DNA from: Cellulomonas hominis
Lineage (GTDB): Bacteria; Actinomycetota; Actinomycetes; Actinomycetales; Cellulomonadaceae
NCBI RefSeq assembly: GCF_901521055.1
Contig: NZ_CABEGA010000012.1
Coordinates: 1-64,000, forward strand
Reading direction: 5' to 3'
DNA: 64,000 nt
In this document: positions 1 through 64,000 of the stretch, piece after piece
Numbering within the stretch: the first letter of the stretch is position 1
Layout: each line of letters begins with the position of its first letter
Position numbers and translations under genes: made by a program
The notes under the pieces: model-generated
Told to the model about the DNA's origin: nothing
Databases searched by the model: none
The model's input: the letters and a program-made list of their open reading frames with translations, nothing else

Positions 1-181
1 CGCCGGCGGGCGGCTCGACGTCACGGGCGACGAGCCCGGCGGCCCACTCCCGCGACTCGGCCACGGCGGGGTCGGTGTCGGCGGCGTTCCGGAAGGCACC
101 GGGGCGCGGGGACGGCGCGTCGGCGGCGCGGCCGCGCCGCCCGCGCCCCGTGCGGTGGAGCTCGCCGCCGCCGGCGGCCAC
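1..181 (-). CDS. Partial hypothetical protein (possible PutA-type dehydrogenase fragment)
   Basis: This reading frame begins at a GTG (179-181) on the minus strand and runs off the left edge. Nearly every third codon position is G or C. The visible 59 residues begin with a Gly/Arg/Ala-rich stretch followed by an FRNAADTDPAVAESREWAAG segment. That FRN-x(3)-TDP-x(5)-R-x-W pattern reminds me of the linker before the aldehyde dehydrogenase domain of actinobacterial bifunctional PutA proteins, but the match is from memory and weak. It lies directly downstream of ndh. A competing plus-strand frame (3-194) is also open but gives a low-complexity Pro/Ala/Arg peptide. Confidence 0.4.
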   Translation of the reverse strand, partial: MAAGGGELHRTGRGRRGRAADAPSPRPGAFRNAADTDPAVAESREWAAGLVARDVEPPAG

Positions 182-212
182 CCCGGCCCCCTGACCGTCC
201 CGGCCGCCGGCG

Positions 213-1586
213 TCAGCTGCCGGCGACGTCCTGCGCGCGCCGCGTCGGGTGCTCCGCCCCGCGGGACCGCAGCACCGTGCGCCCGACCACCTGCTGCCAG
301 GTCGCGGTGCGCTCGGACCGGCCGGTGCCGATGAACGACACCGCCCAGTGCAGCAGCGTCGTGACGCGGTTCTTGAAGCCGACCAGGTAGACGATGTGCA
401 CGCCGAGCCACAGCAGCCACGCGACGAACCCGGCGGTCTGCACCGGCCCGATCTTCGCGACCGCCTGGAACCGCGACACCGTGGCGAGGCTGCCCTTGTC
501 GCGGTAGACGAACGGCTCACCGGTCGGCTCGCCCTTGACGTGCCGGATGATCTCCTCCGCCGCGTACCGCCCGGACTGCATGGCGGCGGGCGCGACGCCG
601 GGGACCCCCTTGCGGGAGGCCATGTCGCCGACGACGAACACCTCCGGGTGCCCGGGCAGGGACCCGTTCGGCTCGACGCTCACGCGCCCCGCCCGGTCCA
701 CCTCGGCGCCGGTCTGCTCCCCGAGGCGGCGGGCCAGCGGGGAGGCGGACACGCCCGCGGCCCACACCTTGGTCTGCGCGTCGATGCGGGTCCGGTTGCC
801 GTCGGTGTCCTCCACGTCGACGAAGTCGGCGCCCACGTCGACGACCTTGTGGTTCATCAGCAGCTCGACGCCCAGGCCCTCGAGCGTGCGGGCGGCCGAC
901 TCCTGCAGCTTCTCGGGGTAGCCGGGCAGCACCTGCGGCACGGGGTCCACCAGCAGGATGCGGGCCTGCGACGGGTCGATGTGCCGGAAGTTGCCGCGGA
1001 GCGACCGGTGCGCGAGCTCCGCCAGCTGCCCCGCCATCTCCACGCCGGTGGGGCCCGCACCGACGACGACGGACGTCATGAGCCGGGTGCGCTCGGCGGG
1101 GTCGGTGGCGAGCTCCGCGAGCTCGAACGCCCCGAACACCCGGCCGCGGATCTCGAGGGCGTCGTCGATGCTCTTCAGGCCCGGGGCGTGGTCCGCGAAC
1201 TGGTCGTTGCCGAAGTAGGACTGCCCGGCGCCGGCGGCGACGATCAGGCTGTCGTAGGGCGTCCGGGTCTCCCCGAGCGGCGAGGACGACACGACGACGC
1301 GGTTCTCCACGTCGATGTCCGTCACCACGCCCAGCAGCACGCGGGCGTTGCGCTGGCCCCGCAGCACGTCGCGGGTCGCGGGGGAGATCTCCCCGACCGA
1401 CAGCACGCCCGTCGCGACCTGGTAGAGCAGGGGCTGGAACACGTGCGTCGCGGTGCCGTCGACGACGGTCACCCGCACCGGCGCGCCGGCCAGGGCCTTC
1501 GTGGCGAACAGGCCGCCGAAGCCGGAGCCGATCACCACCACGTCGTGGGGCTTTCCGGGTGTGCGCGAGGGGACGCTGGCGCTCAT
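213..1586 (-). CDS. ndh: Type II NADH:quinone oxidoreductase
   Basis: A 457-residue non-proton-pumping NADH dehydrogenase that passes electrons from NADH to the menaquinone pool at the inner face of the membrane. Two Rossmann dinucleotide motifs are visible: GSGFGG near residues 20-25 for FAD and GAGPTG near residue 175 for NADH. The stretch FQPLLYQVATG after the first motif and a VVGDMAS flavin-binding motif are typical of the family. Near the C-terminus, GFVAWLLWLGVHIVYLVGF is a hydrophobic anchor. The ATG at 1584-1586 is preceded by a GGAAGGA ribosome site 6 nt upstream. The frame is open far upstream, but that extension has no coding character of its own. Length and motifs fit Ndh well. 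Confidence 0.95.
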   Translation of the reverse strand: MSASVPSRTPGKPHDVVVIGSGFGGLFATKALAGAPVRVTVVDGTATHVFQPLLYQVATGVLSVGEISPATRDVLRGQRNARVLLGVVTDIDVENRVVVSSSPLGETRTPYDSLIVAAGAGQSYFGNDQFADHAPGLKSIDDALEIRGRVFGAFELAELATDPAERTRLMTSVVVGAGPTGVEMAGQLAELAHRSLRGNFRHIDPSQARILLVDPVPQVLPGYPEKLQESAARTLEGLGVELLMNHKVVDVGADFVDVEDTDGNRTRIDAQTKVWAAGVSASPLARRLGEQTGAEVDRAGRVSVEPNGSLPGHPEVFVVGDMASRKGVPGVAPAAMQSGRYAAEEIIRHVKGEPTGEPFVYRDKGSLATVSRFQAVAKIGPVQTAGFVAWLLWLGVHIVYLVGFKNRVTTLLHWAVSFIGTGRSERTATWQQVVGRTVLRSRGAEHPTRRAQDVAGS

Positions 1587-1675
1587 CAGGGGTCCTTCCG
1601 CGGAGGGGTGGCGGGACCCGTCCGACCCTACGAGCGCGGTGGTCGGAGCGCGCGCGGAGCCGGCACCGCCTCCCG

Positions 1676-2743
1676 TCAGGCCGGCGGCGCGAGGATGTCC
1701 GCCAGGCTGAACCCCACCGGCTCCTCGAGCTGCGCGTAGGTGCAGGTGGCCGGGTCGCGGTCGGTGCGCCACCGGCGGAACTGGGCGGTGTGCCGGAACC
1801 GGTCGCCCTCCATGTGGTCGTACGCGACCTCGACCACGAGCTCGGGGCGCAGCGGCACGAACGACAGGTCCTTCCCGGCGCTCCACCGGCTGACCGCGCC
1901 GGGCATCCGCTTGTCGCCGTGGGCGGACTGGTCGGCCCAGTCGCCCCACGGGTGCCCGGACAGGTCGTCGGCGCGCAGCGGCTCCAGCTCCTCCACGAGC
2001 GTCTTGCGCCGGGCCATCGGGAACGACGCCGCGACGCCCACGTGCTGCAGCCGGCCGTCGTCGGTCCACAGGCCGAGCAGCAGCGAGCCGACGACCGGGC
2101 CGGACTTGTGCCAGCGGAAGCCGGCGACCACGCAGTCGGCGGTGCGGGCGTGCTTGACCTTGAACATCGTGCGCTTGTCCGGCTGGTACGTGCCGTCCAG
2201 CGGCTTCGCGACGACGCCGTCGAGCCCGGCGCCCTCGAACCGGCCGAACCAGTCCTGGGCGACCGCGAGGTCCGCGGTCGAGGGTGTCAGGTGGACCGGC
2301 GCCTGCGCCCCGCCGAGCGCGTCGACGAGCCGCGCGCGCCGGTCCGCGAACGGCGTCCGCATGAGGTCCTCGTCGCCGAGCGCCAGCAGGTCGAAGCCGA
2401 CGAACGACGCGGGGGTCTGCTGGGACAGCAGCCGCACGCGGCTGTCCGCCGGGTGGATGCGCTGCTGCAGCGCGTCGAAGTCCAGCCGGTCGCCGGACAC
2501 CACGACGATCTCCCCGTCGACGACGCACCGCTCGGGCAGGTTCGCCTTGAGGGACTCGACGAGCTCCGGGAAGTACCGCGTCATCGGCTTCTCGTTGCGG
2601 CTGCCCAGGACGACCTCGTCGCCGTCCCGGAACACGATGGTCCGGAACCCGTCCCACTTGGGCTCGGTGTGCCCGAGGTCGGGGATCTCGGGCACGGCCT
2701 TGGCCAGCATCGGGGACACGGGTGGCATCACGGGCAGGTCCAT
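1676..2743 (-). CDS. ligC: ATP-dependent DNA ligase (LigC/LigD-ligase type)
   Basis: A 355-residue ATP-dependent DNA ligase made of the adenylation domain followed by an OB fold, without the polymerase and nuclease domains of full LigD. The nucleotidyltransferase motif I reads EPKWDGFR, with the adenylated lysine at residue 29. Motif IV (DGVVAKPL) and motif V (KVKHARTADCVV) follow. Actinobacterial LigC enzymes are linked to accessory end joining or gap repair; no Ku gene is visible here. I chose the ATG at 2741-2743 over the GTG/ATG nine bases earlier because a CAGGAT -10-like box ends 7 nt before it, which suggests a leaderless mRNA. The ABC-2 permease gene ends just upstream. Confidence 0.88.
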   Translation of the reverse strand: MDLPVMPPVSPMLAKAVPEIPDLGHTEPKWDGFRTIVFRDGDEVVLGSRNEKPMTRYFPELVESLKANLPERCVVDGEIVVVSGDRLDFDALQQRIHPADSRVRLLSQQTPASFVGFDLLALGDEDLMRTPFADRRARLVDALGGAQAPVHLTPSTADLAVAQDWFGRFEGAGLDGVVAKPLDGTYQPDKRTMFKVKHARTADCVVAGFRWHKSGPVVGSLLLGLWTDDGRLQHVGVAASFPMARRKTLVEELEPLRADDLSGHPWGDWADQSAHGDKRMPGAVSRWSAGKDLSFVPLRPELVVEVAYDHMEGDRFRHTAQFRRWRTDRDPATCTYAQLEEPVGFSLADILAPPA

Positions 2744-2761
2744 GGCGCCCATCCTGCTCGT

Positions 2762-3496
2762 TCACGCCCGGCGGCGCAGCGCCCAGACCGCTCCGGCCAC
2801 CGACGCCGCGCACCAGGCGAGCAGCACGACGAGGGAGCGCGCGGGCAGGGTGAACGCGTCGCTGACCAGGCCCGCCCGGACGAGCTGCGCCATCGGCTCG
2901 ATCGGCAGCCACTCGTGCGCGCCCTGCAGCCACCCGGGCATCCGCTCGGCGGGGTAGGACACCGGGCTGAACAGCAGCACGACGAACACCAGGGCCTGCG
3001 TCATCAGGGACGCCAGCGCGGGCGCGAGCAGCGAGGCCATCGCGTACCCGACCGCGGCGGCCGTGAGCGAGACCAGCAGGGCGCCCGGCACGAGCCACGG
3101 CGCGAGCGACAGGTCGACGTCGAACCGCAGCACGCCGGCGACGACGCCCAGCACCATGCCCGGCAGCGCCAGCACGGTCCAGACCAGCAGGTCGCTGATC
3201 AGGAACAGCGACCGCGGCACCGGCAGGGTCCGCATCCAGTCGAGGCTGCCCTCGGTGCGGGACTGGGACAGCAGCTGCGGCGTGACGACCAGGCCGATGG
3301 TGATGAGCGTGACCGTCGGCGCGCCGGTGGCGAGGTACAGCGCGGTCACCGGGTCCGGGTCCCCGACCAGCAGGCCGTAGCCGATCACGGTGGCGACGGC
3401 CATGAACACCTGCACCACGACCATGAGCGGCAGGAAGGCCGACTGGCGGCGGAGCTGCCACTGCGCCAGCAGCAGGGTCTGCTCGACGGCGGTCAC
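2762..3496 (-). CDS. ABC-2 type transporter permease
   Basis: A 244-residue integral membrane protein with about six hydrophobic segments, for example MVVVQVFMAVATVIGYGLLV and VFVVLLFSPVSYP. The latter contains the FSPVSYP-type signature common in ABC-2 exporter permeases. Its start overlaps the end of the upstream ATPase gene by 4 bp (GTGA), so the two are translationally coupled and should form one exporter. The substrate cannot be read from sequence. Regulation is expected through the TetR regulator encoded divergently beyond the ATPase. Confidence 0.88.
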   Translation of the reverse strand: MTAVEQTLLLAQWQLRRQSAFLPLMVVVQVFMAVATVIGYGLLVGDPDPVTALYLATGAPTVTLITIGLVVTPQLLSQSRTEGSLDWMRTLPVPRSLFLISDLLVWTVLALPGMVLGVVAGVLRFDVDLSLAPWLVPGALLVSLTAAAVGYAMASLLAPALASLMTQALVFVVLLFSPVSYPAERMPGWLQGAHEWLPIEPMAQLVRAGLVSDAFTLPARSLVVLLAWCAASVAGAVWALRRRA

Positions 3497-4473
3497 GCGG
3501 CCTCACCCGCCAGGGCGGTCGCGGTGCCGGCGTGGTGCTCGTCGCCGACCAGGTCCACGTACACGTCCTCCAGGGACGCGGGGGTGAGCGCGTACCGCTC
3601 CAGACGGTCGGCCGCGACCTCCGCCTGCGCCCACCGCACGACCTCCGCGGCGTCGTCGGACCGGACCGTCCCGGTCTCGCGGCCGCGCGAAGCGGACACG
3701 CCGCGGACGGCGGGGTGCCACGCCCAGGCCGCGCCGTCGAGGTCGTGCGCGAGGTCGGCCTCGACCGTGAGCGTGTCCTGCAGGTGCGCGGTGAGGCCCG
3801 CGGGGGTGTCGTCGGCGAGCACGACGCCGTGGTCGAGCACGGCCAGGCGGTCGACCACCCGCTCCGCCTCGCGCACGTTGTGGGTGACCAGCAGGACCCC
3901 GCGGCCCTGGTCGGCGAGCGCGCGGATCTGCTGCCACAGCAGCCGGCGGCGCACCGGGTCGACATCGTTGGTCGGCTCGTCCAGCACCACGAGCCGGCCC
4001 GGGGCGACGACGGTCATCGCGAACGCCGTGAGGCGGGCGATGCCGCCGGAGACCTTCTCCGCGGGGGTGTCGGCCCACGGGCCGAGGTCCAGCGCGTCGA
4101 TCAGCTCGGTCGCACGCTCCCGGACGGCGGGGCGGTCGGCGCCCCGGATGCGTCCCACGAGCTCGATCGCGCGGCGGGGCGTCAGCCCGGTGATCGGGAC
4201 GTTGGCCTGCGCCTGGATCGACACGAGCCGGCGGGCCTGGTCGGGGTGTGCGACCGCGTCGACCCCGGCGAGGCGGATGGTCCCTGCGTCGGGCCGCACG
4301 AGGCCGACCACCTGGTTCACGAGCGTGGTCTTGCCCGCTCCGTTGTGGCCCAGCAGCCCGACGACCTGCCCCGCGGCGACGTCCAGGTCGATCCCGTCGT
4401 TGGCCTGCACACCGCTGCGTCCGCGGTACCGCTTGCGCAGCCCCCGCACGCTCAGCACGTCTGCCGATCCCAT
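3493..4473 (-). CDS. ABC transporter ATP-binding protein (ABC-2 exporter)
   Basis: A 326-residue ATPase subunit that would power the permease encoded downstream. Walker A is GHNGAGKTT at residues 42-50, the signature is VSGGI, and Walker B is LVVLDEPTNDVDP. A C-terminal extension of about 100 residues after the ATPase core is typical of drug or polyketide exporter ATPases of the DrrA type. I start at the ATG 4471-4473, which has a GGAGGAGGT ribosome site 5-6 nt upstream; the frame stays open 20 codons further, into the operator region. The upstream region carries three TACC-N4-GGTA palindromes that fit control by the divergent TetR gene. Exported substrate unknown. Confidence 0.9.
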   Translation of the reverse strand: MGSADVLSVRGLRKRYRGRSGVQANDGIDLDVAAGQVVGLLGHNGAGKTTLVNQVVGLVRPDAGTIRLAGVDAVAHPDQARRLVSIQAQANVPITGLTPRRAIELVGRIRGADRPAVRERATELIDALDLGPWADTPAEKVSGGIARLTAFAMTVVAPGRLVVLDEPTNDVDPVRRRLLWQQIRALADQGRGVLLVTHNVREAERVVDRLAVLDHGVVLADDTPAGLTAHLQDTLTVEADLAHDLDGAAWAWHPAVRGVSASRGRETGTVRSDDAAEVVRWAQAEVAADRLERYALTPASLEDVYVDLVGDEHHAGTATALAGEAA

Positions 4474-4498
4474 CGTGCACCTCCTCCGTCTCGTCACA

Positions 4499-4510
4499 TA
4501 CCGATCGGTA
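4499..4510. promoter_or_regulatory. Operator palindrome 1 (TetR/ABC intergenic)
   Basis: TACCGATCGGTA is a perfect 12-bp palindrome 26 bp upstream of the ABC ATPase start. It shares the TACC-N4-GGTA form with two more sites in the same intergenic region, so it is a probable operator for the adjacent TetR protein. Confidence 0.65.
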
Positions 4511-4541
4511 CATCGGTGACCGTAGCAGCACATGGCGTCAC

Positions 4542-4555
4542 ATACCAGGGGGTAT
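4542..4555. promoter_or_regulatory. Operator palindrome 2 (TetR/ABC intergenic)
   Basis: ATACCAGGGGGTAT has 5-bp inverted arms ATACC/GGTAT around a 4-nt spacer, the same arrangement as the flanking sites at 4499-4510 and 4621-4634. Confidence 0.6.
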
Positions 4556-4620
4556 CCATCGAGCCGGGGGCGTGTCTGCGCAGGTCCGGGCGCCGGGACG
4601 ATCGTCTCGACGTCGTCGAC

Positions 4621-4634
4621 ATACCGCGCGGTAC
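4621..4634. promoter_or_regulatory. Operator palindrome 3 overlapping the tetR promoter
   Basis: TACCGCGCGGTA (4622-4633) is a perfect palindrome. It lies just upstream of a TATGAT -10 box (4644-4649) that ends 6 nt before the tetR start codon. Repressor bound here would cover the -35 and spacer region, so autorepression is likely. A degenerate fourth half-pair (TACGCCCGTGGGTA, 4632-4645) overlaps it. Confidence 0.65.
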
Positions 4635-4655
4635 GCCCGTGGGTATGATGGCGGG

Positions 4656-5492
4656 ATGGCCCGGACCCCCGACCGCGACGAGCACCCCGACGACACCATC
4701 GGCGCCGCCACCCGCGCCCTGGCGGACGCGACCGCCGCCCTGACCCGCCTCATCGGCAAGCAGGTGCAGAGCGTCGTCCCCGAGGTCTCGGAGGCGGTCG
4801 CCGCGAGCCTGCGCGAGGCGTCACGCGGCCTGGCGGACGCGTCCGAGCACGTGCAGCGGGCCGGCGACGGCACCCGGGCCGAGGGTCGCCGGCGGGAGAA
4901 GGTGGACCGCACCCGCGCCGACCTGCTCGACGCCGCCGCCCGCGTCATCGCCGCGAAGGGCTACGAGGGCGCGTCCGTCGGCGACATCGCCGCCGAGGCT
5001 GGGTACACCAAGGGGGCCCTGTACGGGCACTTCGGGTCCAAGGAGGGCGTGTTCCTCGCCCTCGCGCGCGAGCGCCTGGGGATCGCGATGTCCGACCCCG
5101 ACCTGGACATCCCCGGGCTCAGCACCGACGGCGTCGACACCGCGGCCCTGGCGGGCTGGCTGCGGGACGCGCAGGACGACCCGAACCTGCTGCTGTCCCT
5201 GGAGTTCCTGACCTACGGGCTGCGCAACCCCGACGCGGGTGGCGAGCTCGCGGCGCTGCACGTGCGGTCCTTCGACCTCGTCGCCGAGCAGGTCGCGGCC
5301 ATGCGGCTGGCCCGGCGCCGCGCTGCCGGTGCCGAGCCGGGGCCCGCCGAACCGACGCAGGAGGACCGGGACGCGGCGCTCGCGGTCATCAGCGTGCTGA
5401 ACGTCGCGACGCTCGAGGGCAAGCTCACCGGGTCGGAGCACATGTCGCCGGAGGCCGGAGCCCGGATCATCGCCCGGCTGCTGGCCGGCTGA
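4656..5492 (+). CDS. TetR family regulator with long N-terminal extension
   Basis: A 278-residue TetR-type repressor. The DNA-binding domain sits unusually far in, at about residues 83-130, where the recognition helix region reads SVGDIAAEAGYTKGALYGHF. The first 80 residues form an extra segment rich in Ala, Ser and charged residues that looks amphipathic and helical; most TetR proteins start only 5-20 residues before the helix-turn-helix. The C-terminal ligand domain is ordinary in length. The start ATG lies exactly 6 nt after a TATGAT box, so the mRNA is probably leaderless, and no Shine-Dalgarno sequence is visible. Palindromes at 4499, 4542 and 4621 suggest that it represses itself and the divergent ABC exporter. 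Confidence 0.88.
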   Translation: MARTPDRDEHPDDTIGAATRALADATAALTRLIGKQVQSVVPEVSEAVAASLREASRGLADASEHVQRAGDGTRAEGRRREKVDRTRADLLDAAARVIAAKGYEGASVGDIAAEAGYTKGALYGHFGSKEGVFLALARERLGIAMSDPDLDIPGLSTDGVDTAALAGWLRDAQDDPNLLLSLEFLTYGLRNPDAGGELAALHVRSFDLVAEQVAAMRLARRRAAGAEPGPAEPTQEDRDAALAVISVLNVATLEGKLTGSEHMSPEAGARIIARLLAG

Positions 5493-5495
5493 GGC

Positions 5496-5999
5496 TCAGC
5501 CCGCGTCGCGGTGCGCGTTGCGGGACAGCCGCAGCGGCACGGCGAGCCACACGACCGACAGGCCGACGATGACGAGCGCGCCGGCGATCCAGCCCGCCGT
5601 GCGGTCGACCACGACGTCGAACAGCAGCAGCGCGGAACCCGCCAGCACGAGCGCGAGCATCGCCAGGCCGGTCTGCGCCATCTTGTCCGCCGACTCCACC
5701 AGCTCGCGCTTGAGGTGCCGCCGGAACAGGATCCGGTGCAACGACACCGGCGCGACGATGAAGCCCGTCGCCGCGACCGCGAGCACCACCAGGACCAGGT
5801 AGACGGCCTTCTGGTACTCGTCGAGGTCGAGGAACCGCTGCTGGAACGGCACCGTGAGCAGGAACCCGGTGAGGATCTGCACGCCGGTCTGCGCGACGCG
5901 CAGCTCCTGGAGCAGCTCGTTCCAGTTCCGGTCCATGCGCTCGGTCGGCGTCTCGCTGCGCCCGTCGTCGGTGCGTGCGGCGCGCTGCTGGTCGGTCAT
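5496..5999 (-). CDS. DUF6328-type membrane protein
   Basis: A 167-residue membrane protein. A hydrophilic N-terminus with a WNELLQELRVAQTGVQIL segment is followed by four hydrophobic stretches: ILTGFLLTVPF, VYLVLVVLAVAATGFIV, GLAMLALVLAGSALLLF and AGALVIVGLSVVWLAV. This pattern matches the DUF6328 family of actinobacterial membrane proteins, whose role is unknown. The ATG at 5997-5999 has a GGAGGA ribosome site. The gene converges on tetR with only 3 bp between them. Confidence 0.8.
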   Translation of the reverse strand: MTDQQRAARTDDGRSETPTERMDRNWNELLQELRVAQTGVQILTGFLLTVPFQQRFLDLDEYQKAVYLVLVVLAVAATGFIVAPVSLHRILFRRHLKRELVESADKMAQTGLAMLALVLAGSALLLFDVVVDRTAGWIAGALVIVGLSVVWLAVPLRLSRNAHRDAG

Positions 6000-6075
6000 G
6001 GTCGTCCTCCGTCCCGCGCCGCGGGGGAGGGGGAGTCCCGCGACGCGCTCGCCGTATGGTGCCGCGCCCGCGGGC

Positions 6076-6561
6076 TCAGCGCAGGTCGAGCAGCAGCGTG
6101 TCGGACCCGCCCACGCGGCCGACGGGCCGGAACCCGCGGCGCTCGTACATCGCGCGCGCCACGGCGTTGCCGTCCTCGACCGACAGGCTGACCGCCCGCC
6201 GACCCGCCTGACGTGCCCCGTCGAGGCACGCGTCGAGCAGCGCGGAGCCCGCACCCGTGCCGCGCGCCGGCGCCAGCACGGCCATCGACAGCTCCGGCAC
6301 GTCGTCGGCCACGTACCCCCACCCCGGGGCGTCGGCGGTCAGCAGCCGCAGCCACGCCGCGCCCACCGGCTCGCCCGTCCCGTCGAGGGCGACCACCCCG
6401 AGGTCCGACGGCCGGCCCCACCCGGCGACGTACCGCGCCAGGTGCGGGTCGGCGGCGACGTCCTGCGCCCGGACGCGCTCCTCGCCGGTCCAGTTCACGG
6501 CGGCAGCGACCAGGCCGGTCAGCAGGTCGGCGTCGTCGGCGGTCGTGGGTCGCAGGTGCAT
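6076..6561 (-). CDS. GNAT family N-acetyltransferase
   Basis: A 161-residue acetyltransferase of the GNAT fold. The beta-4/alpha-3 acetyl-CoA loop reads ARGTGAGSALLDACL, matching Q/RxxGxG/A, and the C-terminal part ends with NAVARAMYERRGFRPVGR, the usual closing motif. The opening MHLRPTTADDADLL is the standard first strand. Substrate unknown. The start ATG is at 6559-6561, and a GAGACT hexamer 6 nt upstream could serve as a leaderless -10 box. Confidence 0.85.
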   Translation of the reverse strand: MHLRPTTADDADLLTGLVAAAVNWTGEERVRAQDVAADPHLARYVAGWGRPSDLGVVALDGTGEPVGAAWLRLLTADAPGWGYVADDVPELSMAVLAPARGTGAGSALLDACLDGARQAGRRAVSLSVEDGNAVARAMYERRGFRPVGRVGGSDTLLLDLR

Positions 6562-6754
6562 GGCGGGAGTCTCGTCCGCCCCGGGCGCGCGGCGCCACCG
6601 GATTCGGGTCCGTGGGCAGGGGGCGGCGGGAATGACCGTGCGGCCGGGCGCGTTGGAACGGTACGATCGACATGCTGCGCGCGGCGACCGGGTCACACCG
6701 GGAGGCGGGCGCGGTGATCGACACGAGATTGACAACTCCACAGCAGCACCCACT

Positions 6755-7122
6755 GGGGGTGATCGGTTTCGACGGTGATCGTCGAACCAGGAGAAGCGGG
6801 CCGAGGACACACGGTTATCTCGCTAACGCTCCGTGTAAACCAATAGGTGCCGATAACAAGCGCACCGACTTCGCCCTCGCCGCCTGAGCGAGCCTCGAAG
6901 TCCGTCAGCCTGAGCTAGCTTCCGACTCAGTTCCTGGCGTCATCTAGGGAGCCACTGCTCGCAGCCTTCGTCACCGGGGCTGCGGGGACTTTCAGGTGAC
7001 TGAGCCCGTCCGCGACTTGTCTGCGTGATCGCGGGGGCCGAGAAAATCTGCTGCAGACTGCGCCCGGAGAAGCCCTGGTCCCACGTCATCGGACGCGGGT
7101 TCGATTCCCGCCACCTCCACCA
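6755..7122 (+). ncRNA. ssrA: Transfer-messenger RNA (tmRNA)
   Basis: tmRNA rescues ribosomes stalled on broken mRNAs and tags the nascent peptide for proteolysis. The 5' end GGGGGTG (6755-6761) pairs with CACCTCC (7112-7118) to form the acceptor stem, followed by the discriminator A and an encoded CCA at 7120-7122. The T arm GCGGG-TTCGATT-CCCGC lies at 7095-7111. The GGTTTCGAC stretch after the 5' stem is diagnostic. The tag reading frame starts at the GCC resume codon (6849) and reads ADNKRTDFALAA before TGA at 6885-6887, a normal actinobacterial tag with an -ALAA degron. Length is 368 nt. Confidence 0.96.
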
Positions 7123-7128
7123 GTGACA

Positions 7129-7160
7129 CGAGGCCCGTCCCGCTCGCGGGGCGGGCCTCG
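7129..7160. terminator. Hairpin terminator between ssrA and the Fic gene
   Basis: A 14-bp stem (CGAGGCCCGTCCCG, one G-T wobble, CGGGGCGGGCCTCG) with a 4-nt loop lies 6 nt after the tmRNA CCA end. There is no clear T-tract. It sits between convergent ssrA and the minus-strand Fic gene, so it could serve both. Confidence 0.75.
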
Positions 7161-7200
7161 TCGCGTCTGCGGCGGCGCGCGTCGGCCTGTTCGCGATCGG

Positions 7201-8376
7201 TCAGCCGAAGCGGAGACGGTCGACCATGAGGTCGGCCTCGTCGAGCACGTCGCCGGCCGCCCACGTCATGTCCCGACGGGACTCGGTGATGCGGCGCAGG
7301 ACCCCGGCCTCCTCCAGCCGGTCGATCGCCGCGTAGGCACGTGCCGTCGAGGCGCCGGTCAGCCGAACGACGTCGCTCGCGTCGACGACGGGATGTCGGG
7401 GCAGCAGGTCGAGCAGGACGGCCGCAGCGGAGCCGGAGCGTGGGCTCACGAGGTCACGCCAGACGGCTGGAAGCGCGATCAGCCGCTCGGCCGAGACGGT
7501 GGCCTCTCGGGTCGCGCGGGCCGTGGCCTCCGCCAGGTACGCCACGAACGGCTCGACGGTCCCGGTGCGGTAGTCGTTGACCAGCGCGAAGTACCGGTCG
7601 CGGTCGGCGACGATCGCCGAGGCGACGGGCACGGCCATCCGCGTGGTGGTACCGCGGTAACGCCAGATCGCGTTGATCAGCGAGCGGCCGACGCGGCCGT
7701 TGCCGTCGGTGAACGGGTGGATGGACTCGAACTGGGCGTGCGCGACGGCGGCCTGCACGACGGGATCGAGGTCCGTGCGCCGGAGGAAGTCGACGAGGTC
7801 CGCCATGAGCGCCGGCAGCAGACTCGGCGCCGGGGGCACGTGCAGTGCTCCTCGCGGTGAGCGGTTGGAGCCGCCGGTCCAGTTCTGCACCGTGCGCAGC
7901 GTGCCCGCGTCCCACTTCTCCTCGGGGTCGTCGGCCATGAGCGGGCGGTGGGCCGCGAGGATGTCGTCGAGCGCGATGCCGTGGGAAGCCCGTTCCACCA
8001 GCAGGGACAAGCCGTCGATCGCGCCCTTGACGGTCCGGGCGGATCGCGGGGCGCGGATGCCGTGCTGCGCCCGTGCCAGCTGGTCGACGGTCGTCAGCTC
8101 TTCCTCGATCCGCGACGAGGCGATCGCTTCGGTACGGAGCAGGAACGGCTCCAGCGTGGAGACCTGGTGGGCGAAGCGCTGCTCCAGGACCCGGACGTCG
8201 ACCGCGGCGCTGCGGGCGACCTCGAGCAGGCTCCCGCCGAGCGGCAGATCGAGAGCCGCGATCCGGGGCGGGATGCTGGCCACGTAGGTGTCGATCTCGG
8301 CGCGTCGCCCTGCGCGGGACGCCCAGGGCAGCGTCTCGTGGTCATGCGGTGGCACTCGGAGGGCGGAGGGAGGCAT
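7201..8376 (-). CDS. Fic family protein with C-terminal winged helix
   Basis: A 391-residue Fic-domain protein, probably an AMP- or nucleotidyl-transferase acting on a protein target. The active-site motif HPFTDGNGRVGR is intact at residues 220-231. An inhibitory-helix-like motif precedes the Fic core as SSRIEEE (residues 87-93): the Ser and Glu of the usual [ST]xxxE[GN] are present, but the last position is Glu. The final 70 residues (DASDVVRLTGASTARAYAAIDRLEEAGVLRR) form a winged helix that could bind DNA. A 13-bp perfect inverted repeat lies just upstream of the start and may be its own operator. The nearby TA pairs are separate genes. Confidence 0.9.
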   Translation of the reverse strand: MPPSALRVPPHDHETLPWASRAGRRAEIDTYVASIPPRIAALDLPLGGSLLEVARSAAVDVRVLEQRFAHQVSTLEPFLLRTEAIASSRIEEELTTVDQLARAQHGIRAPRSARTVKGAIDGLSLLVERASHGIALDDILAAHRPLMADDPEEKWDAGTLRTVQNWTGGSNRSPRGALHVPPAPSLLPALMADLVDFLRRTDLDPVVQAAVAHAQFESIHPFTDGNGRVGRSLINAIWRYRGTTTRMAVPVASAIVADRDRYFALVNDYRTGTVEPFVAYLAEATARATREATVSAERLIALPAVWRDLVSPRSGSAAAVLLDLLPRHPVVDASDVVRLTGASTARAYAAIDRLEEAGVLRRITESRRDMTWAAGDVLDEADLMVDRLRFG

Positions 8377-8382
8377 CGGTCT

Positions 8383-8422
8383 CCGTAAGCGAGAAGAGCG
8401 GGCTCGCTATTCTCGCTTACGG
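8383..8422. promoter_or_regulatory. Inverted-repeat operator of the Fic gene
   Basis: CCGTAAGCGAGAA (8383-8395) and TTCTCGCTTACGG (8410-8422) form a perfect 13-bp inverted repeat with a 14-nt spacer, starting 6 bp from the Fic start codon. A third related half-site, TTCTCGCTTCG, is at 8450-8460. The arrangement suggests operator binding, most simply by the Fic protein's own winged-helix domain. Confidence 0.65.
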
Positions 8423-8482
8423 GCACAACCGAGAACAAGGGCGACGGTCTTCTCGCTTCGTGGGTCGTCAGCGGGGGGATCG

Positions 8483-9280
8483 TCAGGGCGCGGCCACCCG
8501 GAACACCGGCCACCCGATCTCGGTGCGCCAGGCCGACGGCTCCGCGGTGTCGCGTGGCCCGACCACGTAGATCTCCCGCACCGGCCCGGCGACCGCCAGC
8601 GCGTTGGCGACCACCCACCTGCCGAGCTCGCCGTAGGTGACGTCGATGTCGTGGTGCTCGCCGACGTGCGTCGCGACGGCCATCTCGACCGCCGGCAGGG
8701 TCACCGGGTGCACCCGCCCCGTGCGTGGCGGCCGCGCCGTCGGGCGGTAGACCAGCGCGTGACCCCGGCCGTCCTCGAACAGCGCGTTGTCGTACAGGCC
8801 GCCGGGTACGCCGGTCGGCTCGGGGACCGCGGCGTCCAGCTCGGCCATGGCGCCCGCGTACCAGGCGATGACGTCGTCGTGCGCCACGTCGCCCTCGACC
8901 GCGGCGACGGTGGTCGCCGGCACGGCCCGCAGCTCGACGTCGAGCGGAGCCGGTGCCGGCCGCAGCAGCCGGCGCAGCGACGCGACCGCGGCGCGCGTCC
9001 GGTCGAGCTCGGACTCCAGCCGCTGCAGGTGGTCGGCGACCAGCTCGGCGCGGGTCCCGGGGTCGGGGGAGCGCAGGATGCGCTGCACGTCGGCGAGGGG
9101 GACGTCCAGCTCGCGCAGGCGGTGGACCACCTGCGCGGTGGGGATCTGGTCGGGGCTGTAGGAGCGGTAGCCGGTCACGCCGTCGACGCTCGCCGGCTCC
9201 AGCAGCCCCGCGTCGTGGTAGCGGCGCAGCGTCCGCACGCTCAGGTGGGTGAGCCGCGAGAACTCACCGATGGCCAGCAC
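8483..9280 (-). CDS. MerR family regulator with GyrI-like effector domain
   Basis: A 265-residue BmrR-like activator. The N-terminal MerR helix-turn-helix reads IGEFSRLTHLSVRTLRRYHDAGLL (split here by domain: winged helix about 1-70), followed by a dimerisation coiled coil near residues 75-110 and a GyrI-like ligand domain to the end. I start at the GTG 9278-9280. It is preceded by a CACCAT -10 hexamer 6 nt upstream and a TGGACT -35 with a 19-nt spacer, which is the overlong spacing MerR activators work on. The divergent SnoaL-like gene has a similar promoter and is the likely target. The inducing ligand is unknown. Confidence 0.88.
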   Translation of the reverse strand: MLAIGEFSRLTHLSVRTLRRYHDAGLLEPASVDGVTGYRSYSPDQIPTAQVVHRLRELDVPLADVQRILRSPDPGTRAELVADHLQRLESELDRTRAAVASLRRLLRPAPAPLDVELRAVPATTVAAVEGDVAHDDVIAWYAGAMAELDAAVPEPTGVPGGLYDNALFEDGRGHALVYRPTARPPRTGRVHPVTLPAVEMAVATHVGEHHDIDVTYGELGRWVVANALAVAGPVREIYVVGPRDTAEPSAWRTEIGWPVFRVAAP

Positions 9281-9286
9281 GCCGCC

Positions 9287-9318
9287 ATGGTGCACCCTCT
9301 CCCAGGGGGAGAGTCCAG
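9287..9318 (-). promoter_or_regulatory. MerR-type promoter of the merR gene
   Basis: On the minus strand, TGGACT (9318-9313) and CACCAT (9292-9287) are separated by 19-20 nt, and the spacer contains CTCTCCC-CCT-GGGAGAG dyad symmetry. The -10 hexamer ends 6 nt before the GTG start, so the transcript would be leaderless. Overlong spacers with central dyads are the hallmark of MerR-regulated promoters. Confidence 0.6.
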
Positions 9319-9321
9319 CCG

Positions 9322-9352
9322 TTGACCCTCGCGCACCGGGAGCGCCCAGGGT
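9322..9352 (+). promoter_or_regulatory. MerR-type promoter of the SnoaL-like gene
   Basis: TTGACC (9322-9327) and CAGGGT (9347-9352) are separated by 19 nt. GACCCT (9324-9329) and AGGGTC (9348-9353) form an outer dyad. The -10 box ends 6 nt before the ATG at 9359, giving a predicted leaderless transcript activated by the divergent MerR protein. Confidence 0.6.
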
Positions 9353-9358
9353 CGAGGC

Positions 9359-9727
9359 ATGACCACTCCCGCAACAGTCCAGCCGGGTGAGCTGCCCGCC
9401 ACGATCCGTGATTACCTCGCCGCGCACACCGCCGACGACACCGACGCGGCGCTCCGCGCGTTCACCTCGACCGCCGTGGTCGTCGACGACGGCACGACCT
9501 ACCGGGGCACCGAGGAGGTCCGGCGGTTCCTGTCGAAGGCCGGGGCCGAGTTCCGGTACACCACCGAGCTGATCTCGGTACGGCGCGTCGACGACGCGCA
9601 CTGGGTCGCGACGCAGCGCCTGGAGGGCGACTTCCCCGGCGGCGTCGTCGACCTGGCCTACCGCTTCGCGATGGACGGGGACTTGATCGAGGGACTGGTC
9701 ATCGCGCCGTCACACGGTGATGACTAG
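9359..9727 (+). CDS. SnoaL/NTF2-like small protein
   Basis: A 122-residue protein with the cone-shaped NTF2/SnoaL fold pattern: two N-terminal helices (YLAAHTADDTDAALRAFTS), a VVVDDGTTYRGTEEVRRFL stretch, then alternating strands ending in a GLVIAPS segment. Members include polyketide cyclases, isomerases and ligand-binding proteins, and no catalytic pair can be assigned here. It is transcribed divergently from merR behind a MerR-type 19-nt-spacer promoter, so its expression is probably induced by the MerR ligand. Confidence 0.8.
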   Translation: MTTPATVQPGELPATIRDYLAAHTADDTDAALRAFTSTAVVVDDGTTYRGTEEVRRFLSKAGAEFRYTTELISVRRVDDAHWVATQRLEGDFPGGVVDLAYRFAMDGDLIEGLVIAPSHGDD

Positions 9728-9737
9728 AATGGTGGTC

Positions 9738-9998
9738 ATGACCACGACGACGTCCCTCGCCCACGTCAAGGCGCACCTGTCAGCCGTCGTCGGGTCCGTG
9801 CACGACACCCACGAACGAGTCGTGATCACGCGCAACGGTGAACCCGCCGCCGTGCTCATCTCGCCCGACGACCTTGCCGCGCTCGAGGAGACGCTCGAGA
9901 TCCTGTCCGATCCCGTCGCGATGGCGGAGCTGCGCGAGGCGGCAGCAGCGATCGAGGCAGGCGTCACAGCGGAGCTGCGGGCGTTCCCGCGCCGGTGA
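9738..9998 (+). CDS. Type II antitoxin, Phd/YefM family
   Basis: An 86-residue antitoxin. The N-terminal DNA-binding fold reads SLAHVKAHLSAVVGSVHDTHERVVITRNGEPAAVLIS, typical of YefM/Phd, and the acidic helical tail (LEETLEILSDPVAMAELREA) would wrap the toxin. Its stop overlaps the toxin start by 4 bp (GTGA). I start at the ATG 9738; an in-frame ATG at 9729 is less likely. It should bind its own promoter together with the toxin. Confidence 0.88.
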   Translation: MTTTTSLAHVKAHLSAVVGSVHDTHERVVITRNGEPAAVLISPDDLAALEETLEILSDPVAMAELREAAAAIEAGVTAELRAFPRR

Positions 9999-10258
9999 GC
10001 TACCGCATCCGCTGGGCTCCACCCGCGCGGCGCGCGATCGAGAACGGCCTCCCGGAGTCGGTCGCGGCCGCGGTGTGGGAGTTCGTCAACGGACCCCTCG
10101 CCGAGAACCCGCACCGCGTGGGGAAGCGACTGCTCGGTCCGCTCGCAGGGCACTGGTCGGCGCGTCGTGGGCAGTACCGGGTGATCTACGTGGTCGACGA
10201 CGACGCGATCATCATCACCGTCGTGAAGGTGGATCACCGGCGCGACGTCTACCGCTGA
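9995..10258 (+). CDS. Type II toxin, RelE/ParE superfamily
   Basis: An 87-residue RelE-fold toxin, predicted to cleave mRNA at the ribosome A site. The start is the GTG at 9995, inside the antitoxin stop (GTGA). The C-terminal core RRGQYRVIYVVDDDAIIITVVKVDHRRDVY contains the basic and aromatic residues of the RelE active site (Arg at YR, His-Arg near DHRRDVY). Paired with the YefM-like antitoxin upstream. Confidence 0.88.
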   Translation: MSYRIRWAPPARRAIENGLPESVAAAVWEFVNGPLAENPHRVGKRLLGPLAGHWSARRGQYRVIYVVDDDAIIITVVKVDHRRDVYR

Positions 10259-10291
10259 GGCGCTCCGCGCGTGTCCGAACCGCACCGCGGG

Positions 10292-10975
10292 TCAGCGTCG
10301 CCCGCGCTCCGCCAGCCAGATCGCGTGGTCGACCATCCACGGCGTGACCACGCGTGACCCCTCGGTGAGCTCCGCCGCCAGCTCGGCCAGCACGGTCCGA
10401 GCCCCCGCGACGTCGGTCGGGCCGTCGTGCCGCGCGAGGAATCTGAGGACCATGCGGTCCGGCTTCACCTGGTGGTCGTCACCGACCAGCATCCAGAAGT
10501 ACGCCCGCCGCACGCCGTCCCCCGGGACGCGTGCGAGCTGCTCGTCGATCGCCACGAGCCGGTCGGTGTCACCGACCACCGACGCGGCGTCAGCGCCGGT
10601 CGTGATCCCGTGGGAGCGGAGGATCGTCGCGTAGCGGAGCGCCGCCTCCGCCTTGAGGACGCCCCCGCGGGTCGAGGTGCGCTGGCGGTTCGTCGCACCG
10701 GCCAGCGTGTCGGCGTCCGGGTAGTCGGCGAGGAACCGCTCCAGCGGGTAGGTGTCCTCGTCGGGCGCCGCGCCGGGCTCGGCGGTGGGGGCCGCGACGT
10801 CGGCGGCCGCAGCGACACCGCGCACCACGGGGACGACGACGCGGTCGTAGTGCGCGCCGATCGACCACACAGCGTCGAGCACGCAGAACGTCACGCTCGT
10901 CCAGACGCGTGCTCGAGGCGTGATGTCGAGCGCGGACGCGGCCGCGCGAAGCCCGGGAGAGATCACCCCTCGCAC
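10292..10975 (-). CDS. Uncharacterised protein with HhH-GPD-like C-terminal motif
   Basis: A 227-residue protein I cannot assign to a characterised family. The N-terminal third (VWTSVTFCVLDAVWSIGAHY) is hydrophobic but not clearly membrane-spanning. The middle carries an NRQRTSTRGGVLKAEAALRYA segment. The C-terminal part has an AYFWMLVGDDHQVKPDRMVLRFL pattern that resembles the part of helix-hairpin-helix glycosylases where a buried aspartate is presented (broken here as WMLVGDDHQ then VKPDRM). It starts at a GTG (10973-10975) with a GGAGC ribosome site. It is convergent with the RelE toxin, 33 bp away. Confidence 0.6.
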   Translation of the reverse strand: MRGVISPGLRAAASALDITPRARVWTSVTFCVLDAVWSIGAHYDRVVVPVVRGVAAAADVAAPTAEPGAAPDEDTYPLERFLADYPDADTLAGATNRQRTSTRGGVLKAEAALRYATILRSHGITTGADAASVVGDTDRLVAIDEQLARVPGDGVRRAYFWMLVGDDHQVKPDRMVLRFLARHDGPTDVAGARTVLAELAAELTEGSRVVTPWMVDHAIWLAERGRR

Positions 10976-11018
10976 TGTGCTCCGGTCGACGCCTCCTGCA
11001 GGGCAGTTCCCGGACGGT

Positions 11019-11423
11019 TCACCCGGACGAGCGTTGCCCGCCCTGCACCGGCAGCTCCACGTAGTCCCGGCAGCGGACCGGCCACCGCAGGACGGTGCGC
11101 TGCGGCTGCGGGACCCGGCGGAACGCCTCGGCGGGGTCGACCGGCCGGGGCGCGCCGAGCCGCAGCACCCGGCCGCGCAGGAGCATCCGGCACCCGCCCG
11201 CCGCGCGGACGTTGCGGAGCCACTCGACGTCCGGCCCGTAGGTCAGCGCCACGGTGACGGTGTCGCCGTGCCGGAACGCCATGAGCGGCGTGCGCCGCAC
11301 CGTCCCGGTCCGCCGTCCGACGTGCTCGAGCACCACGATCGAGCCCCAGCGGCCGGCCACGCGCAGCATGAGGGGGTTGAGCACCCGCCGGTTGAAGCCG
11401 GTGATGCGGGTGGTGATGGGCAC
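11019..11423 (-). CDS. Nitroreductase/deazaflavin-dependent oxidoreductase (Ddn-like)
   Basis: A 134-residue protein of the F420-dependent nitroreductase family. The split-barrel core shows VVLEHVGRRTGTVRRTPLMAF followed by VALTYGPDVEWLRNVRAAGG, the standard Ddn pattern for binding deazaflavin F420 or flavin. It starts at GTG 11421-11423 with a GGAGG site 6 nt upstream. It is the last gene of a run with the winged-helix protein and the FAD oxidase (16-bp gap), which suggests co-transcription. Confidence 0.85.
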   Translation of the reverse strand: MPITTRITGFNRRVLNPLMLRVAGRWGSIVVLEHVGRRTGTVRRTPLMAFRHGDTVTVALTYGPDVEWLRNVRAAGGCRMLLRGRVLRLGAPRPVDPAEAFRRVPQPQRTVLRWPVRCRDYVELPVQGGQRSSG

Positions 11424-11438
11424 GGCGGCCTCCGGGGC

Positions 11439-12539
11439 TCAGGTGATCGTGACGCGGTCGGTGTCGAGGTCGAGGAACGCGGCCATCCGTGCGCCCTCCG
11501 TCAGCACGGCGTCCGGGTCGTGGAGCGGCTGCAGGGGGTGCACGAGCAGCGTGCCGTCCTCGACGGTCCACCGCGCGGCGACGAACCCGTCGACCAGCAC
11601 CGTCGCGTGCACCATCGAGTACCCGGGCATGACGGCGGCACGGTGCGCCTCGGGCAGGATCCGGGTGCGGTCGCGGTGCCCGAGCACGGCGTTGTCGAAC
11701 GCCGCCAGGAACCGGACGGGCGCGGGCGCGTCCTCGTCGGCGATCTCCGCGTCGGGCAGGTCCAGCAGCTCGGCGCCGTCGGGGCCGTGCAGCACGCGCA
11801 GCTCGTCCCGCATCGCGTCGACCACCGGCCGCAGCCGCGTCAGGCCGGTGTACGTCTGCAGGTCCATCACGCCGGCCGGCCCGAACGCCGCGAGGTACCG
11901 CCGCACCAGCGCCGGCAGGTCCGGCGGGGCCATCGGCCGACCGAGCCACGCCTCGGCGTCGGACACCGCGATGGACCGGCGGCTCCACCACGACCCCCAG
12001 GCGGACGTGTCCGGGCCGTGCACCACCGGCGTGAGCGCCTCGACCGCGGCCGCGAGCACCGCGCCGCGCCGGCCGGGCCAGCGGCCGACCAGCGTCGCGG
12101 CGAGGTCCCGGCGCCGCACCAGGTCGTCACCGAGCGCCTCGCGCGCGGCGGCCACCAGCTGCTCCGGGTCGATGCCGCGGGTCTCGGCGGTGTAGTAGGT
12201 CGACCGCGCGAGGCGGCTGAGCACCGGCTGGATCGTGGGCCGCAGCCACACGTAGTCCTCCGCCGTGGTGAGGTGCTGCGTGCCGCGGAGCAGCGGCCCG
12301 CGGACCAGCTCCCGCCGCTCGACCGCCGCCTCGAGGTCGTCCCGCGCGAACCCGGCGACCCGCGACCACAGCCCCGCGAACACCCAGTTCGGCTCCTGCG
12401 CCTGGAGCGCGAGCACCCGCGAGGTCGCCGCCGCCGGGGACAGGTCGGCCCGGGTGTCGAGCAGCTGGCGTCGCAGGAGCGTCCGGTTGAGCTGCCGGAG
12501 CGTCAGCGTGGCCCCGCGGGTCACGGAGGAACCGCTCAC
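11439..12539 (-). CDS. Winged-helix DNA-binding domain protein (AlkZ-like, HTH_42)
   Basis: A 366-residue protein of the winged-helix DNA-binding family that includes the DNA glycosylase AlkZ. Typical features are the opening LRQLNRTLLRRQLL, ALQAQEPNWVFAGLWSRV, RGPLLRGTQHLTTAEDYVWLRP and a late FDNAVLGHRDR segment. The family QxQ catalytic motif of AlkZ is represented by LQAQEPNW, giving a plausible QAQ. The GTG start (12537-12539) overlaps the FAD-oxidase stop by 4 bp. A DNA-repair or ICL-type glycosylase role is inferred from the family only. Confidence 0.8.
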   Translation of the reverse strand: MSGSSVTRGATLTLRQLNRTLLRRQLLDTRADLSPAAATSRVLALQAQEPNWVFAGLWSRVAGFARDDLEAAVERRELVRGPLLRGTQHLTTAEDYVWLRPTIQPVLSRLARSTYYTAETRGIDPEQLVAAAREALGDDLVRRRDLAATLVGRWPGRRGAVLAAAVEALTPVVHGPDTSAWGSWWSRRSIAVSDAEAWLGRPMAPPDLPALVRRYLAAFGPAGVMDLQTYTGLTRLRPVVDAMRDELRVLHGPDGAELLDLPDAEIADEDAPAPVRFLAAFDNAVLGHRDRTRILPEAHRAAVMPGYSMVHATVLVDGFVAARWTVEDGTLLVHPLQPLHDPDAVLTEGARMAAFLDLDTDRVTIT

Positions 12540-13906
12540 CCGACGGGGACGACGTTCTGGTTCCGCCGGAACAGGTTCTCCGGGTCGTACGTCGCCTTGA
12601 TCGCCGCCAGCCGGTCCCACGTCGGACCGGGGTAGGCGTCGCGTACCCGCTCCGGCCCCTCGTCGCCGAGGAAGTTCACGTAGGCGCCGGCGTCGCCCTG
12701 GTCGAGCAGCGCCGCGGTCCCGGCCACCCACTCGGCGCGTTGCGCGCGGTCGCCCGGGTCCTGCACGAACGCGGCGACGTTGCCCATCACGCGGCTGGCC
12801 CGGTGCGCGTACGCGGTCGCGTCGGCGGCGACCCGCGCGATCGCGCCCCCGAGGACCCGCAGCTGCACGACCCGCATCCCGTCGGTGCTCGTCAGCCGCT
12901 CCAGCACACGCTCGGCCAGCGGGAGGTCGACGTGGTCGAGCAGCAGCGTCCGCGCGACCGCGGTCGGGTGGTACTCGGGGTCCGCGGGCGGGAACAGCTC
13001 CGGGTAGGCGACCGGCCGCACCATGTCCGCCAGCGGGGTGGCGAGCGACCGGAAGGGTGCGAGCGCGCCCTCCGCCGCCTCCGGGGCGCCCGACCAGCAC
13101 AGCAGCGCCATGACGACGAGCGTCCCGTGGTGCTCCGCGGGCACGAACGGCAGCGGCGGGCAGGGCATCACGTTCATGATCGCGCTGAGCTCGTCCGGCG
13201 CGGCGGCCGCCGCCGCCATGAACCCCGCGACCACCTCGGCCGACGCCGGCAGCAGCAGCATCCCGCCGGTGACCCCGTCGAGCGGGTGCAGCCGGTACCG
13301 GAACCGCGTGACGACGCCGAAGTTCCCGCCGCCGCCCCGGATCGCCCAGAACAGGTCCGGGTGCTGCTCGGCGTCCGTCCGCACGACCCGGCCGTCCGCG
13401 AGCACCACGTCCGCGGCCAGGACGTTGTCGATCGTCAGGCCCTGGACGCGCGACAGGTAGCCGACCCCACCGCCCAGCGTGATGCCGGAGATGCCGACGG
13501 ACCCCGTGTCCCCGAACCCGATCGCGAGCCCGTGCGCCGCGGTGGCCGCGGTGACCTCCCCGGCGGTGAGGCCGGCCTCCGCCCAGGCGGTGCGACCGTC
13601 GACATCGACGTCCAGCTGCTTCCGGTCGCGCAGGTCGACCACGAGGCCGCCGTCGACGGTCCCGTGGCCCGCCCCGCTGTGGCCGCCGCTGCGGACGGCG
13701 ACGGGAAGGCCCGCGTCCCGAGCGAACGTGACGGCCGCGGAGACGTCGCCGTCGTCCACCGGCCGCACGATCACCGCGGGGCGGGGGTCCGTGCCGCCCA
13801 GCACGATGCCGCGGTACGCGTCGAAGTCGGGGTCGCCGGGCTCCACCACGCGCCCGGTCAGGCGGGAGCGGAGGTCGGTCAGGGAGGTGCTGCTCGACGT
13901 GGTCAT
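12536..13906 (-). CDS. FAD-binding (berberine-bridge-type) oxidoreductase
   Basis: A 456-residue FAD-linked oxidase of the PCMH/BBE type. The N-terminal PCMH domain shows AVIVRPVDDGDVSAAV and AVRSGGHSGAGHG, where the His of SGGHS is the usual covalent FAD attachment site. The GGGVGYLSRVQGLTIDN segment follows. There is no Cys at the second attachment position I would expect for bicovalent enzymes. The C-terminus ends with YDPENLFRRNQNV, the BBE signature. A GAAGGAG ribosome site precedes the ATG at 13904-13906. It is the first gene of a three-gene chain. Its substrate (sugar, alkaloid-like or polyketide) cannot be told. Confidence 0.9.
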   Translation of the reverse strand: MTTSSSTSLTDLRSRLTGRVVEPGDPDFDAYRGIVLGGTDPRPAVIVRPVDDGDVSAAVTFARDAGLPVAVRSGGHSGAGHGTVDGGLVVDLRDRKQLDVDVDGRTAWAEAGLTAGEVTAATAAHGLAIGFGDTGSVGISGITLGGGVGYLSRVQGLTIDNVLAADVVLADGRVVRTDAEQHPDLFWAIRGGGGNFGVVTRFRYRLHPLDGVTGGMLLLPASAEVVAGFMAAAAAAPDELSAIMNVMPCPPLPFVPAEHHGTLVVMALLCWSGAPEAAEGALAPFRSLATPLADMVRPVAYPELFPPADPEYHPTAVARTLLLDHVDLPLAERVLERLTSTDGMRVVQLRVLGGAIARVAADATAYAHRASRVMGNVAAFVQDPGDRAQRAEWVAGTAALLDQGDAGAYVNFLGDEGPERVRDAYPGPTWDRLAAIKATYDPENLFRRNQNVVPVG

Positions 13907-14019
13907 GCGGCGCTCCTTCGCGCGGCGGGACGGAGTCACCAGCGTCGACCTGCCCGGTCCGCGGGGGCAAGGACTTTGGAGAGGTTCCCGGCCGGGTGCC
14001 GCGTCCGTACGCTGGCGCG

Positions 14020-14307
14020 ATGGACCTGCGGTTCGAGGGCGAGGTCGTCTGGTGGCGCGGGCCCGCCCCGTTCCACTTCGTCCGGGTGCCCGACGAGGAG
14101 GCCGCGGCGCTCCGGGCCGCCGCGTCGCTCGTGTCCTACGGGTGGGGCGTCGTCCCCGTCGCGGTGACGCTCGGGTCGACCCGGTGGACCACGTCGTTGT
14201 TCCCCCGGGACGGCGGGTACCTCGTGCCGGTCAAGGACGCGGTGCGCCGGGCCGAGGACGTCGAGCTCGGTGACACGGTCGCGCTGCGGCTCACCGTGGA
14301 CGTGTAG
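14020..14307 (+). CDS. DUF1905 domain protein, copy 1
   Basis: A 95-residue protein matching the DUF1905 beta-barrel: DLRFEGEVVWWRGPAPFHFVRVP at the start, then VPVAVTLGSTRWTTSLFP and YLVPVKDAVRRAEDVELGD (given as separate stretches). Function unknown. A TACGCT box at 14008-14013 ends 6 nt before the ATG, giving a predicted leaderless transcript. A paralogue lies 1.7 kb downstream at 15983-16285. Confidence 0.82.
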   Translation: MDLRFEGEVVWWRGPAPFHFVRVPDEEAAALRAAASLVSYGWGVVPVAVTLGSTRWTTSLFPRDGGYLVPVKDAVRRAEDVELGDTVALRLTVDV

Positions 14308-14421
14308 CACCGACCCCGCTCGCGCGGTCGTCGGTGGTCGTCCGTAGGCTCGGGGCACGGCCTGCCGACGACGTCGCCGGGCCGCCTCGTCGTCACCGTC
14401 GACCCGAAGGACCGGCCCCGC

Positions 14422-15357
14422 ATGAAGACGTTCACCCTGCCCGGCACCGACATCGTCGCCCCGGACGTGATCCTCGGCCTGATGCGCATCCAGGAGAAGT
14501 CCGACGACGAGGTCCGGGAGCTCGTCCGCACCGCGCGGGACGCCGGCATCGCGTTCCTCGACCACGCCGACATCTACGGCGACCGGCCGCACGGCTGCGA
14601 GGAGCGGTTCGCGGAAGCGCTGGACCTCACGCCCGCCGAGCGCGAGGAGTACGTCATCCAGACCAAGTGCGGCATCGTCAAGGACGGCCCGTACTTCGAC
14701 TTCTCGTACGAGCACATCATCGAGTCGGTGAACGGCTCGCTCGCGGCGCTGCGCACGGACTACGTCGACATCCTGCTGCTGCACCGCCCGGACGCGCTGG
14801 TCGAGCCGGACGAGGTCGCGCGGGCGTTCGACGAGCTCGCCGCCGCCGGCAAGGTCCGGGCGTTCGGCGTCTCGAACCACACGCCCCGCCAGATCGAGCT
14901 GCTCAAGCGGTCCGTCACCCAGCCGCTCGTCGTCAACCAGGTGCAGCTGAGCATCACGCACTCCCCGCTGATCGCGCAGGGGGTCGCAGCGAACATGGCG
15001 GCGCTCGACCAGTCGATCGACCGGGACGGCGGGATCCTGGACTACTGCCGGCTGAACGACATCACGCTGCAGGCGTGGTCGCCGTTCCAGAAGGGCTTCT
15101 TCGACGGGGTCTTCCTCGGCGACCGGGAGGCGTTCCCCGAGCTGAACGAGGCCATCGACCGGCTGGCCGAGAAGTACGGCGTGACGCCCCTGGGCATCGC
15201 GACCGCCTGGATCACCCGGCACCCCGCGCAGATGCAGGTCGTGCTGGGGACGACGACGCCGTCCCGGGTGACGGAGGCGGCGGCCGGCTCGGACGTCACG
15301 CTGACGCGCGCCGAGTGGTACGAGCTGTTCCGGACGTCGGGCCACACCGTGCCGTGA
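14422..15357 (+). CDS. Aldo/keto reductase
   Basis: A 311-residue NADPH-dependent aldo/keto reductase with the (beta/alpha)8 barrel. The catalytic tetrad is present as D47, Y52, K82 and H121 (contexts FLDHADIYG, IQTKCGI, LLLHRPD). The sequence resembles the YdhF-type branch. A TAGGCT -10-like box sits at 14345-14350, about 70 nt before the ATG, and a GAAGGA site precedes the start. Substrate unknown. Confidence 0.92.
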   Translation: MKTFTLPGTDIVAPDVILGLMRIQEKSDDEVRELVRTARDAGIAFLDHADIYGDRPHGCEERFAEALDLTPAEREEYVIQTKCGIVKDGPYFDFSYEHIIESVNGSLAALRTDYVDILLLHRPDALVEPDEVARAFDELAAAGKVRAFGVSNHTPRQIELLKRSVTQPLVVNQVQLSITHSPLIAQGVAANMAALDQSIDRDGGILDYCRLNDITLQAWSPFQKGFFDGVFLGDREAFPELNEAIDRLAEKYGVTPLGIATAWITRHPAQMQVVLGTTTPSRVTEAAAGSDVTLTRAEWYELFRTSGHTVP

Positions 15358-15360
15358 TCC

Positions 15361-15381
15361 TGGGATTCACGATGAATCCCA
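15361..15381. promoter_or_regulatory. Palindromic operator of the RHH/MazF module
   Basis: TGGGATTCA-CGA-TGAATCCCA is a perfect 9-bp inverted repeat with a 3-nt centre, 19 bp before the antitoxin start. It overlaps the likely -35 (TTCACG, 15366-15371); the -10 TACCGT (15389-15394) ends 6 nt before the ATG. It is placed for autorepression by the ribbon-helix-helix antitoxin. Confidence 0.7.
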
Positions 15382-15400
15382 GCGGTGCTACCGTCGCGGG

Positions 15401-15640
15401 ATGAGCACCCAGATCACGGTCCGGCTGCCCGACGACATGGTGGCGATGGTCGACTCGCTGGTGACGTCGGGTCGCGCCCGCAGCCGCGCGTCGGTGGTGG
15501 AGCAGGCGCTGGAGCACGAGGTCCGGCGCCTGCTCACCGAGCGCGACGTGGCGATCCTCCGCGGGGACGGCGCCCCCGACGACCTCGCTCCGCTGGCGGC
15601 CTGGGCGCAGGGGCGGCCGGTCGAGGGGCTCGACGGATGA
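15401..15640 (+). CDS. Ribbon-helix-helix antitoxin (MazE/CopG type)
   Basis: A 79-residue antitoxin. The N-terminal ribbon-helix-helix is clear: ITVRLPDDMVAMVDSLVTSG, then RSRASVVEQALEHEVRRL. The acidic, Pro-rich C-terminal tail would bind the toxin. Predicted leaderless start 6 nt after TACCGT, behind a 21-bp palindrome. Its stop overlaps the toxin start (ATGA). Confidence 0.88.
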   Translation: MSTQITVRLPDDMVAMVDSLVTSGRARSRASVVEQALEHEVRRLLTERDVAILRGDGAPDDLAPLAAWAQGRPVEGLDG

Positions 15641-15942
15641 GGTCGATCCACGTCGCCGAGCTCGACGAGCGGCGCCCGGTGCTGGTGCTCACCCGGGAGG
15701 CGGTGCGGCCGTACCTCGGCAAGGTCACCGTCGCGCCGATCACCAGCACCGCGCGCGGTCTCGCGACCGAGGTGCCCGTGGGCCCCGAGAACGGGCTGGA
15801 CCAGGCGTCCGTGGTCAGCTGCGACAACCTGCTCACCGTTCCCGCCGGTTCGCTCGGCCCGCAGATCGGGATGCTGCTGCCCGACCAGGAGCGGGCGCTG
15901 GCGCGGGCGATCTCGCACGCCTTCGACCTCGCGTCGACGTGA
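15637..15942 (+). CDS. MazF/PemK-type toxin (mRNA interferase)
   Basis: A 101-residue PemK/MazF-fold endoribonuclease toxin. It has the RRPVLVLTREAVRPYLGKVTVAPITST start, with a hydrophobic strand and conserved basic residues, the VVSCDNLLTVPAGSL core, and the I-x-MLLPDQ-x-x-AL-x-RAI helix. It begins inside the antitoxin stop codon (ATGA). The initial segment resembles MazF9-like proteins of mycobacteria, also paired with RHH antitoxins. Confidence 0.88.
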   Translation: MRSIHVAELDERRPVLVLTREAVRPYLGKVTVAPITSTARGLATEVPVGPENGLDQASVVSCDNLLTVPAGSLGPQIGMLLPDQERALARAISHAFDLAST

Positions 15943-15982
15943 CGGCCTGCGCGGTGTCAGCGGTGTGCGGGAGCATCGGCGC

Positions 15983-16285
15983 ATGATCTTCGACTTCGAG
16001 GCCCCGCTGTGGGAGTGGGACGCCCGCCGCACCGAGCGGTGGACGTTCGTGAGCGTGCCCGAGGACGCGTCCGACGAGATCCTCGAGCGTGCCGGCGCGT
16101 TCGCGCGCGGGTTCGGGTCGCTGCGGGTCGAGGTGACGGTCGGTGGCACGACCTGGCGGACGTCGATCTTCCCGGACGGGAAGCGCAAGGCGTACTCGCT
16201 GCCGGTCAAGAAGGCCGTGCGCGCGGCCGAGGGGCTGACGGTCGGCGGGCCGGTGCGGGTGACCCTGCGGGTGCTGGACGTCTGA
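15983..16285 (+). CDS. DUF1905 domain protein, copy 2
   Basis: A 100-residue paralogue of the protein at 14020-14307. Shared positions include the E/L-W-E/R-x-P opening, VEVTVGGTTWRTSIFP, and YSLPVKKAVRAAEGLTVG. Function unknown. The ATG 15983 is 6 nt after a GAGCAT hexamer, a weak -10 match. An in-frame ATG at 15965 is possible but lacks support. The two copies flank the aldo/keto reductase and the MazEF-type pair. Confidence 0.8.
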   Translation: MIFDFEAPLWEWDARRTERWTFVSVPEDASDEILERAGAFARGFGSLRVEVTVGGTTWRTSIFPDGKRKAYSLPVKKAVRAAEGLTVGGPVRVTLRVLDV

Positions 16286-16324
16286 CGGGCCGGAGGCGAC
16301 GGCGGGTCCGCCCCGCGCCGCGCC

Positions 16325-16762
16325 TCAGAACGGGGGACTGTCAGGGGTCGACGCGTCCCACGGGTTCACGAGACGGAGCCCGAGGCCCTCGAAGTCACGC
16401 GTGTTGCGCGTCGCCAGCGTCGCGTTCCGAGCCGAGCAGATCGCGGCGATCATCCCGTCCTCGGTGCTGAGCGGCCGGCCTGCCGCGAGACGCTGCTCCT
16501 GCAGCGACGCGTAGCGGCGAGCGGCTTCCGTGTCGTACGGCAGGACGTCGTCCCGGAACCGCTGCACCACGTCCTGCACGGCCGTCATCAGCCCGTCTCG
16601 TCGCCGGCCCGCGGGGAGGCAGCGGACTCCGACGAGCAGCTCTCCGACGCTGACTGCCGTCACCCCGACGGCTTCGGTCACCTGGTCGAGCCACGCGATC
16701 ACCCGGTCGTCCGGGGACAGCCGCATCGGCTCGGAGAGGACGTTCGTATCGAGGACGATCAC
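16325..16762 (-). CDS. PIN-domain ribonuclease toxin (VapC/FitB type)
   Basis: A 145-residue PIN-domain toxin. The acidic metal-binding residues are in place: D5 (VLDTN), E41 (SVGELLVG), D102 (STEDGMIAA), followed by TRNTRDFEGLG. It begins at GTG 16760-16762, within the antitoxin stop (GTGA). The LSTEDGMIAA and NTRDF stretches resemble FitB-like members. It would cleave a specific RNA when freed from the antitoxin. Confidence 0.9.
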   Translation of the reverse strand: MIVLDTNVLSEPMRLSPDDRVIAWLDQVTEAVGVTAVSVGELLVGVRCLPAGRRRDGLMTAVQDVVQRFRDDVLPYDTEAARRYASLQEQRLAAGRPLSTEDGMIAAICSARNATLATRNTRDFEGLGLRLVNPWDASTPDSPPF

Positions 16763-16986
16763 CCGAGGTCCACCGACCGCGGCACCGACCGGGCGGGGAG
16801 CTCCAGGTCATCGCCCCGGAGCTCGCGGGTCGCGGCCACCCACGCCTGCGTCAGCCCGGTGTCGTTCACGGCCGCGCTGAGGATCGCGCGCACCTCCGCC
16901 TCCATGGACCGGTGGTGCGACGCCGCTCGCTGCTTCAGTCGTCGCTGGACCTCGTCATCGAGGTTGCGGACCGTCACGGTCGCCAT
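16759..16986 (-). CDS. VapB/FitA-type antitoxin (Arc-like RHH)
   Basis: A 75-residue antitoxin. The opening TVTVRNLDDEVQRRLKQRAA is the FitA/Arc ribbon-helix-helix, and MEAEVRAILSAAV is the second helix. A GAGAGGAGGT ribosome site precedes the ATG (16984-16986). It is translationally coupled to the PIN toxin by a GTGA overlap. Confidence 0.9.
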   Translation of the reverse strand: MATVTVRNLDDEVQRRLKQRAASHHRSMEAEVRAILSAAVNDTGLTQAWVAATRELRGDDLELPARSVPRSVDLG

Positions 16987-17036
16987 GGCGCACCTCCTCT
17001 CGCTGGGACTGCTGTCAATGCTAGCAACCAGCGGGC

Positions 17037-17387
17037 TCAGGCGGCGAGGTCGACCACCCGCGGCCCGAGGTCCGGCGCCTCGGACAGCGCGGCAGCCGGT
17101 GCCGGCGCGGCCGCAGGCGCCTGCGCGGCCTCGCGGGCCCGCTGCCGGCGCGCGCGCAGGACCACGGCGACCGCGTGCGTCCCGACCAGCGCCCACACCG
17201 CGTTCGTGACCACCGACGGCCACACCCCGCTGCTCGCCGCGACGAGGCCCATGAACAGCCCGGACACGACGTTCGCCGCCTGGTACCGCCCGGAGGTGGG
17301 GGACCACTTCCCCTGCGTGACGAGGACGTAGGCGACGAGGCACGTGACCGCGCCGAGCCAGCCGAGCGCGGTGACGAGAGCGGACAC
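17037..17387 (-). CDS. Small membrane protein (CBU_0592-like)
   Basis: A 116-residue membrane protein with three hydrophobic helices: LVTALGWLGAVTCLVAYVLV, NVVSGLFMGLVAASSGVW, and VVTNAVWALVGTHAVAVVL. An Ala/Pro-rich cytoplasmic tail follows. The YVLVTQGKWSPTSGRYQAANVV loop with small, polar residues is characteristic of CBU_0592-type proteins. Function unknown. It is divergent from the LysR gene, 154 bp apart, and could be a LysR target. Confidence 0.75.
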   Translation of the reverse strand: MSALVTALGWLGAVTCLVAYVLVTQGKWSPTSGRYQAANVVSGLFMGLVAASSGVWPSVVTNAVWALVGTHAVAVVLRARRQRAREAAQAPAAAPAPAAALSEAPDLGPRVVDLAA

Positions 17388-17541
17388 GGGCGTGCTCCAG
17401 GAAGGACGAGGGGTGGGTGGAGGGCTGCCGGGTCCCCGCGTGCGGGGTGGGCCGACGCCTCCATTCTGGGCCTGTCACGGGTTCAGCACAATCGAATGAT
17501 GTTCCGACCCGGATTTAGCAGGAGTGAATTAGGATGAATGG

Positions 17542-18444
17542 GTGCCGACCGACCCGCGCCGCCTCGCCGTCCTGCTCGCCGTCCACCGCGCCGGAGGGGT
17601 CCTCGCGGCCGCCGACGTGCTGCACGTGACCCCCTCGGCGGTGTCGCAGCAGATCACCCGGCTGGAGGCCGAGGAGGGCGTCGCGGTGCTGGACCGGAAC
17701 CCCCGGGGGGCGACGCTGACCGCCGCGGGTCGGATCCTCGCGGAGGCGGCGGAGCGCATCGAGTCCGAGCTCGTCGAGGCGCGCAAGTCGCTCGCCGCGC
17801 TCGGGGGCGAGCTCTCCGGCCGGGTCACGCTCGCCGGGTTCCAGACGGCGATCCGGGCGGTGGTCGCACCGGCGCTGGGCGTCCTGGCCGAGCACCACCC
17901 GGGTGTCGAGCTCGTGGTGGAGGAGCGCGAGCCGGGGGAGTCGATGCGCCGGCTGCGGGAGGGCGACGCGGACATCGTGCTGCTGGAGCGCGACGAGGAC
18001 GCCGACACCCACGTGCCGCGCGGGCAGCGGGACGTGGTGCTGCTGGAGGAGCCGTGGCGCGTGGTCCTGCCGAGCTCTGTCGCGACGCCGACGCAGCTGT
18101 CCGACCTCGCGGGGGTGACGTGGCTGGCGGCGGAGGCCGGGACGGCTGCCGCCCGGGCGCTGAGCCGGGTCGCGGCGGCGCTGGGGCCGGTGACCAGCCG
18201 GCACGTGTACTACGACTTCGACGTGGCGCTCGCGCTGATCGCCGCGGGTCAGGGCGTCGGGATGCTGCCGGCGCTAGCGCTGCAGGGCGAGCTCCCCGAC
18301 GGCGTGACCGTCGCGACGGTGCCCGGCCTCGGCTCGCGGCGGCTGGTCGCCCGGCACCGCGCCACCCGCAGGGAACCCGGCCCCGCCGTGGTCGCGGTCG
18401 TGGAGGAGCTGCTGGCGGTCGCGTCGGGGCTCGACCTGGTCTGA
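17542..18444 (+). CDS. LysR family transcriptional regulator
   Basis: A 300-residue LysR regulator. The N-terminal helix-turn-helix reads GGVLAAADVLHVTPSAVSQQ and is followed by ITRLEAEEGVAVLDRNPRG; the effector domain follows (GRVTLAGFQTAIRAVVAPAL and on). It starts at GTG 17542, exactly 6 nt after TAGGAT (17530-17535), so the mRNA is probably leaderless. The 154-bp AT-richer region upstream (with ATCGAATGATG and GAATTAGGATGAAT) is the natural place for LysR boxes serving both this gene and the divergent membrane protein. Ligand unknown. Confidence 0.9.
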   Translation: MPTDPRRLAVLLAVHRAGGVLAAADVLHVTPSAVSQQITRLEAEEGVAVLDRNPRGATLTAAGRILAEAAERIESELVEARKSLAALGGELSGRVTLAGFQTAIRAVVAPALGVLAEHHPGVELVVEEREPGESMRRLREGDADIVLLERDEDADTHVPRGQRDVVLLEEPWRVVLPSSVATPTQLSDLAGVTWLAAEAGTAAARALSRVAAALGPVTSRHVYYDFDVALALIAAGQGVGMLPALALQGELPDGVTVATVPGLGSRRLVARHRATRREPGPAVVAVVEELLAVASGLDLV

Positions 18445-18494
18445 CCGGCGCGCTCGCCCGGGCGGGGCCGCGGGGCCGACCGTACGCTCCCGGC

Positions 18495-19736
18495 ATGGAC
18501 TGCGACGTGGTGATCGTCGGTGCCGGGCTGGCGGGCTTGACCTGCGCGCGGGCGCTGCACCGGCGCGGGTACGCGGTGCGGGTGCTCGAGGCCGCCGACC
18601 GGGTCGGCGGCCGGGTGACGAGCCAGCGCGTCGACGGGTTCACGCTGGACCGCGGCTTCCAGGTGGTGAACCCGGCGTACCCGGCCCTGGCGGACCTCGT
18701 GGACGTCGAGGCCCTGCGGCTGCAGCGGTTCCTGCCCGGGGTGGCGGTGCGCCGCGACGACGGTCTCGCGCTGCTGGCCGACCCGCGCCGCGCGCCCCGG
18801 GACCTGCTCGCGACGCTGCGCAGCGGCTACCTCCGGCCCGTGGAGCTCGCGGCGCTGGCGCGGTGGCTGGCGCCGGCCCTCGGACCGGTCCGGCGGCTGG
18901 TCGAGGGGGACGACGCCACCCTCGCCGACTCGCTCACCGCCGCCGGGGTGGACGGGCGGATCCGGCGCGAGGTGCTGGAGCCGTTCCTGGCCGGCGTGCT
19001 CGGTGACCACGCCGGCGAGACGTCGGCGGCGTTCGTGCGGCTGGTGCTGCGGTCCGACACGCTCGGCACGCCGGGGCTGCCGGTGGGCGGCGCCATCGCG
19101 CTGCCGCAGCAGCTCGCCGCCGGGCTGCCCGACGTCGCGACCGGCGTGCGGGTCGACGAGATCGCGGCCGTCCCCGGCGGGCAGGTCGTGCGCGCCGCCG
19201 GGGTCGAGGTCCGCGCGCGGGCCGTCGTCGTGGCGGCGGACCCCGTGACCGCGGCGTCGTTGACGGGGCTGCCGGCTCCGACGATGCGCGGGCTGTCCAC
19301 CACGTGGTGGGCCGCCGACGCGCTGGTGCACCCGACCCGGGCGGTGGTGGTCGACGGCCGTCGGCGCGGGCCCGTCGTCAACGCCGCCGTGGTGTCACGG
19401 GCCGCCCCCTCCTACGCCCCCGCGGGGACCCACCTGGTCGAGGCGACGTGCGTGCTGCCGCCGGACGGCGACGCACCGGACCGGGACGCGGTGCGGCGCC
19501 AGGCGGGGGAGATCCTGGGCGCGGACCCCCGCGGCTGGACGGAGCTCGCGCGGCACGACCTGCGGCACGCCCTGCCCGCCCTGCCGCCGCCGCTGCGGGA
19601 CCGCGTCCGCCAGGACGTCGACCTGGGGGACGGGCGCTACGTCTGCGGGGACCACCGGGACACGCCGTCGCAGCAGGGAGCGCTGGTCTCGGGCCGGCGC
19701 ACGGCCCGGGCGGTGGCAGCGCGCCTCGCGGCCTGA
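18495..19736 (+). CDS. FAD-dependent oxidoreductase (phytoene-desaturase/amine-oxidase superfamily)
   Basis: A 413-residue flavoprotein. The FAD-binding N-terminus reads DVVIVGAGLAGLTCARALHR (GxGxxG), then RVLEAADRVGGRVTS, the RxGGR loop. The DRGFQVVNPAYPAL segment is typical of the NAD(P)-binding-like carotenoid desaturase/protoporphyrinogen oxidase group. The C-terminal flavin motif is VCGDHRDTPSQQGALVSGRRTA, broken as YVCGDHRD then SQQGALVSG. TACGCT ends 6 nt before the ATG, so the start is probably leaderless. Substrate unknown; no carotenoid genes are nearby. Confidence 0.88.
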   Translation: MDCDVVIVGAGLAGLTCARALHRRGYAVRVLEAADRVGGRVTSQRVDGFTLDRGFQVVNPAYPALADLVDVEALRLQRFLPGVAVRRDDGLALLADPRRAPRDLLATLRSGYLRPVELAALARWLAPALGPVRRLVEGDDATLADSLTAAGVDGRIRREVLEPFLAGVLGDHAGETSAAFVRLVLRSDTLGTPGLPVGGAIALPQQLAAGLPDVATGVRVDEIAAVPGGQVVRAAGVEVRARAVVVAADPVTAASLTGLPAPTMRGLSTTWWAADALVHPTRAVVVDGRRRGPVVNAAVVSRAAPSYAPAGTHLVEATCVLPPDGDAPDRDAVRRQAGEILGADPRGWTELARHDLRHALPALPPPLRDRVRQDVDLGDGRYVCGDHRDTPSQQGALVSGRRTARAVAARLAA

Positions 19737-19767
19737 ACCGAGCGGACCCGGCGTCACCCGTCGCGCG

Positions 19768-20277
19768 TCACCAGACGAGCCCGACCAGCCACCGCACGAT
19801 CGTGACGGCGCCGACGACGAGGCACGCGACCAGCCCGCCGAGCACCGCGACCGCGATGACGTCACCCCACCACGGGCCCGGCACCGGTTCCGGCCGGGGG
19901 TCGCGCCAGTCGACCGTGCCGCCGGCGTCGTCCTCGGCCGTCGCCCGGAGCGCGCGCAGCCGCTCCTCCGCGACCTGCGACCCCGTGCCGTCCTCCGCGC
20001 CCTCCCACCGCAGCGCCCTCATCATGGAGCGAGCGTCGCCGCGGTGGGCCTTCGCGAACGCCCGCAGCTCCTCCGGCGACGTCTGCTCCGAGAGGTAGCC
20101 CCAGCGGCCGGCCTCCTGCCGGTTGCCGGTGCGCCGGTAGACGTCCGCGAGCCGCTCCCGGACGTCGAGCCGGCGGGGGGCGTGGTCGGCGAGGCTCACC
20201 AGCCGGGTGCGCGCGCCGTCGAGGTCGCCCGCGGCGACGAGGGCGTCGACGCGCTCCAGGGTCTTCTCGATGGGCAC
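19768..20277 (-). CDS. DUF6584 family protein with TPR-like N-terminus
   Basis: A 169-residue protein. The first half (LVAAGDLDGARTRLVSLADHAP, then LDVRERLADVYRRTGNRQEAGR) is a tetratricopeptide-like helical pair. The last 35 residues (DVIAVAVLGGLVACLVVGAVTIVRWL, read in two pieces) form a membrane helix. This layout matches DUF6584. It starts at GTG 20275-20277, with TAGCGT ending 6 nt upstream on the minus strand, so the mRNA is probably leaderless. The role is unknown. Confidence 0.8.
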   Translation of the reverse strand: MPIEKTLERVDALVAAGDLDGARTRLVSLADHAPRRLDVRERLADVYRRTGNRQEAGRWGYLSEQTSPEELRAFAKAHRGDARSMMRALRWEGAEDGTGSQVAEERLRALRATAEDDAGGTVDWRDPRPEPVPGPWWGDVIAVAVLGGLVACLVVGAVTIVRWLVGLVW

Positions 20278-20286
20278 GCCGTGACG

Positions 20287-21387
20287 CTAGCGGTCGGCGG
20301 TGCTGGGTGCGGGCGTTTTTCCCGTCCGCTCGGCGGGGGCCCGCGGGTGTGCGGGGGTCGCGGGCGCGAACACGAACCGGCGCTGCACCTCGAAGCTCGC
20401 CAGGTACACGACGGCCTCCGTGACCACCTTCGAGGCGAGCAGCCCGAGCCCGAGGCCGGTCAGCAGCCGGAGCAGCAGGTAGTTCCCGGCCAGCAGCACC
20501 ACCGCGAGCACCGCGTACCGCACCGCCGCGCGCCCGGCCCGCACCCGGTCGCGGCCCCGCCCGAACACGAGCCGCCGGTTCACCGCGAAGTTCGTCCCGG
20601 CGCTGAGCAGCCGCGCCCCCACCACGGACGCCAGCAGCGACCCGGTCAGCGCGTGCAGCACCAGCAGGGCCAGCGTGTCGAGCACGAACGCCGACAGCGA
20701 CGACAGCGTGAACAGCAGCAGCGGCGCCAGCACCCGCACGGAGTCGGCGAGCGGCCGGAAGTGCGAGGACGCGTTCCGCTCCAGGTAGATGGTCGCGATC
20801 TCGACCTCCTCGACGGGCAGCCCCTCCGCCGCCGCGCGCAGCAGGAGGTGCAGCTCGTACTCGAACCGCTCGCCGCGCACGGACAGCAGCCACGGCAGGA
20901 GCGCCGCGGGGTAGCCACGCAGCCCGGTCTGGGTGTCCCCGAGCCTGCGGCCCGTCGCGAGGTGGAACACGCGGGCGGTCACGCGGTTCCCGACGACCGA
21001 GCGCGCGGGGACGGGACCGGTGAACGACCGCCTGCCCAGCACGGTCGCAGGGCGGCCGGCGGGCTGCGCGGCGAGCGCCGCGGCGACCCGGAGCACGTCC
21101 GCGACGGAGTGCTGGCCGTCGCTGTCCGCGCACACCACGTCGTGACCCGGGTGGTGGCGCTGGACGTAGGCGAAGCCGGTCTTCAGCGCGCAGCCCTTGC
21201 CGCGGTTGGCCGGGTACGTCAGCACGGTGCAGCCGGCGGCGCCGACCCGGTCGAACAGGGCCCGGTACGCCGGGCCGCTGCCGTCGTCGACGACGAGCAC
21301 ACCCACGTCCGGGGCGGAGGCCCGCAGGTCCTCGACCAGGCGGACCAGGCGCTCGTCGGGCTCGTAGGCGGGAATGAGCACGATCAC
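20287..21387 (-). CDS. GT2 glycosyltransferase fused to a GtrA-like membrane domain
   Basis: A 366-residue two-domain protein. Residues 1-215 form a GT-A family 2 glycosyltransferase (VLIPAYEPDERLVRLVEDL, VLVVDDGSG, a DSDGQH metal motif and GDTQTGLRGY), like DPM1/polyprenol-phosphate mannosyltransferases. Residues 225-345 form four membrane helices of the GtrA/flippase type (FALLVLHAL-like helices, then FAVNRRLVFGRG). The product is probably a lipid-linked sugar used in cell-surface polymers. It lies 3 bp downstream of the phosphodiester glycosidase gene, so the two are likely co-expressed. The fusion of transferase and GtrA is known in actinobacteria. Confidence 0.9.
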   Translation of the reverse strand: MIVLIPAYEPDERLVRLVEDLRASAPDVGVLVVDDGSGPAYRALFDRVGAAGCTVLTYPANRGKGCALKTGFAYVQRHHPGHDVVCADSDGQHSVADVLRVAAALAAQPAGRPATVLGRRSFTGPVPARSVVGNRVTARVFHLATGRRLGDTQTGLRGYPAALLPWLLSVRGERFEYELHLLLRAAAEGLPVEEVEIATIYLERNASSHFRPLADSVRVLAPLLLFTLSSLSAFVLDTLALLVLHALTGSLLASVVGARLLSAGTNFAVNRRLVFGRGRDRVRAGRAAVRYAVLAVVLLAGNYLLLRLLTGLGLGLLASKVVTEAVVYLASFEVQRRFVFAPATPAHPRAPAERTGKTPAPSTADR

Positions 21388-21390
21388 GGC

Positions 21391-22371
21391 TCAGCCCTCG
21401 ATGTACAGGATGTCGGAGGTGCCGCGCTCGGTGCCCTTGCCCAGGGGGTCGTTCACGAGCGAACCGTCGAAGTACATGGTCGACGAGCCGCCGCCGTCCA
21501 GGTTGTAGGCGGTGGTGGCGCCGAGGGACTGCATGATCCCGGCGAGCTCCGTCATGTCGACGCCCGCGCTGTAGCCCGGGGAGCGGCCGTCGACGACGAC
21601 GAACACCAGGTGGTTGTCGTCGATCACGCCGACGGCGGTGCGGGGCTGGTCGCCCTGGATGGAGTGGTTGCCGACGTTGGTGTCGACCTCCACGTCCTCG
21701 ATCCCGTCGACGACCTCGCCGTCCGCCACGATCGCCGGCCCGAACGACAGGGTGTTCCAGACGCCCGCGGCGACGAGCTCGTCCGCGGTCGTGGTCGTCT
21801 CGTCGTAGATCTCGACGGTCCCGTCGGCGTAGAAGGCCAGCCCCTCCCGGGCGCCCTCGTCGCGGTACACCACGCCGTTCCGGATGACGATGCCCGTGTC
21901 CCGGAAGCCGTAGTAGTCGCCGTTGACCGCGAACACCGCGTCGTTCGCCTCCGCCATCTCGGACGTGGTCTGGGTGATGTTGGTGCCGAACTGGTTGTTC
22001 GCGAACGCCGACCGGAGCACGGTGGCGTCCGACAGGGTCACGTCGGCGACGTAGTACGTGACCTGGTCGTCGCCGCTGCCGGTGACCACGGTCGAGATGC
22101 TCACGGCGGCGTCGTCGGACGCGTACGTGGTCGCGGTGGTCGTGGCGTCGTCGTCGGCGGTGCCGTCGTCCGAGGTGCCGGTCGTGGTGCCCTGCTGCTC
22201 GGCCTCGTAGGCCTGGACGTCGGCGATCTCGACGTGGTCGACCACGAACCTGTCGAGCGCCCACGCCACGCCGCCGCCGAGGGCGAGGACCAGGACGAGG
22301 GCTGAGACCAGGAGTGTGCGGCGGAGGCGCCGGCGCGGGCGCGGAGGTCGGGTCCGGGGCTGCTGCGTCAT
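21391..22371 (-). CDS. Phosphodiester glycosidase (NAGPA domain), membrane-anchored
   Basis: A 326-residue protein with an Arg/Pro-rich N-terminus, one membrane helix (LLVSALVLVLALGGGVAWAL) and an extracytoplasmic NAGPA domain. Recognisable parts are FAVNGDYYGFRDTGIVIRNG, the NTLSFGPAIVADGE stretch, RTAVGVIDDNHLVFVVVDGR and YNLDGGGSSTMYFDG, the family's hallmark. NAGPA proteins hydrolyse sugar-1-phosphodiesters on glycans or act on the wall. A Thr/Asp/Ser-rich linker (about residues 60-90) precedes the domain. It pairs with the GT2-GtrA gene 3 bp downstream. Confidence 0.92.
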   Translation of the reverse strand: MTQQPRTRPPRPRRRLRRTLLVSALVLVLALGGGVAWALDRFVVDHVEIADVQAYEAEQQGTTTGTSDDGTADDDATTTATTYASDDAAVSISTVVTGSGDDQVTYYVADVTLSDATVLRSAFANNQFGTNITQTTSEMAEANDAVFAVNGDYYGFRDTGIVIRNGVVYRDEGAREGLAFYADGTVEIYDETTTTADELVAAGVWNTLSFGPAIVADGEVVDGIEDVEVDTNVGNHSIQGDQPRTAVGVIDDNHLVFVVVDGRSPGYSAGVDMTELAGIMQSLGATTAYNLDGGGSSTMYFDGSLVNDPLGKGTERGTSDILYIEG

Positions 22372-22426
22372 GCGCCCAGGTCTACGGAGCGGGTCCAGGA
22401 CGCCGCGGTGCGGAGGCTGTGCGCCG

Positions 22427-22444
22427 CGTGTGAGCCGTCACACG
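22427..22444. promoter_or_regulatory. Inverted repeat in the NAGPA/methyltransferase intergenic region
   Basis: CGTGTGA-GCCG-TCACACG is a 7-bp perfect inverted repeat with a 4-nt centre. It lies 56 bp from the NAGPA start and 85 bp from the methyltransferase start, so it could be an operator for either. The spacer is too short for the CRP/FNR consensus (6 nt). Confidence 0.45.
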
Positions 22445-22528
22445 CCCGCGCACACGCCGGGGGTGTTGCGTCGTCCTCATCAGGCGTCCGGGACGGTCCG
22501 GGCGCCGCTCACGACGAGGTGGCTCGAG

Positions 22529-23407
22529 ATGATGACGGTGATCGGTGGCCCGGTGCAGGCCGGCCCGACGGCTCCGGACTGGGGCGCGGTGAAGGACAAG
22601 CACCGTGCGATGTGGGCGCTGGGGGACTACCCGGCCCTGGCGGCCGAGGTGATCGCGGACCTCGGGCCGGCCCTGGTCGAGGCGCTGGGCGTCCGGCCCG
22701 GGGAGCGGGTGCTCGACGTCGCGGCCGGCTCCGGCAACGCGGCGGTCCCCGCGGCGCTCGCGGGCGCGCAGGTGGTGGCGTCCGACCTGACGCCGGCCCT
22801 GCTGGCGGCGGGGGAGCGGGTGGCCCGCGAGCGGGGCGCGACGCTCGACTGGCAGGAGGCCGATGCGGAGGACCTGCCGTACGCCGACGGGTCGTTCGAC
22901 GTGGTGATGTCGTGCGTCGGCGTGATGTTCGCGCCGCGGCACGAGGCCGCCGCGGCCGAGCTGACCCGCGTGTGCCGCCCCGGCGGACGCATCGGGCTGA
23001 TCGCCTGGACGCCGGGCGGGTTCATCGGGCAGATGTTCGCCACGATGAAGCCGTACGCCCCGCCGCCGCCCGCCGGCGCGCAGCCCCCGCCGCTGTGGGG
23101 TGACGAGCAGCACGTGCGGGACCTGCTCGGGGACCGCGTGCAGGACGTGCGGGTGGAGCGCCGCACCGTCCGCGTCGAGCTGTTCGCGACGCCGGAGGAG
23201 TTCCGGGACTACTTCGCGAGCCGCTACGGCCCGACGATCGCGGTCTACCGGGCGGTCGCCGACGACCCGGAGCGGGGCGCGGCCCTCGACCAGGCGCTCG
23301 TCGAGCTGGCGCGCCGGTTCGACCTCGCCGCACCGGGGCAGCCGCTGGTGCTGGACTGGGAGTACCTGCTCGTCACCGCCCTGCGGAGCGACGCCGGGCA
23401 GTCTTGA
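22529..23407 (+). CDS. Class I SAM-dependent methyltransferase
   Basis: A 292-residue methyltransferase of the Methyltransf_11 type. Motif I is VLDVAAGSGNAAVPAA. The acidic end of beta-2 is VVASDLTPALLAAG, and motif II-like DGSFDVVMSCVGVMFAP is followed by CRPGGRIGLIAWTP. Substrate unknown. I start at ATG 22529 because GAGGTGG lies 6 nt upstream; a second ATG follows directly. A PhnB-like gene follows 70 bp downstream. Confidence 0.88.
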   Translation: MMTVIGGPVQAGPTAPDWGAVKDKHRAMWALGDYPALAAEVIADLGPALVEALGVRPGERVLDVAAGSGNAAVPAALAGAQVVASDLTPALLAAGERVARERGATLDWQEADAEDLPYADGSFDVVMSCVGVMFAPRHEAAAAELTRVCRPGGRIGLIAWTPGGFIGQMFATMKPYAPPPPAGAQPPPLWGDEQHVRDLLGDRVQDVRVERRTVRVELFATPEEFRDYFASRYGPTIAVYRAVADDPERGAALDQALVELARRFDLAAPGQPLVLDWEYLLVTALRSDAGQS

Positions 23408-23477
23408 CGCAGCGAGGGGCGGGCGGCAGTGTGATGAGCGTCACAGCGCCGTCCGCCCGTCGATGCAGGAGCACGCC

Positions 23478-23900
23478 ATGCCCACGCGCCTCAACCCGTA
23501 CCTCGGCTTCCGCGACAACGCGCGGGACGCGATGGAGTTCTACCAGTCGGTGTTCGGCGGGGAGCTGACCGTCAGCACGTTCGGCGACTTCCAGGCCAGT
23601 GAGGACCCGGCCGAGAAGGACAAGGTCATGCACTCCCAGCTCGAGACGGCGGCCGGCCTCGTCCTCATGGCCGCCGACACCCCGAACGCGATGGCGTACA
23701 CGCCGGGGGACAACTTCTCGGTCTCGCTCAGCGGCGGGCCGGACTCCGACGCCGAGCTGCACGGCTACTGGGACAAGCTCGCCGACGGCGGCACGGTCGT
23801 CGAGCCGCTGGCCGTCGCGCCGTGGGGCGACGCCTTCGGCATGGTGACCGACAGGTTCGGCGTGACCTGGCTGGTCAACATCGCGGGGAACGCCGCCTAG
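23478..23900 (+). CDS. VOC/PhnB-like glyoxalase-fold protein
   Basis: A 140-residue PhnB-type (DUF1338-like 3-dmu-9) VOC protein. Recognisable parts are TRLNPYLGFRDNARDAMEFY, YQSVFGGELTVSTFGDF, SQLETAAGLVLMAADTP and DAFGMVTDRFGVTWLVNI, a normal layout. Function in this family is mostly unassigned. An AGGAG site 6 nt before the ATG supports this start. Confidence 0.88.
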   Translation: MPTRLNPYLGFRDNARDAMEFYQSVFGGELTVSTFGDFQASEDPAEKDKVMHSQLETAAGLVLMAADTPNAMAYTPGDNFSVSLSGGPDSDAELHGYWDKLADGGTVVEPLAVAPWGDAFGMVTDRFGVTWLVNIAGNAA

Positions 23901-23941
23901 GCCCCGCGGCCCGTCCCCGGGCGCACGAGGGGACGCGGGAG

Positions 23942-25753
23942 GTGACCTCCGGCATCACCCTGCTCGGCCCGCCCGGCGTCCGGCGGGCCGGGGTGGACGT
24001 GCCGGGGCCGCGGGGCAGCAAGGCGTGGCTGCTGCTCGCGTACCTGGTGCTGGCGGGGCGTCCCGTCCCGCGCAGCCGCCTCGCGGGGCTGCTCGTCGAG
24101 GAGGCCGACGACCCCGGCGCCGCGCTGCGGTGGAACCTCTCCCAGCTCCGTCGCACGCTCGACGGCGTCGCGGGGCTCGGCGGCGACCCGCTCGTGCTCC
24201 GGCTGGAGCCCGGCACCGTGGTCGACGTGCCGGTGCTGACCTCCGGGGCGTGGGCCGAGGCGCTCGCGCTGCCCGGCTTCGGCGGGGCGCTGCTGGAGGG
24301 TGTCACGCCCCGGGGGAGCGCCGCGCTGGAGCTGTGGCTCGCCGCCGAGCGGGAGCGGGTCGCCGGGCTGACCGCCGCGATCCTGCACGAGGCCGCGCAC
24401 AGCCGGCTCGCCCGCGGCGACGTCGCGTCCGCGGTCGCCCTGGCCGGGCGGCTGGTGGCCGCGGAGCCGCTCGCGGAGCGCGGGCACGAGCTGTGGGTGC
24501 GGGCGCTGGTCGCGGCCGGCGACACCGCGGCGGCCGAGCGCCGGGCGGCCGAGTGCCGGGCGCTGTTCCGGCGGGAGCTGGGGACGGACCCCTCGCCGAG
24601 CCTCGCGGCGGCGCTGCGGCCCCGGCCCGCCCCGGCGCCCGCGCGCTCGCCCGCGGCGGTCGACGCGGCGGTCGAGGGCGGCGACGGCGCGGCGCACGTC
24701 GGCGCCTACGAGCGGTCGATCGACCTGCTGCGCTCGGCGGTGGAGGGCGCGCGGGCCCTCGGCGACGAGCCGCGCCTCGCCACCGCCCTGGGCGCGCTCG
24801 GGCGGGTGCTCGTGCACGGGGTGCGGGGCAGCGACGAGGAGGCGATGACGGTCCTGCACGAGGCGATCGTCGTCGCCCGGCGCACCGGGTCCTCCGGGGT
24901 CGCCGCCCGGGCGGCCCTCGAGCTCGGCCACGTCGAGACGCTGCGGGGCCGGTACCCGCGGGCCGACATGTGGTTCGGCCGGGCCGTCCGGCTCGGGGGC
25001 GACGACCCCCGCCTGCGGGCCTGGGTCGGGGTGTTCGCCGGCATCGGCCGCACCGACCAGGGCGACTACCGGGGCTCCGCGTCGACGCTGGACGCGGCGG
25101 TCGCGGACGCGCGGGAGGCCGCCGACCTCCGGGCCGAGGCGTACGCGCTGACCGCGCTCGGCCGCCTGCGGGTGCTCCGCGACGAGCGGGACGCGGCGCT
25201 GGTCGCCCTGGACCGGGCGTGCGCCGTCGCCCAGGACCTGGGCTGGACGTCGTTCCTGCCGTTCCCGCGGTCGCAGCGCGCCGAGGTGCTGCTGCGCTCC
25301 GGGGACCTCGACGCGGCCGGGGCTGCCCTGGAGGGCGCCTACGCGCTGGCGTGCCAGGTCGGCGACCCCTGCTGGGAGAGCTACGCCGTGCGGGGCCGCG
25401 GGCTGCTGGCGGCCGCGCGCGGGGACGACGCCGCCGCGCTGGACCTGCTCACCGAGGCGCCGACCGTCTGCGGCCGGCAGCGCGACGCCCACGACTGGGT
25501 CCAGGCGTACTGCCTCGACGCGCTGTGCGGGTTCGCGGTGCCGCGCGGGCTGCCGAGCGCCGCCGGCTGGGTCGAGGACCTGGAGGCGTTCGCCGCGCGG
25601 CGGGGGATGCGCGAGCTGGTGGTCCGGGCGGCGCTGCACCGCGCCGCCCTGGGCCAGGCCGGCGCGCAGGAGCACGCCGACGCGCTGGCCGCGGGGATCG
25701 ACAACCCGGCCCTGCGCGCGCGGCTCAGTCCCGCGCCCGCAGCTCCCGCTTGA
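23942..25753 (+). CDS. BTAD-type transcriptional activator with TPR array
   Basis: A 603-residue AfsR/SARP-like protein. The first 90 residues form a winged-helix-type domain (PRGSKAWLLLAYLVLAGR, then LAGLLVEEADDPGAALRWNLSQLRRTL), followed by a bacterial transcriptional activator domain with VAAEPLAERGHELWVRALVAAG to about residue 215 (two short stretches). The remaining 380 residues are a string of TPR-like helical pairs, for example ERSIDLLRSAVEGARAL and TALGRLRVLRDERDAAL. No NB-ARC ATPase is present. The GTG 23942 has a GAGGGG site about 10 nt upstream. Target and ligand unknown. Its end overlaps the convergent acetyltransferase gene by 29 bp. Confidence 0.85.
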   Translation: MTSGITLLGPPGVRRAGVDVPGPRGSKAWLLLAYLVLAGRPVPRSRLAGLLVEEADDPGAALRWNLSQLRRTLDGVAGLGGDPLVLRLEPGTVVDVPVLTSGAWAEALALPGFGGALLEGVTPRGSAALELWLAAERERVAGLTAAILHEAAHSRLARGDVASAVALAGRLVAAEPLAERGHELWVRALVAAGDTAAAERRAAECRALFRRELGTDPSPSLAAALRPRPAPAPARSPAAVDAAVEGGDGAAHVGAYERSIDLLRSAVEGARALGDEPRLATALGALGRVLVHGVRGSDEEAMTVLHEAIVVARRTGSSGVAARAALELGHVETLRGRYPRADMWFGRAVRLGGDDPRLRAWVGVFAGIGRTDQGDYRGSASTLDAAVADAREAADLRAEAYALTALGRLRVLRDERDAALVALDRACAVAQDLGWTSFLPFPRSQRAEVLLRSGDLDAAGAALEGAYALACQVGDPCWESYAVRGRGLLAAARGDDAAALDLLTEAPTVCGRQRDAHDWVQAYCLDALCGFAVPRGLPSAAGWVEDLEAFAARRGMRELVVRAALHRAALGQAGAQEHADALAAGIDNPALRARLSPAPAAPA

Positions 25754-26291
25754 ACCCGACGTGCGACGCCGTGAAGCCCAGCCGCTCGTAGAACGCGTGC
25801 GCACCGGTCCGGGCCCGGTCGGAGGTCAGCTGCACGAGCGCCGCGTGGCGCCGGACGCCCTCGGCGCACGCCCACGTGATCATGGCGCGCCCGACGCCCC
25901 GGCCGCGCTCGCTCGCCGCGACCCGCACCGCCTCGATCTGCAGGCGCTCGGCGCCGCCGCGGCTCAGGCTCACCAGGGACGAGAGCTGCAGGGTGCCGAC
26001 CACCCGGCCGTCGCGCTCGGCCACCAGCAGCAGGTCGTGCGGGTCGGAGTCGATCCGCTGGAAGGCCCGGGCGTACGCCGCGGCGTGCTCGGGCCCGGCG
26101 GAGTCGCCGCGCGCCGCCGCGAGCTCGTCGTCGGCGAGCACGGCGACCAGCCCGGGCAGGTCCTCGGCCGTGGCCCGGCGCAGCACGACCGGGCCGGACG
26201 GCAGCGCGACGGTGGTCGGCAGGTCGGGCGGCAGGTCGGGCGGCGAGGGGAGGGCGGGCGGTCCCGGCGAGCCGGCGCCCGCGTCAGTCAT
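25725..26291 (-). CDS. GNAT family N-acetyltransferase
   Basis: A 188-residue GNAT enzyme with a Pro-rich N-terminus. Core elements are VVLRRATAEDLPGLVAVLAD, RLQIEAVRVAASERGRGVGR (the RGxGxG acetyl-CoA loop reads ERGRGVGRAM) and AHAFYERLGFTASHVGFK, typical of the family. The ATG start overlaps the stop of the NYN gene upstream by 8 bp, so the two should be co-translated. Substrate unknown. Confidence 0.88.
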   Translation of the reverse strand: MTDAGAGSPGPPALPSPPDLPPDLPTTVALPSGPVVLRRATAEDLPGLVAVLADDELAAARGDSAGPEHAAAYARAFQRIDSDPHDLLLVAERDGRVVGTLQLSSLVSLSRGGAERLQIEAVRVAASERGRGVGRAMITWACAEGVRRHAALVQLTSDRARTGAHAFYERLGFTASHVGFKRELRARD

Positions 26292-27645
26292 CGAGCTCGT
26301 CCAGCAGGCCACCGCCGACCCAGTCGTCGATCGCGGCCTCGTCGGCCTCGGTGAGCTCCATGCGGGCGCCGCGGCACAGCCCGACGACGTTGTCCGCCCA
26401 CGCCTCGGCGACGTCCTCGGCCGTGACGGTGTCGTCGAGCTCGAGCCCGACGTACAGCACGCCCGACAGGACGAAGTTGACCGTGGACTTCCCGACCGCG
26501 GCGCCCTCCTTCTGGCAGGCGTCGCGGACCCGCCGCGCGGTGGCGGCGCGCTCGAACGGGTGCGCGCGCACGTCGTCGGCGATGGCGGTCAGCAGGACGC
26601 GGTAGTTCTCCTTGCTCAGCCCCGGCGTGTCGGTCACGGAGATGACCTGCCGCTGCAGCGCCGTCGGGTCCGTGCCCACCGCGGCGGCGCCGGGCAGGTC
26701 GGCCTCCCCGAACCGCTTCGGGTCCCAGACGTAGCCCGGCGACGGGCGCGCGGACACACCGAGCTCCGGGACGGCCTGCGCGAGCCACGGCAGGAAGCCG
26801 CCCGCGCCCGCCCAGCGGGTCGACGGCAGCGTGGGGTCGGCCTTCTGCGCGGCCGTCGCGACGGCGCCCGTCGGCACGGGGCGGTCGGCGGAACGCACCC
26901 GCTGCAGGACCGCGCGGCGGGCGGCCAGCGAGCCGGGGGAGGACAGCGCGGCCGCCTGCTCCTCGCGGCGGCCGGACCGGGCGTGGTCGCCGGCGGTCGG
27001 GGCCGAGGCGGGGGCGTCCGCCGACGCGGCGGGCGTCGCGGCTGGTGCGGGGACGTCGGCCACGTCCGGGGTGTCGGACCCGGGTGCGGCCGCGTCGCCG
27101 ACGGTCACGAGCTCGGCCAGGTCGTCGGCGGTGATGACGGAGTCCGCCACCGCGCGGTACGCGCTCGCGGCGGGGCTCGCCGTGATGATCGTGACGCGGC
27201 GGTCGGCCGCGCGGCAGCGCTGCACCAGGGGGGTGAAGTCGGCGTCGGCGGACACGATGAGGAACTCGTCGTACCGGGTGTCGGCGTCCAGCGCGTCCAC
27301 GGCGTCGAGCACCAGGTTGATGTCCGCGCTGCTCTTGCCCTGCTGCGTCAGCGACGGGCAGTCGACGACCTGGAAGCCGGCGCGCGTGAAGTTCGGGCGG
27401 TACCGGGAGAACACCGACGGGTTGAGGTAGCAGGCCCGCACGAGGAACCGCCGGGTGAAGTCCCCGTCGGCGTCGGTGCCGGACTCGAGCTCCCCGAGCC
27501 AGTGCCCCGGGTCGGTGGCGAACGCCTCCGCGGCGTCGGGGTCCAGACGGCGCAGGCCGATGTAGACGTTGTCGAAGTCGACGAACATCGCGGCGCGCAG
27601 GCGTCGTCCGGTGTCGAGGCGGTCGGGGACGAGGTCGGTGCTCAC
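26284..27645 (-). CDS. NYN-domain protein with C-terminal OST-HTH/LOTUS-like domain
   Basis: A 453-residue protein. The N-terminal NYN (PIN-like) RNase domain has AMFVDFDNVYIGLRR with Asp metal ligands, SSADINLVLDAVDAL and DEFLIVSADADFTPLVQR (conserved D and SxDxDF). A Pro/Ala-rich linker (residues 185-245) is followed by an OST-HTH/LOTUS-like region (PTLPSTRWAGAGGFLPWLAQ). Such LabA-like proteins are putative RNases with nucleic-acid-binding tails. The GTG (27643-27645) follows CAAGAT by 6 nt, so the mRNA is probably leaderless. The upstream PucR gene is divergent. Confidence 0.86.
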   Translation of the reverse strand: MSTDLVPDRLDTGRRLRAAMFVDFDNVYIGLRRLDPDAAEAFATDPGHWLGELESGTDADGDFTRRFLVRACYLNPSVFSRYRPNFTRAGFQVVDCPSLTQQGKSSADINLVLDAVDALDADTRYDEFLIVSADADFTPLVQRCRAADRRVTIITASPAASAYRAVADSVITADDLAELVTVGDAAAPGSDTPDVADVPAPAATPAASADAPASAPTAGDHARSGRREEQAAALSSPGSLAARRAVLQRVRSADRPVPTGAVATAAQKADPTLPSTRWAGAGGFLPWLAQAVPELGVSARPSPGYVWDPKRFGEADLPGAAAVGTDPTALQRQVISVTDTPGLSKENYRVLLTAIADDVRAHPFERAATARRVRDACQKEGAAVGKSTVNFVLSGVLYVGLELDDTVTAEDVAEAWADNVVGLCRGARMELTEADEAAIDDWVGGGLLDELDD

Positions 27646-27734
27646 GTGCCCATCTTGCCCGGTCCGGCGTCCGGGCCGCCCGCGGGGGCGCTCGTACACT
27701 GTCCCGGTGCCGAGCGGACCCGGGGTGATGACCA

Positions 27735-29276
27735 GTGGACGTCCGTGACCTCCTGGCCGACCCGGGGCTCGGGCTGAGCGTCGTCGCCGCCGAGCCGGAC
27801 GCCCTCGACCGGCCCGTGACCGCCGCCTACATCACCGACCTGCCGGACCCGTCGCGGTTCCTCTCGACGGGCGACGTGGTGCTGACCTCCGGCCTGTGGC
27901 TGGACCGTCCGGACGGCGCGGCGACGTTCCTCGGCGCGCTCGCGCAGCAGAACGTCGCGGCGCTGATCATCGGGCTGATCGAGATCGGCGTGATCCCGGA
28001 CGAGGTGATCGCGACCTGCCGCGCCCGCGGGCTGACGCTGCTGACCGTGTCGCCCGGGGTCTCGTTCCGGCAGATCGCGGACGAGATCGCGGCGCGCCAG
28101 CCCGGGTCGGCCACCGGCCTGGCGACCCGCACCATGCGGTTCAGCCGCCGGATCGCCGACACCGTGTCGCGCGGCGGTGGCGTGGCGGAGCTGCTCGCCC
28201 AGCTCGGCGCCGAGTTCTCGATCGGCTGCTGGGTGATCGACGAGACGGGCGTGCTGCTCGCGTCGGCGGGTGCGGCGCCCGACCGCGCCCAGGTCGCCGC
28301 GCAGTGGAACGCCGTCATCGCCCGCGACGACCGGCGGGTCATCGTGCAGGGCGACCAGGGACCGGCGACGATCACCCGCACGGGGGCCCGCGACCGGTCC
28401 GGGTTCTTCGGCTGCTGGGGCGACCACCGGTCGTTCTCCGACGAGGTGACGCTCGCGATGGACGCCCTGGTCGGGGCGCTGCGGGTCGAGATGGAGCTCG
28501 CGGGCCGGTGGCGCGAGACCCGCGACGCCCAGGTCGCCTCCCTGGTGACGGCCATCCGGGACCAGGAGGCGTCGCCCGGCGCCATCTCCGCCCGGATGCG
28601 GCTGGAGGGCCTGGGACCGCAGGACGAGACCACGATCGTCGCCGCCCGGGTCGACGACCCGCGGTTCCCGCTGCCCGCGGTGCTGGAGATGCTGCAGCGC
28701 ACCCTGTCCGCCCGCGGTCACCGGGTGATGGGCTGCCGGTCGGGCGACCTCGCGGTGCTGCTGGTCAACGGCCCCGGCGACGACGACCGGCCGCTCGAGG
28801 AGCAGCTCACCGAGGAGCACCACCTGCTGCTCGCCGGGCGCCAGCTGCGCGTCGGGATGAGCGACCCCGTCAGCGGGGTCAGCCGGCTGAACTCGGGGAT
28901 CGCCACCGCGGTGGAGCGCGTGCAGAACGCGTCCGGGTCCGGGCCCGTGGTCGTGTCGACGGCCCTGCACGTGCAGACCCACCGGGCGCTGCTGCGGATG
29001 CTGGGCGAGAGCACCCGGTCCGGGTACGCCCAGGAGGTGCTGGCGCCGCTGCTGTCCTACGACGAGCGGCACAACGCCGACCTGGTCGGGACGCTGCGGG
29101 CGTTCCTGGACGGCGGGGGCGCGTGGCAGGAGACCGCCCGGCAGCTGCACCTGCACACCAACACGCTGCGGTACCGGATCGCGCGGATCGAGGAGCTCAC
29201 GCACCGGGACATGAGCACGATGGCCGACCGCGTCGACCTGTTCCTGGCGATGACCTGCCTGGACGAGACGGACTGA
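27735..29276 (+). CDS. PucR family transcriptional regulator
   Basis: A 513-residue PucR-type regulator. The N-terminal PucR sensor region (about 1-120: VRDLLADPGLGLSVVA, DPSRFLSTGDVVLTSGL, AALIIGLIEIG) is followed by a GGDEF-like middle and a C-terminal PucR helix-turn-helix (AWQETARQLHLHTNTLRYRI, then ARIEELTHRDM). Family members control purine, amine or allantoin use. The nearby adenine deaminase and importer operon are reasonable targets. Start at GTG 27735; TACACT at 27692-27697 is a possible -10 about 38 nt upstream. Confidence 0.9.
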   Translation: MDVRDLLADPGLGLSVVAAEPDALDRPVTAAYITDLPDPSRFLSTGDVVLTSGLWLDRPDGAATFLGALAQQNVAALIIGLIEIGVIPDEVIATCRARGLTLLTVSPGVSFRQIADEIAARQPGSATGLATRTMRFSRRIADTVSRGGGVAELLAQLGAEFSIGCWVIDETGVLLASAGAAPDRAQVAAQWNAVIARDDRRVIVQGDQGPATITRTGARDRSGFFGCWGDHRSFSDEVTLAMDALVGALRVEMELAGRWRETRDAQVASLVTAIRDQEASPGAISARMRLEGLGPQDETTIVAARVDDPRFPLPAVLEMLQRTLSARGHRVMGCRSGDLAVLLVNGPGDDDRPLEEQLTEEHHLLLAGRQLRVGMSDPVSGVSRLNSGIATAVERVQNASGSGPVVVSTALHVQTHRALLRMLGESTRSGYAQEVLAPLLSYDERHNADLVGTLRAFLDGGGAWQETARQLHLHTNTLRYRIARIEELTHRDMSTMADRVDLFLAMTCLDETD

Positions 29277-29294
29277 CCCTCCAGGAGCCGGCCG

Positions 29295-29362
29295 CGAGGT
29301 CGTCACATCCGCACGAGGTCGTCCCGCAGGACTGGCGACCTCGTGCACGTGTGACGACCTCG
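29295..29362. repeat. Long imperfect palindrome between convergent genes
   Basis: Arms 29295-29321 and 29336-29362 (27 nt each) pair at 24 positions, with three mismatches in the middle and a 14-nt loop. Within each arm the motif CGAGGTCG occurs twice, so the arms are themselves direct repeats. It lies between the convergent PucR and PPC-protein genes. It could be a two-way terminator or a dispersed palindromic element. Confidence 0.7.
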
Positions 29363-29393
29363 AGGGGCCGGCGCGCGCGTCGGCGCGCCGGGG

Positions 29394-29852
29394 TCAGGCG
29401 AAGCGGAGGGTCGGGATGCCGTAGGCGACGGGGTCCGGGACGCGGAGCATCGCCGGGGCGAGGACCTCCTCGAGCAGCACCTCGACCGTGTAGTGCGCCT
29501 CGGCGCCGAGCAGGTGCCCGGCGAAGCCGGCGGCGGCCGCGTTCTTGACGCCGACGGCCAGGTGCACGTGCGGGAGCGCGGACTGCGACGCCTCGTCCCA
29601 CAGGATCGTCCCGCTGCCGATGCCCTCGGTGTACGTCACGGTGACCTCGTGCGGGAGCGGGGGCTCCTGGTCGGTGACGGGGGAGTCGGCGGCGATGAAC
29701 CGGACGCTGCGGAACGCCCCGGAGAACACCGGCACGAAGCCCTGCCGGATGCCGTGCTGCCGGCAGGCGTCGGCGAGGCAGCCGAGCACGTCGTCGCCGG
29801 GCTCCAGGACGACCGCGACCCGGCGGCCGGTGGTGACCTCGCTGCTGCGCAC
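29394..29852 (-). CDS. PPC-domain (DUF296) protein
   Basis: A 152-residue protein of the PPC/DUF296 fold, which in bacteria occurs alone and forms trimers. Visible parts are VLEPGDDVLGCLADACRQHG, GFVPVFSGAFRSVRFIAAD and LPHVHLAVGVKNAAAAGFAG (the PHxHLxxG family motif is clear). It begins 1 bp after the adenine-deaminase stop, so the two genes are co-transcribed. Role unknown; plant members bind AT-rich DNA, but bacterial ones may not. Confidence 0.87.
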   Translation of the reverse strand: MRSSEVTTGRRVAVVLEPGDDVLGCLADACRQHGIRQGFVPVFSGAFRSVRFIAADSPVTDQEPPLPHEVTVTYTEGIGSGTILWDEASQSALPHVHLAVGVKNAAAAGFAGHLLGAEAHYTVEVLLEEVLAPAMLRVPDPVAYGIPTLRFA

Positions 29853-29853
29853 G

Positions 29854-30885
29854 TCAGGCCGCGCCGACGGGGTCGAGCGCCAGCGGGGGCACGGCGGCGC
29901 CCACCGACTCGGCGTACGCGCGGACCTCGGCGAGCAGCGCGGCCTTCGCGTCGTCCGGCAGGAACGAGGAGACGACCGCGTTCGCCGCGAGCACCCCCAG
30001 GTCGTCCTGCGTGACCGTGCCGGCGGCGTGCAGCGCGCGGACGGCGTCGTCCAGGTACCCGCCGAAGTACGCCGGGTCGTCCGAGTGCACCGACGCGCGC
30101 AGGCCCTCGTCGAGCATGACGGCGATCGGGTGGTCGGCGAGGTCCGGTCCGGCGGTGCGCAGCGCGACGTTGGACAGCGGGCACACGGTCAGCGGCGTGC
30201 GGGTCTCGCGCAGGTGCGCGACCAGCTCCACGTCCTCCAGCGCCCGGTTGCCGTGGTCGATCCGCTCGGCGCCGAGGACGTCCAGGGCCTCCCAGACGTA
30301 GTCCGGCCCGCCCTCCTCGCCGGCGTGCGCGACGCGGCGCAGGCCCTCGGCGGCGGCGCGCTCGTACACGTCCCGGAACAGCGACGGCGGGAACCCGACC
30401 TCGCTGGAGTCCAGCCCGACGCCGAGCAGGTGCTCGCGGTACGGCAGGACGTCCTCGAGGGCGGCCATCGCGGCGTCCGGCCCGAGGTGCCGCAGGAAGC
30501 ACACGATCAGCCCGCCGGACATGCCGTGCCGCTCGCGGGCGCCGGCCAGCGCGGCGGACAGCCCGAGCAGCACGTCCGCGACGGGCACGCCCCGCTCCGT
30601 GTGGCTCTGCGGGTCGACGAACACCTCCGCGTGCCGGACGCCCGCGGCGGCGGCGCGGTCCAGGTAGCGGGCGCCGAGGTCGTGGAAGTCCTGGCGGGTG
30701 CGCAGCACGTCGAGGTTCGCGTAGTAGAGGTCCAGGAACTCCTGCAGGTCGCGGAACGGCGCGCTCCGGTCCATCCGCGCCGCCCCCTCGGGCACCGGCA
30801 GGCCGTTGCGCGTCGCGAGCGCGCGGATGAGGTCGGCGTCGAGCGTGCCCTCGATGTGCACGTGCAGCTCGGCCGTCGGCCACAT
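29854..30885 (-). CDS. Adenine deaminase (adenosine deaminase superfamily)
   Basis: A 343-residue zinc hydrolase converting adenine to hypoxanthine in purine salvage. The metal motifs are AELHVHIEGTL near the start, RVAHAGEEGG, IDHGNRALED and VHSDDPAYFGGYL. The last stretch, with two Asp residues and PAYFGGY, is typical of the adenine-deaminase branch rather than adenosine deaminases. LTVCPLSNVALR precedes it. The ATG (30883-30885) follows GGAGGAG. It lies divergently from the importer operon across a 373-bp region, and PucR is close by. Confidence 0.88.
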   Translation of the reverse strand: MWPTAELHVHIEGTLDADLIRALATRNGLPVPEGAARMDRSAPFRDLQEFLDLYYANLDVLRTRQDFHDLGARYLDRAAAAGVRHAEVFVDPQSHTERGVPVADVLLGLSAALAGARERHGMSGGLIVCFLRHLGPDAAMAALEDVLPYREHLLGVGLDSSEVGFPPSLFRDVYERAAAEGLRRVAHAGEEGGPDYVWEALDVLGAERIDHGNRALEDVELVAHLRETRTPLTVCPLSNVALRTAGPDLADHPIAVMLDEGLRASVHSDDPAYFGGYLDDAVRALHAAGTVTQDDLGVLAANAVVSSFLPDDAKAALLAEVRAYAESVGAAVPPLALDPVGAA

Positions 30886-31258
30886 GCCCCGCTCCTCCTC
30901 GTCGTCGGCGTCGCGCGGACAGGGGGTCCGGCGCCGTCCCGGAAGCCAACCACAGGGCCCCGGCCAGCATCTTCGTGCGATCGACCAACGACGGCCGCCG
31001 CGCCCGCGCCCCGGGCCTGGGCGATCCGCCGGGCCGCCGCGGTGCCGCACCCGTCGTGTGACGTCCGTGTGACGCGCTCGGGCGGTCGCACAACGGACCG
31101 CACCGTCCGGGGCGGGGGAGTTCGGAGGATCCCACATGGCGACGGCGGCGGCGGGCCCTGTGGGATGGAGGGCGTCGCCGCACCGCCGGCGCACCCTCCC
31201 CCCTGGCACCGCAGCCACCCGATGCCCCGGGTGGCCGCACGACGTGATCGAGGTTGAC
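30886..31258. other. 373-bp divergent intergenic region with repeats
   Basis: This region separates the adenine-deaminase gene from the importer operon. It contains a 9-bp direct repeat, CGTGTGACG (31055-31063 and 31066-31074), spaced 11 bp apart, and an 8-bp inverted repeat, ATCCCACA/TGTGGGAT (31129-31136, 31159-31166), with a 22-nt spacer. Either could be a regulator site. I saw no TPP riboswitch core and no other gene. Confidence 0.5.
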
Positions 31259-32332
31259 GTGACCCGCACCATCACGACCCCGCGCCCCCGGCGCCGCACC
31301 GCCGGCCTGGTCGCCGCGGTGACCGCCGCCGGCCTGCTGCTCAGCGCGTGCTCCGGCTCCTCCTCCGACGAGGGCACGGCCGCGGCCGGCGGGGGCGAGG
31401 ACTCCTTCGACGCGATCAGCGTCCAGCTGTCCTGGCTGAAGAACCAGCAGTTCGCGGGGGAGTACGTCGCGGCGGAGGACGGCCTGTACACGGACGCCGG
31501 CTTCGACGACGTGACGCTGACCGCGGGCGGGTCGTCCGCCACGAGCGCCGAGGCCGCCGTCGCCACCGGCCAGGCCTTCGTCGGCATCTCCTCGCCGCTC
31601 ATCACGGCTCCCGCGATCCAGGGGGGCGCGGAGCTGAAGATCATCGGGTCGACCTACCAGCGCAACCCGTTCGCGCTGATCTCCGCGGCCTCGGCGCCGA
31701 TCGAGGGCCCGGAGGACCTCGCGGGCGCGACCATCGCGGTCTCCGACTCGAACACCCTGGTGTGGAACGCGTTCCTCGCGGCGAACGAGATCGACCCCGC
31801 CGACGTCACGACGGTCCCGCTGTCCGACACCTCGATGCTCACGACCGGCCAGGTCGACGGCTACATCGGCTACACCACGTCCGGTGCCTCCGCGCTGGTG
31901 CAGGCCGGGTTCGACGCGACCGAGTTCCTGCTCGCCGACGAGGGGCTGCCGATGGTCGGCGAGGTGCTCGTCACCAGCCAGGAGGCGATCGACGAGCAGC
32001 CGGAGGCCGTCAAGGCGTTCCTGCTCGCGACGGTCCAGGGCTGGCAGGGGGCGCTGGCCGACCCGGAGCGCGCGGTCGACCTGACGGTGAACACCTACGG
32101 CAAGGACCAGCAGTACGACCTGGACGCCACGACGCTGGCGTTCGACCGCCAGGCGGAGCTGATCGCGACCGACGAGACGGCGACGAACGGCATCCTCACC
32201 GTCAGCGACGAGCTGCAGGAGGGCACCATCGCCTCCCTCGGCTACGCCGGCATCGACATCGCGGCGCAGGACCTGTTCGACCTCTCCCTCCTGGACGAGG
32301 TGTACGCCGAGAACCCGGACCTGCTGTCGTGA
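31259..32332 (+). CDS. ABC substrate-binding lipoprotein, NMT1/SsuA-like
   Basis: A 357-residue exported lipoprotein. The signal peptide ends in the lipobox LLSAC, then a Gly/Ser/Glu-rich linker. The mature part reads [20 protein letters not shown], then [13 protein letters not shown] and [20 protein letters not shown], the pattern of NMT1/THI5- and SsuA-type binding proteins for pyrimidine, sulfonate or related small molecules. Starts at GTG 31259 after GAGG. It is the first gene of a chain of overlapping genes that includes its ATPase and two permeases. The ligand is not determined. Confidence 0.9.
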
Positions 32333-33177
32333 CGTCCCCCCAGTCCGCGCCCGTCCCCGTGCAGCCGGCTCCCTCGGCCGCGGGGGCGGGCGCGCCCACG
32401 TCCCCGTCCGCCGCGCGGCCGGGCATCGAGATCTCCGGGCTGGACAAGGAGTTCCGCTCGGGGCGCCGCACCGTCACCGCGCTGGAGGACGTGAGCCTGT
32501 CCACGCCCCGCGGGTCGTTCCTGTCGCTGCTGGGCCCGTCCGGCTGCGGCAAGTCGACCATCCTGCGCATCCTCGCCGGGCTCGAGACGCCGTCGGCGGG
32601 CACGGTCGCGGTCAACGGCACCCCGGTGGCCCCGGGCCGGCGCGCCGACGGCATGGGCATCGCGTTCCAGGACCCGGCCCTGCTGCCGTGGCGCTCCGTG
32701 CAGAAGAACATCCGGCTGCCGCTGGAGATCCAGGGCCGCAAGGACGACGGCATCGTCGACGAGCTGATCGAGCTCGTCGGCCTGACCGGGTTCGAGAAGT
32801 CGCGGCCCGCGCACCTGTCCGGCGGCATGCGGCAGCGCGCGTCCATCGCCCGGGCGCTCGCCGTCCGGCCGGACTTCCTGCTGCTCGACGAGCCGTTCGG
32901 CGCGCTCGACGACATGACGCGCCAGCGCCTGAACTTCGAGCTGCAGCGCATCTGGACGGAGCGGTCCGCGACGACGCTCATGGTCACGCACGGCATCGCC
33001 GAGGCGGCGCTGCTGTCCGACGTGGTCGCCGTGATGTCCGCGCGCCCGGGCCGGATCGTCGAGCTCGTCGACATCCCGTTCGAGCGCCCGCGCACGCCCG
33101 AGATGATGCGGACCCCGGAGTTCCACGCGATCGTCGACCACCTGTCCGGGCTGCTGTTCTCGGACGCCCGGCGGTGA
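32329..33177 (+). CDS. ABC transporter ATP-binding protein (NMT1/SsuB-like)
   Basis: A 282-residue ATPase of the nitrate/sulfonate/taurine/pyrimidine class. After a Pro/Ala-rich lead, Walker A is GPSGCGKST, the Q-loop is [10 protein letters not shown], the signature is LSGGMRQR and Walker B is [11 protein letters not shown]. It starts at GTG inside the previous stop (GTGA). Paired with the two downstream permeases. Confidence 0.93.
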
Positions 33178-33956
33178 GCGTGCTCGCGCCCGCCCGCCGC
33201 GCGCTGGCCCGCCCGTGGGTCGGCGGCACCGTCGGCATCGTCCTGCTCCTGGCCCTGTGGTGGGCGATGACGGCGAACCTGGAGAACAGCACCTCGTTCC
33301 CGTCGCCGGTCGACGTCGCGCGCTCCGCGGCGGATGACGGCTGGTCGTTCTACGGCCCGAACGTCAGCCCGACGCTGGCCCGCGCCGCGCAGGGCTACCT
33401 GTGGGGCAATCTCGCCGGTCTGGCGCTCGCGGCCGTCGTGCTCGTGGTGCCGCGGCTGGAGGAGGTCGTCACCCAGCTCGGCGTCATCAGCTCCTGCCTG
33501 CCGGTCACCGCGATCGGCCCGATCGTCATGGTCATCTTCGGCGGCCGCGCCGCGGCGATCTTCCTCGGCGCGCTGCTCGTGTTCTTCACCACGCTGGTGG
33601 GGGCCATCCTCGGGATGCGCTCCGCCAGCCGCAGCTCGCTGGACCTGGTGGCCGCGTACGGCGGCGGCCGGTGGACGCGGATCCGCAAGGTCCAGCTCAT
33701 GTCGGCGCTGCCGGCGATCGTCACCGCCCTGCAGGTGGCGATCCCGGCAGCGCTGCTCGGCGCCGTCGTCGGGGAGTACCTCGGCGGCATCGACTCGGGG
33801 ATCGGCGTGGCGCTCAACGCGGCGCAGCGCCAGGTCCAGCCGGACCGGGTCTGGGCGCTGAGCATCCTCGCCGGGCTGATCTCGCTCGGCGGCTACGCGC
33901 TGGTCGGGCTGCTCGGCCGGCTCGTGACACCGTGGGCGCAGGAGCGGCGCGCATGA
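33174..33956 (+). CDS. ABC transporter permease (SsuC-like), first
   Basis: A 260-residue permease with six hydrophobic segments. The EAA-type cytoplasmic loop appears as [20 protein letters not shown]. The GTG start overlaps the ATPase stop. [10 protein letters not shown] near the N-terminus is typical for SsuC-type permeases. Confidence 0.9.
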
Positions 33957-34741
33957 CCGGCACCTGGGGGTTCGTCGCCCGGCGCGCGGGCACGCTGCTG
34001 CTCGCGGTGGTCGTCGCGATCGGTGTGTGGGTCGCGGTGCTCGAGGTGTTCGACGTCAGCGACCTGGTCGGCAAGCGGCCGTGGCAGGTGCTCGACTACG
34101 TCGTCACCGGCGAGGGCGCCGCGGAGCACCGGGCGACCATCGCGGCCGACCTGGTGGTGACGCTGCGGGACGCCGGCATCGGCTACCTGGTCGGCCTGGC
34201 CGCGGCGTTCGTGCTGGCCGTGGTGTTCTGCGTCTCGCCGGTGCTGGAGCGGATCGTCATGCCGACCGCGATGGTGCTGCGGTCCATCCCGCTGGTCGTG
34301 CTGACCCCGCTGATCACGCTGATCTTCGGGATCGGGCAGACCGGCGTCACCGCGATCGTCATCATCGTCGTGTTCCTGCCGGCGCTCGCGAACATCCTGT
34401 ACGGCCTGCGCAGCGTCTCCGGGGAGCACCGCGACCTCGTGCTGGCCTACGGCGGCTCCGCCTGGACCGTGCTGCGCAAGGTGGCCCTGCCCGCGGCCGT
34501 GCCGTCGACGCTGGCCTCCGCCCGGATCGCCGTCCCGTCCGCGGTGACCGGCGCGATGATCGCCGAGTGGCTCTCCACCGGCAAGGGGCTGGGCGGCGCG
34601 ATCTCCCGGGCGGCCGGGTCGTTCGGGTACGACGCGATGTGGGCGTCGGCGATCACGGTCGCGGCGGTGACGATGCTCGCCTACGCCGTCGTCAGCATCG
34701 CGGACACCCTCGTGCAGGACCGGATGGGCCGGCTGTCGTGA
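33953..34741 (+). CDS. ABC transporter permease (SsuC-like), second
   Basis: A 262-residue permease with six hydrophobic segments and an EAA-type loop, HRDLVLAYGGSAWTVLRKVALP (YGGSAWTVLRKV is the core). ATG overlaps the previous stop (ATGA). Two different permeases suggest a heterodimeric channel, which is less common in the SsuABC class. Confidence 0.9.
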   Translation: MTGTWGFVARRAGTLLLAVVVAIGVWVAVLEVFDVSDLVGKRPWQVLDYVVTGEGAAEHRATIAADLVVTLRDAGIGYLVGLAAAFVLAVVFCVSPVLERIVMPTAMVLRSIPLVVLTPLITLIFGIGQTGVTAIVIIVVFLPALANILYGLRSVSGEHRDLVLAYGGSAWTVLRKVALPAAVPSTLASARIAVPSAVTGAMIAEWLSTGKGLGGAISRAAGSFGYDAMWASAITVAAVTMLAYAVVSIADTLVQDRMGRLS

Positions 34742-36369
34742 CCGGCCCCGTGACGCTCGTCCTGCGCGGCGGCACCGTCGTCGACGGGACGGGCGCGGAC
34801 CCGGTCGTCGCGGACGTGGCGGTCGCGGGGGACCGGGTGCACGCGGTGGGCCGGGACCTGCCCGCCGGGGACGCGCGGGTGCTGGACGTCGGCGGCCTGG
34901 TCGTCGCCCCGGGGTTCGTCGACGCGCACACGCACTCCGACGTCGTGCCGTTCATGACGGAGCCGCAGCCGTTCAAGGTGCTGCAGGGCGTCACCACGGA
35001 GGTGGTCGGCAACTGCGGCAACTCCGCCGCCCCGCTGGTGGACGAGCGCGCGGTCGACCTGCACCGCCCGATCTCCAGCACCGTGGCCGCCGGCGTCGGC
35101 TCGTGGCCGCGGACGTTCGGCGAGTACCTGGACGCCGTCGAGCGCCACGGGCCCACCACGCACGTCGCGTCGCTGGTCGGCCACAGCACCCTGCGGATCA
35201 GTGCGAACGGCATGGCCGAGCCGCTGGCGCCCGGTGCGCTGGACCGGATGGTCGCGCTCGCCGAGGCGGCGTTCGCCGACGGGGCCTTCGGGCTGTCCAG
35301 CGGCCTGATCTACGCCCCGGGCGTGTACGCCGGCGCCGACGAGGTCGCCGCGCTGGCCGCCGTCGCGGCGCGCTGGGGCCGGCCGTACGCGACGCACCTG
35401 CGCGACGAGGGCGACGGCCTGGCCGCCTCGCTCGCCGAGACGTTCGACGTCGCCCGGCGCACCGGCGTGCGGGTGCAGGTGTCGCACTGCAAGGCCGCGG
35501 GCCGCCGGAACCACGGCCGGGCGGCCGAGCTGCTGGCCGCGCTGCACGCCGCGCGCGACGAGGGCATCGACGTGCACGGCGACCAGTACCCGTACACGAC
35601 GGGGGAGAGCTTCCTCACCGCGCTGCTGCCGGCCGAGGCGCAGGTGGGCGGCCGCGACGCGCTGGCCCGCCGGCTCTCCGACCCCGCCGCCCGCGCGTCG
35701 CTGCGGGACCGCGCGCTGGCCGGCGGCCCCGGCTCCGGGTCGTGGACGCAGACCACCCCCGAGGGCGTCCTGGTCAGCATGCACACCGACTCCCGGCTGC
35801 TGGGCGCCAGCGTCGCGCAGGTCGCCGCCGAGCGCGGCGTCGGCGTCTGGGACGCGCTGTGCGACCTGGTGCTCGCCGACCCGGGCGCGATGATGGTCTA
35901 CGAGCTCATGGCCGAGGCGGACGTCCGCACGATCCTCGCGGACCCGCTGATCGGCATCGGCTCGGACAACTCCGTGCCGGTCGGCAACGCCCACCAGCGC
36001 GGGTGGGGCTGCTTCCCGACGGTGCTCGGGCGGTACGTCCGCGACCTCGGCGTCCTCGACCTCCCGGAGGCGGTCCGCAAGATGACCTCGCTCACCGCCG
36101 ACGCCCTCGGCCTGCCGGGGCGCGGGCGCCTGGTGCCCGGGGCCGTCGCCGACCTCGCCGTGCTGGACCCGGCCACGGTCGGGCACGCCGGGACGCCGCA
36201 GCGGCCGTGGGTGCGGCCGACCGGGGTCCGCTGGACGGTGCTCGCCGGGGTGGTCGTCGTCGAGGACGGGGAGTTCACCGGGGTGCGCGCGGGGCGGGTG
36301 CTGCGCGCGGGACGGCCGGAGCCGCGCGGCGCGAGCGGCGCGGTCGGCGTGGGCGGGGCGGCGGCGTGA
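34738..36369 (+). CDS. N-acyl-D-amino-acid deacylase-like amidohydrolase
   Basis: A 543-residue amidohydrolase of the D-aminoacylase group, which hydrolyses N-acyl-D-amino acids. Metal-site motifs are DAHTHSD (HxH), VVGNCGNSA with the bridging-type cysteine, VSHCKAAG and HGDQYPYTTG. The catalytic Asp region is GIGSDNSVPVGNAHQRG followed by FPTVLGRYVRD, as in the family. GTG starts in the permease stop (GTGA). A Gly/Ala-rich tail follows the barrel. Substrate is not proved; the next gene encodes a D-amino-acid-type PLP enzyme. Confidence 0.88.
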   Translation: MTGPVTLVLRGGTVVDGTGADPVVADVAVAGDRVHAVGRDLPAGDARVLDVGGLVVAPGFVDAHTHSDVVPFMTEPQPFKVLQGVTTEVVGNCGNSAAPLVDERAVDLHRPISSTVAAGVGSWPRTFGEYLDAVERHGPTTHVASLVGHSTLRISANGMAEPLAPGALDRMVALAEAAFADGAFGLSSGLIYAPGVYAGADEVAALAAVAARWGRPYATHLRDEGDGLAASLAETFDVARRTGVRVQVSHCKAAGRRNHGRAAELLAALHAARDEGIDVHGDQYPYTTGESFLTALLPAEAQVGGRDALARRLSDPAARASLRDRALAGGPGSGSWTQTTPEGVLVSMHTDSRLLGASVAQVAAERGVGVWDALCDLVLADPGAMMVYELMAEADVRTILADPLIGIGSDNSVPVGNAHQRGWGCFPTVLGRYVRDLGVLDLPEAVRKMTSLTADALGLPGRGRLVPGAVADLAVLDPATVGHAGTPQRPWVRPTGVRWTVLAGVVVVEDGEFTGVRAGRVLRAGRPEPRGASGAVGVGGAAA

Positions 36370-37556
36370 GCGGGCAGGACCCCGGCGCGGACGCGTCCGT
36401 GGACGCCCTCGAGCTGCCGGTGATGCTGCTGCACGACGCGGCGGTCGACCACAACGTCCGCGTCATGGCGGAGTGGTGCCGCGCCGCCGGCGTGCAGCTC
36501 GCCCCGCACGCCAAGACCCACATGTCCCGCGAGCTCGTGCGCCGGCAGGCGGACGCCGGGGCCTGGGGCTTCACCGCCGCGACGCCCGCGCAGGTCCGGA
36601 CGCTCGCCGGGTGGGGCGTCGCCCGGGTCCTGCACGCGAACGTGCTGGTCGACCGCGCCGCGATCGCGTGGGTAGCGACGCACCTGCTGACCGCGGACGC
36701 GGCGACCGAGTACCTCTGCTACGTCGACAGCGACGCCGGGCTCGACCTGCTGGAGGCGGAGCTGGCACGGCACCGCCCGGCCCGTCCGCTGCCGGTGCTG
36801 GTCGAGCTCGGCTTCCCCGGCGGCCGCACCGGCGTGCGGGACGACGTCGCGGCGCTCGCGCTCGCGCGCCGCGTGGCCCGGTCCGCGCACGTGCGGCTCG
36901 CGGGCGTGTCCGCGTTCGAGGGCCTCATGCCGGCCGGCGACGACCCCGGCGCTCCGGACGGTGCCGTCGAGCTGCTCGCCCGCGTCCGGGCGCTCGTCAC
37001 CGCGGTGACCGACGAGGGCCTCGTCGCGGGCGTGCCGGTGGTCACCGCCGGCGGCTCCTCGTACTTCGACCTCGTCGCCCGGGAGCTCGGGCCGGCGCAG
37101 TGGGACCGGCCCGTCACGACCGTGCTGCGGTCCGGCTGCTACGTCACCCACGACCACGGCGTCTACCGCCGGACGTCCCCGCTCGGCGCCGACCGCGGCA
37201 CCGGCACGCTGCGCCCCGCGTTCGAGCTGCGGGCCAGCGTGCTGTCCGTCCCGGAGGAGGGACGGGCGGTCGTCGGGTTCGGCCGCCGCGAGGCACCCAC
37301 GGACGACCGGCTCCCGGTCGTGCTCGGGGCGGTGGGGTCCGAGGCCCGCGACCTCGACGTGTGGGGCTGGGAGGTCACCGGCGTCAACGACCACCACGCG
37401 TTCCTGTCCGTGCCGCCGGGCGTCGCCCCGACGCTCCGCCCCGGGACCGTCCTGCGGTTCGGGATCAGCCACCCGTGCGGCGCGTTCGACCGGTGGCGGC
37501 GCATCCCGCTCGTCGACGGCGACCGGGTCGTCGGGTCGATCACCCCCGCGCTCTGA
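36366..37556 (+). CDS. D-threonine-aldolase-like PLP enzyme (fold type III)
   Basis: A 396-residue enzyme of the D-threonine aldolase/D-serine dehydratase (DSD1) family. The PLP lysine is K50 in the LAPHAKTHMS motif. The alanine-racemase-like barrel follows (VLVELGFPGGRTGVR, then VTAGGSSYFDL), and the C-terminal domain closes with GISHPCGAFDRW, whose His and Cys match the metal site of eukaryote-like D-serine dehydratases. It would act on a D-beta-hydroxy amino acid or D-serine-like compound. GTG overlaps the deacylase stop. Confidence 0.88.
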   Translation: MSGQDPGADASVDALELPVMLLHDAAVDHNVRVMAEWCRAAGVQLAPHAKTHMSRELVRRQADAGAWGFTAATPAQVRTLAGWGVARVLHANVLVDRAAIAWVATHLLTADAATEYLCYVDSDAGLDLLEAELARHRPARPLPVLVELGFPGGRTGVRDDVAALALARRVARSAHVRLAGVSAFEGLMPAGDDPGAPDGAVELLARVRALVTAVTDEGLVAGVPVVTAGGSSYFDLVARELGPAQWDRPVTTVLRSGCYVTHDHGVYRRTSPLGADRGTGTLRPAFELRASVLSVPEEGRAVVGFGRREAPTDDRLPVVLGAVGSEARDLDVWGWEVTGVNDHHAFLSVPPGVAPTLRPGTVLRFGISHPCGAFDRWRRIPLVDGDRVVGSITPAL

Positions 37557-37610
37557 CCGCGCTCCCGTCCGCGCACCCGCCCCCTGCCCCTGCTCACGAA
37601 GGACTCCCGC

Positions 37611-38822
37611 ATGACCGACACCGCAGCGCCCGAGCACCTCCTCGACGGCATCCCGCTCTGGGACGGCGAGCTGGAGGTCGGGCCCGCGCGGCTCACGTGG
37701 TCCGGCGACCGCATCGTCGCGGTCGACCCGGCTCCGCTCCGGCACGACGGGCTCAGCGTGATCCCCGGCCTGGTCGACACGCACGTGCACCTCGGCTACC
37801 CGGCGGGCGCGCCGGCGGCGGACCCGTCCGCGTGGCCGATCCTCACCCCGCCGGAGGAGCGGTCCCTGCACGTCGCGGCCAACGCCCTGCGGTGCGCTCG
37901 CGCGGGCGTGACCACGCTCCGCGACCTCGCCGCCGACTCGGTGCAGCTCGCGGTGGGCCGCGCGTTCGACGCGGGCATCCTCGCCGGCCCGCGCCTGCTG
38001 TCCCACGGGCAGGTCGGGATGACCGCCGGGCACGGCGACCTGTTCGTGCCGCCGCACTACCCGCACCGCCCGCCGACCGCCGACAGCCCCGACGAGTGCC
38101 GCAAGCTGGTCCGGGTCTGGGCCCGCTCGGGCGCCGCGGGCGTGAAGATCTACACCTCCGGCGGCGTGCTCTCCATGGGCGACAAGGTCGGCTGGCGGAA
38201 CCAGACGCGCGAGGAGATCCGCACCACCGTCGACGAGGCCCACGCGCTGGGGATGCTCGTCGCGGCGCACACGCACAGCGCGGAGGGGCTCGACATCGCG
38301 CTCGAGGAGGGCGTCGACTCCATCGAGCACGGCACCGGCATCGCGGAGCGGCACCTCGCGACGCTCGTGGAGCGGGACATCCCCGTCGCCCCGACGCTGC
38401 TGATCAACGACATCATCGCGGAGGCCCGCCGCCCGGTCTCCGCCGAGGCGCAGGCCAAGGCCCGCGACGTCGTCGCCCTCCGGGACGCCGGGTTCGCCCG
38501 GGCCGCGCAGGCCGGGGTGCGGTTCGTGCTCGGCACCGACGCCTCCGGGCAGTTCGTCGGCTTCGGGGACCAGATGGAGGAGGTCCGCGAGATGGCCGCG
38601 ATGTTCGGGTGGACGCCCGCGCGGGCCCTGGCCGCCGCCACCTCCGACGCCGCCGACGCGATCCGCATGGGGTCGGTGACCGGGCGGCTCCGCGCGGGGC
38701 TCGGCAGCGACTTCGTGGTGCTGCGCGGGCGGCCGTGGGAGGACGTGTCGGCGCTGCGGGTCGAGAACATCGTCGCGGTGGTGTCGCGCGGGGTGGTCGT
38801 GGCGGGCGCGCTGCCCGCGTGA
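37611..38822 (+). CDS. Metal-dependent amidohydrolase (imidazolonepropionase/prolidase-like)
   Basis: A 403-residue amidohydrolase. The barrel ligands are complete: DTHVHLG (HxH), GVKIYTSGG with the carboxylated lysine, AAHTHSAEG, SIEHGTGI and LGTDASGQF. This pattern fits the Sgx9260/prolidase-like branch acting on N-acyl or dipeptide-type substrates. A GAAGGA site precedes the ATG. It lies 54 bp after the PLP enzyme gene and closes the operon. A hairpin follows the stop. Confidence 0.88.
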   Translation: MTDTAAPEHLLDGIPLWDGELEVGPARLTWSGDRIVAVDPAPLRHDGLSVIPGLVDTHVHLGYPAGAPAADPSAWPILTPPEERSLHVAANALRCARAGVTTLRDLAADSVQLAVGRAFDAGILAGPRLLSHGQVGMTAGHGDLFVPPHYPHRPPTADSPDECRKLVRVWARSGAAGVKIYTSGGVLSMGDKVGWRNQTREEIRTTVDEAHALGMLVAAHTHSAEGLDIALEEGVDSIEHGTGIAERHLATLVERDIPVAPTLLINDIIAEARRPVSAEAQAKARDVVALRDAGFARAAQAGVRFVLGTDASGQFVGFGDQMEEVREMAAMFGWTPARALAAATSDAADAIRMGSVTGRLRAGLGSDFVVLRGRPWEDVSALRVENIVAVVSRGVVVAGALPA

Positions 38823-38831
38823 GGCGGCTTC

Positions 38832-38858
38832 GCTCCCCGGGTGTGGCACCCCGGGAGC
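38832..38858 (+). terminator. Hairpin after the importer/amidohydrolase operon
   Basis: GCTCCC pairs with GGGAGC and GGGTG with CACCC around a TGG loop, with one C-C mismatch between the two helices. It ends a few bases before the -10-like CACGAT of the next gene, so it would terminate the operon. No T-tract. Confidence 0.6.
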
Positions 38859-38875
38859 AGGGCACGATGGCGGAC

Positions 38876-39643
38876 GTGCCCGCCCGCAGACCCCGCGCCG
38901 CCGTCCTCGCCGTCCTCCTGCTCGCGAGCGCCGCGGGGCTCGCCGCGTGCGGCCCGGGCGGGTCCGACGACGCGGCCACCACGCCGACCCCCGCGCACAC
39001 CCCCGCGCCGACGCCGTCGCCCACCCCGACGCCCACGCCGACCCCCACCGGGGCGGCGCTCCCGACGGTCCGGCTCGACGCCGGCGCCGTCGCCGACGGC
39101 GCCGCGGCGGCCGTGTCCGGCGAGGGGCCCGCGCTGGTGAGCGTCCGCCGGGAGGGCGAGCTCGGCGTCGTCGCGCACCTCGACTGCTCCGCGTGCACGG
39201 GCGAGGTCGTCGTCACGGCCGAGGGCCGCGGCGACCCGTGGGGCGCGGGGACGGCGCCGCTCAGCGGGTCGTACCTCGTCGACGTCTTCCGCGACTCCGA
39301 GCCGAAGCAGACGCTCGTCGTGCAGGCGCAGGGCCCGTGGACGATGCGGCTGGAGAGCTGGAACGACCTCCCCCCGGTGACCGGCGTCCAGCAGGGCTCC
39401 GGGTCGACGGTGCTGCTCGTCGGGGACACGGCGAGCGCGGTCCGGGTGGACTACACCCCGGCGGGGCCGGGCGACGACCTGCTGGCGCGCGTGTTCTCCG
39501 CGGTGGAGGTCGAGGACACCTGGAGCCCGGCCTCCCTCCTGTTCGGGGACGACGTGGCGTTCAGCGAGACGGCCGACGTCCCGATGCCCGGGATCGTCGC
39601 CCTGTCGACGAACGGGTCGTGGACGGTCACACCGGTGCCCTGA
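38876..39643 (+). CDS. Lipoprotein with Thr/Pro-rich linker
   Basis: A 255-residue exported lipoprotein. The signal peptide ends in the lipobox LAAC, followed by a (TP)-rich stretch (about residues 37-60) that probably spans the wall. The C-terminal domain (residues 62-255, with a DCSACTG segment) has beta-rich composition, and I do not recognise it. I start at GTG 38876, 7 nt after CACGAT, as a leaderless start; an ATG at 38867 overlaps that box. Confidence 0.72.
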   Translation: MPARRPRAAVLAVLLLASAAGLAACGPGGSDDAATTPTPAHTPAPTPSPTPTPTPTPTGAALPTVRLDAGAVADGAAAAVSGEGPALVSVRREGELGVVAHLDCSACTGEVVVTAEGRGDPWGAGTAPLSGSYLVDVFRDSEPKQTLVVQAQGPWTMRLESWNDLPPVTGVQQGSGSTVLLVGDTASAVRVDYTPAGPGDDLLARVFSAVEVEDTWSPASLLFGDDVAFSETADVPMPGIVALSTNGSWTVTPVP

Positions 39644-39733
39644 CCTGACGCCGGTGCCGAGGGGGGTGCGTCCCGCCGCCCGCCGCGCCAGGCTGGGGGC
39701 AGGACGGTGGCGCTCGGGAAGAGGGTGGGCACG

Positions 39734-40927
39734 GTGCGGGACAGCTACGACTACGTGATCGTCGGGGCCGGCATGGCGGGTGACGCGGCCGCGCGGGGGA
39801 TCCGCGAGGTCGACGCGGACGGGACCGTCGCGGTGGTCGGCCGGGAGCCCACGGCGCCCGTGACGCGCCCGGCCCTGACGAAGGACCTGTGGAACGACCC
39901 GGGGTTCACCTTCGACCAGGTGTGGCTGCGGACGGGCGAGGACACCGGGGCCGACATGGTCCTCGGCGAGTCGGTCGTCGGGATCGACCGCGCGGCCCGC
40001 ACCGTCACGACCGACGCCGGCGTGACGCTCCGCTACGGCGCCCTGCTGCTGGCGACGGGCGGCCGGCCGCGGCACGTCGACGGGGTGGACGACTCCGGCC
40101 GCGTCATCTACTACCGCACCGTCCGGGACTACGAGCGGCTGCGGGACCTCGCGGGGGGTGGGCGGCACGTGGTGGTGGTCGGCGGCGGCTACATCGGGAC
40201 GGAGCTCGCGGCGGCGCTCGTGCGGAACGACACCCGCGTCACCCTGGTGCTGCCGCAGGACACCCTCACGTCGGCGTCGTTCCCGGGCGGTCTCGCGCGG
40301 CACCTGGACCGGGTGTACGAGGACGCCGGGGTGACGCTGCTGCGCGGGGCGCGGGTGGCGTCCACGGTGTCGGGGGCGGACGGCGTCACGGTCGTGCTCA
40401 CGGACGGCCGGGAGGTCGCCGCGGACGGGGTGGTCCTGGGCACCGGCATCGTCGTCGAGACGGAGGTGGCACGCGCTGCCGGCCTGGACGTGGACGACGG
40501 CGTCGTCGTGGACGAGCAGCTGCGGACCTCCGACCCGCACGTGTGGGCCGCCGGGGACGTCGCCCGGTACCCGGACCGCATCCTCGGGCGGCGGCGGGTC
40601 GAGCACGTGGACAACGCGACCTCGATGGGCCGGCAGGCGGGCCGGAACCTGGCCGGGGCGGGGGAGGCGTACGACCACACGCCGTTCTTCTACTCGGACC
40701 TGTTCGACGCGGGGTACGAGGCGGTCGGCACCCTGGACGCGTCGCTGACGACGGTCGAGGACTGGCACGAGGACGACTTCGGCGCGGGCGTCGTCTACTA
40801 CGTCGACGCGGACCGCGTGGCCGGCGTGCTGCTGTGGAACGTGTGGGACGCGACCGACAGGGCGCGCGAGGTGGTCGACCACCAGCGGGACGTCCGGCCG
40901 GAGGCGCTGCGCGGCCTGATCCGCTGA
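39734..40927 (+). CDS. FAD/NAD(P)-dependent oxidoreductase (ferredoxin-reductase-like)
   Basis: A 397-residue pyridine-nucleotide disulfide-type reductase without visible redox cysteines. FAD motif: YVIVGAGMAGDAAARGI. NAD motif: VVVVGGGYIGTELAAAL. The closing flavin motif is DPHVWAAGDVARYPD. It resembles the ferredoxin/rubredoxin reductase and AIF families. I chose the GTG at 39734, which follows GGAAGAGGG; an in-frame GTG at 39707 is possible. Electron acceptor unknown. Confidence 0.87.
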   Translation: MRDSYDYVIVGAGMAGDAAARGIREVDADGTVAVVGREPTAPVTRPALTKDLWNDPGFTFDQVWLRTGEDTGADMVLGESVVGIDRAARTVTTDAGVTLRYGALLLATGGRPRHVDGVDDSGRVIYYRTVRDYERLRDLAGGGRHVVVVGGGYIGTELAAALVRNDTRVTLVLPQDTLTSASFPGGLARHLDRVYEDAGVTLLRGARVASTVSGADGVTVVLTDGREVAADGVVLGTGIVVETEVARAAGLDVDDGVVVDEQLRTSDPHVWAAGDVARYPDRILGRRRVEHVDNATSMGRQAGRNLAGAGEAYDHTPFFYSDLFDAGYEAVGTLDASLTTVEDWHEDDFGAGVVYYVDADRVAGVLLWNVWDATDRAREVVDHQRDVRPEALRGLIR

Positions 40928-41028
40928 GGCGGCCCCGGCGGGCCGCGCACCCGTCCGGGCGATCTGCCGGACGGGTGAGGTCGTGGCATCGTGGGTGCAC
41001 GAGGTACCCGACCCCCCGGAGGTGCCGC

Positions 41029-41844
41029 ATGCCGCTGTCGCTCGTCACCGCCGTGCGCTCCGTCGCGGGCCCGCACCGGTCGCGCAACGAGGACTCGGCG
41101 GGTGCCGCCCCGGCGTTCGCCTTCGTCGCCGACGGCGTGGGCGGGCACGCGGGCGGCGACGTGGCGTCCTGGACCGTGGCGCACCGCGTGACGTCGGCGC
41201 TGGCCGCGGTGGACGGGCCGGCGCTCGGGGTCGACGAGCTGCGCGCCGCCGTGGCGGTCGCGAACGCGGACCTCGCACGCAGGGTGCGCCGGGAGCCGGA
41301 GCTCGAGGGCATGGCCACGACCTTCACCGGCGTGTTCTGCGGCGCCGACGCCGTCCGGGTCGTGCACATCGGGGACTCGCGGGCGTACCTGCTCCGGGAC
41401 GGCGACGCGCGGCGGGTCACGCGCGACGACTCCCTCGTCCAGCTGCTCCTGGAGGCCGGGGTGATCGACCCCGCGGAGGCCCCGCAGCACCCCCGCCGCA
41501 ACGTGATCCTGCACTGCCTTGCCGGCGACACCGCCGACCCGGCGCACGTCACGGTGCTGGAGGTCGACGCCCGGCCCGGCGACCGCTGGCTGATGGCGAC
41601 CGACGGGCTCACCGACTACCTGCCGGAGGACCGCGTGCTCGAGCTGCTCGCGTCGCAGGACGGGCCGGACGGGGCCGCGGACGCGCTGGTCGAGGCGGCG
41701 ATGGACGCGGACGCGTGGGACAACGTGAGCGTGGTGGTCGCGGACGTCGTCGTCGCCGAGGGCTCCGCGTCGACGCGGGAGGCCCGGCTGGCCGGCGCCG
41801 CCGCGGACGACTCGCGCGGGGTGGTGCTGGACCCGACGGCCTGA
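41029..41844 (+). CDS. PP2C family protein phosphatase
   Basis: A 271-residue PP2C/PppA-like Ser/Thr phosphatase. The metal-binding motifs are intact: [50 protein letters not shown] and [10 protein letters not shown]. No membrane anchor. A CCGGAGG site precedes the ATG at 41029. It would reverse Ser/Thr phosphorylation; no kinase gene is adjacent. The clpP operon starts 128 bp downstream. Confidence 0.92.
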
Positions 41845-41847
41845 GCG

Positions 41848-41879
41848 GCCCGGCGTCCCGTCTGCCCGGCGTCCCGTCT
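41848..41879. repeat. Two tandem 16-bp repeats before the clpP operon
   Basis: The unit GCCCGGCGTCCCGTCT occurs at 41848-41863 and 41864-41879. Its ends create TCTGCC half-sites at 41861-41866 and 41877-41882, the latter being part of the palindrome at 41877-41891. Confidence 0.75.
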
Positions 41880-41906
41880 GCCCGGCGCAGATCTGCCGAG
41901 GGCAGA
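41877..41906. promoter_or_regulatory. Two abutting PopR-type operators upstream of clpP
   Basis: TCTGCC-CGG-CGCAGA (41877-41891, one mismatch) and TCTGCC-GAG-GGCAGA (41892-41906, perfect) lie back to back, 66 bp before the clpP start. The TCTGCC-3N-GGCAGA form is, from my memory of published work, the site recognised by Streptomyces PopR at the clpP3-clpP4 promoter. The popR-like gene is just beyond the operon. Confidence 0.8.
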
Positions 41907-41972
41907 CCGGACGGCGTCCGCCGCCGCCCGCGGTGCGAGCGTGCAGGGACCAGCCCACCCCAGGAGGTCCCC

Positions 41973-42605
41973 GTGCCGTTCCCCTCACCCACCGCCCGCA
42001 CCGCGGCACCGCCCGTCACCCGGCCGTTCGACGACGACCTGGCGGCGCGGCTGCTGCACCAGCGCATCGTCGTGCTCGGCCAGGAGGTCGACGACGCGGT
42101 CGCGAACCGCGTGTGCGCCCAGCTGCTGCTGCTGTCCGCGGAGGACCCGCGCCGCGACATCGCGCTGTACATCAACTCGCCGGGCGGCTCGGTCAGCGCC
42201 GCCCTGGCGATGTACGACACGATGCGCCTGATCCCCAACGACGTCGCGACCCTCGCCATGGGGCTGGCCGCCAGCGCGGGTCAGTTCCTGCTCAGCGCGG
42301 GCACGCCCGGCAAGCGGAACGTCATGGCGCACGCCCGGGTGCTCATGCACCAGCCGTCCGGCGGCATCGGCGGCACCGCGGTGGACATCGCGATCCAGGC
42401 GCAGAACATGGCGCACACCAAGCGCACCATGCAGCAGCTGATCGCCGAGCACACCGGCCAGAGCGTCGAGACGATCGAGCGCGACTCCGACCGGGACCGG
42501 TGGTTCACCGCGCAGGAGGCCCTCGCGTACGGGTTCGTCGACCGGGTGGTGGAGCACCTGGACGACGTGCGCCCCGACGCGTCGCAGCGGCGGGCGGGCC
42601 TGTGA
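41973..42605 (+). CDS. clpP: ClpP protease subunit (ClpP3-like)
   Basis: A 210-residue ClpP serine protease subunit. The catalytic serine sits in [14 protein letters not shown] and the histidine in [16 protein letters not shown]; the Asp is expected in the SDRDRW region near residue 176. [15 protein letters not shown] is the family's helix region. It begins at GTG 41973 with AGGAGG 6 nt upstream. It overlaps the second clpP gene by 1 bp. The operon is not next to tig and clpX, and PopR sites lie upstream, so it looks like the inducible ClpP3-ClpP4 type rather than the housekeeping pair. Confidence 0.92.
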
Positions 42606-43222
42606 TGGCCGGCCAGTACACCGTCCCGGTGGTCGTCGAGCAGCGGCCGAACGGCGAGCGCGCGTCCGACGTGTTCTCCCGGCTGCTGAGCGACCGGATC
42701 GTGTTCATCGGCACGGAGATCGACGACGGCGTCGCGAACGTCGTGATCGCGCAGCTGCTGCACCTGCAGCAGGAGGACCCCGACAAGCCGATCCACCTGT
42801 ACCTGAACTCGCCCGGCGGCTCGGTGACCGCGCTCCTCGCGATCTACGACACGATGCGGTACATCCGCCCGGACGTCGCGACGTTCTGCCTGGGTCAGGC
42901 GGCGTCCGCGGCAGCGGTGCTGCTCGCGGCGGGCACGGCGGGCCAGCGGCACGTCCTGGAGCACGCCCGGGTGCTGCTGCACCAGCCGTCGGGCGGGGCG
43001 CAGGGCACCGCGGCCGACCTCGAGCTCCAGGCCGCGGAGATCCTGCGGCTGCGGGCGCAGGTCGACGAGATCCTCGCCGCGCACACCGGACGCAGTCTGG
43101 AGCAGCTGCGCGCCGACACCGACCGCGATCTGGTGCTCACGGCGCAGCAGGCCGTGGCCTACGGCATCGCGGACACGGTGGTCACGACGATCAAGCGGCC
43201 GGAGGCCCCGGCCGCCGCCTGA
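42605..43222 (+). CDS. clpP: ClpP protease subunit (ClpP4-like)
   Basis: A 205-residue ClpP subunit, partner of the upstream one. The serine is in [16 protein letters not shown], the histidine in [16 protein letters not shown], and [19 protein letters not shown] follows. Two different ClpP subunits usually build a mixed tetradecamer with a Clp ATPase, none of which is encoded here. The ATG overlaps the previous stop (TGATG). The C-terminal end is Ala-rich. Confidence 0.92.
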
Positions 43223-43228
43223 GTGCTC

Positions 43229-43284
43229 CGAGTGGAGACTTCTGCCCGACTCGCGCGGCGTGTCCGGGCAGAAGTCTCCACTCG
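43229..43284. terminator. 20-bp perfect inverted repeat between clpP and popR
   Basis: CGAGTGGAGACTTCTGCCCG (43229-43248) and its exact complement at 43265-43284 flank a 16-nt loop, filling the whole 75-bp gap between the convergent clpP and popR genes. A two-way terminator is the simplest reading. The stem also contains TCTGCC and GGCAGA half-sites. Confidence 0.75.
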
Positions 43285-43297
43285 ACGGCAGGGGGCG

Positions 43298-43750
43298 TCA
43301 GGCCGCGAGGCGGACCGCGCTCCGCGACAGCCGCGCGCCGTCGGGGCGGGCCAGGGCCGGGGCGGGAGCCGCCGCGAGGTCGAGGACCACCCGGCCCTGC
43401 GCGCGTGCGAGGTGCGCGTGGGCCTCGCCGACCAGGTCGACGAGCCCGAGCCCGAGCGCCCGGCACACGGCCCCGAGCACCTCGGACGACGCCTCCTTGC
43501 GGCCGCGCTCGATCTCGGACAGGTACGGCACGGAGACCCGGGCGTCCTCGGCCACGTCCCGCAGGGTGCGGCCCTGGCGCTCGCGGTGCCGCCGCAGGAT
43601 CGCGCCGACCAGCACGCGCAGGGGCGGCTCCGGCCGGGCGGGATCGGCGGCCTGGGCGGGACGGGCGGTGCGGGTGGACCGGGCGGGACGGGCGGTGCGG
43701 GCGGGGCGCGCGGGCGGCGCGACGGGGGACTGCGGCTGCGACGGCGACAT
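43298..43750 (-). CDS. popR: PopR/ClgR-type transcriptional activator
   Basis: A 150-residue XRE-family regulator. After a 45-residue Pro/Arg/Ala-rich lead, the helix-turn-helix (about 48-100) reads GAILRRHRERQGRTLRDVAE, then VPYLSEIERGRKEASSEVLG, a strong match to ClgR/PopR of actinobacteria. The protein ends in RLAA; a C-terminal Ala-Ala pair is the determinant for ClpP-dependent breakdown of Streptomyces PopR. It lies convergent to the clpP operon, whose promoter region carries PopR-type palindromes. It would activate clpP-clpP when its own proteolysis is blocked. A GAGGAGG site precedes the ATG at 43748-43750. Confidence 0.88.
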   Translation of the reverse strand: MSPSQPQSPVAPPARPARTARPARSTRTARPAQAADPARPEPPLRVLVGAILRRHRERQGRTLRDVAEDARVSVPYLSEIERGRKEASSEVLGAVCRALGLGLVDLVGEAHAHLARAQGRVVLDLAAAPAPALARPDGARLSRSAVRLAA

Positions 43751-43915
43751 GAGACCTCCTCGGCTCCCGTCACGCTATCCCCGCACCCCCGGGCGCCACC
43801 CGCACCGGCGTTCTGCCCTGAGCAGACGCTTGACTTCGAGCGCGCTCCAAGGGGCATCGTCGGCCGTGCCGCGCGGGCCCCGGGCGGCGATCCCACCGCC
43901 GTCGGAGGAGCAGCC

Positions 43916-44809
43916 ATGCGTCTCGGTGCCCATCTCATGCGGTTCGACCCGGTCGAGCCCGCCCGCCTGCGTCAGGAGCTCGCCGACACCGCGGAGGCCG
44001 CGGAGGAGGCGGGCCTGTCCTGGCTGTCCGTGATGGACCACTTCTTCCAGATGGAGCCCGCGGGCTTCCCGGCGAGCGACCCGATGCTCGAGGCGTACAC
44101 GACCCTCGGGTTCCTGGCGGCGCGGACCGAGACGGTGCAGCTCGGTGCGCTCGTCACCGGCGTCACGTACCGGCACCCGGGCCTCCTGGCCAAGATCGTC
44201 GCGACGCTCGACGTGCTGTCGGCCGGGCGCGCGACGCTCGGCATCGGCGCCGCCTGGTACGAGAAGGAGCACCGGGCGCTCGGGGTGCCGTACCCGGCGC
44301 TGGCGGAGCGGTTCGAGCGGCTGGAGGAGACCCTGCAGATCTGCCGGCAGATGTGGACGCCCGGCGCCGACGGGCCCTTCGACGGCGTGCACTACCAGCT
44401 CGCCGAGACGCTGTGCTCGCCGCTGCCGCTCAGCCGTCCCGGTCGCGGGCCGGAGATCCTGGTCGGCGGGTCCGGCGAGCGCAAGACGCTGCGGCTGGTG
44501 GCGCAGTACGGGGACGCGTGCAACCTGTTCGAGACCACGCCCGACGAGGTCGCGCACAAGCTGGACGTGCTGCGCGGCCACTGCGACACGGTCGGGCGCG
44601 ACTACGCCGACATCCGGGTGACCCTGCTCATGGCCGGCGACCAGCTGCTGACGGGCGACGTCGACGGGTTCGTCGAGGCCGCGCGGCCGTACGCCGAGCT
44701 CGGTGTGGAGTCCGTGATCCTGCGCCCGCCGGCCACGCCCTCGGCCGCCTGGGTCCGGGACCACGTCGCCCCCGTCGTGCCGAGGATCGCCGAGCTCGGG
44801 ACGCGCTGA
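43916..44809 (+). CDS. LLM-class F420-dependent oxidoreductase
   Basis: A 297-residue luciferase-like TIM barrel of the TIGR03560 type. It shows WLSVMDHFFQMEPAG, VQLGALVTGVTYRHPGLLAK and LSAGRATLGIGAAWYEKEH, then ILVGGSGERKTLRLVAQYGD, all hallmarks of the F420-dependent group. It probably uses reduced F420 to reduce or oxidise a small organic molecule. GGAGGAG precedes the ATG at 43916. Confidence 0.9.
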   Translation: MRLGAHLMRFDPVEPARLRQELADTAEAAEEAGLSWLSVMDHFFQMEPAGFPASDPMLEAYTTLGFLAARTETVQLGALVTGVTYRHPGLLAKIVATLDVLSAGRATLGIGAAWYEKEHRALGVPYPALAERFERLEETLQICRQMWTPGADGPFDGVHYQLAETLCSPLPLSRPGRGPEILVGGSGERKTLRLVAQYGDACNLFETTPDEVAHKLDVLRGHCDTVGRDYADIRVTLLMAGDQLLTGDVDGFVEAARPYAELGVESVILRPPATPSAAWVRDHVAPVVPRIAELGTR

Positions 44810-44855
44810 ACCCGCCCGACGTGCCGCATCGGCCCGTGGCACCCACGATGGGCAG

Positions 44856-45236
44856 ATGCGGGGGCGTGCGCGGGACGGCTGGTGGGGCGTGGTGATCGAC
44901 GCCCCGGACCCGACGGCGCTCGCGGAGTTCTACGCCGCGGTGCTCGGCTGGCAGGTGGTCGGCGACGACCCGGACCACGCGGTCGTCGCCGCCCCGTCGG
45001 GCGTCGCGTACCTGGCCGTGCAGCGCAACCCCGGCTACGTCCCGCCGGTGTGGCCCGCCGAGGCGGGGGCGCCGCAGATGATGCTGCACCTGGACGTCGA
45101 GGTCGAGCAGCTGGACGAGGCCGTCGCGGACGCCGTCCGGCTCGGGGCGCGGCTGGCCGAGCACCAGCCGCAGGCCTCGCTGCGCGTGCTCGTCGACCCC
45201 GTGGGGCACCCGTTCTGCCTGTACCGCGACGGCTGA
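44856..45236 (+). CDS. VOC family protein
   Basis: A 126-residue glyoxalase-fold protein with two beta-alpha-beta-beta-beta modules: VIDAPDPTALAEFYAAVLGW and the later HLDVEVEQLDEAVADAVRLGA, followed by LVDPVGHPFCLY. A CACGAT box ends 6 nt before the ATG, so the mRNA is probably leaderless. Function unknown; relatives include antibiotic-resistance and isomerase proteins. Confidence 0.86.
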   Translation: MRGRARDGWWGVVIDAPDPTALAEFYAAVLGWQVVGDDPDHAVVAAPSGVAYLAVQRNPGYVPPVWPAEAGAPQMMLHLDVEVEQLDEAVADAVRLGARLAEHQPQASLRVLVDPVGHPFCLYRDG

Positions 45237-45237
45237 C

Positions 45238-45259
45238 CCGCGCGGCGGCCGGCGCGCGG
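45238..45259. terminator. Possible hairpin between VOC and MarR genes
   Basis: CCGCGCG (45238-45244) pairs with CGCGCGG (45253-45259) around an 8-nt loop in the 28-bp gap between convergent genes. GC-rich background makes such stems common, so this is tentative. Confidence 0.4.
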
Positions 45260-45264
45260 CGGGG

Positions 45265-45762
45265 TCAGGACGGGTCGACCGCCGCGAGCAGCTCCCGGAG
45301 CATCGCGTCGATCTCGCGCCGGCGCTGGGGTGGGATCGACGCGAGCAGGCGCTGCTCGGCCGCGAGCCCGGCCGCGACCGCCTCGTCCACCACGTCGGTG
45401 CCGCGGTCGGTGAGCGTGATGCGCAGCGCCCGCCGGTCGACCGGGTCCGGGCTGCGGCGCACGAGCCCGGCGCGCTCCAGCCGGTCGAGGCGCTGCGTCA
45501 TGCCGCCGGACGTCAGCATGAGCGTCGCGGACAGCGCCGAGGGGGAGAGCGACCCCTCCGGGCCGGAGCGGCGCAGCGTCGCCAGCACGTCGAAGTCCGC
45601 GCGGGTCAGGTGGGAGCGCGCGTACGCCGCCGCCGTCGCGTCACCGCCCGCGCGGGCCAGCCGGAAGATCCGCCCGAAGATGCCCATCGCCTCGGTGTCG
45701 AGGTCGGGGCGCTCGCGCGCCCACTGCTCGAGGATCCGGTCCACGCCGTCGCTGTCGCCCAC
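45265..45762 (-). CDS. MarR family transcriptional regulator
   Basis: A 165-residue MarR-type repressor. The winged helix reads LTRADFDVLATLRRSG, then SALSATLMLTSGGMTQRLDR and LERAGLVRRSPDPVDRRALR with the conserved DRR wing. It starts at GTG 45760-45762, 6 nt after CACGAT on the minus strand, so the mRNA is probably leaderless. The divergent EamA transporter gene has a CTTAG-GCG-CTAAG palindrome at its -10, the probable operator. Confidence 0.9.
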   Translation of the reverse strand: MGDSDGVDRILEQWARERPDLDTEAMGIFGRIFRLARAGGDATAAAYARSHLTRADFDVLATLRRSGPEGSLSPSALSATLMLTSGGMTQRLDRLERAGLVRRSPDPVDRRALRITLTDRGTDVVDEAVAAGLAAEQRLLASIPPQRRREIDAMLRELLAAVDPS

Positions 45763-45786
45763 GCGCCCATCGTGCCACGAACCCTC

Positions 45787-45824
45787 TTGACGGTCGCTTG
45801 CTTGCGAGTATCTTAGGCGCTAAG
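45787..45824 (+). promoter_or_regulatory. EamA promoter with MarR operator
   Basis: TTGACG (45787-45792) and TATCTT (45809-45814) with a 16-nt spacer form a promoter. CTTAG-GCG-CTAAG (45812-45824) overlaps the -10 and start site. Palindromes of this kind are typical MarR operators, so the divergent MarR gene is the likely repressor. Confidence 0.65.
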
Positions 45825-45849
45825 CAATCACTGCGGGGAGATGAGCGAC

Positions 45850-46884
45850 ATGGACGGTGCGCGCGGGACGACCACCGGACCCGGGACGACCACCGGACCC
45901 GGGTCGACCAGCCTGCCCGGGACGGCGCCTGCCGGCGGCGCGGCGGCGGGCAGCGGACCTGCGGCAACGGCGGACGGGCGCGCCGGCCTGCTCCTCACGC
46001 TGACCACGGCGGTGGCGCCGGCGGTGTGGGGCACGACGTACCTCGTCACCACGGAGCTGCTGCCCGAGGGACGGCCGCTGCTCGCGGGGGCGCTGCGCGC
46101 GCTGCCGGCCGGGCTGCTGCTCCTGCTGCTCACGCGGCGCCTGCCGTCCGGCGGGTGGTGGTGGCGCGCGGCGGTGCTGGGTGCGCTGAACATCGGCCTG
46201 TTCTTCGCGCTGCTGTTCGTGGCGGCCTACCGGCTGCCGGGCGGGGTGGCGGCGACGCTCGGCGCGGTGCAGCCGCTGCTCGTGGCGGGGCTGGGGTCGC
46301 TGCTGCTCGGGCAGCGGGTCCGTGCGGGGACGGTGGTGGCGGGGATCGCGGGCGTCGCCGGTGTCGCGCTGCTCGTGCTGCGGGCGACGGCGCAGCTGGA
46401 CGTGGTCGGGGTCGTCGCCGCGCTCGGCGGCGCGGCGGCGATGGCCCTCGGCGTGGTGCTGACCGCGCGCTGGGGGCGGCCCGTGCCGCTGCTCGCGTTC
46501 ACGGGCTGGCAGCTCACGGCGGGCGGGCTGCTGCTCGTGCCCGTCGTGCTCCTGGCCGAGGGGGTGCCGCGCGAGCTGGACGGCGCGGCGCTGGGCGGGA
46601 TGGTCTACCTCGGGCTGGTCGGGACCGCGCTGGCGTACGTGCTGTGGTTCCGCGGGGTGCAGCGGCTGCCGGCGGCCCGCGTGTCGTTCCTGGGGCTGCT
46701 CAGCCCGGTGGTCGCCGCTGCCCTCGGCTGGCTCGTGCTCGGGCAGGCGCTGAACGGGTGGCAGCTCGCCGGAGCCGGCCTGGCCCTCGCCGCGCTGGTC
46801 CTGGCGCAGCGGTCCGGGTCCCCGAGGTCCGGTGCGCTGCAGTCCGGCGCGCCGGGTGCCGGGGGACGACGCGCGGAGCGCTGA
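45850..46884 (+). CDS. EamA/DMT family transporter
   Basis: A 344-residue transporter of the EamA/RhaT (10-TM drug/metabolite) type, with two repeats of about five helices. Helices include LTTAVAPAVWGTTYLV, VGVVAALGGAAAMALGVVL and FLGLLSPVVAAALGWLVLG. The N-terminal 45 residues are Gly/Thr-rich and not membrane-bound. I prefer the ATG at 45850, since GGGGAG lies 9 nt upstream; the ATG at 45841 touches that site. Exported compound unknown; MarR-controlled. Confidence 0.88.
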   Translation: MDGARGTTTGPGTTTGPGSTSLPGTAPAGGAAAGSGPAATADGRAGLLLTLTTAVAPAVWGTTYLVTTELLPEGRPLLAGALRALPAGLLLLLLTRRLPSGGWWWRAAVLGALNIGLFFALLFVAAYRLPGGVAATLGAVQPLLVAGLGSLLLGQRVRAGTVVAGIAGVAGVALLVLRATAQLDVVGVVAALGGAAAMALGVVLTARWGRPVPLLAFTGWQLTAGGLLLVPVVLLAEGVPRELDGAALGGMVYLGLVGTALAYVLWFRGVQRLPAARVSFLGLLSPVVAAALGWLVLGQALNGWQLAGAGLALAALVLAQRSGSPRSGALQSGAPGAGGRRAER

Positions 46885-46901
46885 CGCGTACTGTCAGCGC
46901 G

Positions 46902-48536
46902 GTGAGGTCACCCTGGTTCCGACGCGTCACCGAGGGCACCGAGTGCGGCGCGCTCGCACGGGAGACGGACTGGGCGGCGACCCCGATCGGCCCGCCCAGC
47001 ACCTGGCCGCCCGCGCTGCGGGTCGTCGTCGAGCTGTGCTTCACCACGCGCTTCCCGGTCCTCGTCACGTGGGGCCCGGACCTCACGATGATCTACAACG
47101 ACGGCTACCGGGACATGCTCGGCTCCGACAAGCACCCCGGTGCGATGGGCGCCGCGTTCGCCGAGGTGTGGAAGGAGATCTGGGACGACCTCGCACCGTC
47201 GGTCGACCGGGTCCTGCAGGACGGCGAGCCGACGTGGTCCGTGGACCAGCACCTGGTGATGAACCGGTCCGGGTACGACGAGGACACGTACTTCACCTAC
47301 TCGTACTCCCCGCTGCGCGACTCCTCCGACGTGGTCCGCGGCCTCCTGGACATCGCGACGGAGACGACCGAGCAGGTCGTGGAGCGCCGGCGGATGCGGC
47401 TGCTCGGCGACCTGTCGGTCCGCCTGACGGCTGCCCACGGCGACGTCCAGGCGCTCGCCGCCGAGACCATGGACCTGATGCGGGACGCTCCCGACGTGGT
47501 GGCGGCCGAGCTGCACCTGGTCGACGGGGACGGCGCGCTCGCCCTGACCGGGACCACGGGGTCGGCGGGCGTGCCGGCCGTGCCCGCGGACGTGCTCGCG
47601 CGGGTGGCGCGGACCGCGACGGCGGAGGACCGCGGCCGCGCCCTCGTCGTGCCGCTGCTCGCGACGGGCGACCCGGCGGCGAGCGGCGTGCTCGTGCTGG
47701 CGGCGGGCAGCCGTCGCCCGTGGGACGACGCCTACCGGGCGTTCTTCGGCCTCGTCGCCTCCGCGGTGGGTGCGGCGGTGAGCGGCACGCTGCGCCACCT
47801 CGAGGAGGTCGACGAGCTGCGGCACGTCAGCGACACGCTGCAGGCGGCGATCGTCCCGGGCGGGTCCGTGCTGCCGGGCGTCGTCGCGCGGTACGTCCCG
47901 GCGGTGGGCGACCTGGCGGTGGGCGGCGACTGGTACGACGTGCTCGAGCTCGCCCCCGGCACCCGGGCGCTCGTGGTCGGGGACTGCGTGGGGCACGGGC
48001 TCGACGCGGCCGCGCGGATGGGCCAGCTGCGCGCCGCGGCCCGCTCGCTGCTGCTCGACGGCCGAGGCCCGGGGGCGGTGCTGGACGGTCTCGACCGGTT
48101 CGCCCGGACCCTGCCCGGCGCGGAGTGCACGACGGTGTTCTGCGGGATCGTCGACGAGGTCCAGCACACCCTCACGTACTCGCTGGCGGGGCACCTGCCG
48201 CCGGTCCTGCAGCACGCGGGCGCCGGCACGGTCCTGCTGCAGGAGGGCCGCGGGGCGGCGCTCGCGATCAGCGACAAGCCGCACCCCGAGGCGGTCGAGG
48301 CGCTGTCCGACGGCGACCTGCTGGTCGTCTGCACGGACGGGCTGGTCGAGCGCCGGACGGAGTCGCTGGCCGTCGCGCTCGAGCGGCTCGCCGCGGTGGT
48401 GGCCGGACAACCCCTGACGGCCCGCACCGCCGCGGTGGCGGACGACCTGCTGCGCACGCTCGTCCCGAACGGCGCCGACGACGACGTGGCGCTGGTCGTG
48501 TACCGGGCCGGCTCGGTCGAGGTGCCCGGCGCGTAG
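46902..48536 (+). CDS. PAS-GAF-SpoIIE protein phosphatase
   Basis: A 544-residue sensor phosphatase. Residues about 15-155 form a PAS-like domain (TRFPVLVTWGPDLTMIYNDG, then TYFTYSYSPLRDSSD). Residues about 160-310 form a GAF-like domain (LADLSVRLTAAHGDVQALA-type helices). The SpoIIE PP2C-like domain follows with VGGDWYDVLELAPGTRALVV, VGDCVGHGLDAAARMGQLR and DDDVALVVYRAG. It would dephosphorylate an anti-sigma antagonist, although no such partner is adjacent. It starts at GTG 46902, 7 nt after TACTGT (probably leaderless), 17 bp past the EamA stop. Confidence 0.9.
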   Translation: MRSPWFRRVTEGTECGALARETDWAATPIGPPSTWPPALRVVVELCFTTRFPVLVTWGPDLTMIYNDGYRDMLGSDKHPGAMGAAFAEVWKEIWDDLAPSVDRVLQDGEPTWSVDQHLVMNRSGYDEDTYFTYSYSPLRDSSDVVRGLLDIATETTEQVVERRRMRLLGDLSVRLTAAHGDVQALAAETMDLMRDAPDVVAAELHLVDGDGALALTGTTGSAGVPAVPADVLARVARTATAEDRGRALVVPLLATGDPAASGVLVLAAGSRRPWDDAYRAFFGLVASAVGAAVSGTLRHLEEVDELRHVSDTLQAAIVPGGSVLPGVVARYVPAVGDLAVGGDWYDVLELAPGTRALVVGDCVGHGLDAAARMGQLRAAARSLLLDGRGPGAVLDGLDRFARTLPGAECTTVFCGIVDEVQHTLTYSLAGHLPPVLQHAGAGTVLLQEGRGAALAISDKPHPEAVEALSDGDLLVVCTDGLVERRTESLAVALERLAAVVAGQPLTARTAAVADDLLRTLVPNGADDDVALVVYRAGSVEVPGA

Positions 48537-48539
48537 GTC

Positions 48540-50174
48540 TCAGCTCCCGTCGGCCCCGTCGACGAAGCCCCAGAACGCCGGCTTCGCCTGCAGGTCGTCG
48601 TCGAACAGCAGCGGCGCCTCGAACGGCCGGTCCTCCGGCCAGAACCGCAGCCAGGACCGCGCGTCGTACAGGCCCCAGACGCTGACGGACGCGAGGTCGC
48701 GCTGCGCGAACGCCGCCACCAGCGCGCGGTACTGCTCCTGCTGCTGCGCGAGGCGGTCCTGCGGGGTCGCGTCCAGCTGCTCGTCGCGGCCGGAGACGGC
48801 GACGTCGAGCTCGGTGACCGCCTGCCGGAGCCCGAGCGCGGCCACGGCGTCGAGCGTCGTGGCGACGTCGTCCACCGACGTGTCCAGCCCGACGTGCATC
48901 TGGTGCCCCACGCCGTCGACCGGCACGCCCTGCGCCTGCAGCTCCATGACCAGCTGCACGAGCGCGCGCCGCCGGTCGGGGGCGTCGGTGTCGTAGTCGT
49001 TGAGCAGGAGCGTCACGTCGGGGCCGAACGCCTCGCGCGCGATCCGGAACGCCTCGCCGACGTACTCCGGGCCGAGGACCTCGTACCAGCGGCTGCGGCG
49101 CAGCCCGTCGTCCTCCTGCGGGTCGAGCGCCTCGTTCACCACGTCCCACGAGGTGACGGGGCTCTGGTCGCCGTACCGCTCCTCGAGGTGGTCGGCCACC
49201 GCCTGCACGTGCGTCCGGAGCCGGTCGAGCAGCAGCGCGCGGTCCTCGTCGCTGTCCGTCAGCGGCCGGCCGTCGGCGGTCTCGAAGAACCAGTCGGGCG
49301 TCGAGCGGTGCCACACGAGCGTGTGCCCGTGCACCGTGAGGCCGTGCTCCGCCGCGAAGTCCAGCACCTCGTCCATCGGCGCGAAGTCGAACGTGCCCTC
49401 CTCGGGCTGCAGGGTCACCGGCTTCATCGCGTTCTCGGGGGTGACCTGGTCGAAGTGCCGCGCCAGCAGGTCGGCGGGCCGCCCGGTGAGGTCCTGCGGG
49501 CCCACGGCCACGCCCACGGGGAACGCGGCGACGTCGCGCAGCGCCGGGACGTCCGTCTGCACCTCGGGGGTCGGGCGCTGCACGGTGACGTCGTCGAGCC
49601 GCAGGTCGGCCAGCGACTCCGGCGTCTCGACGTACAGCCGCCAGGCGCCGCCGCCCTCGGGGACCTGCGCCGTGCCCGCGACCTGCACCCAGCCGTCGGA
49701 CGTCGCGGTCGCGCGCCCGACGTGCACGTAGACCGGGTCCTCGTCGCCGCTGCGGCCCTCGAGCGTGAGCTGCACGTCGGCGTCCTCGGGCCGGTCGTCG
49801 CCGTCGTCGGCCAGGCGCACCCACGCGGAGATCGTGTGCGCCGCGCCGGGCGTGAGCGCACCGGAGACGTCGACGGCGGCGCCGTGCCACGGCTCCGTGC
49901 GACCGGTGACGAGCAGGCTGCCCGCACCGGCGTGCGTCACGTCCTGGGCGGTCGCGACCGCGACGCCCTCGCCGAGCGGCTCCCAGCCCTCGTCGTCCTC
50001 GTCGAACCCGCTGGACAGCACGGTGGTCACCTCGGCGGCGGGCGCGACGGACGCGGTCGGGGAGGCCTCGGGCGCGGGGGAGCGGTCGTCGCGGGACACC
50101 AGCACCACCACCAGGACCACCACGAGGACGAGGACGAGGGCTCCGGCCCCGATCAGGACGGCGGGTCGGCGCAC
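48540..50174 (-). CDS. Endo-1,4-beta-xylanase, GH10, with CBM and membrane anchor
   Basis: A 544-residue xylan-degrading enzyme. A membrane helix (VLVLVVVLVVVLVSRD) precedes a Ser/Pro linker. A carbohydrate-binding module of CBM4/9 type follows (residues about 50-180, including WHGAAVDVSGALTPGAAH). The GH10 catalytic domain then shows VHGHTLVWHRSTPDW, SWDVVNEAL (acid/base Glu), GVGHQMHVGLD and AVTELDVAV (nucleophile Glu). The GTG at 50172-50174 has GAAGGA upstream; an in-frame GTG 16 codons earlier is a poorer choice, since its surroundings look like the promoter. The protein is probably attached to the membrane facing outward. Confidence 0.93.
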   Translation of the reverse strand: MRRPAVLIGAGALVLVLVVVLVVVLVSRDDRSPAPEASPTASVAPAAEVTTVLSSGFDEDDEGWEPLGEGVAVATAQDVTHAGAGSLLVTGRTEPWHGAAVDVSGALTPGAAHTISAWVRLADDGDDRPEDADVQLTLEGRSGDEDPVYVHVGRATATSDGWVQVAGTAQVPEGGGAWRLYVETPESLADLRLDDVTVQRPTPEVQTDVPALRDVAAFPVGVAVGPQDLTGRPADLLARHFDQVTPENAMKPVTLQPEEGTFDFAPMDEVLDFAAEHGLTVHGHTLVWHRSTPDWFFETADGRPLTDSDEDRALLLDRLRTHVQAVADHLEERYGDQSPVTSWDVVNEALDPQEDDGLRRSRWYEVLGPEYVGEAFRIAREAFGPDVTLLLNDYDTDAPDRRRALVQLVMELQAQGVPVDGVGHQMHVGLDTSVDDVATTLDAVAALGLRQAVTELDVAVSGRDEQLDATPQDRLAQQQEQYRALVAAFAQRDLASVSVWGLYDARSWLRFWPEDRPFEAPLLFDDDLQAKPAFWGFVDGADGS

Positions 50175-50287
50175 GCGGCGGGTTCCTTCGCGGTGGGGGA
50201 CGGGAGGCACCACGGTAGGCACGCGCGGCGCGCCCTGGCCAGCCGCCCCGGTGAGCGCCTGGTCACGGGCGTCCCTAGGCTGGCCGG

Positions 50288-51097
50288 GTGCGAGCCATGA
50301 CGTGGAACGTGTGGTGGCGCTTCGGGGGCGCGTGGCGGGAGCGGGAGCCCGCGATCCTGCGCGTGCTCGAGGAGGCCCGGCCGGACGTCCTCGCGCTGGT
50401 GGAGACGTGGCGCGACGCCGACGGGACGCAGGCGGACCGGGTGGCCGAGCACCTGGGCCTGCCGGCGGCGGTGTTCGTGCCGACCGGCCTGCCGCCCGAG
50501 CCCGACCCGCCGGAGCACCCGGACCAGGCCGGCGTCGAGATGGGGATCGCGCTGGTATCCCGGTGGCCCCCGACCGCGACCCGCACGGTGCCGCTGCCCG
50601 GTGCGCAGCGGGGCGGTCCGCCCGCGCACGCCCTGCTCGCGACGCTCGACCACCCCGCCGGCCCGCTGCACGTGGTCGTGGCGACGATGGAGTGGCAGCC
50701 GCAGTACGACGAGGACCGGATGGCGCAGGCGTGGGCGCTGGCGGACCTCGCGATGGACGCGTCGCTGGACGGGGACCTGCCGGTGCTGCTGCTCGGGGAC
50801 CTCAACGCCACTCCCGCGGGACCCCAGATGGCGGCGCTGACGCGGCAGCTCACGGACCTGTGGCCCGCCGGTGGCGGCGACCCGGCCGCCGTGACGCTCA
50901 GCTCCCGCGTGCCGCAGGCGCCGCTCGAGGCCACGGAGCTGATCGACCAGCGGATCGACCACGTGCTCGCACGCCCGGGGCGCCCCGGCGGCATCGTCCG
51001 GGCGACCGGCGCGCGGCTGGCCGGGTCGGCACCGGTGGGCGGCCTGTACCCGTCGGACCACTTCGCTGTGGTCGTCGACGTGGAGCTGACGCCGTGA
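50288..51097 (+). CDS. Endonuclease/exonuclease/phosphatase-fold protein
   Basis: A 269-residue EEP-superfamily metallohydrolase. Motifs are MTWNVWWRF at the start, VLALVETW, VVVATMEWQ, LLLGDLNATPAG and LYPSDHFAVVVDV, matching the DNase I/Mg-dependent phosphodiesterase fold. No signal peptide. GTG 50288 is 6 nt after TAGGCT (probably leaderless). The next gene, a DD-carboxypeptidase, starts in its stop. Substrate unknown. Confidence 0.88.
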   Translation: MRAMTWNVWWRFGGAWREREPAILRVLEEARPDVLALVETWRDADGTQADRVAEHLGLPAAVFVPTGLPPEPDPPEHPDQAGVEMGIALVSRWPPTATRTVPLPGAQRGGPPAHALLATLDHPAGPLHVVVATMEWQPQYDEDRMAQAWALADLAMDASLDGDLPVLLLGDLNATPAGPQMAALTRQLTDLWPAGGGDPAAVTLSSRVPQAPLEATELIDQRIDHVLARPGRPGGIVRATGARLAGSAPVGGLYPSDHFAVVVDVELTP

Positions 51098-51897
51098 CGC
51101 GGCGGGTCGTCAGCGCGGTCGCGCTCGCCGTGGTCCTCGCCGTGGCCCTGGCCGGCTGCGCGCCGACGGACGACCCCGTCCCGTCCCCGGGCGTCGTCGC
51201 CGAGGCCCGGACCCCGGCCGCGCCCGGCGCCACGCCGACGACCGCGGAGATGCTCCCCGCCGAGCCCGTCGTCGCGCCCGGGGCGCCGTGGACGGACCAC
51301 GACGCCGTCGCCCCCGACGCCTACGCGGCCGGGTACGCGGGCGCCGTCTCGGCGATCACGCCGGAGCTCGCCGCGCGGATGGCGCCGTCGTGGCGCGAGG
51401 GCTGCCCGGTGCCGCTCGCCGACCTGCGGTACGTGACCGTCACGCACCACGACTTCGCCGGCGGCACGGCGACCGGGGAGCTGGTGGTGCACGCGGACGT
51501 GGCCGACAGCGTGGTGGCCGTGTTCGGCGAGCTGTTCGCCCTGGGCTACCCGGTGCGGTCGATGCGCCTGGTCGACGACTTCGACGGCAGCGACGACGCC
51601 TCGATGGCGGCGGACAACACCTCCGCGTTCAACTGCCGGCCGATCAGCCGCGGCACCGGCTGGTCCGAGCACGCGTACGGCCGCGCGATCGACCTCAACC
51701 CGGTGGAGAACCCGTACGTCCGCGGGTCGCTCGTCCTGCCGCCCGAGGGCGCCCCGTACGCGTCCCGGCCGGACGAGCCCGGCGTCGTGCACGCGGGGGA
51801 CGAGGTGGTCCGGGCGTTCGCCGCGCACGGCTGGCAGTGGGGCGGGGACTGGTCCTCGCCGGTCGACTACCAGCACTTCTCGACGACCGGGCGCTGA
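51094..51897 (+). CDS. M15 D-alanyl-D-alanine carboxypeptidase lipoprotein (VanY-like)
   Basis: A 267-residue lipoprotein (signal ends LAGC). The extracellular M15 domain has the zinc motif SEHAYGRAIDLNP, and a DYQHFS motif near the end adds the third ligand. The RSMRLVDDFDGSDDASMAADNTSAFN lead is typical (broken as RLVDDFDGSD and MAADNTSAFN). It trims peptidoglycan stem peptides outside the membrane. GTG overlaps the previous stop (GTGA). Confidence 0.88.
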   Translation: MTRRVVSAVALAVVLAVALAGCAPTDDPVPSPGVVAEARTPAAPGATPTTAEMLPAEPVVAPGAPWTDHDAVAPDAYAAGYAGAVSAITPELAARMAPSWREGCPVPLADLRYVTVTHHDFAGGTATGELVVHADVADSVVAVFGELFALGYPVRSMRLVDDFDGSDDASMAADNTSAFNCRPISRGTGWSEHAYGRAIDLNPVENPYVRGSLVLPPEGAPYASRPDEPGVVHAGDEVVRAFAAHGWQWGGDWSSPVDYQHFSTTGR

Positions 51898-51984
51898 CGC
51901 CCCGCCGGGGCGGGACCGACGGCCCAGCCGCACCGTCCCGCCGGGGGTGATCCTGGGGGCACGAGTCTCTCTCGGGAGGTCACG

Positions 51985-52890
51985 ATGGACGACAGGGTGA
52001 TCGTCGGTTACGACACGTCGACAGGCTCCGAGGCAGCGGTGCGCTGGGCGGCCGCGGAGGCCGCCGCGCGCGGCTGGTCGCTGGACGTGGTGCACGCCTG
52101 GGGCTTCGCCGGCCAGGAGGGCGGCGGGGCCGGGAGCTCCTGGCTCGGCCGGCAGGTGCAGGCCCAGGTGCAGGAGGTCGCGGACGAGGGCGCCCGCGTC
52201 GCGCGCGAGGCCGCCCCGGACGTGGACGCGCGCGGCGTGGTCGCGTACGGCGCGGCCGCCGTCCAGCTGGTCGAGCGCGCCGGGTCCGCCCGGCTGGTGG
52301 TGCTCGGGCGGCACGGCGCGGGGCGGTTCGGCGACGGGCTGCTCGGCTCCGTGACGTCCGGGGTCCTGCACCACGCGCCGTGCCCGGTCGTGGTCGTGCC
52401 GCAGGAGTCGCACGCCCGCGAGTCCGGCGACCCGGTGGTGGTCGGCTTCGACGGGTCCCCCGGGGCGTACGGCGCGCTGGAGGAGGCCTGCGAGCAGGCG
52501 CGGCTGCACGGCACGGACGTGTCCGTCGTGACCGCGTGGAGCGCCACGGGCGAGACGTCCAGCGTGTCGTACTGGGTGCTGGCGTACCCGAACCGGTCGC
52601 CCGGCGAGGTCGCCCAGGAGGAGGCGGAGCGGGTGCTGGACCGGGCACGCTCGTGGTCCGCGTCCCGGCACGACGTCGCCGTCTCGTGCGACGTGGCCGA
52701 GGGCCGCGCGGCCGAGGTGCTCGCGCGCCGGTCCCGGCACGCCAGCCTCGTGGTGGTCGGCACGCGCGGGCGCAGCGGGTTCACCAGCCTCGTGCTCGGG
52801 TCCACCAGCCGCGCGGTGGTGCAGCGGGCGCACTGCCCGGTGCTGGTGACGCGGCCGGCGCGGGCGGTGCCGGAGTCCCCGGCCCCCTGA
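51985..52890 (+). CDS. Tandem universal stress protein
   Basis: A 301-residue protein with two Usp domains. Each shows the ATP-binding G-x2-G-x9-G[ST] pattern: the first is LVVLGRHGAGRFGDGLLGSV, and the second is SLVVVGTRGRSGFTSLVLGS. Length and arrangement match actinobacterial tandem UspA proteins of dormancy and stress. GGGAGGT precedes the ATG at 51985. It is convergent with the LacA-like gene, which ends 2 bp away. Confidence 0.92.
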   Translation: MDDRVIVGYDTSTGSEAAVRWAAAEAAARGWSLDVVHAWGFAGQEGGGAGSSWLGRQVQAQVQEVADEGARVAREAAPDVDARGVVAYGAAAVQLVERAGSARLVVLGRHGAGRFGDGLLGSVTSGVLHHAPCPVVVVPQESHARESGDPVVVGFDGSPGAYGALEEACEQARLHGTDVSVVTAWSATGETSSVSYWVLAYPNRSPGEVAQEEAERVLDRARSWSASRHDVAVSCDVAEGRAAEVLARRSRHASLVVVGTRGRSGFTSLVLGSTSRAVVQRAHCPVLVTRPARAVPESPAP

Positions 52891-52892
52891 GG

Positions 52893-53492
52893 TCAGAGCT
52901 CGCGGATCACCCGGGCGGGGTTGCCGGCGACGACGACGCGCGGCGGGACGTCCTTCGTGACGACCGACCCGGCGCCGACGATGCTGTCCGACCCGATGGT
53001 CACGCCGGGGAGCACGACCGCGCTGCCGCCGATCCAGACGTTGTCCCCGACGGCGATCGGTGCGACGCGCTCGTAGCCCGCGCGCCGGTCCTCCGGGTCG
53101 AGCGGGTGGTTCGGGGTGTAGAACCGCACGCCCGGGCCGATGAGCACGTCCTCGCCGATGGTGATGCGCCCGCCGCCCAGGGCCAGGAAGTCGGTGTTGA
53201 CGAACGACCCGCGCCCGATCGACAGGTGCTGCCCGTACTCGACGTAGAACGGCGGGCGGAAGTCGACGCCCTCGCCGACGGCCCCGAGGATCTCCCGGAA
53301 CAGGGCCAGGCCCTCGGCGGGGTCGGCGCGGTACACCTCGGTCAGGCGCCGGCAGGCCTCGTGGTTGGCCGCGGTGATGTCGGCGAGCTCGGCGCTGAGC
53401 CGGTAGCGGTACCAGTCGCCGGCGACCATCTTGTCGTACTCGCTGCGGTCCGGGTCGGGCGTCGGTCGGGTCTGCGGGGCGGTGGTGGTCAC
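52893..53492 (-). CDS. Maltose/galactoside O-acetyltransferase-like hexapeptide protein
   Basis: A 199-residue acyltransferase with the left-handed beta-helix. Visible parts are SEYDKMVAGDWYRY at the start (the Mac domain) and the hexapeptide repeats ITIGEDVLIGPGVRFYTPNH, IAVGDNVWIGGSAVVLPGV and SDSIVGAGSVVTKDVP, which carries the catalytic-His-type TPNHP. It moves an acetyl group to a sugar. It lies 11 bp after the lacI-like gene, in its operon. A TAGGCT box, which includes the LacI stop, precedes the GTG by 8 nt. Confidence 0.88.
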   Translation of the reverse strand: MTTTAPQTRPTPDPDRSEYDKMVAGDWYRYRLSAELADITAANHEACRRLTEVYRADPAEGLALFREILGAVGEGVDFRPPFYVEYGQHLSIGRGSFVNTDFLALGGGRITIGEDVLIGPGVRFYTPNHPLDPEDRRAGYERVAPIAVGDNVWIGGSAVVLPGVTIGSDSIVGAGSVVTKDVPPRVVVAGNPARVIREL

Positions 53493-53503
53493 GGTCGCCC
53501 AGC

Positions 53504-54541
53504 CTAGGGGCGGGCGGGTGCCGCGGTGCTGGCCCGGACGACGAGCCGGGTCGGCACGACGATGCGGGTGTCGGTGAGCGTCTCGCCGCCGCGGATCTGC
53601 CGCATCAGCAGGTCGACCAGCTGGTTGCCGATCAGGTGGAAGTCCTGCTGGACCGTGGTGAGCGGGGGCCACAGGAACTCGGTGAGCGGGATGTCGTCGA
53701 AGCCGACCACAGAGATGTCCTCCGGGACCCGCCGCCCGTGCTCGTACAAGGCGCGCACCAGGCCCGCCGCCATCTCGTCGTTGGCGCAGAAGACCGCCGT
53801 GACGTCCGGGTCCTGCGCCAGGGCGCGGCCCTGCTCGTAGCCGGAGCGCGCCGACCAGTCGCCGCGCAGCACGGGCGGGACGGCCCGGCCGGAGCCGACG
53901 AGGTGCTCGCGCCAGGTGTCGACGCGGATCTCGGCCGGCGCGGAGTCCACCGGCCCGGCGAGGTGGTGCACGGTGCGGTGCCCGAGGTCGAGCAGGTGCT
54001 GCACGGCGACGTGCGTGCCGGTGACCTGGTCGGCCGCGACGGCGGGGTGGTGGCCCACGAACCGCGAGTCGGAGACGACCACGGGCATGCGCGGCGGCAG
54101 CGCGAGGCTCGCGGGCGTCGCCGTCTCCGCGCGGATGATGACGAGGCCGTCGATCGACTGGTGCGACAGCCGGGCCGCGGCCTCGGTGACGTCGTCGGAC
54201 GAGGGGCTCTGCACGTCGACCAGGCTGACGGTGTAGCCCTGCGCGCGGGCCGCCTCGACGACGGCCTCGACGGTGCGCGACTCGCCGGTGCGGGCCAGGC
54301 GGTGCGCGATCACGCCGATGGTCCCGAAGCTGCCGTACCGCAGGGCGCGCGCGGCGTGGTTGGGGGAGTAGCCGAGCTCGTCCATGGCGGCGAGCACGCG
54401 CTCCCGCGTCTCGGGCCGCACGTTGTCCGCGCCGGTCGAGACCCGCGAGACCGTCTGCGACGACACCCCGGCGAGCTGCGCGACGTCCGCGATGGAGGGC
54501 CCGGATCTGCCGCGGGGGGCCGGGACGAGGTCGGGCGTCAT
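53504..54541 (-). CDS. LacI family transcriptional regulator
   Basis: A 345-residue LacI/GalR repressor. The DNA-binding domain reads SIADVAQLAGVSSQTVSRVS and the hinge region VLAAMDELGYSPNHAARALR. The periplasmic-binding-protein-like sugar domain follows to the end. A TATCAT box ends 6 nt before the ATG (54539-54541), so the mRNA is probably leaderless. Operators with TGACGTCA cores lie in the 267-bp region shared with the sugar importer. It probably controls the importer and GH35 genes, with a galactoside as inducer. Confidence 0.92.
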   Translation of the reverse strand: MTPDLVPAPRGRSGPSIADVAQLAGVSSQTVSRVSTGADNVRPETRERVLAAMDELGYSPNHAARALRYGSFGTIGVIAHRLARTGESRTVEAVVEAARAQGYTVSLVDVQSPSSDDVTEAAARLSHQSIDGLVIIRAETATPASLALPPRMPVVVSDSRFVGHHPAVAADQVTGTHVAVQHLLDLGHRTVHHLAGPVDSAPAEIRVDTWREHLVGSGRAVPPVLRGDWSARSGYEQGRALAQDPDVTAVFCANDEMAAGLVRALYEHGRRVPEDISVVGFDDIPLTEFLWPPLTTVQQDFHLIGNQLVDLLMRQIRGGETLTDTRIVVPTRLVVRASTAAPARP

Positions 54542-54560
54542 GCGGCGATGATAGCGGCAG

Positions 54561-54574
54561 TGGTGACGTCACCA
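54561..54574. promoter_or_regulatory. LacI operator 1
   Basis: TGGTGACGTCACCA is a perfect palindrome 20 bp before the lacI start, positioned for autorepression. Confidence 0.7.
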
Positions 54575-54673
54575 TGCGGGACCCCCGGGACGTCGTGCCG
54601 CGGTCGCGGCCGGTCGGCGCGCTGTCGCCCTCCTCGATCGCCGGTCCGACCCGATGCCGCGCGAATACGCCGA

Positions 54674-54687
54674 TGGTGACGTCGCCA
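54674..54687. promoter_or_regulatory. LacI operator 2
   Basis: TGGTGACGTCGCCA has one mismatch from the perfect palindrome at 54561. It lies between the two promoters. Confidence 0.65.
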
Positions 54688-54716
54688 TCATCACCCGGCG
54701 ACGCGCCGGCTCGCGG

Positions 54717-54746
54717 TTGACACCATTCCCGACCGCGTGGCAGCGT
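54717..54746 (+). promoter_or_regulatory. Sugar importer promoter
   Basis: A perfect -35 TTGACA (54717-54722) and CAGCGT (54741-54746) are separated by 18 nt. The start would be near 54753, just before operator 3. Confidence 0.5.
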
Positions 54747-54762
54747 GTGCCCGCACCCGAAC

Positions 54763-54778
54763 ATGTTGACGTCAACAT
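54763..54778. promoter_or_regulatory. LacI operator 3
   Basis: ATGTTGACGTCAACAT is a perfect 16-bp palindrome just downstream of the predicted start site of the importer operon, an effective repressor position. Confidence 0.7.
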
Positions 54779-54808
54779 CGGGTCCGACCCCCGAAGGAGT
54801 GGCTCGCA

Positions 54809-55744
54809 GTGACGCAGAACGTCCCCGTGCCCGTGGCAGCGACCGGGCTGGCCGCCGGCCCGCGTCTGCGCCGGCGCACCCGCCGTGGCCGGTGGACCGG
54901 CTGGGGCTTCGTCGGCCCGTTCATGGCCGTCTTCGCCCTCGTGTTCCTGGCGCCCATCGCGTACTCGATCTACCTGAGCCTGTTCCGCAAGCAGCTCGTG
55001 GGCGGCAACTCGTTCGTCGGGGTCGAGAACTACCAGCGGGCCTTCTCGGACCCGCAGTTCTGGTCCGCCGTCGGCCGGGTCGGCGCGTTCCTGGTCGTGC
55101 AGGTGCCGATCATGCTCGGGCTCGCCCTGCTCGTGGCGCTGGCCCTGGACAGCGGCCGCCTGTACGGCAAGAGCTTCTTCCGCATCTCGATCTTCCTGCC
55201 GTACGCCGTGCCCGCCGTCGTCGCCGCGCTCATGTGGGGCTTCATGTACGGCACGCGCTTCGGCCTGGTCGGCAACATCAACGACGCGTTCGGGGTCTCG
55301 CTGCCGAACCCGCTGGCGCCCGACCTCGTGCTCGCCTCGATCGGCAACATCGTGACCTGGAGCTTCGTCGGCTACAACATGCTGATCTTCTACTCCTCGC
55401 TGCGCACCGTGCCGACGTCGCTCTACGAGGCGGCCGAGCTCGACGGCGCGGGGCAGTGGCGGATCATCCGGTCCATCAAGATCCCCGCGATCCGCGGCGG
55501 GCTGGTCATCGCGACGATCTTCTCGATCATCGGCAGCTTCCAGCTCTTCAACGAGCCGAGCATCCTGCAGAGCCTCGCGCCGAACGCGATCACCACGTAC
55601 TTCACCCCGAACCTGTACGCCTACTCGCTGTCCTTCTCGGGCCAGCAGTACAACTACTCCGCGACGGTCGCGATCATCATGGGCGTCATCACGATGATCG
55701 TCGCCTACGTCGTCCAGCTGCGCGGCATGCGCAAGGAGGCGTGA
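54809..55744 (+). CDS. Sugar ABC transporter permease, first (MalF-like)
   Basis: A 311-residue permease with six hydrophobic segments and the EAA loop LYEAAELDGAGQWRIIRSIKIP (core EAAELDGAGQWRII). It belongs to the oligosaccharide (CUT1) class. Start GTG 54809 follows AAGGAG. It is the first gene after LacI operator 3. No ATPase gene is found nearby, so the transporter may share a general MsiK-type ATPase, as known for actinobacterial CUT1 importers. Confidence 0.92.
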   Translation: MTQNVPVPVAATGLAAGPRLRRRTRRGRWTGWGFVGPFMAVFALVFLAPIAYSIYLSLFRKQLVGGNSFVGVENYQRAFSDPQFWSAVGRVGAFLVVQVPIMLGLALLVALALDSGRLYGKSFFRISIFLPYAVPAVVAALMWGFMYGTRFGLVGNINDAFGVSLPNPLAPDLVLASIGNIVTWSFVGYNMLIFYSSLRTVPTSLYEAAELDGAGQWRIIRSIKIPAIRGGLVIATIFSIIGSFQLFNEPSILQSLAPNAITTYFTPNLYAYSLSFSGQQYNYSATVAIIMGVITMIVAYVVQLRGMRKEA

Positions 55745-55748
55745 CGAC

Positions 55749-56696
55749 ATGACGACCACCACCGCCACCACCGGGGCCGCCGCGGCCCGCCCGGAGCGCC
55801 GCGCCGCCGGCCGCCCGCGCCTGCGCACCACCCGCAGGGGCTACAGCTCCGACCGTCCCCGCCGCAGCGTGCTGCTGACCGTGCTGACCGCGATCATCGG
55901 CGTCTACGCGCTGATCCCGCTCGCGTGGCTGTTCATCAACGCGACCAAGACGCAGTCGGACCTGTTCGACTCCTTCGGCCTGTGGTTCAGCGGCGACTTC
56001 GCGCTGTTCTCGAACATCGCCGACACGCTCACGTACGACGACGGGATCTTCGTCCGCTGGCTCGGCAACACGCTGCTGTACGTCGTGGTCGGCGCCGGCG
56101 GGGCCACCGCCCTGGCCGTGCTCGGCGGTTACGGCCTCGCGAAGTTCTCGTTCCCCGGCAAGAAGGCCGTGTTCGCGATCGTCATCGGCGCCGTCGCGGT
56201 GCCGGGCACCGCGCTCGCGGTCCCGACGTTCCTCATGTTCAGCCAGATGGGCCTCACCAACACCCCGTGGTCGGTGATCATCCCGTCGCTGATCTCCCCG
56301 TTCGGCCTGTACCTGATGTGGACGTTCGCGGCCGACGCGATCCCCACGGAGCTGCTCGAGGCCGCCCGCATGGACGGGGCGGGGGAGCTGCGGACGTTCG
56401 GCCGGATCTGCCTGCCGCTGCTCGGGCCCGGCATCGTCACCGTGCTGCTCTTCACGATGGTCGCGACGTGGAACAACTACTTCCTGCCGCTGATCATGCT
56501 GAAGAACCCCGACTGGTACCCGCTGACGCTCGGCCTGAACGCATGGAACGCGCAGGCGGCGACCGCGGGCGGCGAGGCGATCTTCAACCTCGTGCTGACC
56601 GGCGCGCTGCTCACGATCATCCCGCTGATCGTCGCGTTCCTGCTGCTCCAGCGCTTCTGGCAGTCCGGCCTCGCCGCCGGCTCCGTCAAGGAGTGA
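55749..56696 (+). CDS. Sugar ABC transporter permease, second (MalG-like)
   Basis: A 315-residue CUT1 permease with six hydrophobic segments and an EAA loop LLEAARMDGAGELRTFGRIC. It begins 4 bp after the first permease gene ends and forms the other half of the channel. The N-terminal 45 residues are Ala/Arg-rich and cytoplasmic. Confidence 0.92.
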   Translation: MTTTTATTGAAAARPERRAAGRPRLRTTRRGYSSDRPRRSVLLTVLTAIIGVYALIPLAWLFINATKTQSDLFDSFGLWFSGDFALFSNIADTLTYDDGIFVRWLGNTLLYVVVGAGGATALAVLGGYGLAKFSFPGKKAVFAIVIGAVAVPGTALAVPTFLMFSQMGLTNTPWSVIIPSLISPFGLYLMWTFAADAIPTELLEAARMDGAGELRTFGRICLPLLGPGIVTVLLFTMVATWNNYFLPLIMLKNPDWYPLTLGLNAWNAQAATAGGEAIFNLVLTGALLTIIPLIVAFLLLQRFWQSGLAAGSVKE

Positions 56697-56744
56697 CCGA
56701 CCCCGTTCCCGTCCCGTTCTGACAACGAAGTGAGAGGACCCCGC

Positions 56745-58052
56745 ATGACCACCACCCGCACCCTCTGGCGCGGCGTCGCCGCCGCCGGCGTGCTGACCCT
56801 GGCGCTCACCGCCTGCTCGTCCGGCGGATCCGACGACTCCGGCTCCGGCGACGCCGCGGCCGGCGGCGAGCTGACCGTCTGGGCCTGGGACAACACGGTC
56901 GAGCCGATCGCCGAGGCGTACATGGAGGACAACCCGGACGTCACGATCGAGGTCGTGAACGCCGGGACCAACACCGACGAGTACACGGCCCTGCAGAACG
57001 CGGTGGCCGCCGGCTCCGGCGTCCCGGACCTCGCGCAGATCGAGTACTACGCCGTGCCGCAGTTCGCGATCGGCGAGTCGCTGGCCGACCTGTCCGACCT
57101 CGGCGCGTCCGACCTGGAGGGCACCTACAGCCCCGGCCCGTGGAACGCGGTCCAGCAGGGCGAGGGCATCTACGGCCTGCCCATGGACTCCGGCCCGATG
57201 GCGCTGTTCTACAACACCACCGTGTTCGAGAAGTACGGCGTGCAGGTCCCCACCACCTGGGACGAGTACCTCGCCGCCGCGCGCGCCCTGCACGCCGCGG
57301 ACCCGAACGTCTACATCACCAACGACACCGGCGACGCGGGCTTCGCGACGTCGATGATCTGGCAGGCCGGCGGCCAGCCGTACCAGGTCGACGGCACCGA
57401 CGTGACGGTCGACTTCTCGGACGAGGGCTCGCAGAAGTTCGCGGACCTGTGGCAGCAGCTGCTCGACGAGGACCTGGTCGCCCCGACCTCGTCCTGGAGC
57501 GACGAGTGGTACCAGGGCCTCGGCAACGGCACCATCGCCACGCTGGCCATCGGCGCCTGGATGCCGGGCAACCTCGAGGCGAGCGTCCAGCAGTCCGCCG
57601 GCCAGTGGCGGGTCGCCCCGCTGCCCCAGTGGGAGGCCGGCGCGACCGCGTCGTCCGAGAACGGCGGCAGCGCGATGTCCGTCATGGAGGCGTCGCCGAA
57701 CAAGGAGCTCGCGTACGACTTCCTGTCCTACCTGTCGAACGGTGACGGCACCCAGATCCGCATCGACGCCGGCGGCTTCCCCGCGACGACGGCCGACCTG
57801 GAGTCCGACGAGTTCCTGAACAAGGAGTCGGAGTACTTCGGCGGCCAGAAGATCAACGAGGTCCTGTCGCAGTCCGCGGCGGACGTCGTCGAGGGCTGGC
57901 AGTACCTGCCCTACCAGGTCTACGCCAACAGCATCTTCAACGACACCGTCGGCCAGGCGTACGTCGGCGGCACCACGCTGACCGAGGGCCTCGCGGACTG
58001 GCAGGACCAGTCCATCGCCTACGGCAACGAGCAGGGCTTCACCGCCGAGTGA
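56745..58052 (+). CDS. Sugar ABC transporter substrate-binding lipoprotein
   Basis: A 435-residue CUT1 binding protein (signal ends LTAC). The mature protein opens LTVWAWDNTVEPIAEAYM, and has the domain hinge LPMDSGPMALFYN plus MIWQAGGQPY and IATLAIGAWMPGN. It would capture an oligosaccharide for the two permeases. GAGAGGA precedes the ATG. A strong hairpin follows the stop. Confidence 0.93.
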   Translation: MTTTRTLWRGVAAAGVLTLALTACSSGGSDDSGSGDAAAGGELTVWAWDNTVEPIAEAYMEDNPDVTIEVVNAGTNTDEYTALQNAVAAGSGVPDLAQIEYYAVPQFAIGESLADLSDLGASDLEGTYSPGPWNAVQQGEGIYGLPMDSGPMALFYNTTVFEKYGVQVPTTWDEYLAAARALHAADPNVYITNDTGDAGFATSMIWQAGGQPYQVDGTDVTVDFSDEGSQKFADLWQQLLDEDLVAPTSSWSDEWYQGLGNGTIATLAIGAWMPGNLEASVQQSAGQWRVAPLPQWEAGATASSENGGSAMSVMEASPNKELAYDFLSYLSNGDGTQIRIDAGGFPATTADLESDEFLNKESEYFGGQKINEVLSQSAADVVEGWQYLPYQVYANSIFNDTVGQAYVGGTTLTEGLADWQDQSIAYGNEQGFTAE

Positions 58053-58058
58053 CGCCCG

Positions 58059-58091
58059 CGGCCGGCGGCGGGCCACCCCCGCCGCCGGCCG
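58059..58091 (+). terminator. Stable hairpin after the binding-protein gene
   Basis: CGGCCGGCGGCGGG (58059-58072) pairs perfectly with CCCGCCGCCGGCCG (58078-58091) around a 5-nt loop. Located between the binding-protein and GH35 genes, it could reduce read-through or protect the upstream mRNA, giving more binding protein than enzyme. Confidence 0.65.
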
Positions 58092-58159
58092 TGCACCACC
58101 CGCCGGCCCGCGCCACCTGCGCGGGACGACCACCCCTGACCTGCGGAGATGCCCCAGCC

Positions 58160-59926
58160 ATGCCGACGTTCGAGATCGGTGACCGCGACTTCCTCCTGGA
58201 CGGCCGCCCGTACCAGGTGATCTCCGGCGCCCTGCACTACTTCCGCGTCCACCCCGACCAGTGGGCGGACCGGATCCGCAAGGCGCGGCTGATGGGCCTC
58301 AACACCATCGAGACGTACGTCGCCTGGAACTTCCACGCCCCCGAGCGCGGCGTGTTCGACCTGACCGGGCACCGCGACCTGGGCCGGTTCCTCGACCTCG
58401 TGGCCGCCGAGGGCCTGCACGCGATCGTGCGCCCCGGCCCGTACATCTGCGCGGAGTGGGACGGCGGCGGCCTGCCGGGTTGGCTGCTGGCCGACCCCGA
58501 CGTGGGTGTGCGCCGCCACGAGCCGCACTACCTCGCGGCGATCGAGCAGTACTACGACCAGCTGCTCCCGCTGGTCGCGGAGCGGCAGGTCACGCGCGGC
58601 GGCACCGTCATCGCGGTCCAGGTCGAGAACGAGTACGGCGCCTACGGCGACGACCAGGACTACCTGCGCGCGCTGATCGCCATGGTGCGCGACCGCGGCA
58701 TCGAGGTCCCGCTGCTCAGCTGCGACCAGGCCGACCACGCCATGCAGTCCCGCGGCAGCGTGCCCGAGCTGCACCGCACCGTGACGTTCGGGTCGCGGGC
58801 GGTCGAGCGGCTCGGCCTGCTGCGCGAGCACCAGCCGACCGGCCCGCTCATGTGCATGGAGTTCTGGAACGGCTGGTTCGACTCGTGGGGCCAGCACCAC
58901 CACGTCGCCCCGCCGGAGACGAACGCCCAGGACCTCGACGACCTGCTGGCCATGGGCGCGTCGGTCAACCTGTACATGTTCCACGGCGGCACGAACTTCG
59001 GCTTCACCAACGGTGCGAACGACAAGGGCACGTACCTGCCCATCACGACGTCGTACGACTACGACGCCCCGCTGGCCGAGGACGGCACCCCCACCGCGAA
59101 GTACCACGCCATGCGCGAGGTGATCGCCCGGTACGCGCCCGTCCCGGACGAGCTGCCGGCCGAGCGCGCCGCCGCCCCGGAGCTCACCGTCGACCTGGAC
59201 CGCCGGGTGCCGCTGGCCGAAGCCGTGGCGCTGCTCGGGGAGCCCAAGGCCTGGGACCACCTGCCCACCACGGACGAGCTCGGCAGCTGGACCGGGTTCA
59301 CGCTGTACCGGACGCAGGTCACCGCCGAGGACCGCACGCTGACGGTCGGCGAGGTGCGCGACCGGGCCGTCGTGGCCCTCGACGGCGAGCCCGTCGGCGT
59401 GCTCAGCCGCACCGAGCACAGCCGGACGGTCCCGCTGCCGGCCCGCGCCGGGGAGCTGACCCTGCTGGTCGAGGACCAGGGGCGCGTCAACTACGGCCCG
59501 CGCATCGGCGAGGCGAAGGGGCTCGTGGGCGGCGCCCGCACCGCGACCCGCGAGGTCACTGACTGGGAGACCGTCCCGCTGCGGCTCGACGGGGTGGACC
59601 CGGCGCTCGCCGAGCGGCTCGCCGCCGCTCCGGTGACCGACGCCGGCGTGCCCGTGGCCGGCCCGGCCTTCCTGCGCGGCACGTTCGCCACGGTCCCCGG
59701 GGCCGACCACTTCCTGCGCACCGACGGCTGGGGCAAGGGCCTGGTCTGGGTGAACGGGTTCCTGCTCGGGCGGTACTGGAGCGCGGGCCCGACCGGCACG
59801 CTGTACGTGCCCGGGCCGCTGCTGCGGGCCGAGGGCAACGAGCTCGTGGTCCTCGAGCTGCACGGTGCCGCCGGCGCCCGCGTCGAGCTCGTCGCCGGGC
59901 CCGACCTCGGCTCCTCGGAGGTCTGA
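58160..59926 (+). CDS. Beta-galactosidase, GH35
   Basis: A 588-residue GH35 enzyme. The catalytic barrel shows SGALHYFRVHPDQW, ETYVAWNFHAPE, IVRPGPYICAEWDGGGLP, VQVENEYGAYG (acid/base Glu) and MCMEFWNGWFDSWG (nucleophile Glu). Beta-sandwich domains follow. No signal peptide is visible, so it works in the cytoplasm on imported galactosides. It lies 108 bp after the binding-protein gene, in the LacI-linked locus. Start at ATG 58160. Confidence 0.93.
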   Translation: MPTFEIGDRDFLLDGRPYQVISGALHYFRVHPDQWADRIRKARLMGLNTIETYVAWNFHAPERGVFDLTGHRDLGRFLDLVAAEGLHAIVRPGPYICAEWDGGGLPGWLLADPDVGVRRHEPHYLAAIEQYYDQLLPLVAERQVTRGGTVIAVQVENEYGAYGDDQDYLRALIAMVRDRGIEVPLLSCDQADHAMQSRGSVPELHRTVTFGSRAVERLGLLREHQPTGPLMCMEFWNGWFDSWGQHHHVAPPETNAQDLDDLLAMGASVNLYMFHGGTNFGFTNGANDKGTYLPITTSYDYDAPLAEDGTPTAKYHAMREVIARYAPVPDELPAERAAAPELTVDLDRRVPLAEAVALLGEPKAWDHLPTTDELGSWTGFTLYRTQVTAEDRTLTVGEVRDRAVVALDGEPVGVLSRTEHSRTVPLPARAGELTLLVEDQGRVNYGPRIGEAKGLVGGARTATREVTDWETVPLRLDGVDPALAERLAAAPVTDAGVPVAGPAFLRGTFATVPGADHFLRTDGWGKGLVWVNGFLLGRYWSAGPTGTLYVPGPLLRAEGNELVVLELHGAAGARVELVAGPDLGSSEV

Positions 59927-60054
59927 GACTCACCCGCTCGCCGCGGTAGACCACCCGGTCACAGCCTCAGAAGCGGTCCCGCCGCGCCGATGACACCTAC
60001 ATGGTGCCCCGCCCGCCGGCCGGGCACGTGTCGTGAGCGAGGACGGGTCGGGAC

Positions 60055-61560
60055 GTGGACGCCGCAGGGCCGCAGGAGGGGTGGCGGGACGCCGCCGAGG
60101 GCGCGCGCCTGCTGAGCGGCGCCCTGGCGGCGCTGACCCGCGACGGCGGCCTGCCGCTCGACGCCGCCCCCCGGCCGCCCGCCTCGGCCGCGGAGGGCGC
60201 CGGCCGGGTCCCCGAGCTCCCGCGCCGCCAGCCGGGCGGCTCGGCGGTGACCGAGGACGTCGCGGCGGTCGCCGCCCGGCAGGCCGAGCAGATCCGCCAG
60301 CTGCAGAGCCTCATCGAGGCGGCACCGGTCGGCATCGGCCTCGTGTCCCTGGACGGCCGCACCCCGCTCACCAACGACACCCTGCGCCGCCTCCTCGGGT
60401 ACTCCACCGAGGAGTTCGCGTCGATGCCGTTCTCCGAGTACACCGCCCCGGAGGACCAGGCGGAGAACGAGCGGCTGTTCCAGGCCATGGTCGCCGGCGA
60501 GTTCGACCGGTTCGCGATGGAGAAGCGGTTCATCCGGCGGGACGGCTCGATCCTGTGGGTCGACCTCACCGTCTCCCTCGTCCGCGACGACGACGGCCGG
60601 CCGGAGTACGCGATCGGCATGACGCAGGACATCACCGAGCGCAAGCGGCTCGCGGACGAGCTGCGCGCCGCCGAGCTGCACTACCGGCTGCTCGTCGAGC
60701 ACGTGCCGGCCGTGGTCTACATCGCCGAGCCGGGGCCGGACGGCCGGTTCGTGTACGTGAGCCCCCGCCTGGAGTGGATGCTCGGGTACACCCCCGAGGA
60801 GTGGCTCGCCGACCCCACGCTCTGGTCGCGGAGCATCCACCCGTCCGACCGCACCGTCCGCAAGCACGAGGAGCTGCTGCGCGAGGAGCTCGCGGAGGGC
60901 GAGATGTTCCCCTCGACGACGTACCGGCTGCGGCACCGCGACGGGTACGACGTGTGGGTCCGCGACGACGCGGTGCTCCGCACCGACCGGGACGGCCGGC
61001 CGCGGCTGCACGGCGTGCTGCTGGACGTCACGCAGGAGAAGGCGCTCGAGGAGCGGCTCGCGCACATGGTCGACCACGACGCGCTCACCGGCCTGGTCAA
61101 CCGCGCCCACTTCCACCGGCTCGTCGACGCCGCGCTGACCGAGGGACAGCTGGACGAGGGGCGCAGCGTCGCGGTGCTGTACGTCGACCTCGACGACTTC
61201 AAGGCGGTGAACGACGGGTTCGGGCACGCGGTGGGCGACCGGGTGCTGGTCGCCGTCGCCGACCGGCTGCGCGCGCTCGTGCCCAAGGGCAGCGCGGTCG
61301 CGCGGCTGGGCGGCGACGAGTTCGCGATCCTCGTGACGGGCCCGCCGGACGCGGGGACGGCAGCCCGGGCCGCGGCGTCGGCGCTCGGCGAGGTCGCCGT
61401 GGACGTGGCGGGGGAGAAGGCGCGGGTGCGCGCCAGCGTGGGGCTCGCGGTCGCCGACCGGTTCCACACCACCGAGCTGCTGCTGCACGACGCCGACCAG
61501 GCGATGTACGAGGCGAAGCTCGGCGAGGCCGGGCACCGCGGGCGCCGGCCCGCGGACTGA
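60055..61560 (+). CDS. PAS-PAS-GGDEF diguanylate cyclase
   Basis: A 501-residue predicted cyclase making c-di-GMP. Two PAS domains (about residues 80-205 and 215-330; each closes with a PAC motif such as IGMTQDITERKRLADEL and GVLLDVTQEKALEERL) precede a GGDEF domain with the intact motif RLGGDEFAILV. An RxxD inhibitory site was not seen. No EAL domain or transmembrane helix. GTG start; a short hairpin (GTGCCC/GGGCAC, 60004-60027) sits upstream. Confidence 0.9.
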   Translation: MDAAGPQEGWRDAAEGARLLSGALAALTRDGGLPLDAAPRPPASAAEGAGRVPELPRRQPGGSAVTEDVAAVAARQAEQIRQLQSLIEAAPVGIGLVSLDGRTPLTNDTLRRLLGYSTEEFASMPFSEYTAPEDQAENERLFQAMVAGEFDRFAMEKRFIRRDGSILWVDLTVSLVRDDDGRPEYAIGMTQDITERKRLADELRAAELHYRLLVEHVPAVVYIAEPGPDGRFVYVSPRLEWMLGYTPEEWLADPTLWSRSIHPSDRTVRKHEELLREELAEGEMFPSTTYRLRHRDGYDVWVRDDAVLRTDRDGRPRLHGVLLDVTQEKALEERLAHMVDHDALTGLVNRAHFHRLVDAALTEGQLDEGRSVAVLYVDLDDFKAVNDGFGHAVGDRVLVAVADRLRALVPKGSAVARLGGDEFAILVTGPPDAGTAARAAASALGEVAVDVAGEKARVRASVGLAVADRFHTTELLLHDADQAMYEAKLGEAGHRGRRPAD

Positions 61561-61604
61561 GTCGCGACGGGCCGGCGCGCCCGGGGGGTGCGGGTGCGTG
61601 CGGG

Positions 61605-62342
61605 TCAGGCGGGGGCGCCGACCCGGGCCAGCATCCCGAGCACGACCGCGGCCGAGCGCTCGGCCGCGTCGTCCACGTGCGTGAGGAAGTCGTCCGCACC
61701 CGCGGGGCCGCACAGGTCGGAGATGCCGCGCACCGCCAGGAACGGCACGCCGTAGACGTGCGCGACCTGCGCCAGGGCGGTCGTCTCCATGTCCGTGGAC
61801 AGCCCGCCGGGGAACTGCTCGCGCACCGGGCCGACCAGGCCCGCGTCGACGAACGCGTCGCTCGACAGCATCAGCCCGGTCCGGACGGTGAGGTCCCCGG
61901 CGTCCGCGCCGAGCGCCGCGCCGCGCAGGGACGGGTCGCCCCGGTAGGTCGCGGGCATGCCCGGCACCTGGCCGAGCGCGTAGCCGAACGCCCGCGCGTC
62001 GGCGTTCGTGTAGAGGTGCTCGGTCCCCACCACGACGTCGCCGACGTGCACGCCGGCCTGCACGCCGCCCGCGGAGCCCGCGCTGATCAGCGCCGCCGGG
62101 GCCTCGCCGCCGCGCGCCGCTGCGACCAGCACCAGCGCGGCCGAGGCGGCGGACGCGGCGTTGGCCAGGCCGATGCCGCCGCGGACCAGCAGGACCTGGC
62201 GTCCGGCGACCGTCAGGACGTGGTGCTCCGCGCCGCCGACCGTGCTCGGCTCACCGACGGCGTCGGCGCGCTCCAGGAACGGCGCCGCCTCGTCCGGCAT
62301 CGCGACCTGGACGACGACGTCCACGCCCGCGAGGGCGCTCAC
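61605..62342 (-). CDS. mtnN: MTA/SAH nucleosidase
   Basis: A 245-residue nucleosidase that splits S-adenosylhomocysteine or methylthioadenosine into adenine and a ribose-thioether. It shows [37 protein letters not shown] and [20 protein letters not shown], where the MET motif precedes the catalytic Asp in [12 protein letters not shown] overlaps the luxS stop by 4 bp. With LuxS it forms a two-step SAH detoxification route. Confidence 0.92.
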
Positions 62343-62806
62343 GCGGTCACCGTGCTCCACTCGGCGCGGTGCGCGAGGAACTCCCGCGCCGCGCCCTGGG
62401 CACCCTCCAGCGTGTGGTTCGCGCCCCAGCCGCACTGCGTCTCGTTCGCGGCGGGCACCGCGTCGGCGCGGGTGATGTCCTCGAGGGTGTCCTGGACCAG
62501 GGTGTAGACGTCCTCGTCGGCCCACTCGCCCTGCAGGATCAGGTAGAAGCCCGTCTGGCAGCCCATCGGCGAGAAGTCGACGACCCGGTCGCTGTGGTTG
62601 CGGGAGTGCTCGGCGAACATGTGCTCCAGGGAGTGCACGACCGGCATCTCCAGGTGCGCCTTGTTCGGCTGGGCGAACCGGATGTCGAACTTGCTGATGA
62701 CGTCGCCCGCCGGCAGCACCTTCTTGTCGGCCAGCCGGATGTACGGGGCGACGACGGTGCGGTGGTCGAGGTTGAACGACTCGACGTTCATGCGGGGCTG
62801 GTTCAC
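62339..62806 (-). CDS. luxS: S-ribosylhomocysteine lyase
   Basis: A 155-residue LuxS. It splits S-ribosylhomocysteine into homocysteine and DPD, the precursor of AI-2. The metal motif HSLEH (58-62) and the [11 protein letters not shown] motif with the third ligand are present, and Cys83 in [10 protein letters not shown] is the catalytic cysteine. It starts at GTG 62804-62806, 4 nt after GGAG; the ATG six codons in is less likely. It is translationally coupled to the nucleosidase gene. Confidence 0.95.
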
Positions 62807-62905
62807 GGGGCTCCTCGTGGCACTGGGTGCGGACGCGACCCATTGTGCAGCGGCCCGGTGGCGCGCGGTATTCCGGCCGCCATGCGGGCCCGGGTGTCGG
62901 CGGTC

Positions 62906-63853
62906 TCAGGCGAACCGCACGGCCCGGGCGGGGCGGTGGCGGGTCCGGGGCGACGTGCTGCGGTCGGTGAGCTCCAGGAACCGGACGACGCGCCCGCGGT
63001 GCGGGGCCCACGGGGCCAGCACCTCCAGCACCTCCTCCTGCTCGACGCGCCTGCCCGCGATGGCGGTCCCCACCAGGCGTGGCAGGTGCAGGTCGCCGAC
63101 GGACACGGCGTCCGCGTCGCCGAGCACCCGGCGCGTCGTCTCGGCGACGGTCCACACCCCGATGCCCGGGACGGTGTGCAGGCGCCGGCGGAGCTCGTCC
63201 GGGGTCAGCACCACCGCCTCCTGCAGCCGCCGGGCGACGGCCGTCGCGCGCAGCACGGTGGAGGCGCGCTGGTCGTCGACGCCCGCCCGGCGCCAGTCCC
63301 ACACCGGGACCTCGCGCCACCCGACGGCGTCCGGCGGCACCCGCATCCCCGCCGGGGCCGGCCCGGGCGGGGTGCTCCCGTGGCGCAGCAGGAGCCAGCG
63401 CCAGGCGTGGTGCGCGTCGACGGTGACGACCCGCTGCTCCAGCACGGCCGGGACGAGGGCGCCGAGCACGTCGCCGGTCCGGGGCACCCGCAGCCCCCGC
63501 AGCCGGCGGTGCGCAGCGGCGAGACCCAGGTGCCCGGCGGGGTCGAACGTCCGGGGGTCGTCGCGGGCGCCCAGCAGGTCCGGCACCCCCGCGACCGCGC
63601 GCTCGGCGCCGGGGCCCCAGGCGGTCGCCGCGACGCCGCCCGCGGCGGGGCGCAGGAGCAGGGTGGCCGGGCCCGCCGGCGTCCGCAGGACGTGCCACAC
63701 CGTGCCGTCCGGCAGCACGCGCAGCGTCGGGTCGCCGCCCCCGCGCCGGATCATCAGGAGCGTGAGCCGCACGTCCAGCGGCCCGTCGGGACGGTACGTG
63801 CTGGTCACCGGCGCGGCGCCGCCGGCGGCTGCGTCGGGGGGCAGGTCGGGCAC
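62906..63853 (-). CDS. AlkA-like DNA-3-methyladenine glycosylase
   Basis: A 315-residue HhH-GPD glycosylase. The helix-hairpin-helix reads RLHTVPGIGVWTVAETTRRV, with the catalytic-type Asp in AVSVGDLHLPRLVG. The N-terminal part resembles the AlkA beta-sheet. It removes alkylated bases. The GTG 63851-63853 follows CATGCT by 6 nt on the minus strand, so the mRNA is probably leaderless; the frame stays open 19 codons further without better starts. Confidence 0.88.
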   Translation of the reverse strand: MPDLPPDAAAGGAAPVTSTYRPDGPLDVRLTLLMIRRGGGDPTLRVLPDGTVWHVLRTPAGPATLLLRPAAGGVAATAWGPGAERAVAGVPDLLGARDDPRTFDPAGHLGLAAAHRRLRGLRVPRTGDVLGALVPAVLEQRVVTVDAHHAWRWLLLRHGSTPPGPAPAGMRVPPDAVGWREVPVWDWRRAGVDDQRASTVLRATAVARRLQEAVVLTPDELRRRLHTVPGIGVWTVAETTRRVLGDADAVSVGDLHLPRLVGTAIAGRRVEQEEVLEVLAPWAPHRGRVVRFLELTDRSTSPRTRHRPARAVRFA

Positions 63854-63915
63854 CCCACCAGCATGACGCACCCCGCCGACACGCCGACCCGGCGTGCGGC
63901 GGGGTCGCACCCGCG

Positions 63916-64000
63916 TCAGCGCTTGAGGAAGTCCAGCAGCAGCTCGTTCACCTCGGCGCCGTGGGTCCAGAGCATCCCGTGCGGGGCGCCCTCGATCTCG
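63916..64000 (-). CDS. Alpha/beta hydrolase, C-terminal part
   Basis: The last 27 residues before the stop at 63916-63918 read ...EIEGAPHGMLWTHGAEVNEL then LLDFLKR. The GAPHG-x-x-x-TH pattern carries the catalytic His of non-haem haloperoxidase-like alpha/beta hydrolases. The rest lies beyond the right edge. Confidence 0.8.
   Translation of the reverse strand, partial: EIEGAPHGMLWTHGAEVNELLLDFLKR

Follow-up and report, generated by a model that had tools for sequence, protein, structure and literature searches.

Repressors of the TetR type rank with the commonest regulators in bacteria and typically consist of two parts, a helix-turn-helix (HTH) and a ligand domain. In the stretch of Cellulomonas hominis DNA analysed here (64,000 nucleotides, referred to below as the window), a tetR-family gene appears to code for a third part, a segment that precedes the HTH. 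The questions raised by this locus are whether such a segment is indeed made, whether it is maintained in related bacteria, and what it might contribute to a repressor encoded next to a divergent exporter.

Domain composition of the repressor

The tetR-family gene (4656..5492, forward strand) codes for 278 amino acids from an ATG at 4656. The end given in the initial annotation, 4900, falls short of the gene end. Pfam maps the TetR_N helix-turn-helix domain (PF00440) to residues 90-136 (4923..5063, forward strand) with a score of 65.3 bits against the curated cut-off of 24, which places the protein in the TetR/AcrR family. The HTH had been expected near residue 83; this lies ahead of the Pfam domain and within the range from which solved TetR chains mostly align to the window protein (residues 78-90, with a few chains aligning from 61-75). 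The C-terminal ligand domain has no Pfam match in the window protein, and AlphaFold2 modelled it with a confidence of about 58-80 per block. Nevertheless, approximately residues 78-278 of the model align to KstR, EthR, QacR and other proteins of the TetR fold (best structural alignment: Z 14.0, 174 residues, rmsd 4.1), as expected of an all-helical ligand domain of this fold. Foldseek and VIA-align matches are confined to this TetR part, at least one fifth of the VIA-align rows covering residues 81-278 only, and are therefore uninformative on the extension. The model of ScbR family autoregulator-binding factors (NCBIfam NF041196) matches in the HTH only and with 61.1 bits, well below its cut-off of 150.

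The extension ahead of the HTH, put at 80 residues initially, is real and comprises about 80-85 residues. It consists of a conserved core, residues 12-67 (4689..4856, forward strand), and an Arg-rich linker, residues 68-85 (4857..4910, forward strand), which immediately precedes the first HTH helix and varies among relatives in both length and sequence. In three relatives (L081, L169 and L172) the linker is enlarged by Ala/Arg/Glu-rich repeats. These are natural linker-length variants, and they imply that no fixed distance is needed between core and HTH.

Translation start of the extended repressor

The ATG at 4656 stands 6 nt after the hexamer TATGAT (4644..4649, forward strand), the putative -10 element of a leaderless tetR promoter, and no Shine-Dalgarno (SD)-like 4-mer precedes it. 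A TANNNT motif about 12 bp upstream of the start codon has been described as a mark of leaderless genes, which make up approximately a fifth of the genes in Actinobacteria (PMC3160421). The tetR sequence bears this mark at a distance of 12 nt, counted from the first T of TATGAT. A consensus promoter scan, covering only the sigma-70-type consensus, found no promoter.

The initial annotation took the leaderless start as confirmation that the extension is translated. A single signal is insufficient for this, but comparison with relatives does support translation. For each of 30 genus members (including C. hominis itself) and nine more distant members, the start was taken as the last ATG or GTG well upstream of the conserved motif, and the presence of TANNNT was checked afterwards. 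The hexamer ends 6-7 nt before the start in all 39 cases, against a background of 32 in 3783 positions (0.8%) in the 100 bp upstream of starts. By comparison, the signal accompanies none of the in-frame internal start codons (0/342 overall; 0/75 within the first 95 codons). SD-like 4-mers were found at three of the 39 tetR starts and at four of the same 75 internal codons, none of the four being in the window gene.

The window gene does have in-frame GTG codons at residues 37, 66 and 83, and it might be argued that translation begins just before the HTH, so that the extension is not made. We give this next to no credence, since all 39 upstream starts look leaderless while the 75 internal codons lack the signal, and since no column of internal start codons is filled in more than nine of the 30 genus members. 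On the start-codon columns and the TANNNT comparison, an internal start ahead of the HTH was rejected. The extension of the TetR protein is thus, as far as sequence comparison can tell, very probably translated.

Conservation and predicted structure of the extension

The extension core spans 56 columns, which are gap-free in all 30 genus members; the proteins of these members align from end to end. For the analysis of periodicity and self-similarity we used a 27-row alignment of 18 of these genus members and the nine distant ones. In this broader set the core has one single-residue insertion and one gap, both in the same distant member (L114), and still contains invariant residues. Among the 30 genus members, mean pairwise identity is 0.56 in the core, 0.25 in the linker, 0.76 in the HTH and 0.44 in the ligand domain. 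The corresponding pN/pS values (424 of 435 pairs), unreliable in absolute terms due to GC-biased third positions, are 0.72 for the core, 0.41 for the HTH and 0.90 for the ligand domain. Overall, these comparisons support the view that the extension has been maintained in evolution and that its core is more conserved than the ligand domain, although the case is tempered by a core pN/pS far above that of the HTH. The possibility that the extension is a chance open frame was ruled out by the gap-free conserved core in the genus alignment.

The modest pN/pS, together with the tolerance of the linker for large repeats in three relatives, would also fit an extension that has no regulatory role and is kept solely for protein stability. 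We regard this as decidedly improbable in view of the uninterrupted core in 30 genus members, the residues that are invariant even in distant ones, and a level of core conservation that exceeds that of the ligand domain.

The segment had been described as helical-looking, and both its periodicity and two AlphaFold2 models predict it to be helical. Over all 56 core columns of the 27-row alignment the hydrophobic moment peaks at 96 degrees, a peak equalled in none of 1000 column shuffles, and each half of the core separately peaks at 100 degrees (p 0.003 and 0/1000). One face of the core is formed by small residues and Leu (A18, A21, L22, A25, L29, L52, A55 and L59). On average, the core has 8.1 acidic and 5.9 basic residues and few aromatic ones (27 rows). 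In the AlphaFold2 model of the full protein, the extension is a hairpin of two helices, residues 13-37 and 42-101, the latter of which continues into the first HTH helix. The block confidence is 70-87 for residues 11-80; the alignment used for this model (36 loci out of 37 considered from 66, L054 being left out as too short) contained no relatives of the extension. When the fragment 1-90 was modelled without an alignment, a single helix of residues 11-89 was obtained (mean confidence 91 in the best of five models, range 73-91). The helical nature of the extension is the safe part of these predictions, as the two models disagree on whether it is a hairpin or a rod.

Shifted by 37 residues, the core (4689-4856) resembles itself, the pattern R-x-L-A-D-A occurring twice. 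The self-score at this offset is 22.4, compared with a shuffled-column mean of 10.3 (sd 2.1; 0/300 as high), and offset 11 scores 20.6. The resemblance is perhaps a trace of an old internal duplication, or merely a shared helical pattern.

We asked whether the extension corresponds to any described domain. Pfam gave no match at E ≤ 1 for residues 1-89 of the window protein, and scattered weak matches for the 30 cores, the best having an E-value of 0.0021 in one member. A profile search of the PDB with the extension returned eight weak matches (best E 0.0086, no stretch being significant alone in that chain), four of them coiled-coil peptides; these are too weak to count as homology. In the literature searched on N-terminally extended TetR proteins, on leaderless genes and on the genus we found no description of this extended TetR family.

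Distribution of the extended repressor

The initial annotation had called for a search for the segment in other TetR proteins. It is indeed present in relatives and, according to our searches of the sampled genomes, is found reliably only inside one order. Matches to the TetR protein at E ≤ 1e-25 occur in 32 of 98 related genomes, and in 31 of the 60 within the genus, including the C. hominis genome itself. All these matches start at query residue 17 or earlier, so that none of them lacks the extension. Thirty of the 32 genomes were analysed at the DNA level, one (G096) is represented by locus L117, and one (G012), matching only over residues 11-139, yielded no locus.

A profile of the extension was searched up to the class level. 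It matched 56 of 200 genomes (7 of 25 genera) in the family, 15 of 396 genomes (9 of 109 genera) in the order, and four of 394 genomes in the class sample. The latter are the C. hominis genome and three weak matches (about 2e-4), whose loci have no full TetR profile match at E ≤ 1e-4. The nine distant members are the nine new genomes among the 15 order matches; having been found with the extension profile, they contain the extension by construction, and in all nine it is followed by the TetR part. The 56 family genomes were examined gene by gene only in part. Within the C. hominis genome the profile has a single match at E ≤ 1, the gene itself. Searching named genomes for homologues yielded 66 loci, none of them close (best E 2e-17, best segment identity 56%) and none matching before query residue 50. 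With tblastn against plasmids, 13 records were obtained, but no record reached 80% coverage of the query.

Predicted operators in the divergent promoter region

TACC-N4-GGTA palindromes had been reported at 4499, 4543 and 4622, the last of them across the tetR promoter, and both statements are borne out: the divergent promoter region holds exactly three such sites. We labeled them predicted operator 1 (TACCGATCGGTA, 4499..4510), operator 2 (TACCAGGGGGTA, 4543..4554) and operator 3 (TACCGCGCGGTA, 4622..4633). Operator 3 spans positions -34 to -23 from the ATG and covers the -35/spacer part of the tetR promoter. The rest of the 64 kb window has no exact copy. If one mismatch is tolerated, six matches are found in the window, compared with a shuffle mean of 4.1, and 22 of 100 shuffles reach six; this count is not above chance, and therefore only the exact sites are telling there. 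The whole genome (4.07 Mb) contains six exact palindromes, three of them within these 135 bp, and none of a control pattern.

Across the genus, 55 exact palindromes were counted in 30 intergenic regions (that of C. hominis and 29 from relatives; 3869 bp in total). None occurs in the remaining 108,011 bp of these loci, and in dinucleotide-shuffled versions of the intergenic sequences the mean is 0.15 and the maximum two. Allowing one mismatch, we counted 92 sites in the intergenic regions, against 2.57 in shuffles and one elsewhere in the loci. At least one exact site is present in 27 of the 30 genus members and at least two in 21; the three members without an exact site (L085, L092 and L093) carry one-mismatch copies. 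Chance occurrence of the palindromes is ruled out by this intergenic enrichment and by the whole-genome count. The comparative evidence that the three palindromes are operators is strong.

Between operators 1 and 2 lies a conserved block, GTAGCAG in nine of ten aligned sequences (the window and nine relatives) and GTATCAG in the remaining one (L083). On the opposite strand this gives a TANNNT hexamer in all ten, which in the window reads TACGGT (4519..4524, reverse strand; that is, 4524-4519). From this alignment we infer that the block is the exporter promoter and the hexamer its -10 element. Operator 2 would then lie over the -35 position and operator 1 just downstream of the transcription start.

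Neighbouring exact sites are spaced by 44-47, 34, 31, 60, 20, 92 or 77-81 bp, and the spacing differs among clades. The spacing of 44-46 bp simply flanks the exporter promoter. Since the spacings have no common helical phase, they were not taken as evidence for bridging between operators.

Beyond the genus, exact operators were found in the scanned regions of only three of the nine distant members (L109, L112 and L113). In each of four others (L111, L114, L115 and L117) there is a single site with one mismatch, and two (L116 and L118) lack even such a site. Three of the members without an exact TACC-N4-GGTA site carry different, short palindromes close to the TetR start: CCCCT-N5-AGGGG at -34 in L115 and L118, and GGTTC-N4-GAACC at -32 in L116. 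Although these palindromes were read without a chance control, these lineages may have switched to another type of operator.

The three exact palindromes found elsewhere in the C. hominis genome form no clear regulon. One of them, at C21:48065-48076 (1501-1512 of L183), is identical to operator 2 of the window; 4 nt separate its end from the ATG of a small ORF, which by eye resembles a secreted protein and is a possible second target of the regulator. Of the other two (C18:122407-122418, in L182, and C25:14017-14028, in L184), one is apparently intergenic, upstream of an ORF that by eye is aminotransferase-like, and the other is inside an ORF.

The exporter and neighbouring genes

Divergently from tetR are encoded an ABC transporter ATP-binding protein (3493..4473, reverse strand; Pfam ABC_tran), preceded by a Shine-Dalgarno-like GGAGGAGG, and an ABC-2 type permease (2762..3496, reverse strand; Pfam ABC2_membrane). 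The best NCBIfam match of the ATPase is drrA (TIGR01188), yet the score of 195.9 bits is below the cut-off of 312.45, and the protein does not qualify as a member of the DrrA-type exporters. The locus thus has the arrangement known from TetR/TetA and SimR/SimX, in which exporter genes diverge from the repressor gene and the region between them holds operators, here identified by sequence. An ATP-dependent DNA ligase gene (1676-2752, reverse strand; Pfam DNA_ligase_A_M and DNA_ligase_A_C) starts about 10 bp past the permease end and may be co-transcribed with the exporter. On the other side, a gene for a DUF6328 protein (5499-5999, reverse strand; 203 bits) is convergent with tetR.

The ATPase gene is divergent beside tetR in all 30 genus members. 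At E ≤ 1e-90 the ATPase is found in 36 of 70 genus genomes. A search for both genes in 60 genomes found the extended tetR together with the ATPase in 31 and neither gene in 29; in the other five ATPase carriers an extended TetR adjoins in every case. Five of the nine distant members (L109, L111, L112, L114 and L117) keep the divergent ATPase, and in two (L115 and L118) the exporter genes lie upstream of tetR on the same strand. In the remaining two (L113 and L116) we found no exporter pair in the stretch around tetR that was examined. In two of the 36 genus genomes with the ATPase (G045 and G012) it is interrupted by one in-frame TGA at similar positions in two near-identical matches, reflecting either a damaged gene or an assembly error.

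The joint presence or absence of the extended TetR and the ATPase in the genus is what would be expected if the extension were a docking site for a protein or a membrane, for example for the exporter ATPase, and so gave the repressor a second input by which it is freed or held. The persistence of the extension despite a seeming change of operator type in some lineages, and a weak match of one of the 30 cores to the Pfam Apolipoprotein model (E 0.019), point the same way. However, joint presence is also explained by simple local regulation, and the two distant members without an exporter pair in the examined stretch do not fit. Neither does genome G009, in which a second exporter pair (L178, G009:C11:448500-453500) has no family TetR and no operator-like site within 5 kb. 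Binding to anionic membranes is disfavoured by an excess of acidic residues and a scarcity of aromatic ones, as in this core, and no docking partner was identified. On balance, we consider docking distinctly unlikely. Related to it is the idea that the extension might be an undescribed helical sensor or coupling module, reading a second signal, for instance another protein or the occupancy of the repressor's own ABC exporter. This is doubtful to a slightly greater degree; if it were true, export capacity would feed back directly on transcription, independently of the ligand pocket.

Comparison with characterized TetR proteins

The nearest functional parallel is SimR, the repressor of the simocyclinone exporter SimX. 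The two systems share a TetR repressor, a divergent exporter and an N-terminal extension before the HTH (PMC5812520, PMC4418694), and SimR likewise has more than one operator, two being described in its intergenic region (PMC5812520). The SimR extension is a positively charged stretch of 28 residues that is placed into the minor groove (PMC4418694). It is conceivable that the extension described here also mainly aids DNA binding, with the Arg-rich linker in the minor groove and the helices merely stabilising the arrangement. In agreement with this, the linker directly precedes the first HTH helix and could act like the SimR tail. However, it is the core that is conserved and not the linker, and, in contrast to the short basic tail of SimR, the 56-residue helical core is more acidic than basic, so that the extension is not of the SimR type. 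The exporters differ too: that of SimR belongs to the major facilitator superfamily, whereas the one here is of the ABC-2 type. We regard a SimR-like role as unlikely.

QacR, CgmR, SlmA, Ms6564 and CprB are described as binding DNA as a dimer of dimers, and cooperative binding is reported for QacR and CprB (PMC4150764). In that group both dimers sit on a single stretch, whose length is stated for four of the five proteins and is 22-32 bp (PMC4150764). In the window, by contrast, the palindromes are set apart by 44 and 79 bp, and an extra helical module is present. Two other TetR-family proteins have N-terminal extensions. That of Mycobacterium tuberculosis FasR has 33 residues; by its published description the sequence varies and no secondary structure is predicted (PMC7382501), unlike in the conserved and predicted helical core reported here. 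In a Saccharomonospora viridis TetR (PDB 4ich, 4jnn, 4kwa and 4nel) the N-terminal part is likewise long. The chain sequence of 4ich has 311 residues, with the HTH match beginning at residue 116; the aligned structure, of 193 residues, begins at its residue 94. At E ≤ 1, this protein is not among the matches of the extension profile.

A proposed model of repression and the likely role of the extension

The gene product is best read as a TetR repressor of an ordinary kind, controlling itself and an ABC exporter, which in addition bears a lineage-specific helical module. Translation of the extension, its conservation and predicted helicity, the operators and the linkage to the exporter are all supported by comparison of sequences. 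According to the model, the full protein, including the extension, would be made from a leaderless mRNA. The repressor would bind all three TACC-N4-GGTA sites, of which two surround the exporter promoter and the third covers that of tetR, and so repress both its own gene and the divergent ABC-2 exporter. A ligand in the C-terminal domain would presumably release it. Repression of both promoters and release by ligand are inferred from the general biology of TetR proteins. The extension itself would be an amphipathic helical module, either a long helix or a hairpin, carried on the variable Arg-rich linker. By self-association of repressor dimers it could raise the cooperativity of repression.

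That the extension makes repressor dimers associate has less support than the rest of the model. We nevertheless hold self-association to be its likeliest role, with the chances about evenly balanced. It is suggested by the face of small residues and Leu, by the prevalence of acidic over basic residues and by the coiled-coil peptides that make up half of the weak PDB matches. The first two features also argue against a DNA- or membrane-binding role of the core. Oligomerisation, as proposed in the initial annotation, is therefore plausible, but bridging between operators is disfavoured: six of the nine distant members keep the extension without an exact operator, and both the number and the spacing of exact sites vary among genus members and clades. 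As the operators and their spacings vary while the extension stays, the role of the module does not seem tied to this particular operator set.

Implications

Overall, the locus appears to encode an ordinary exporter-repressor pair, the unusual part of which is a conserved, lineage-specific helical arm that matched no described domain in our searches. With one protein, three operators, two promoters and natural variants of linker length and operator spacing, it offers a compact test system. A third, helical part that is conserved and goes with one exporter family would represent a new way of tuning TetR repressors. Should the arm do no more than aid dimer contacts, it would be a small departure from a familiar scheme.
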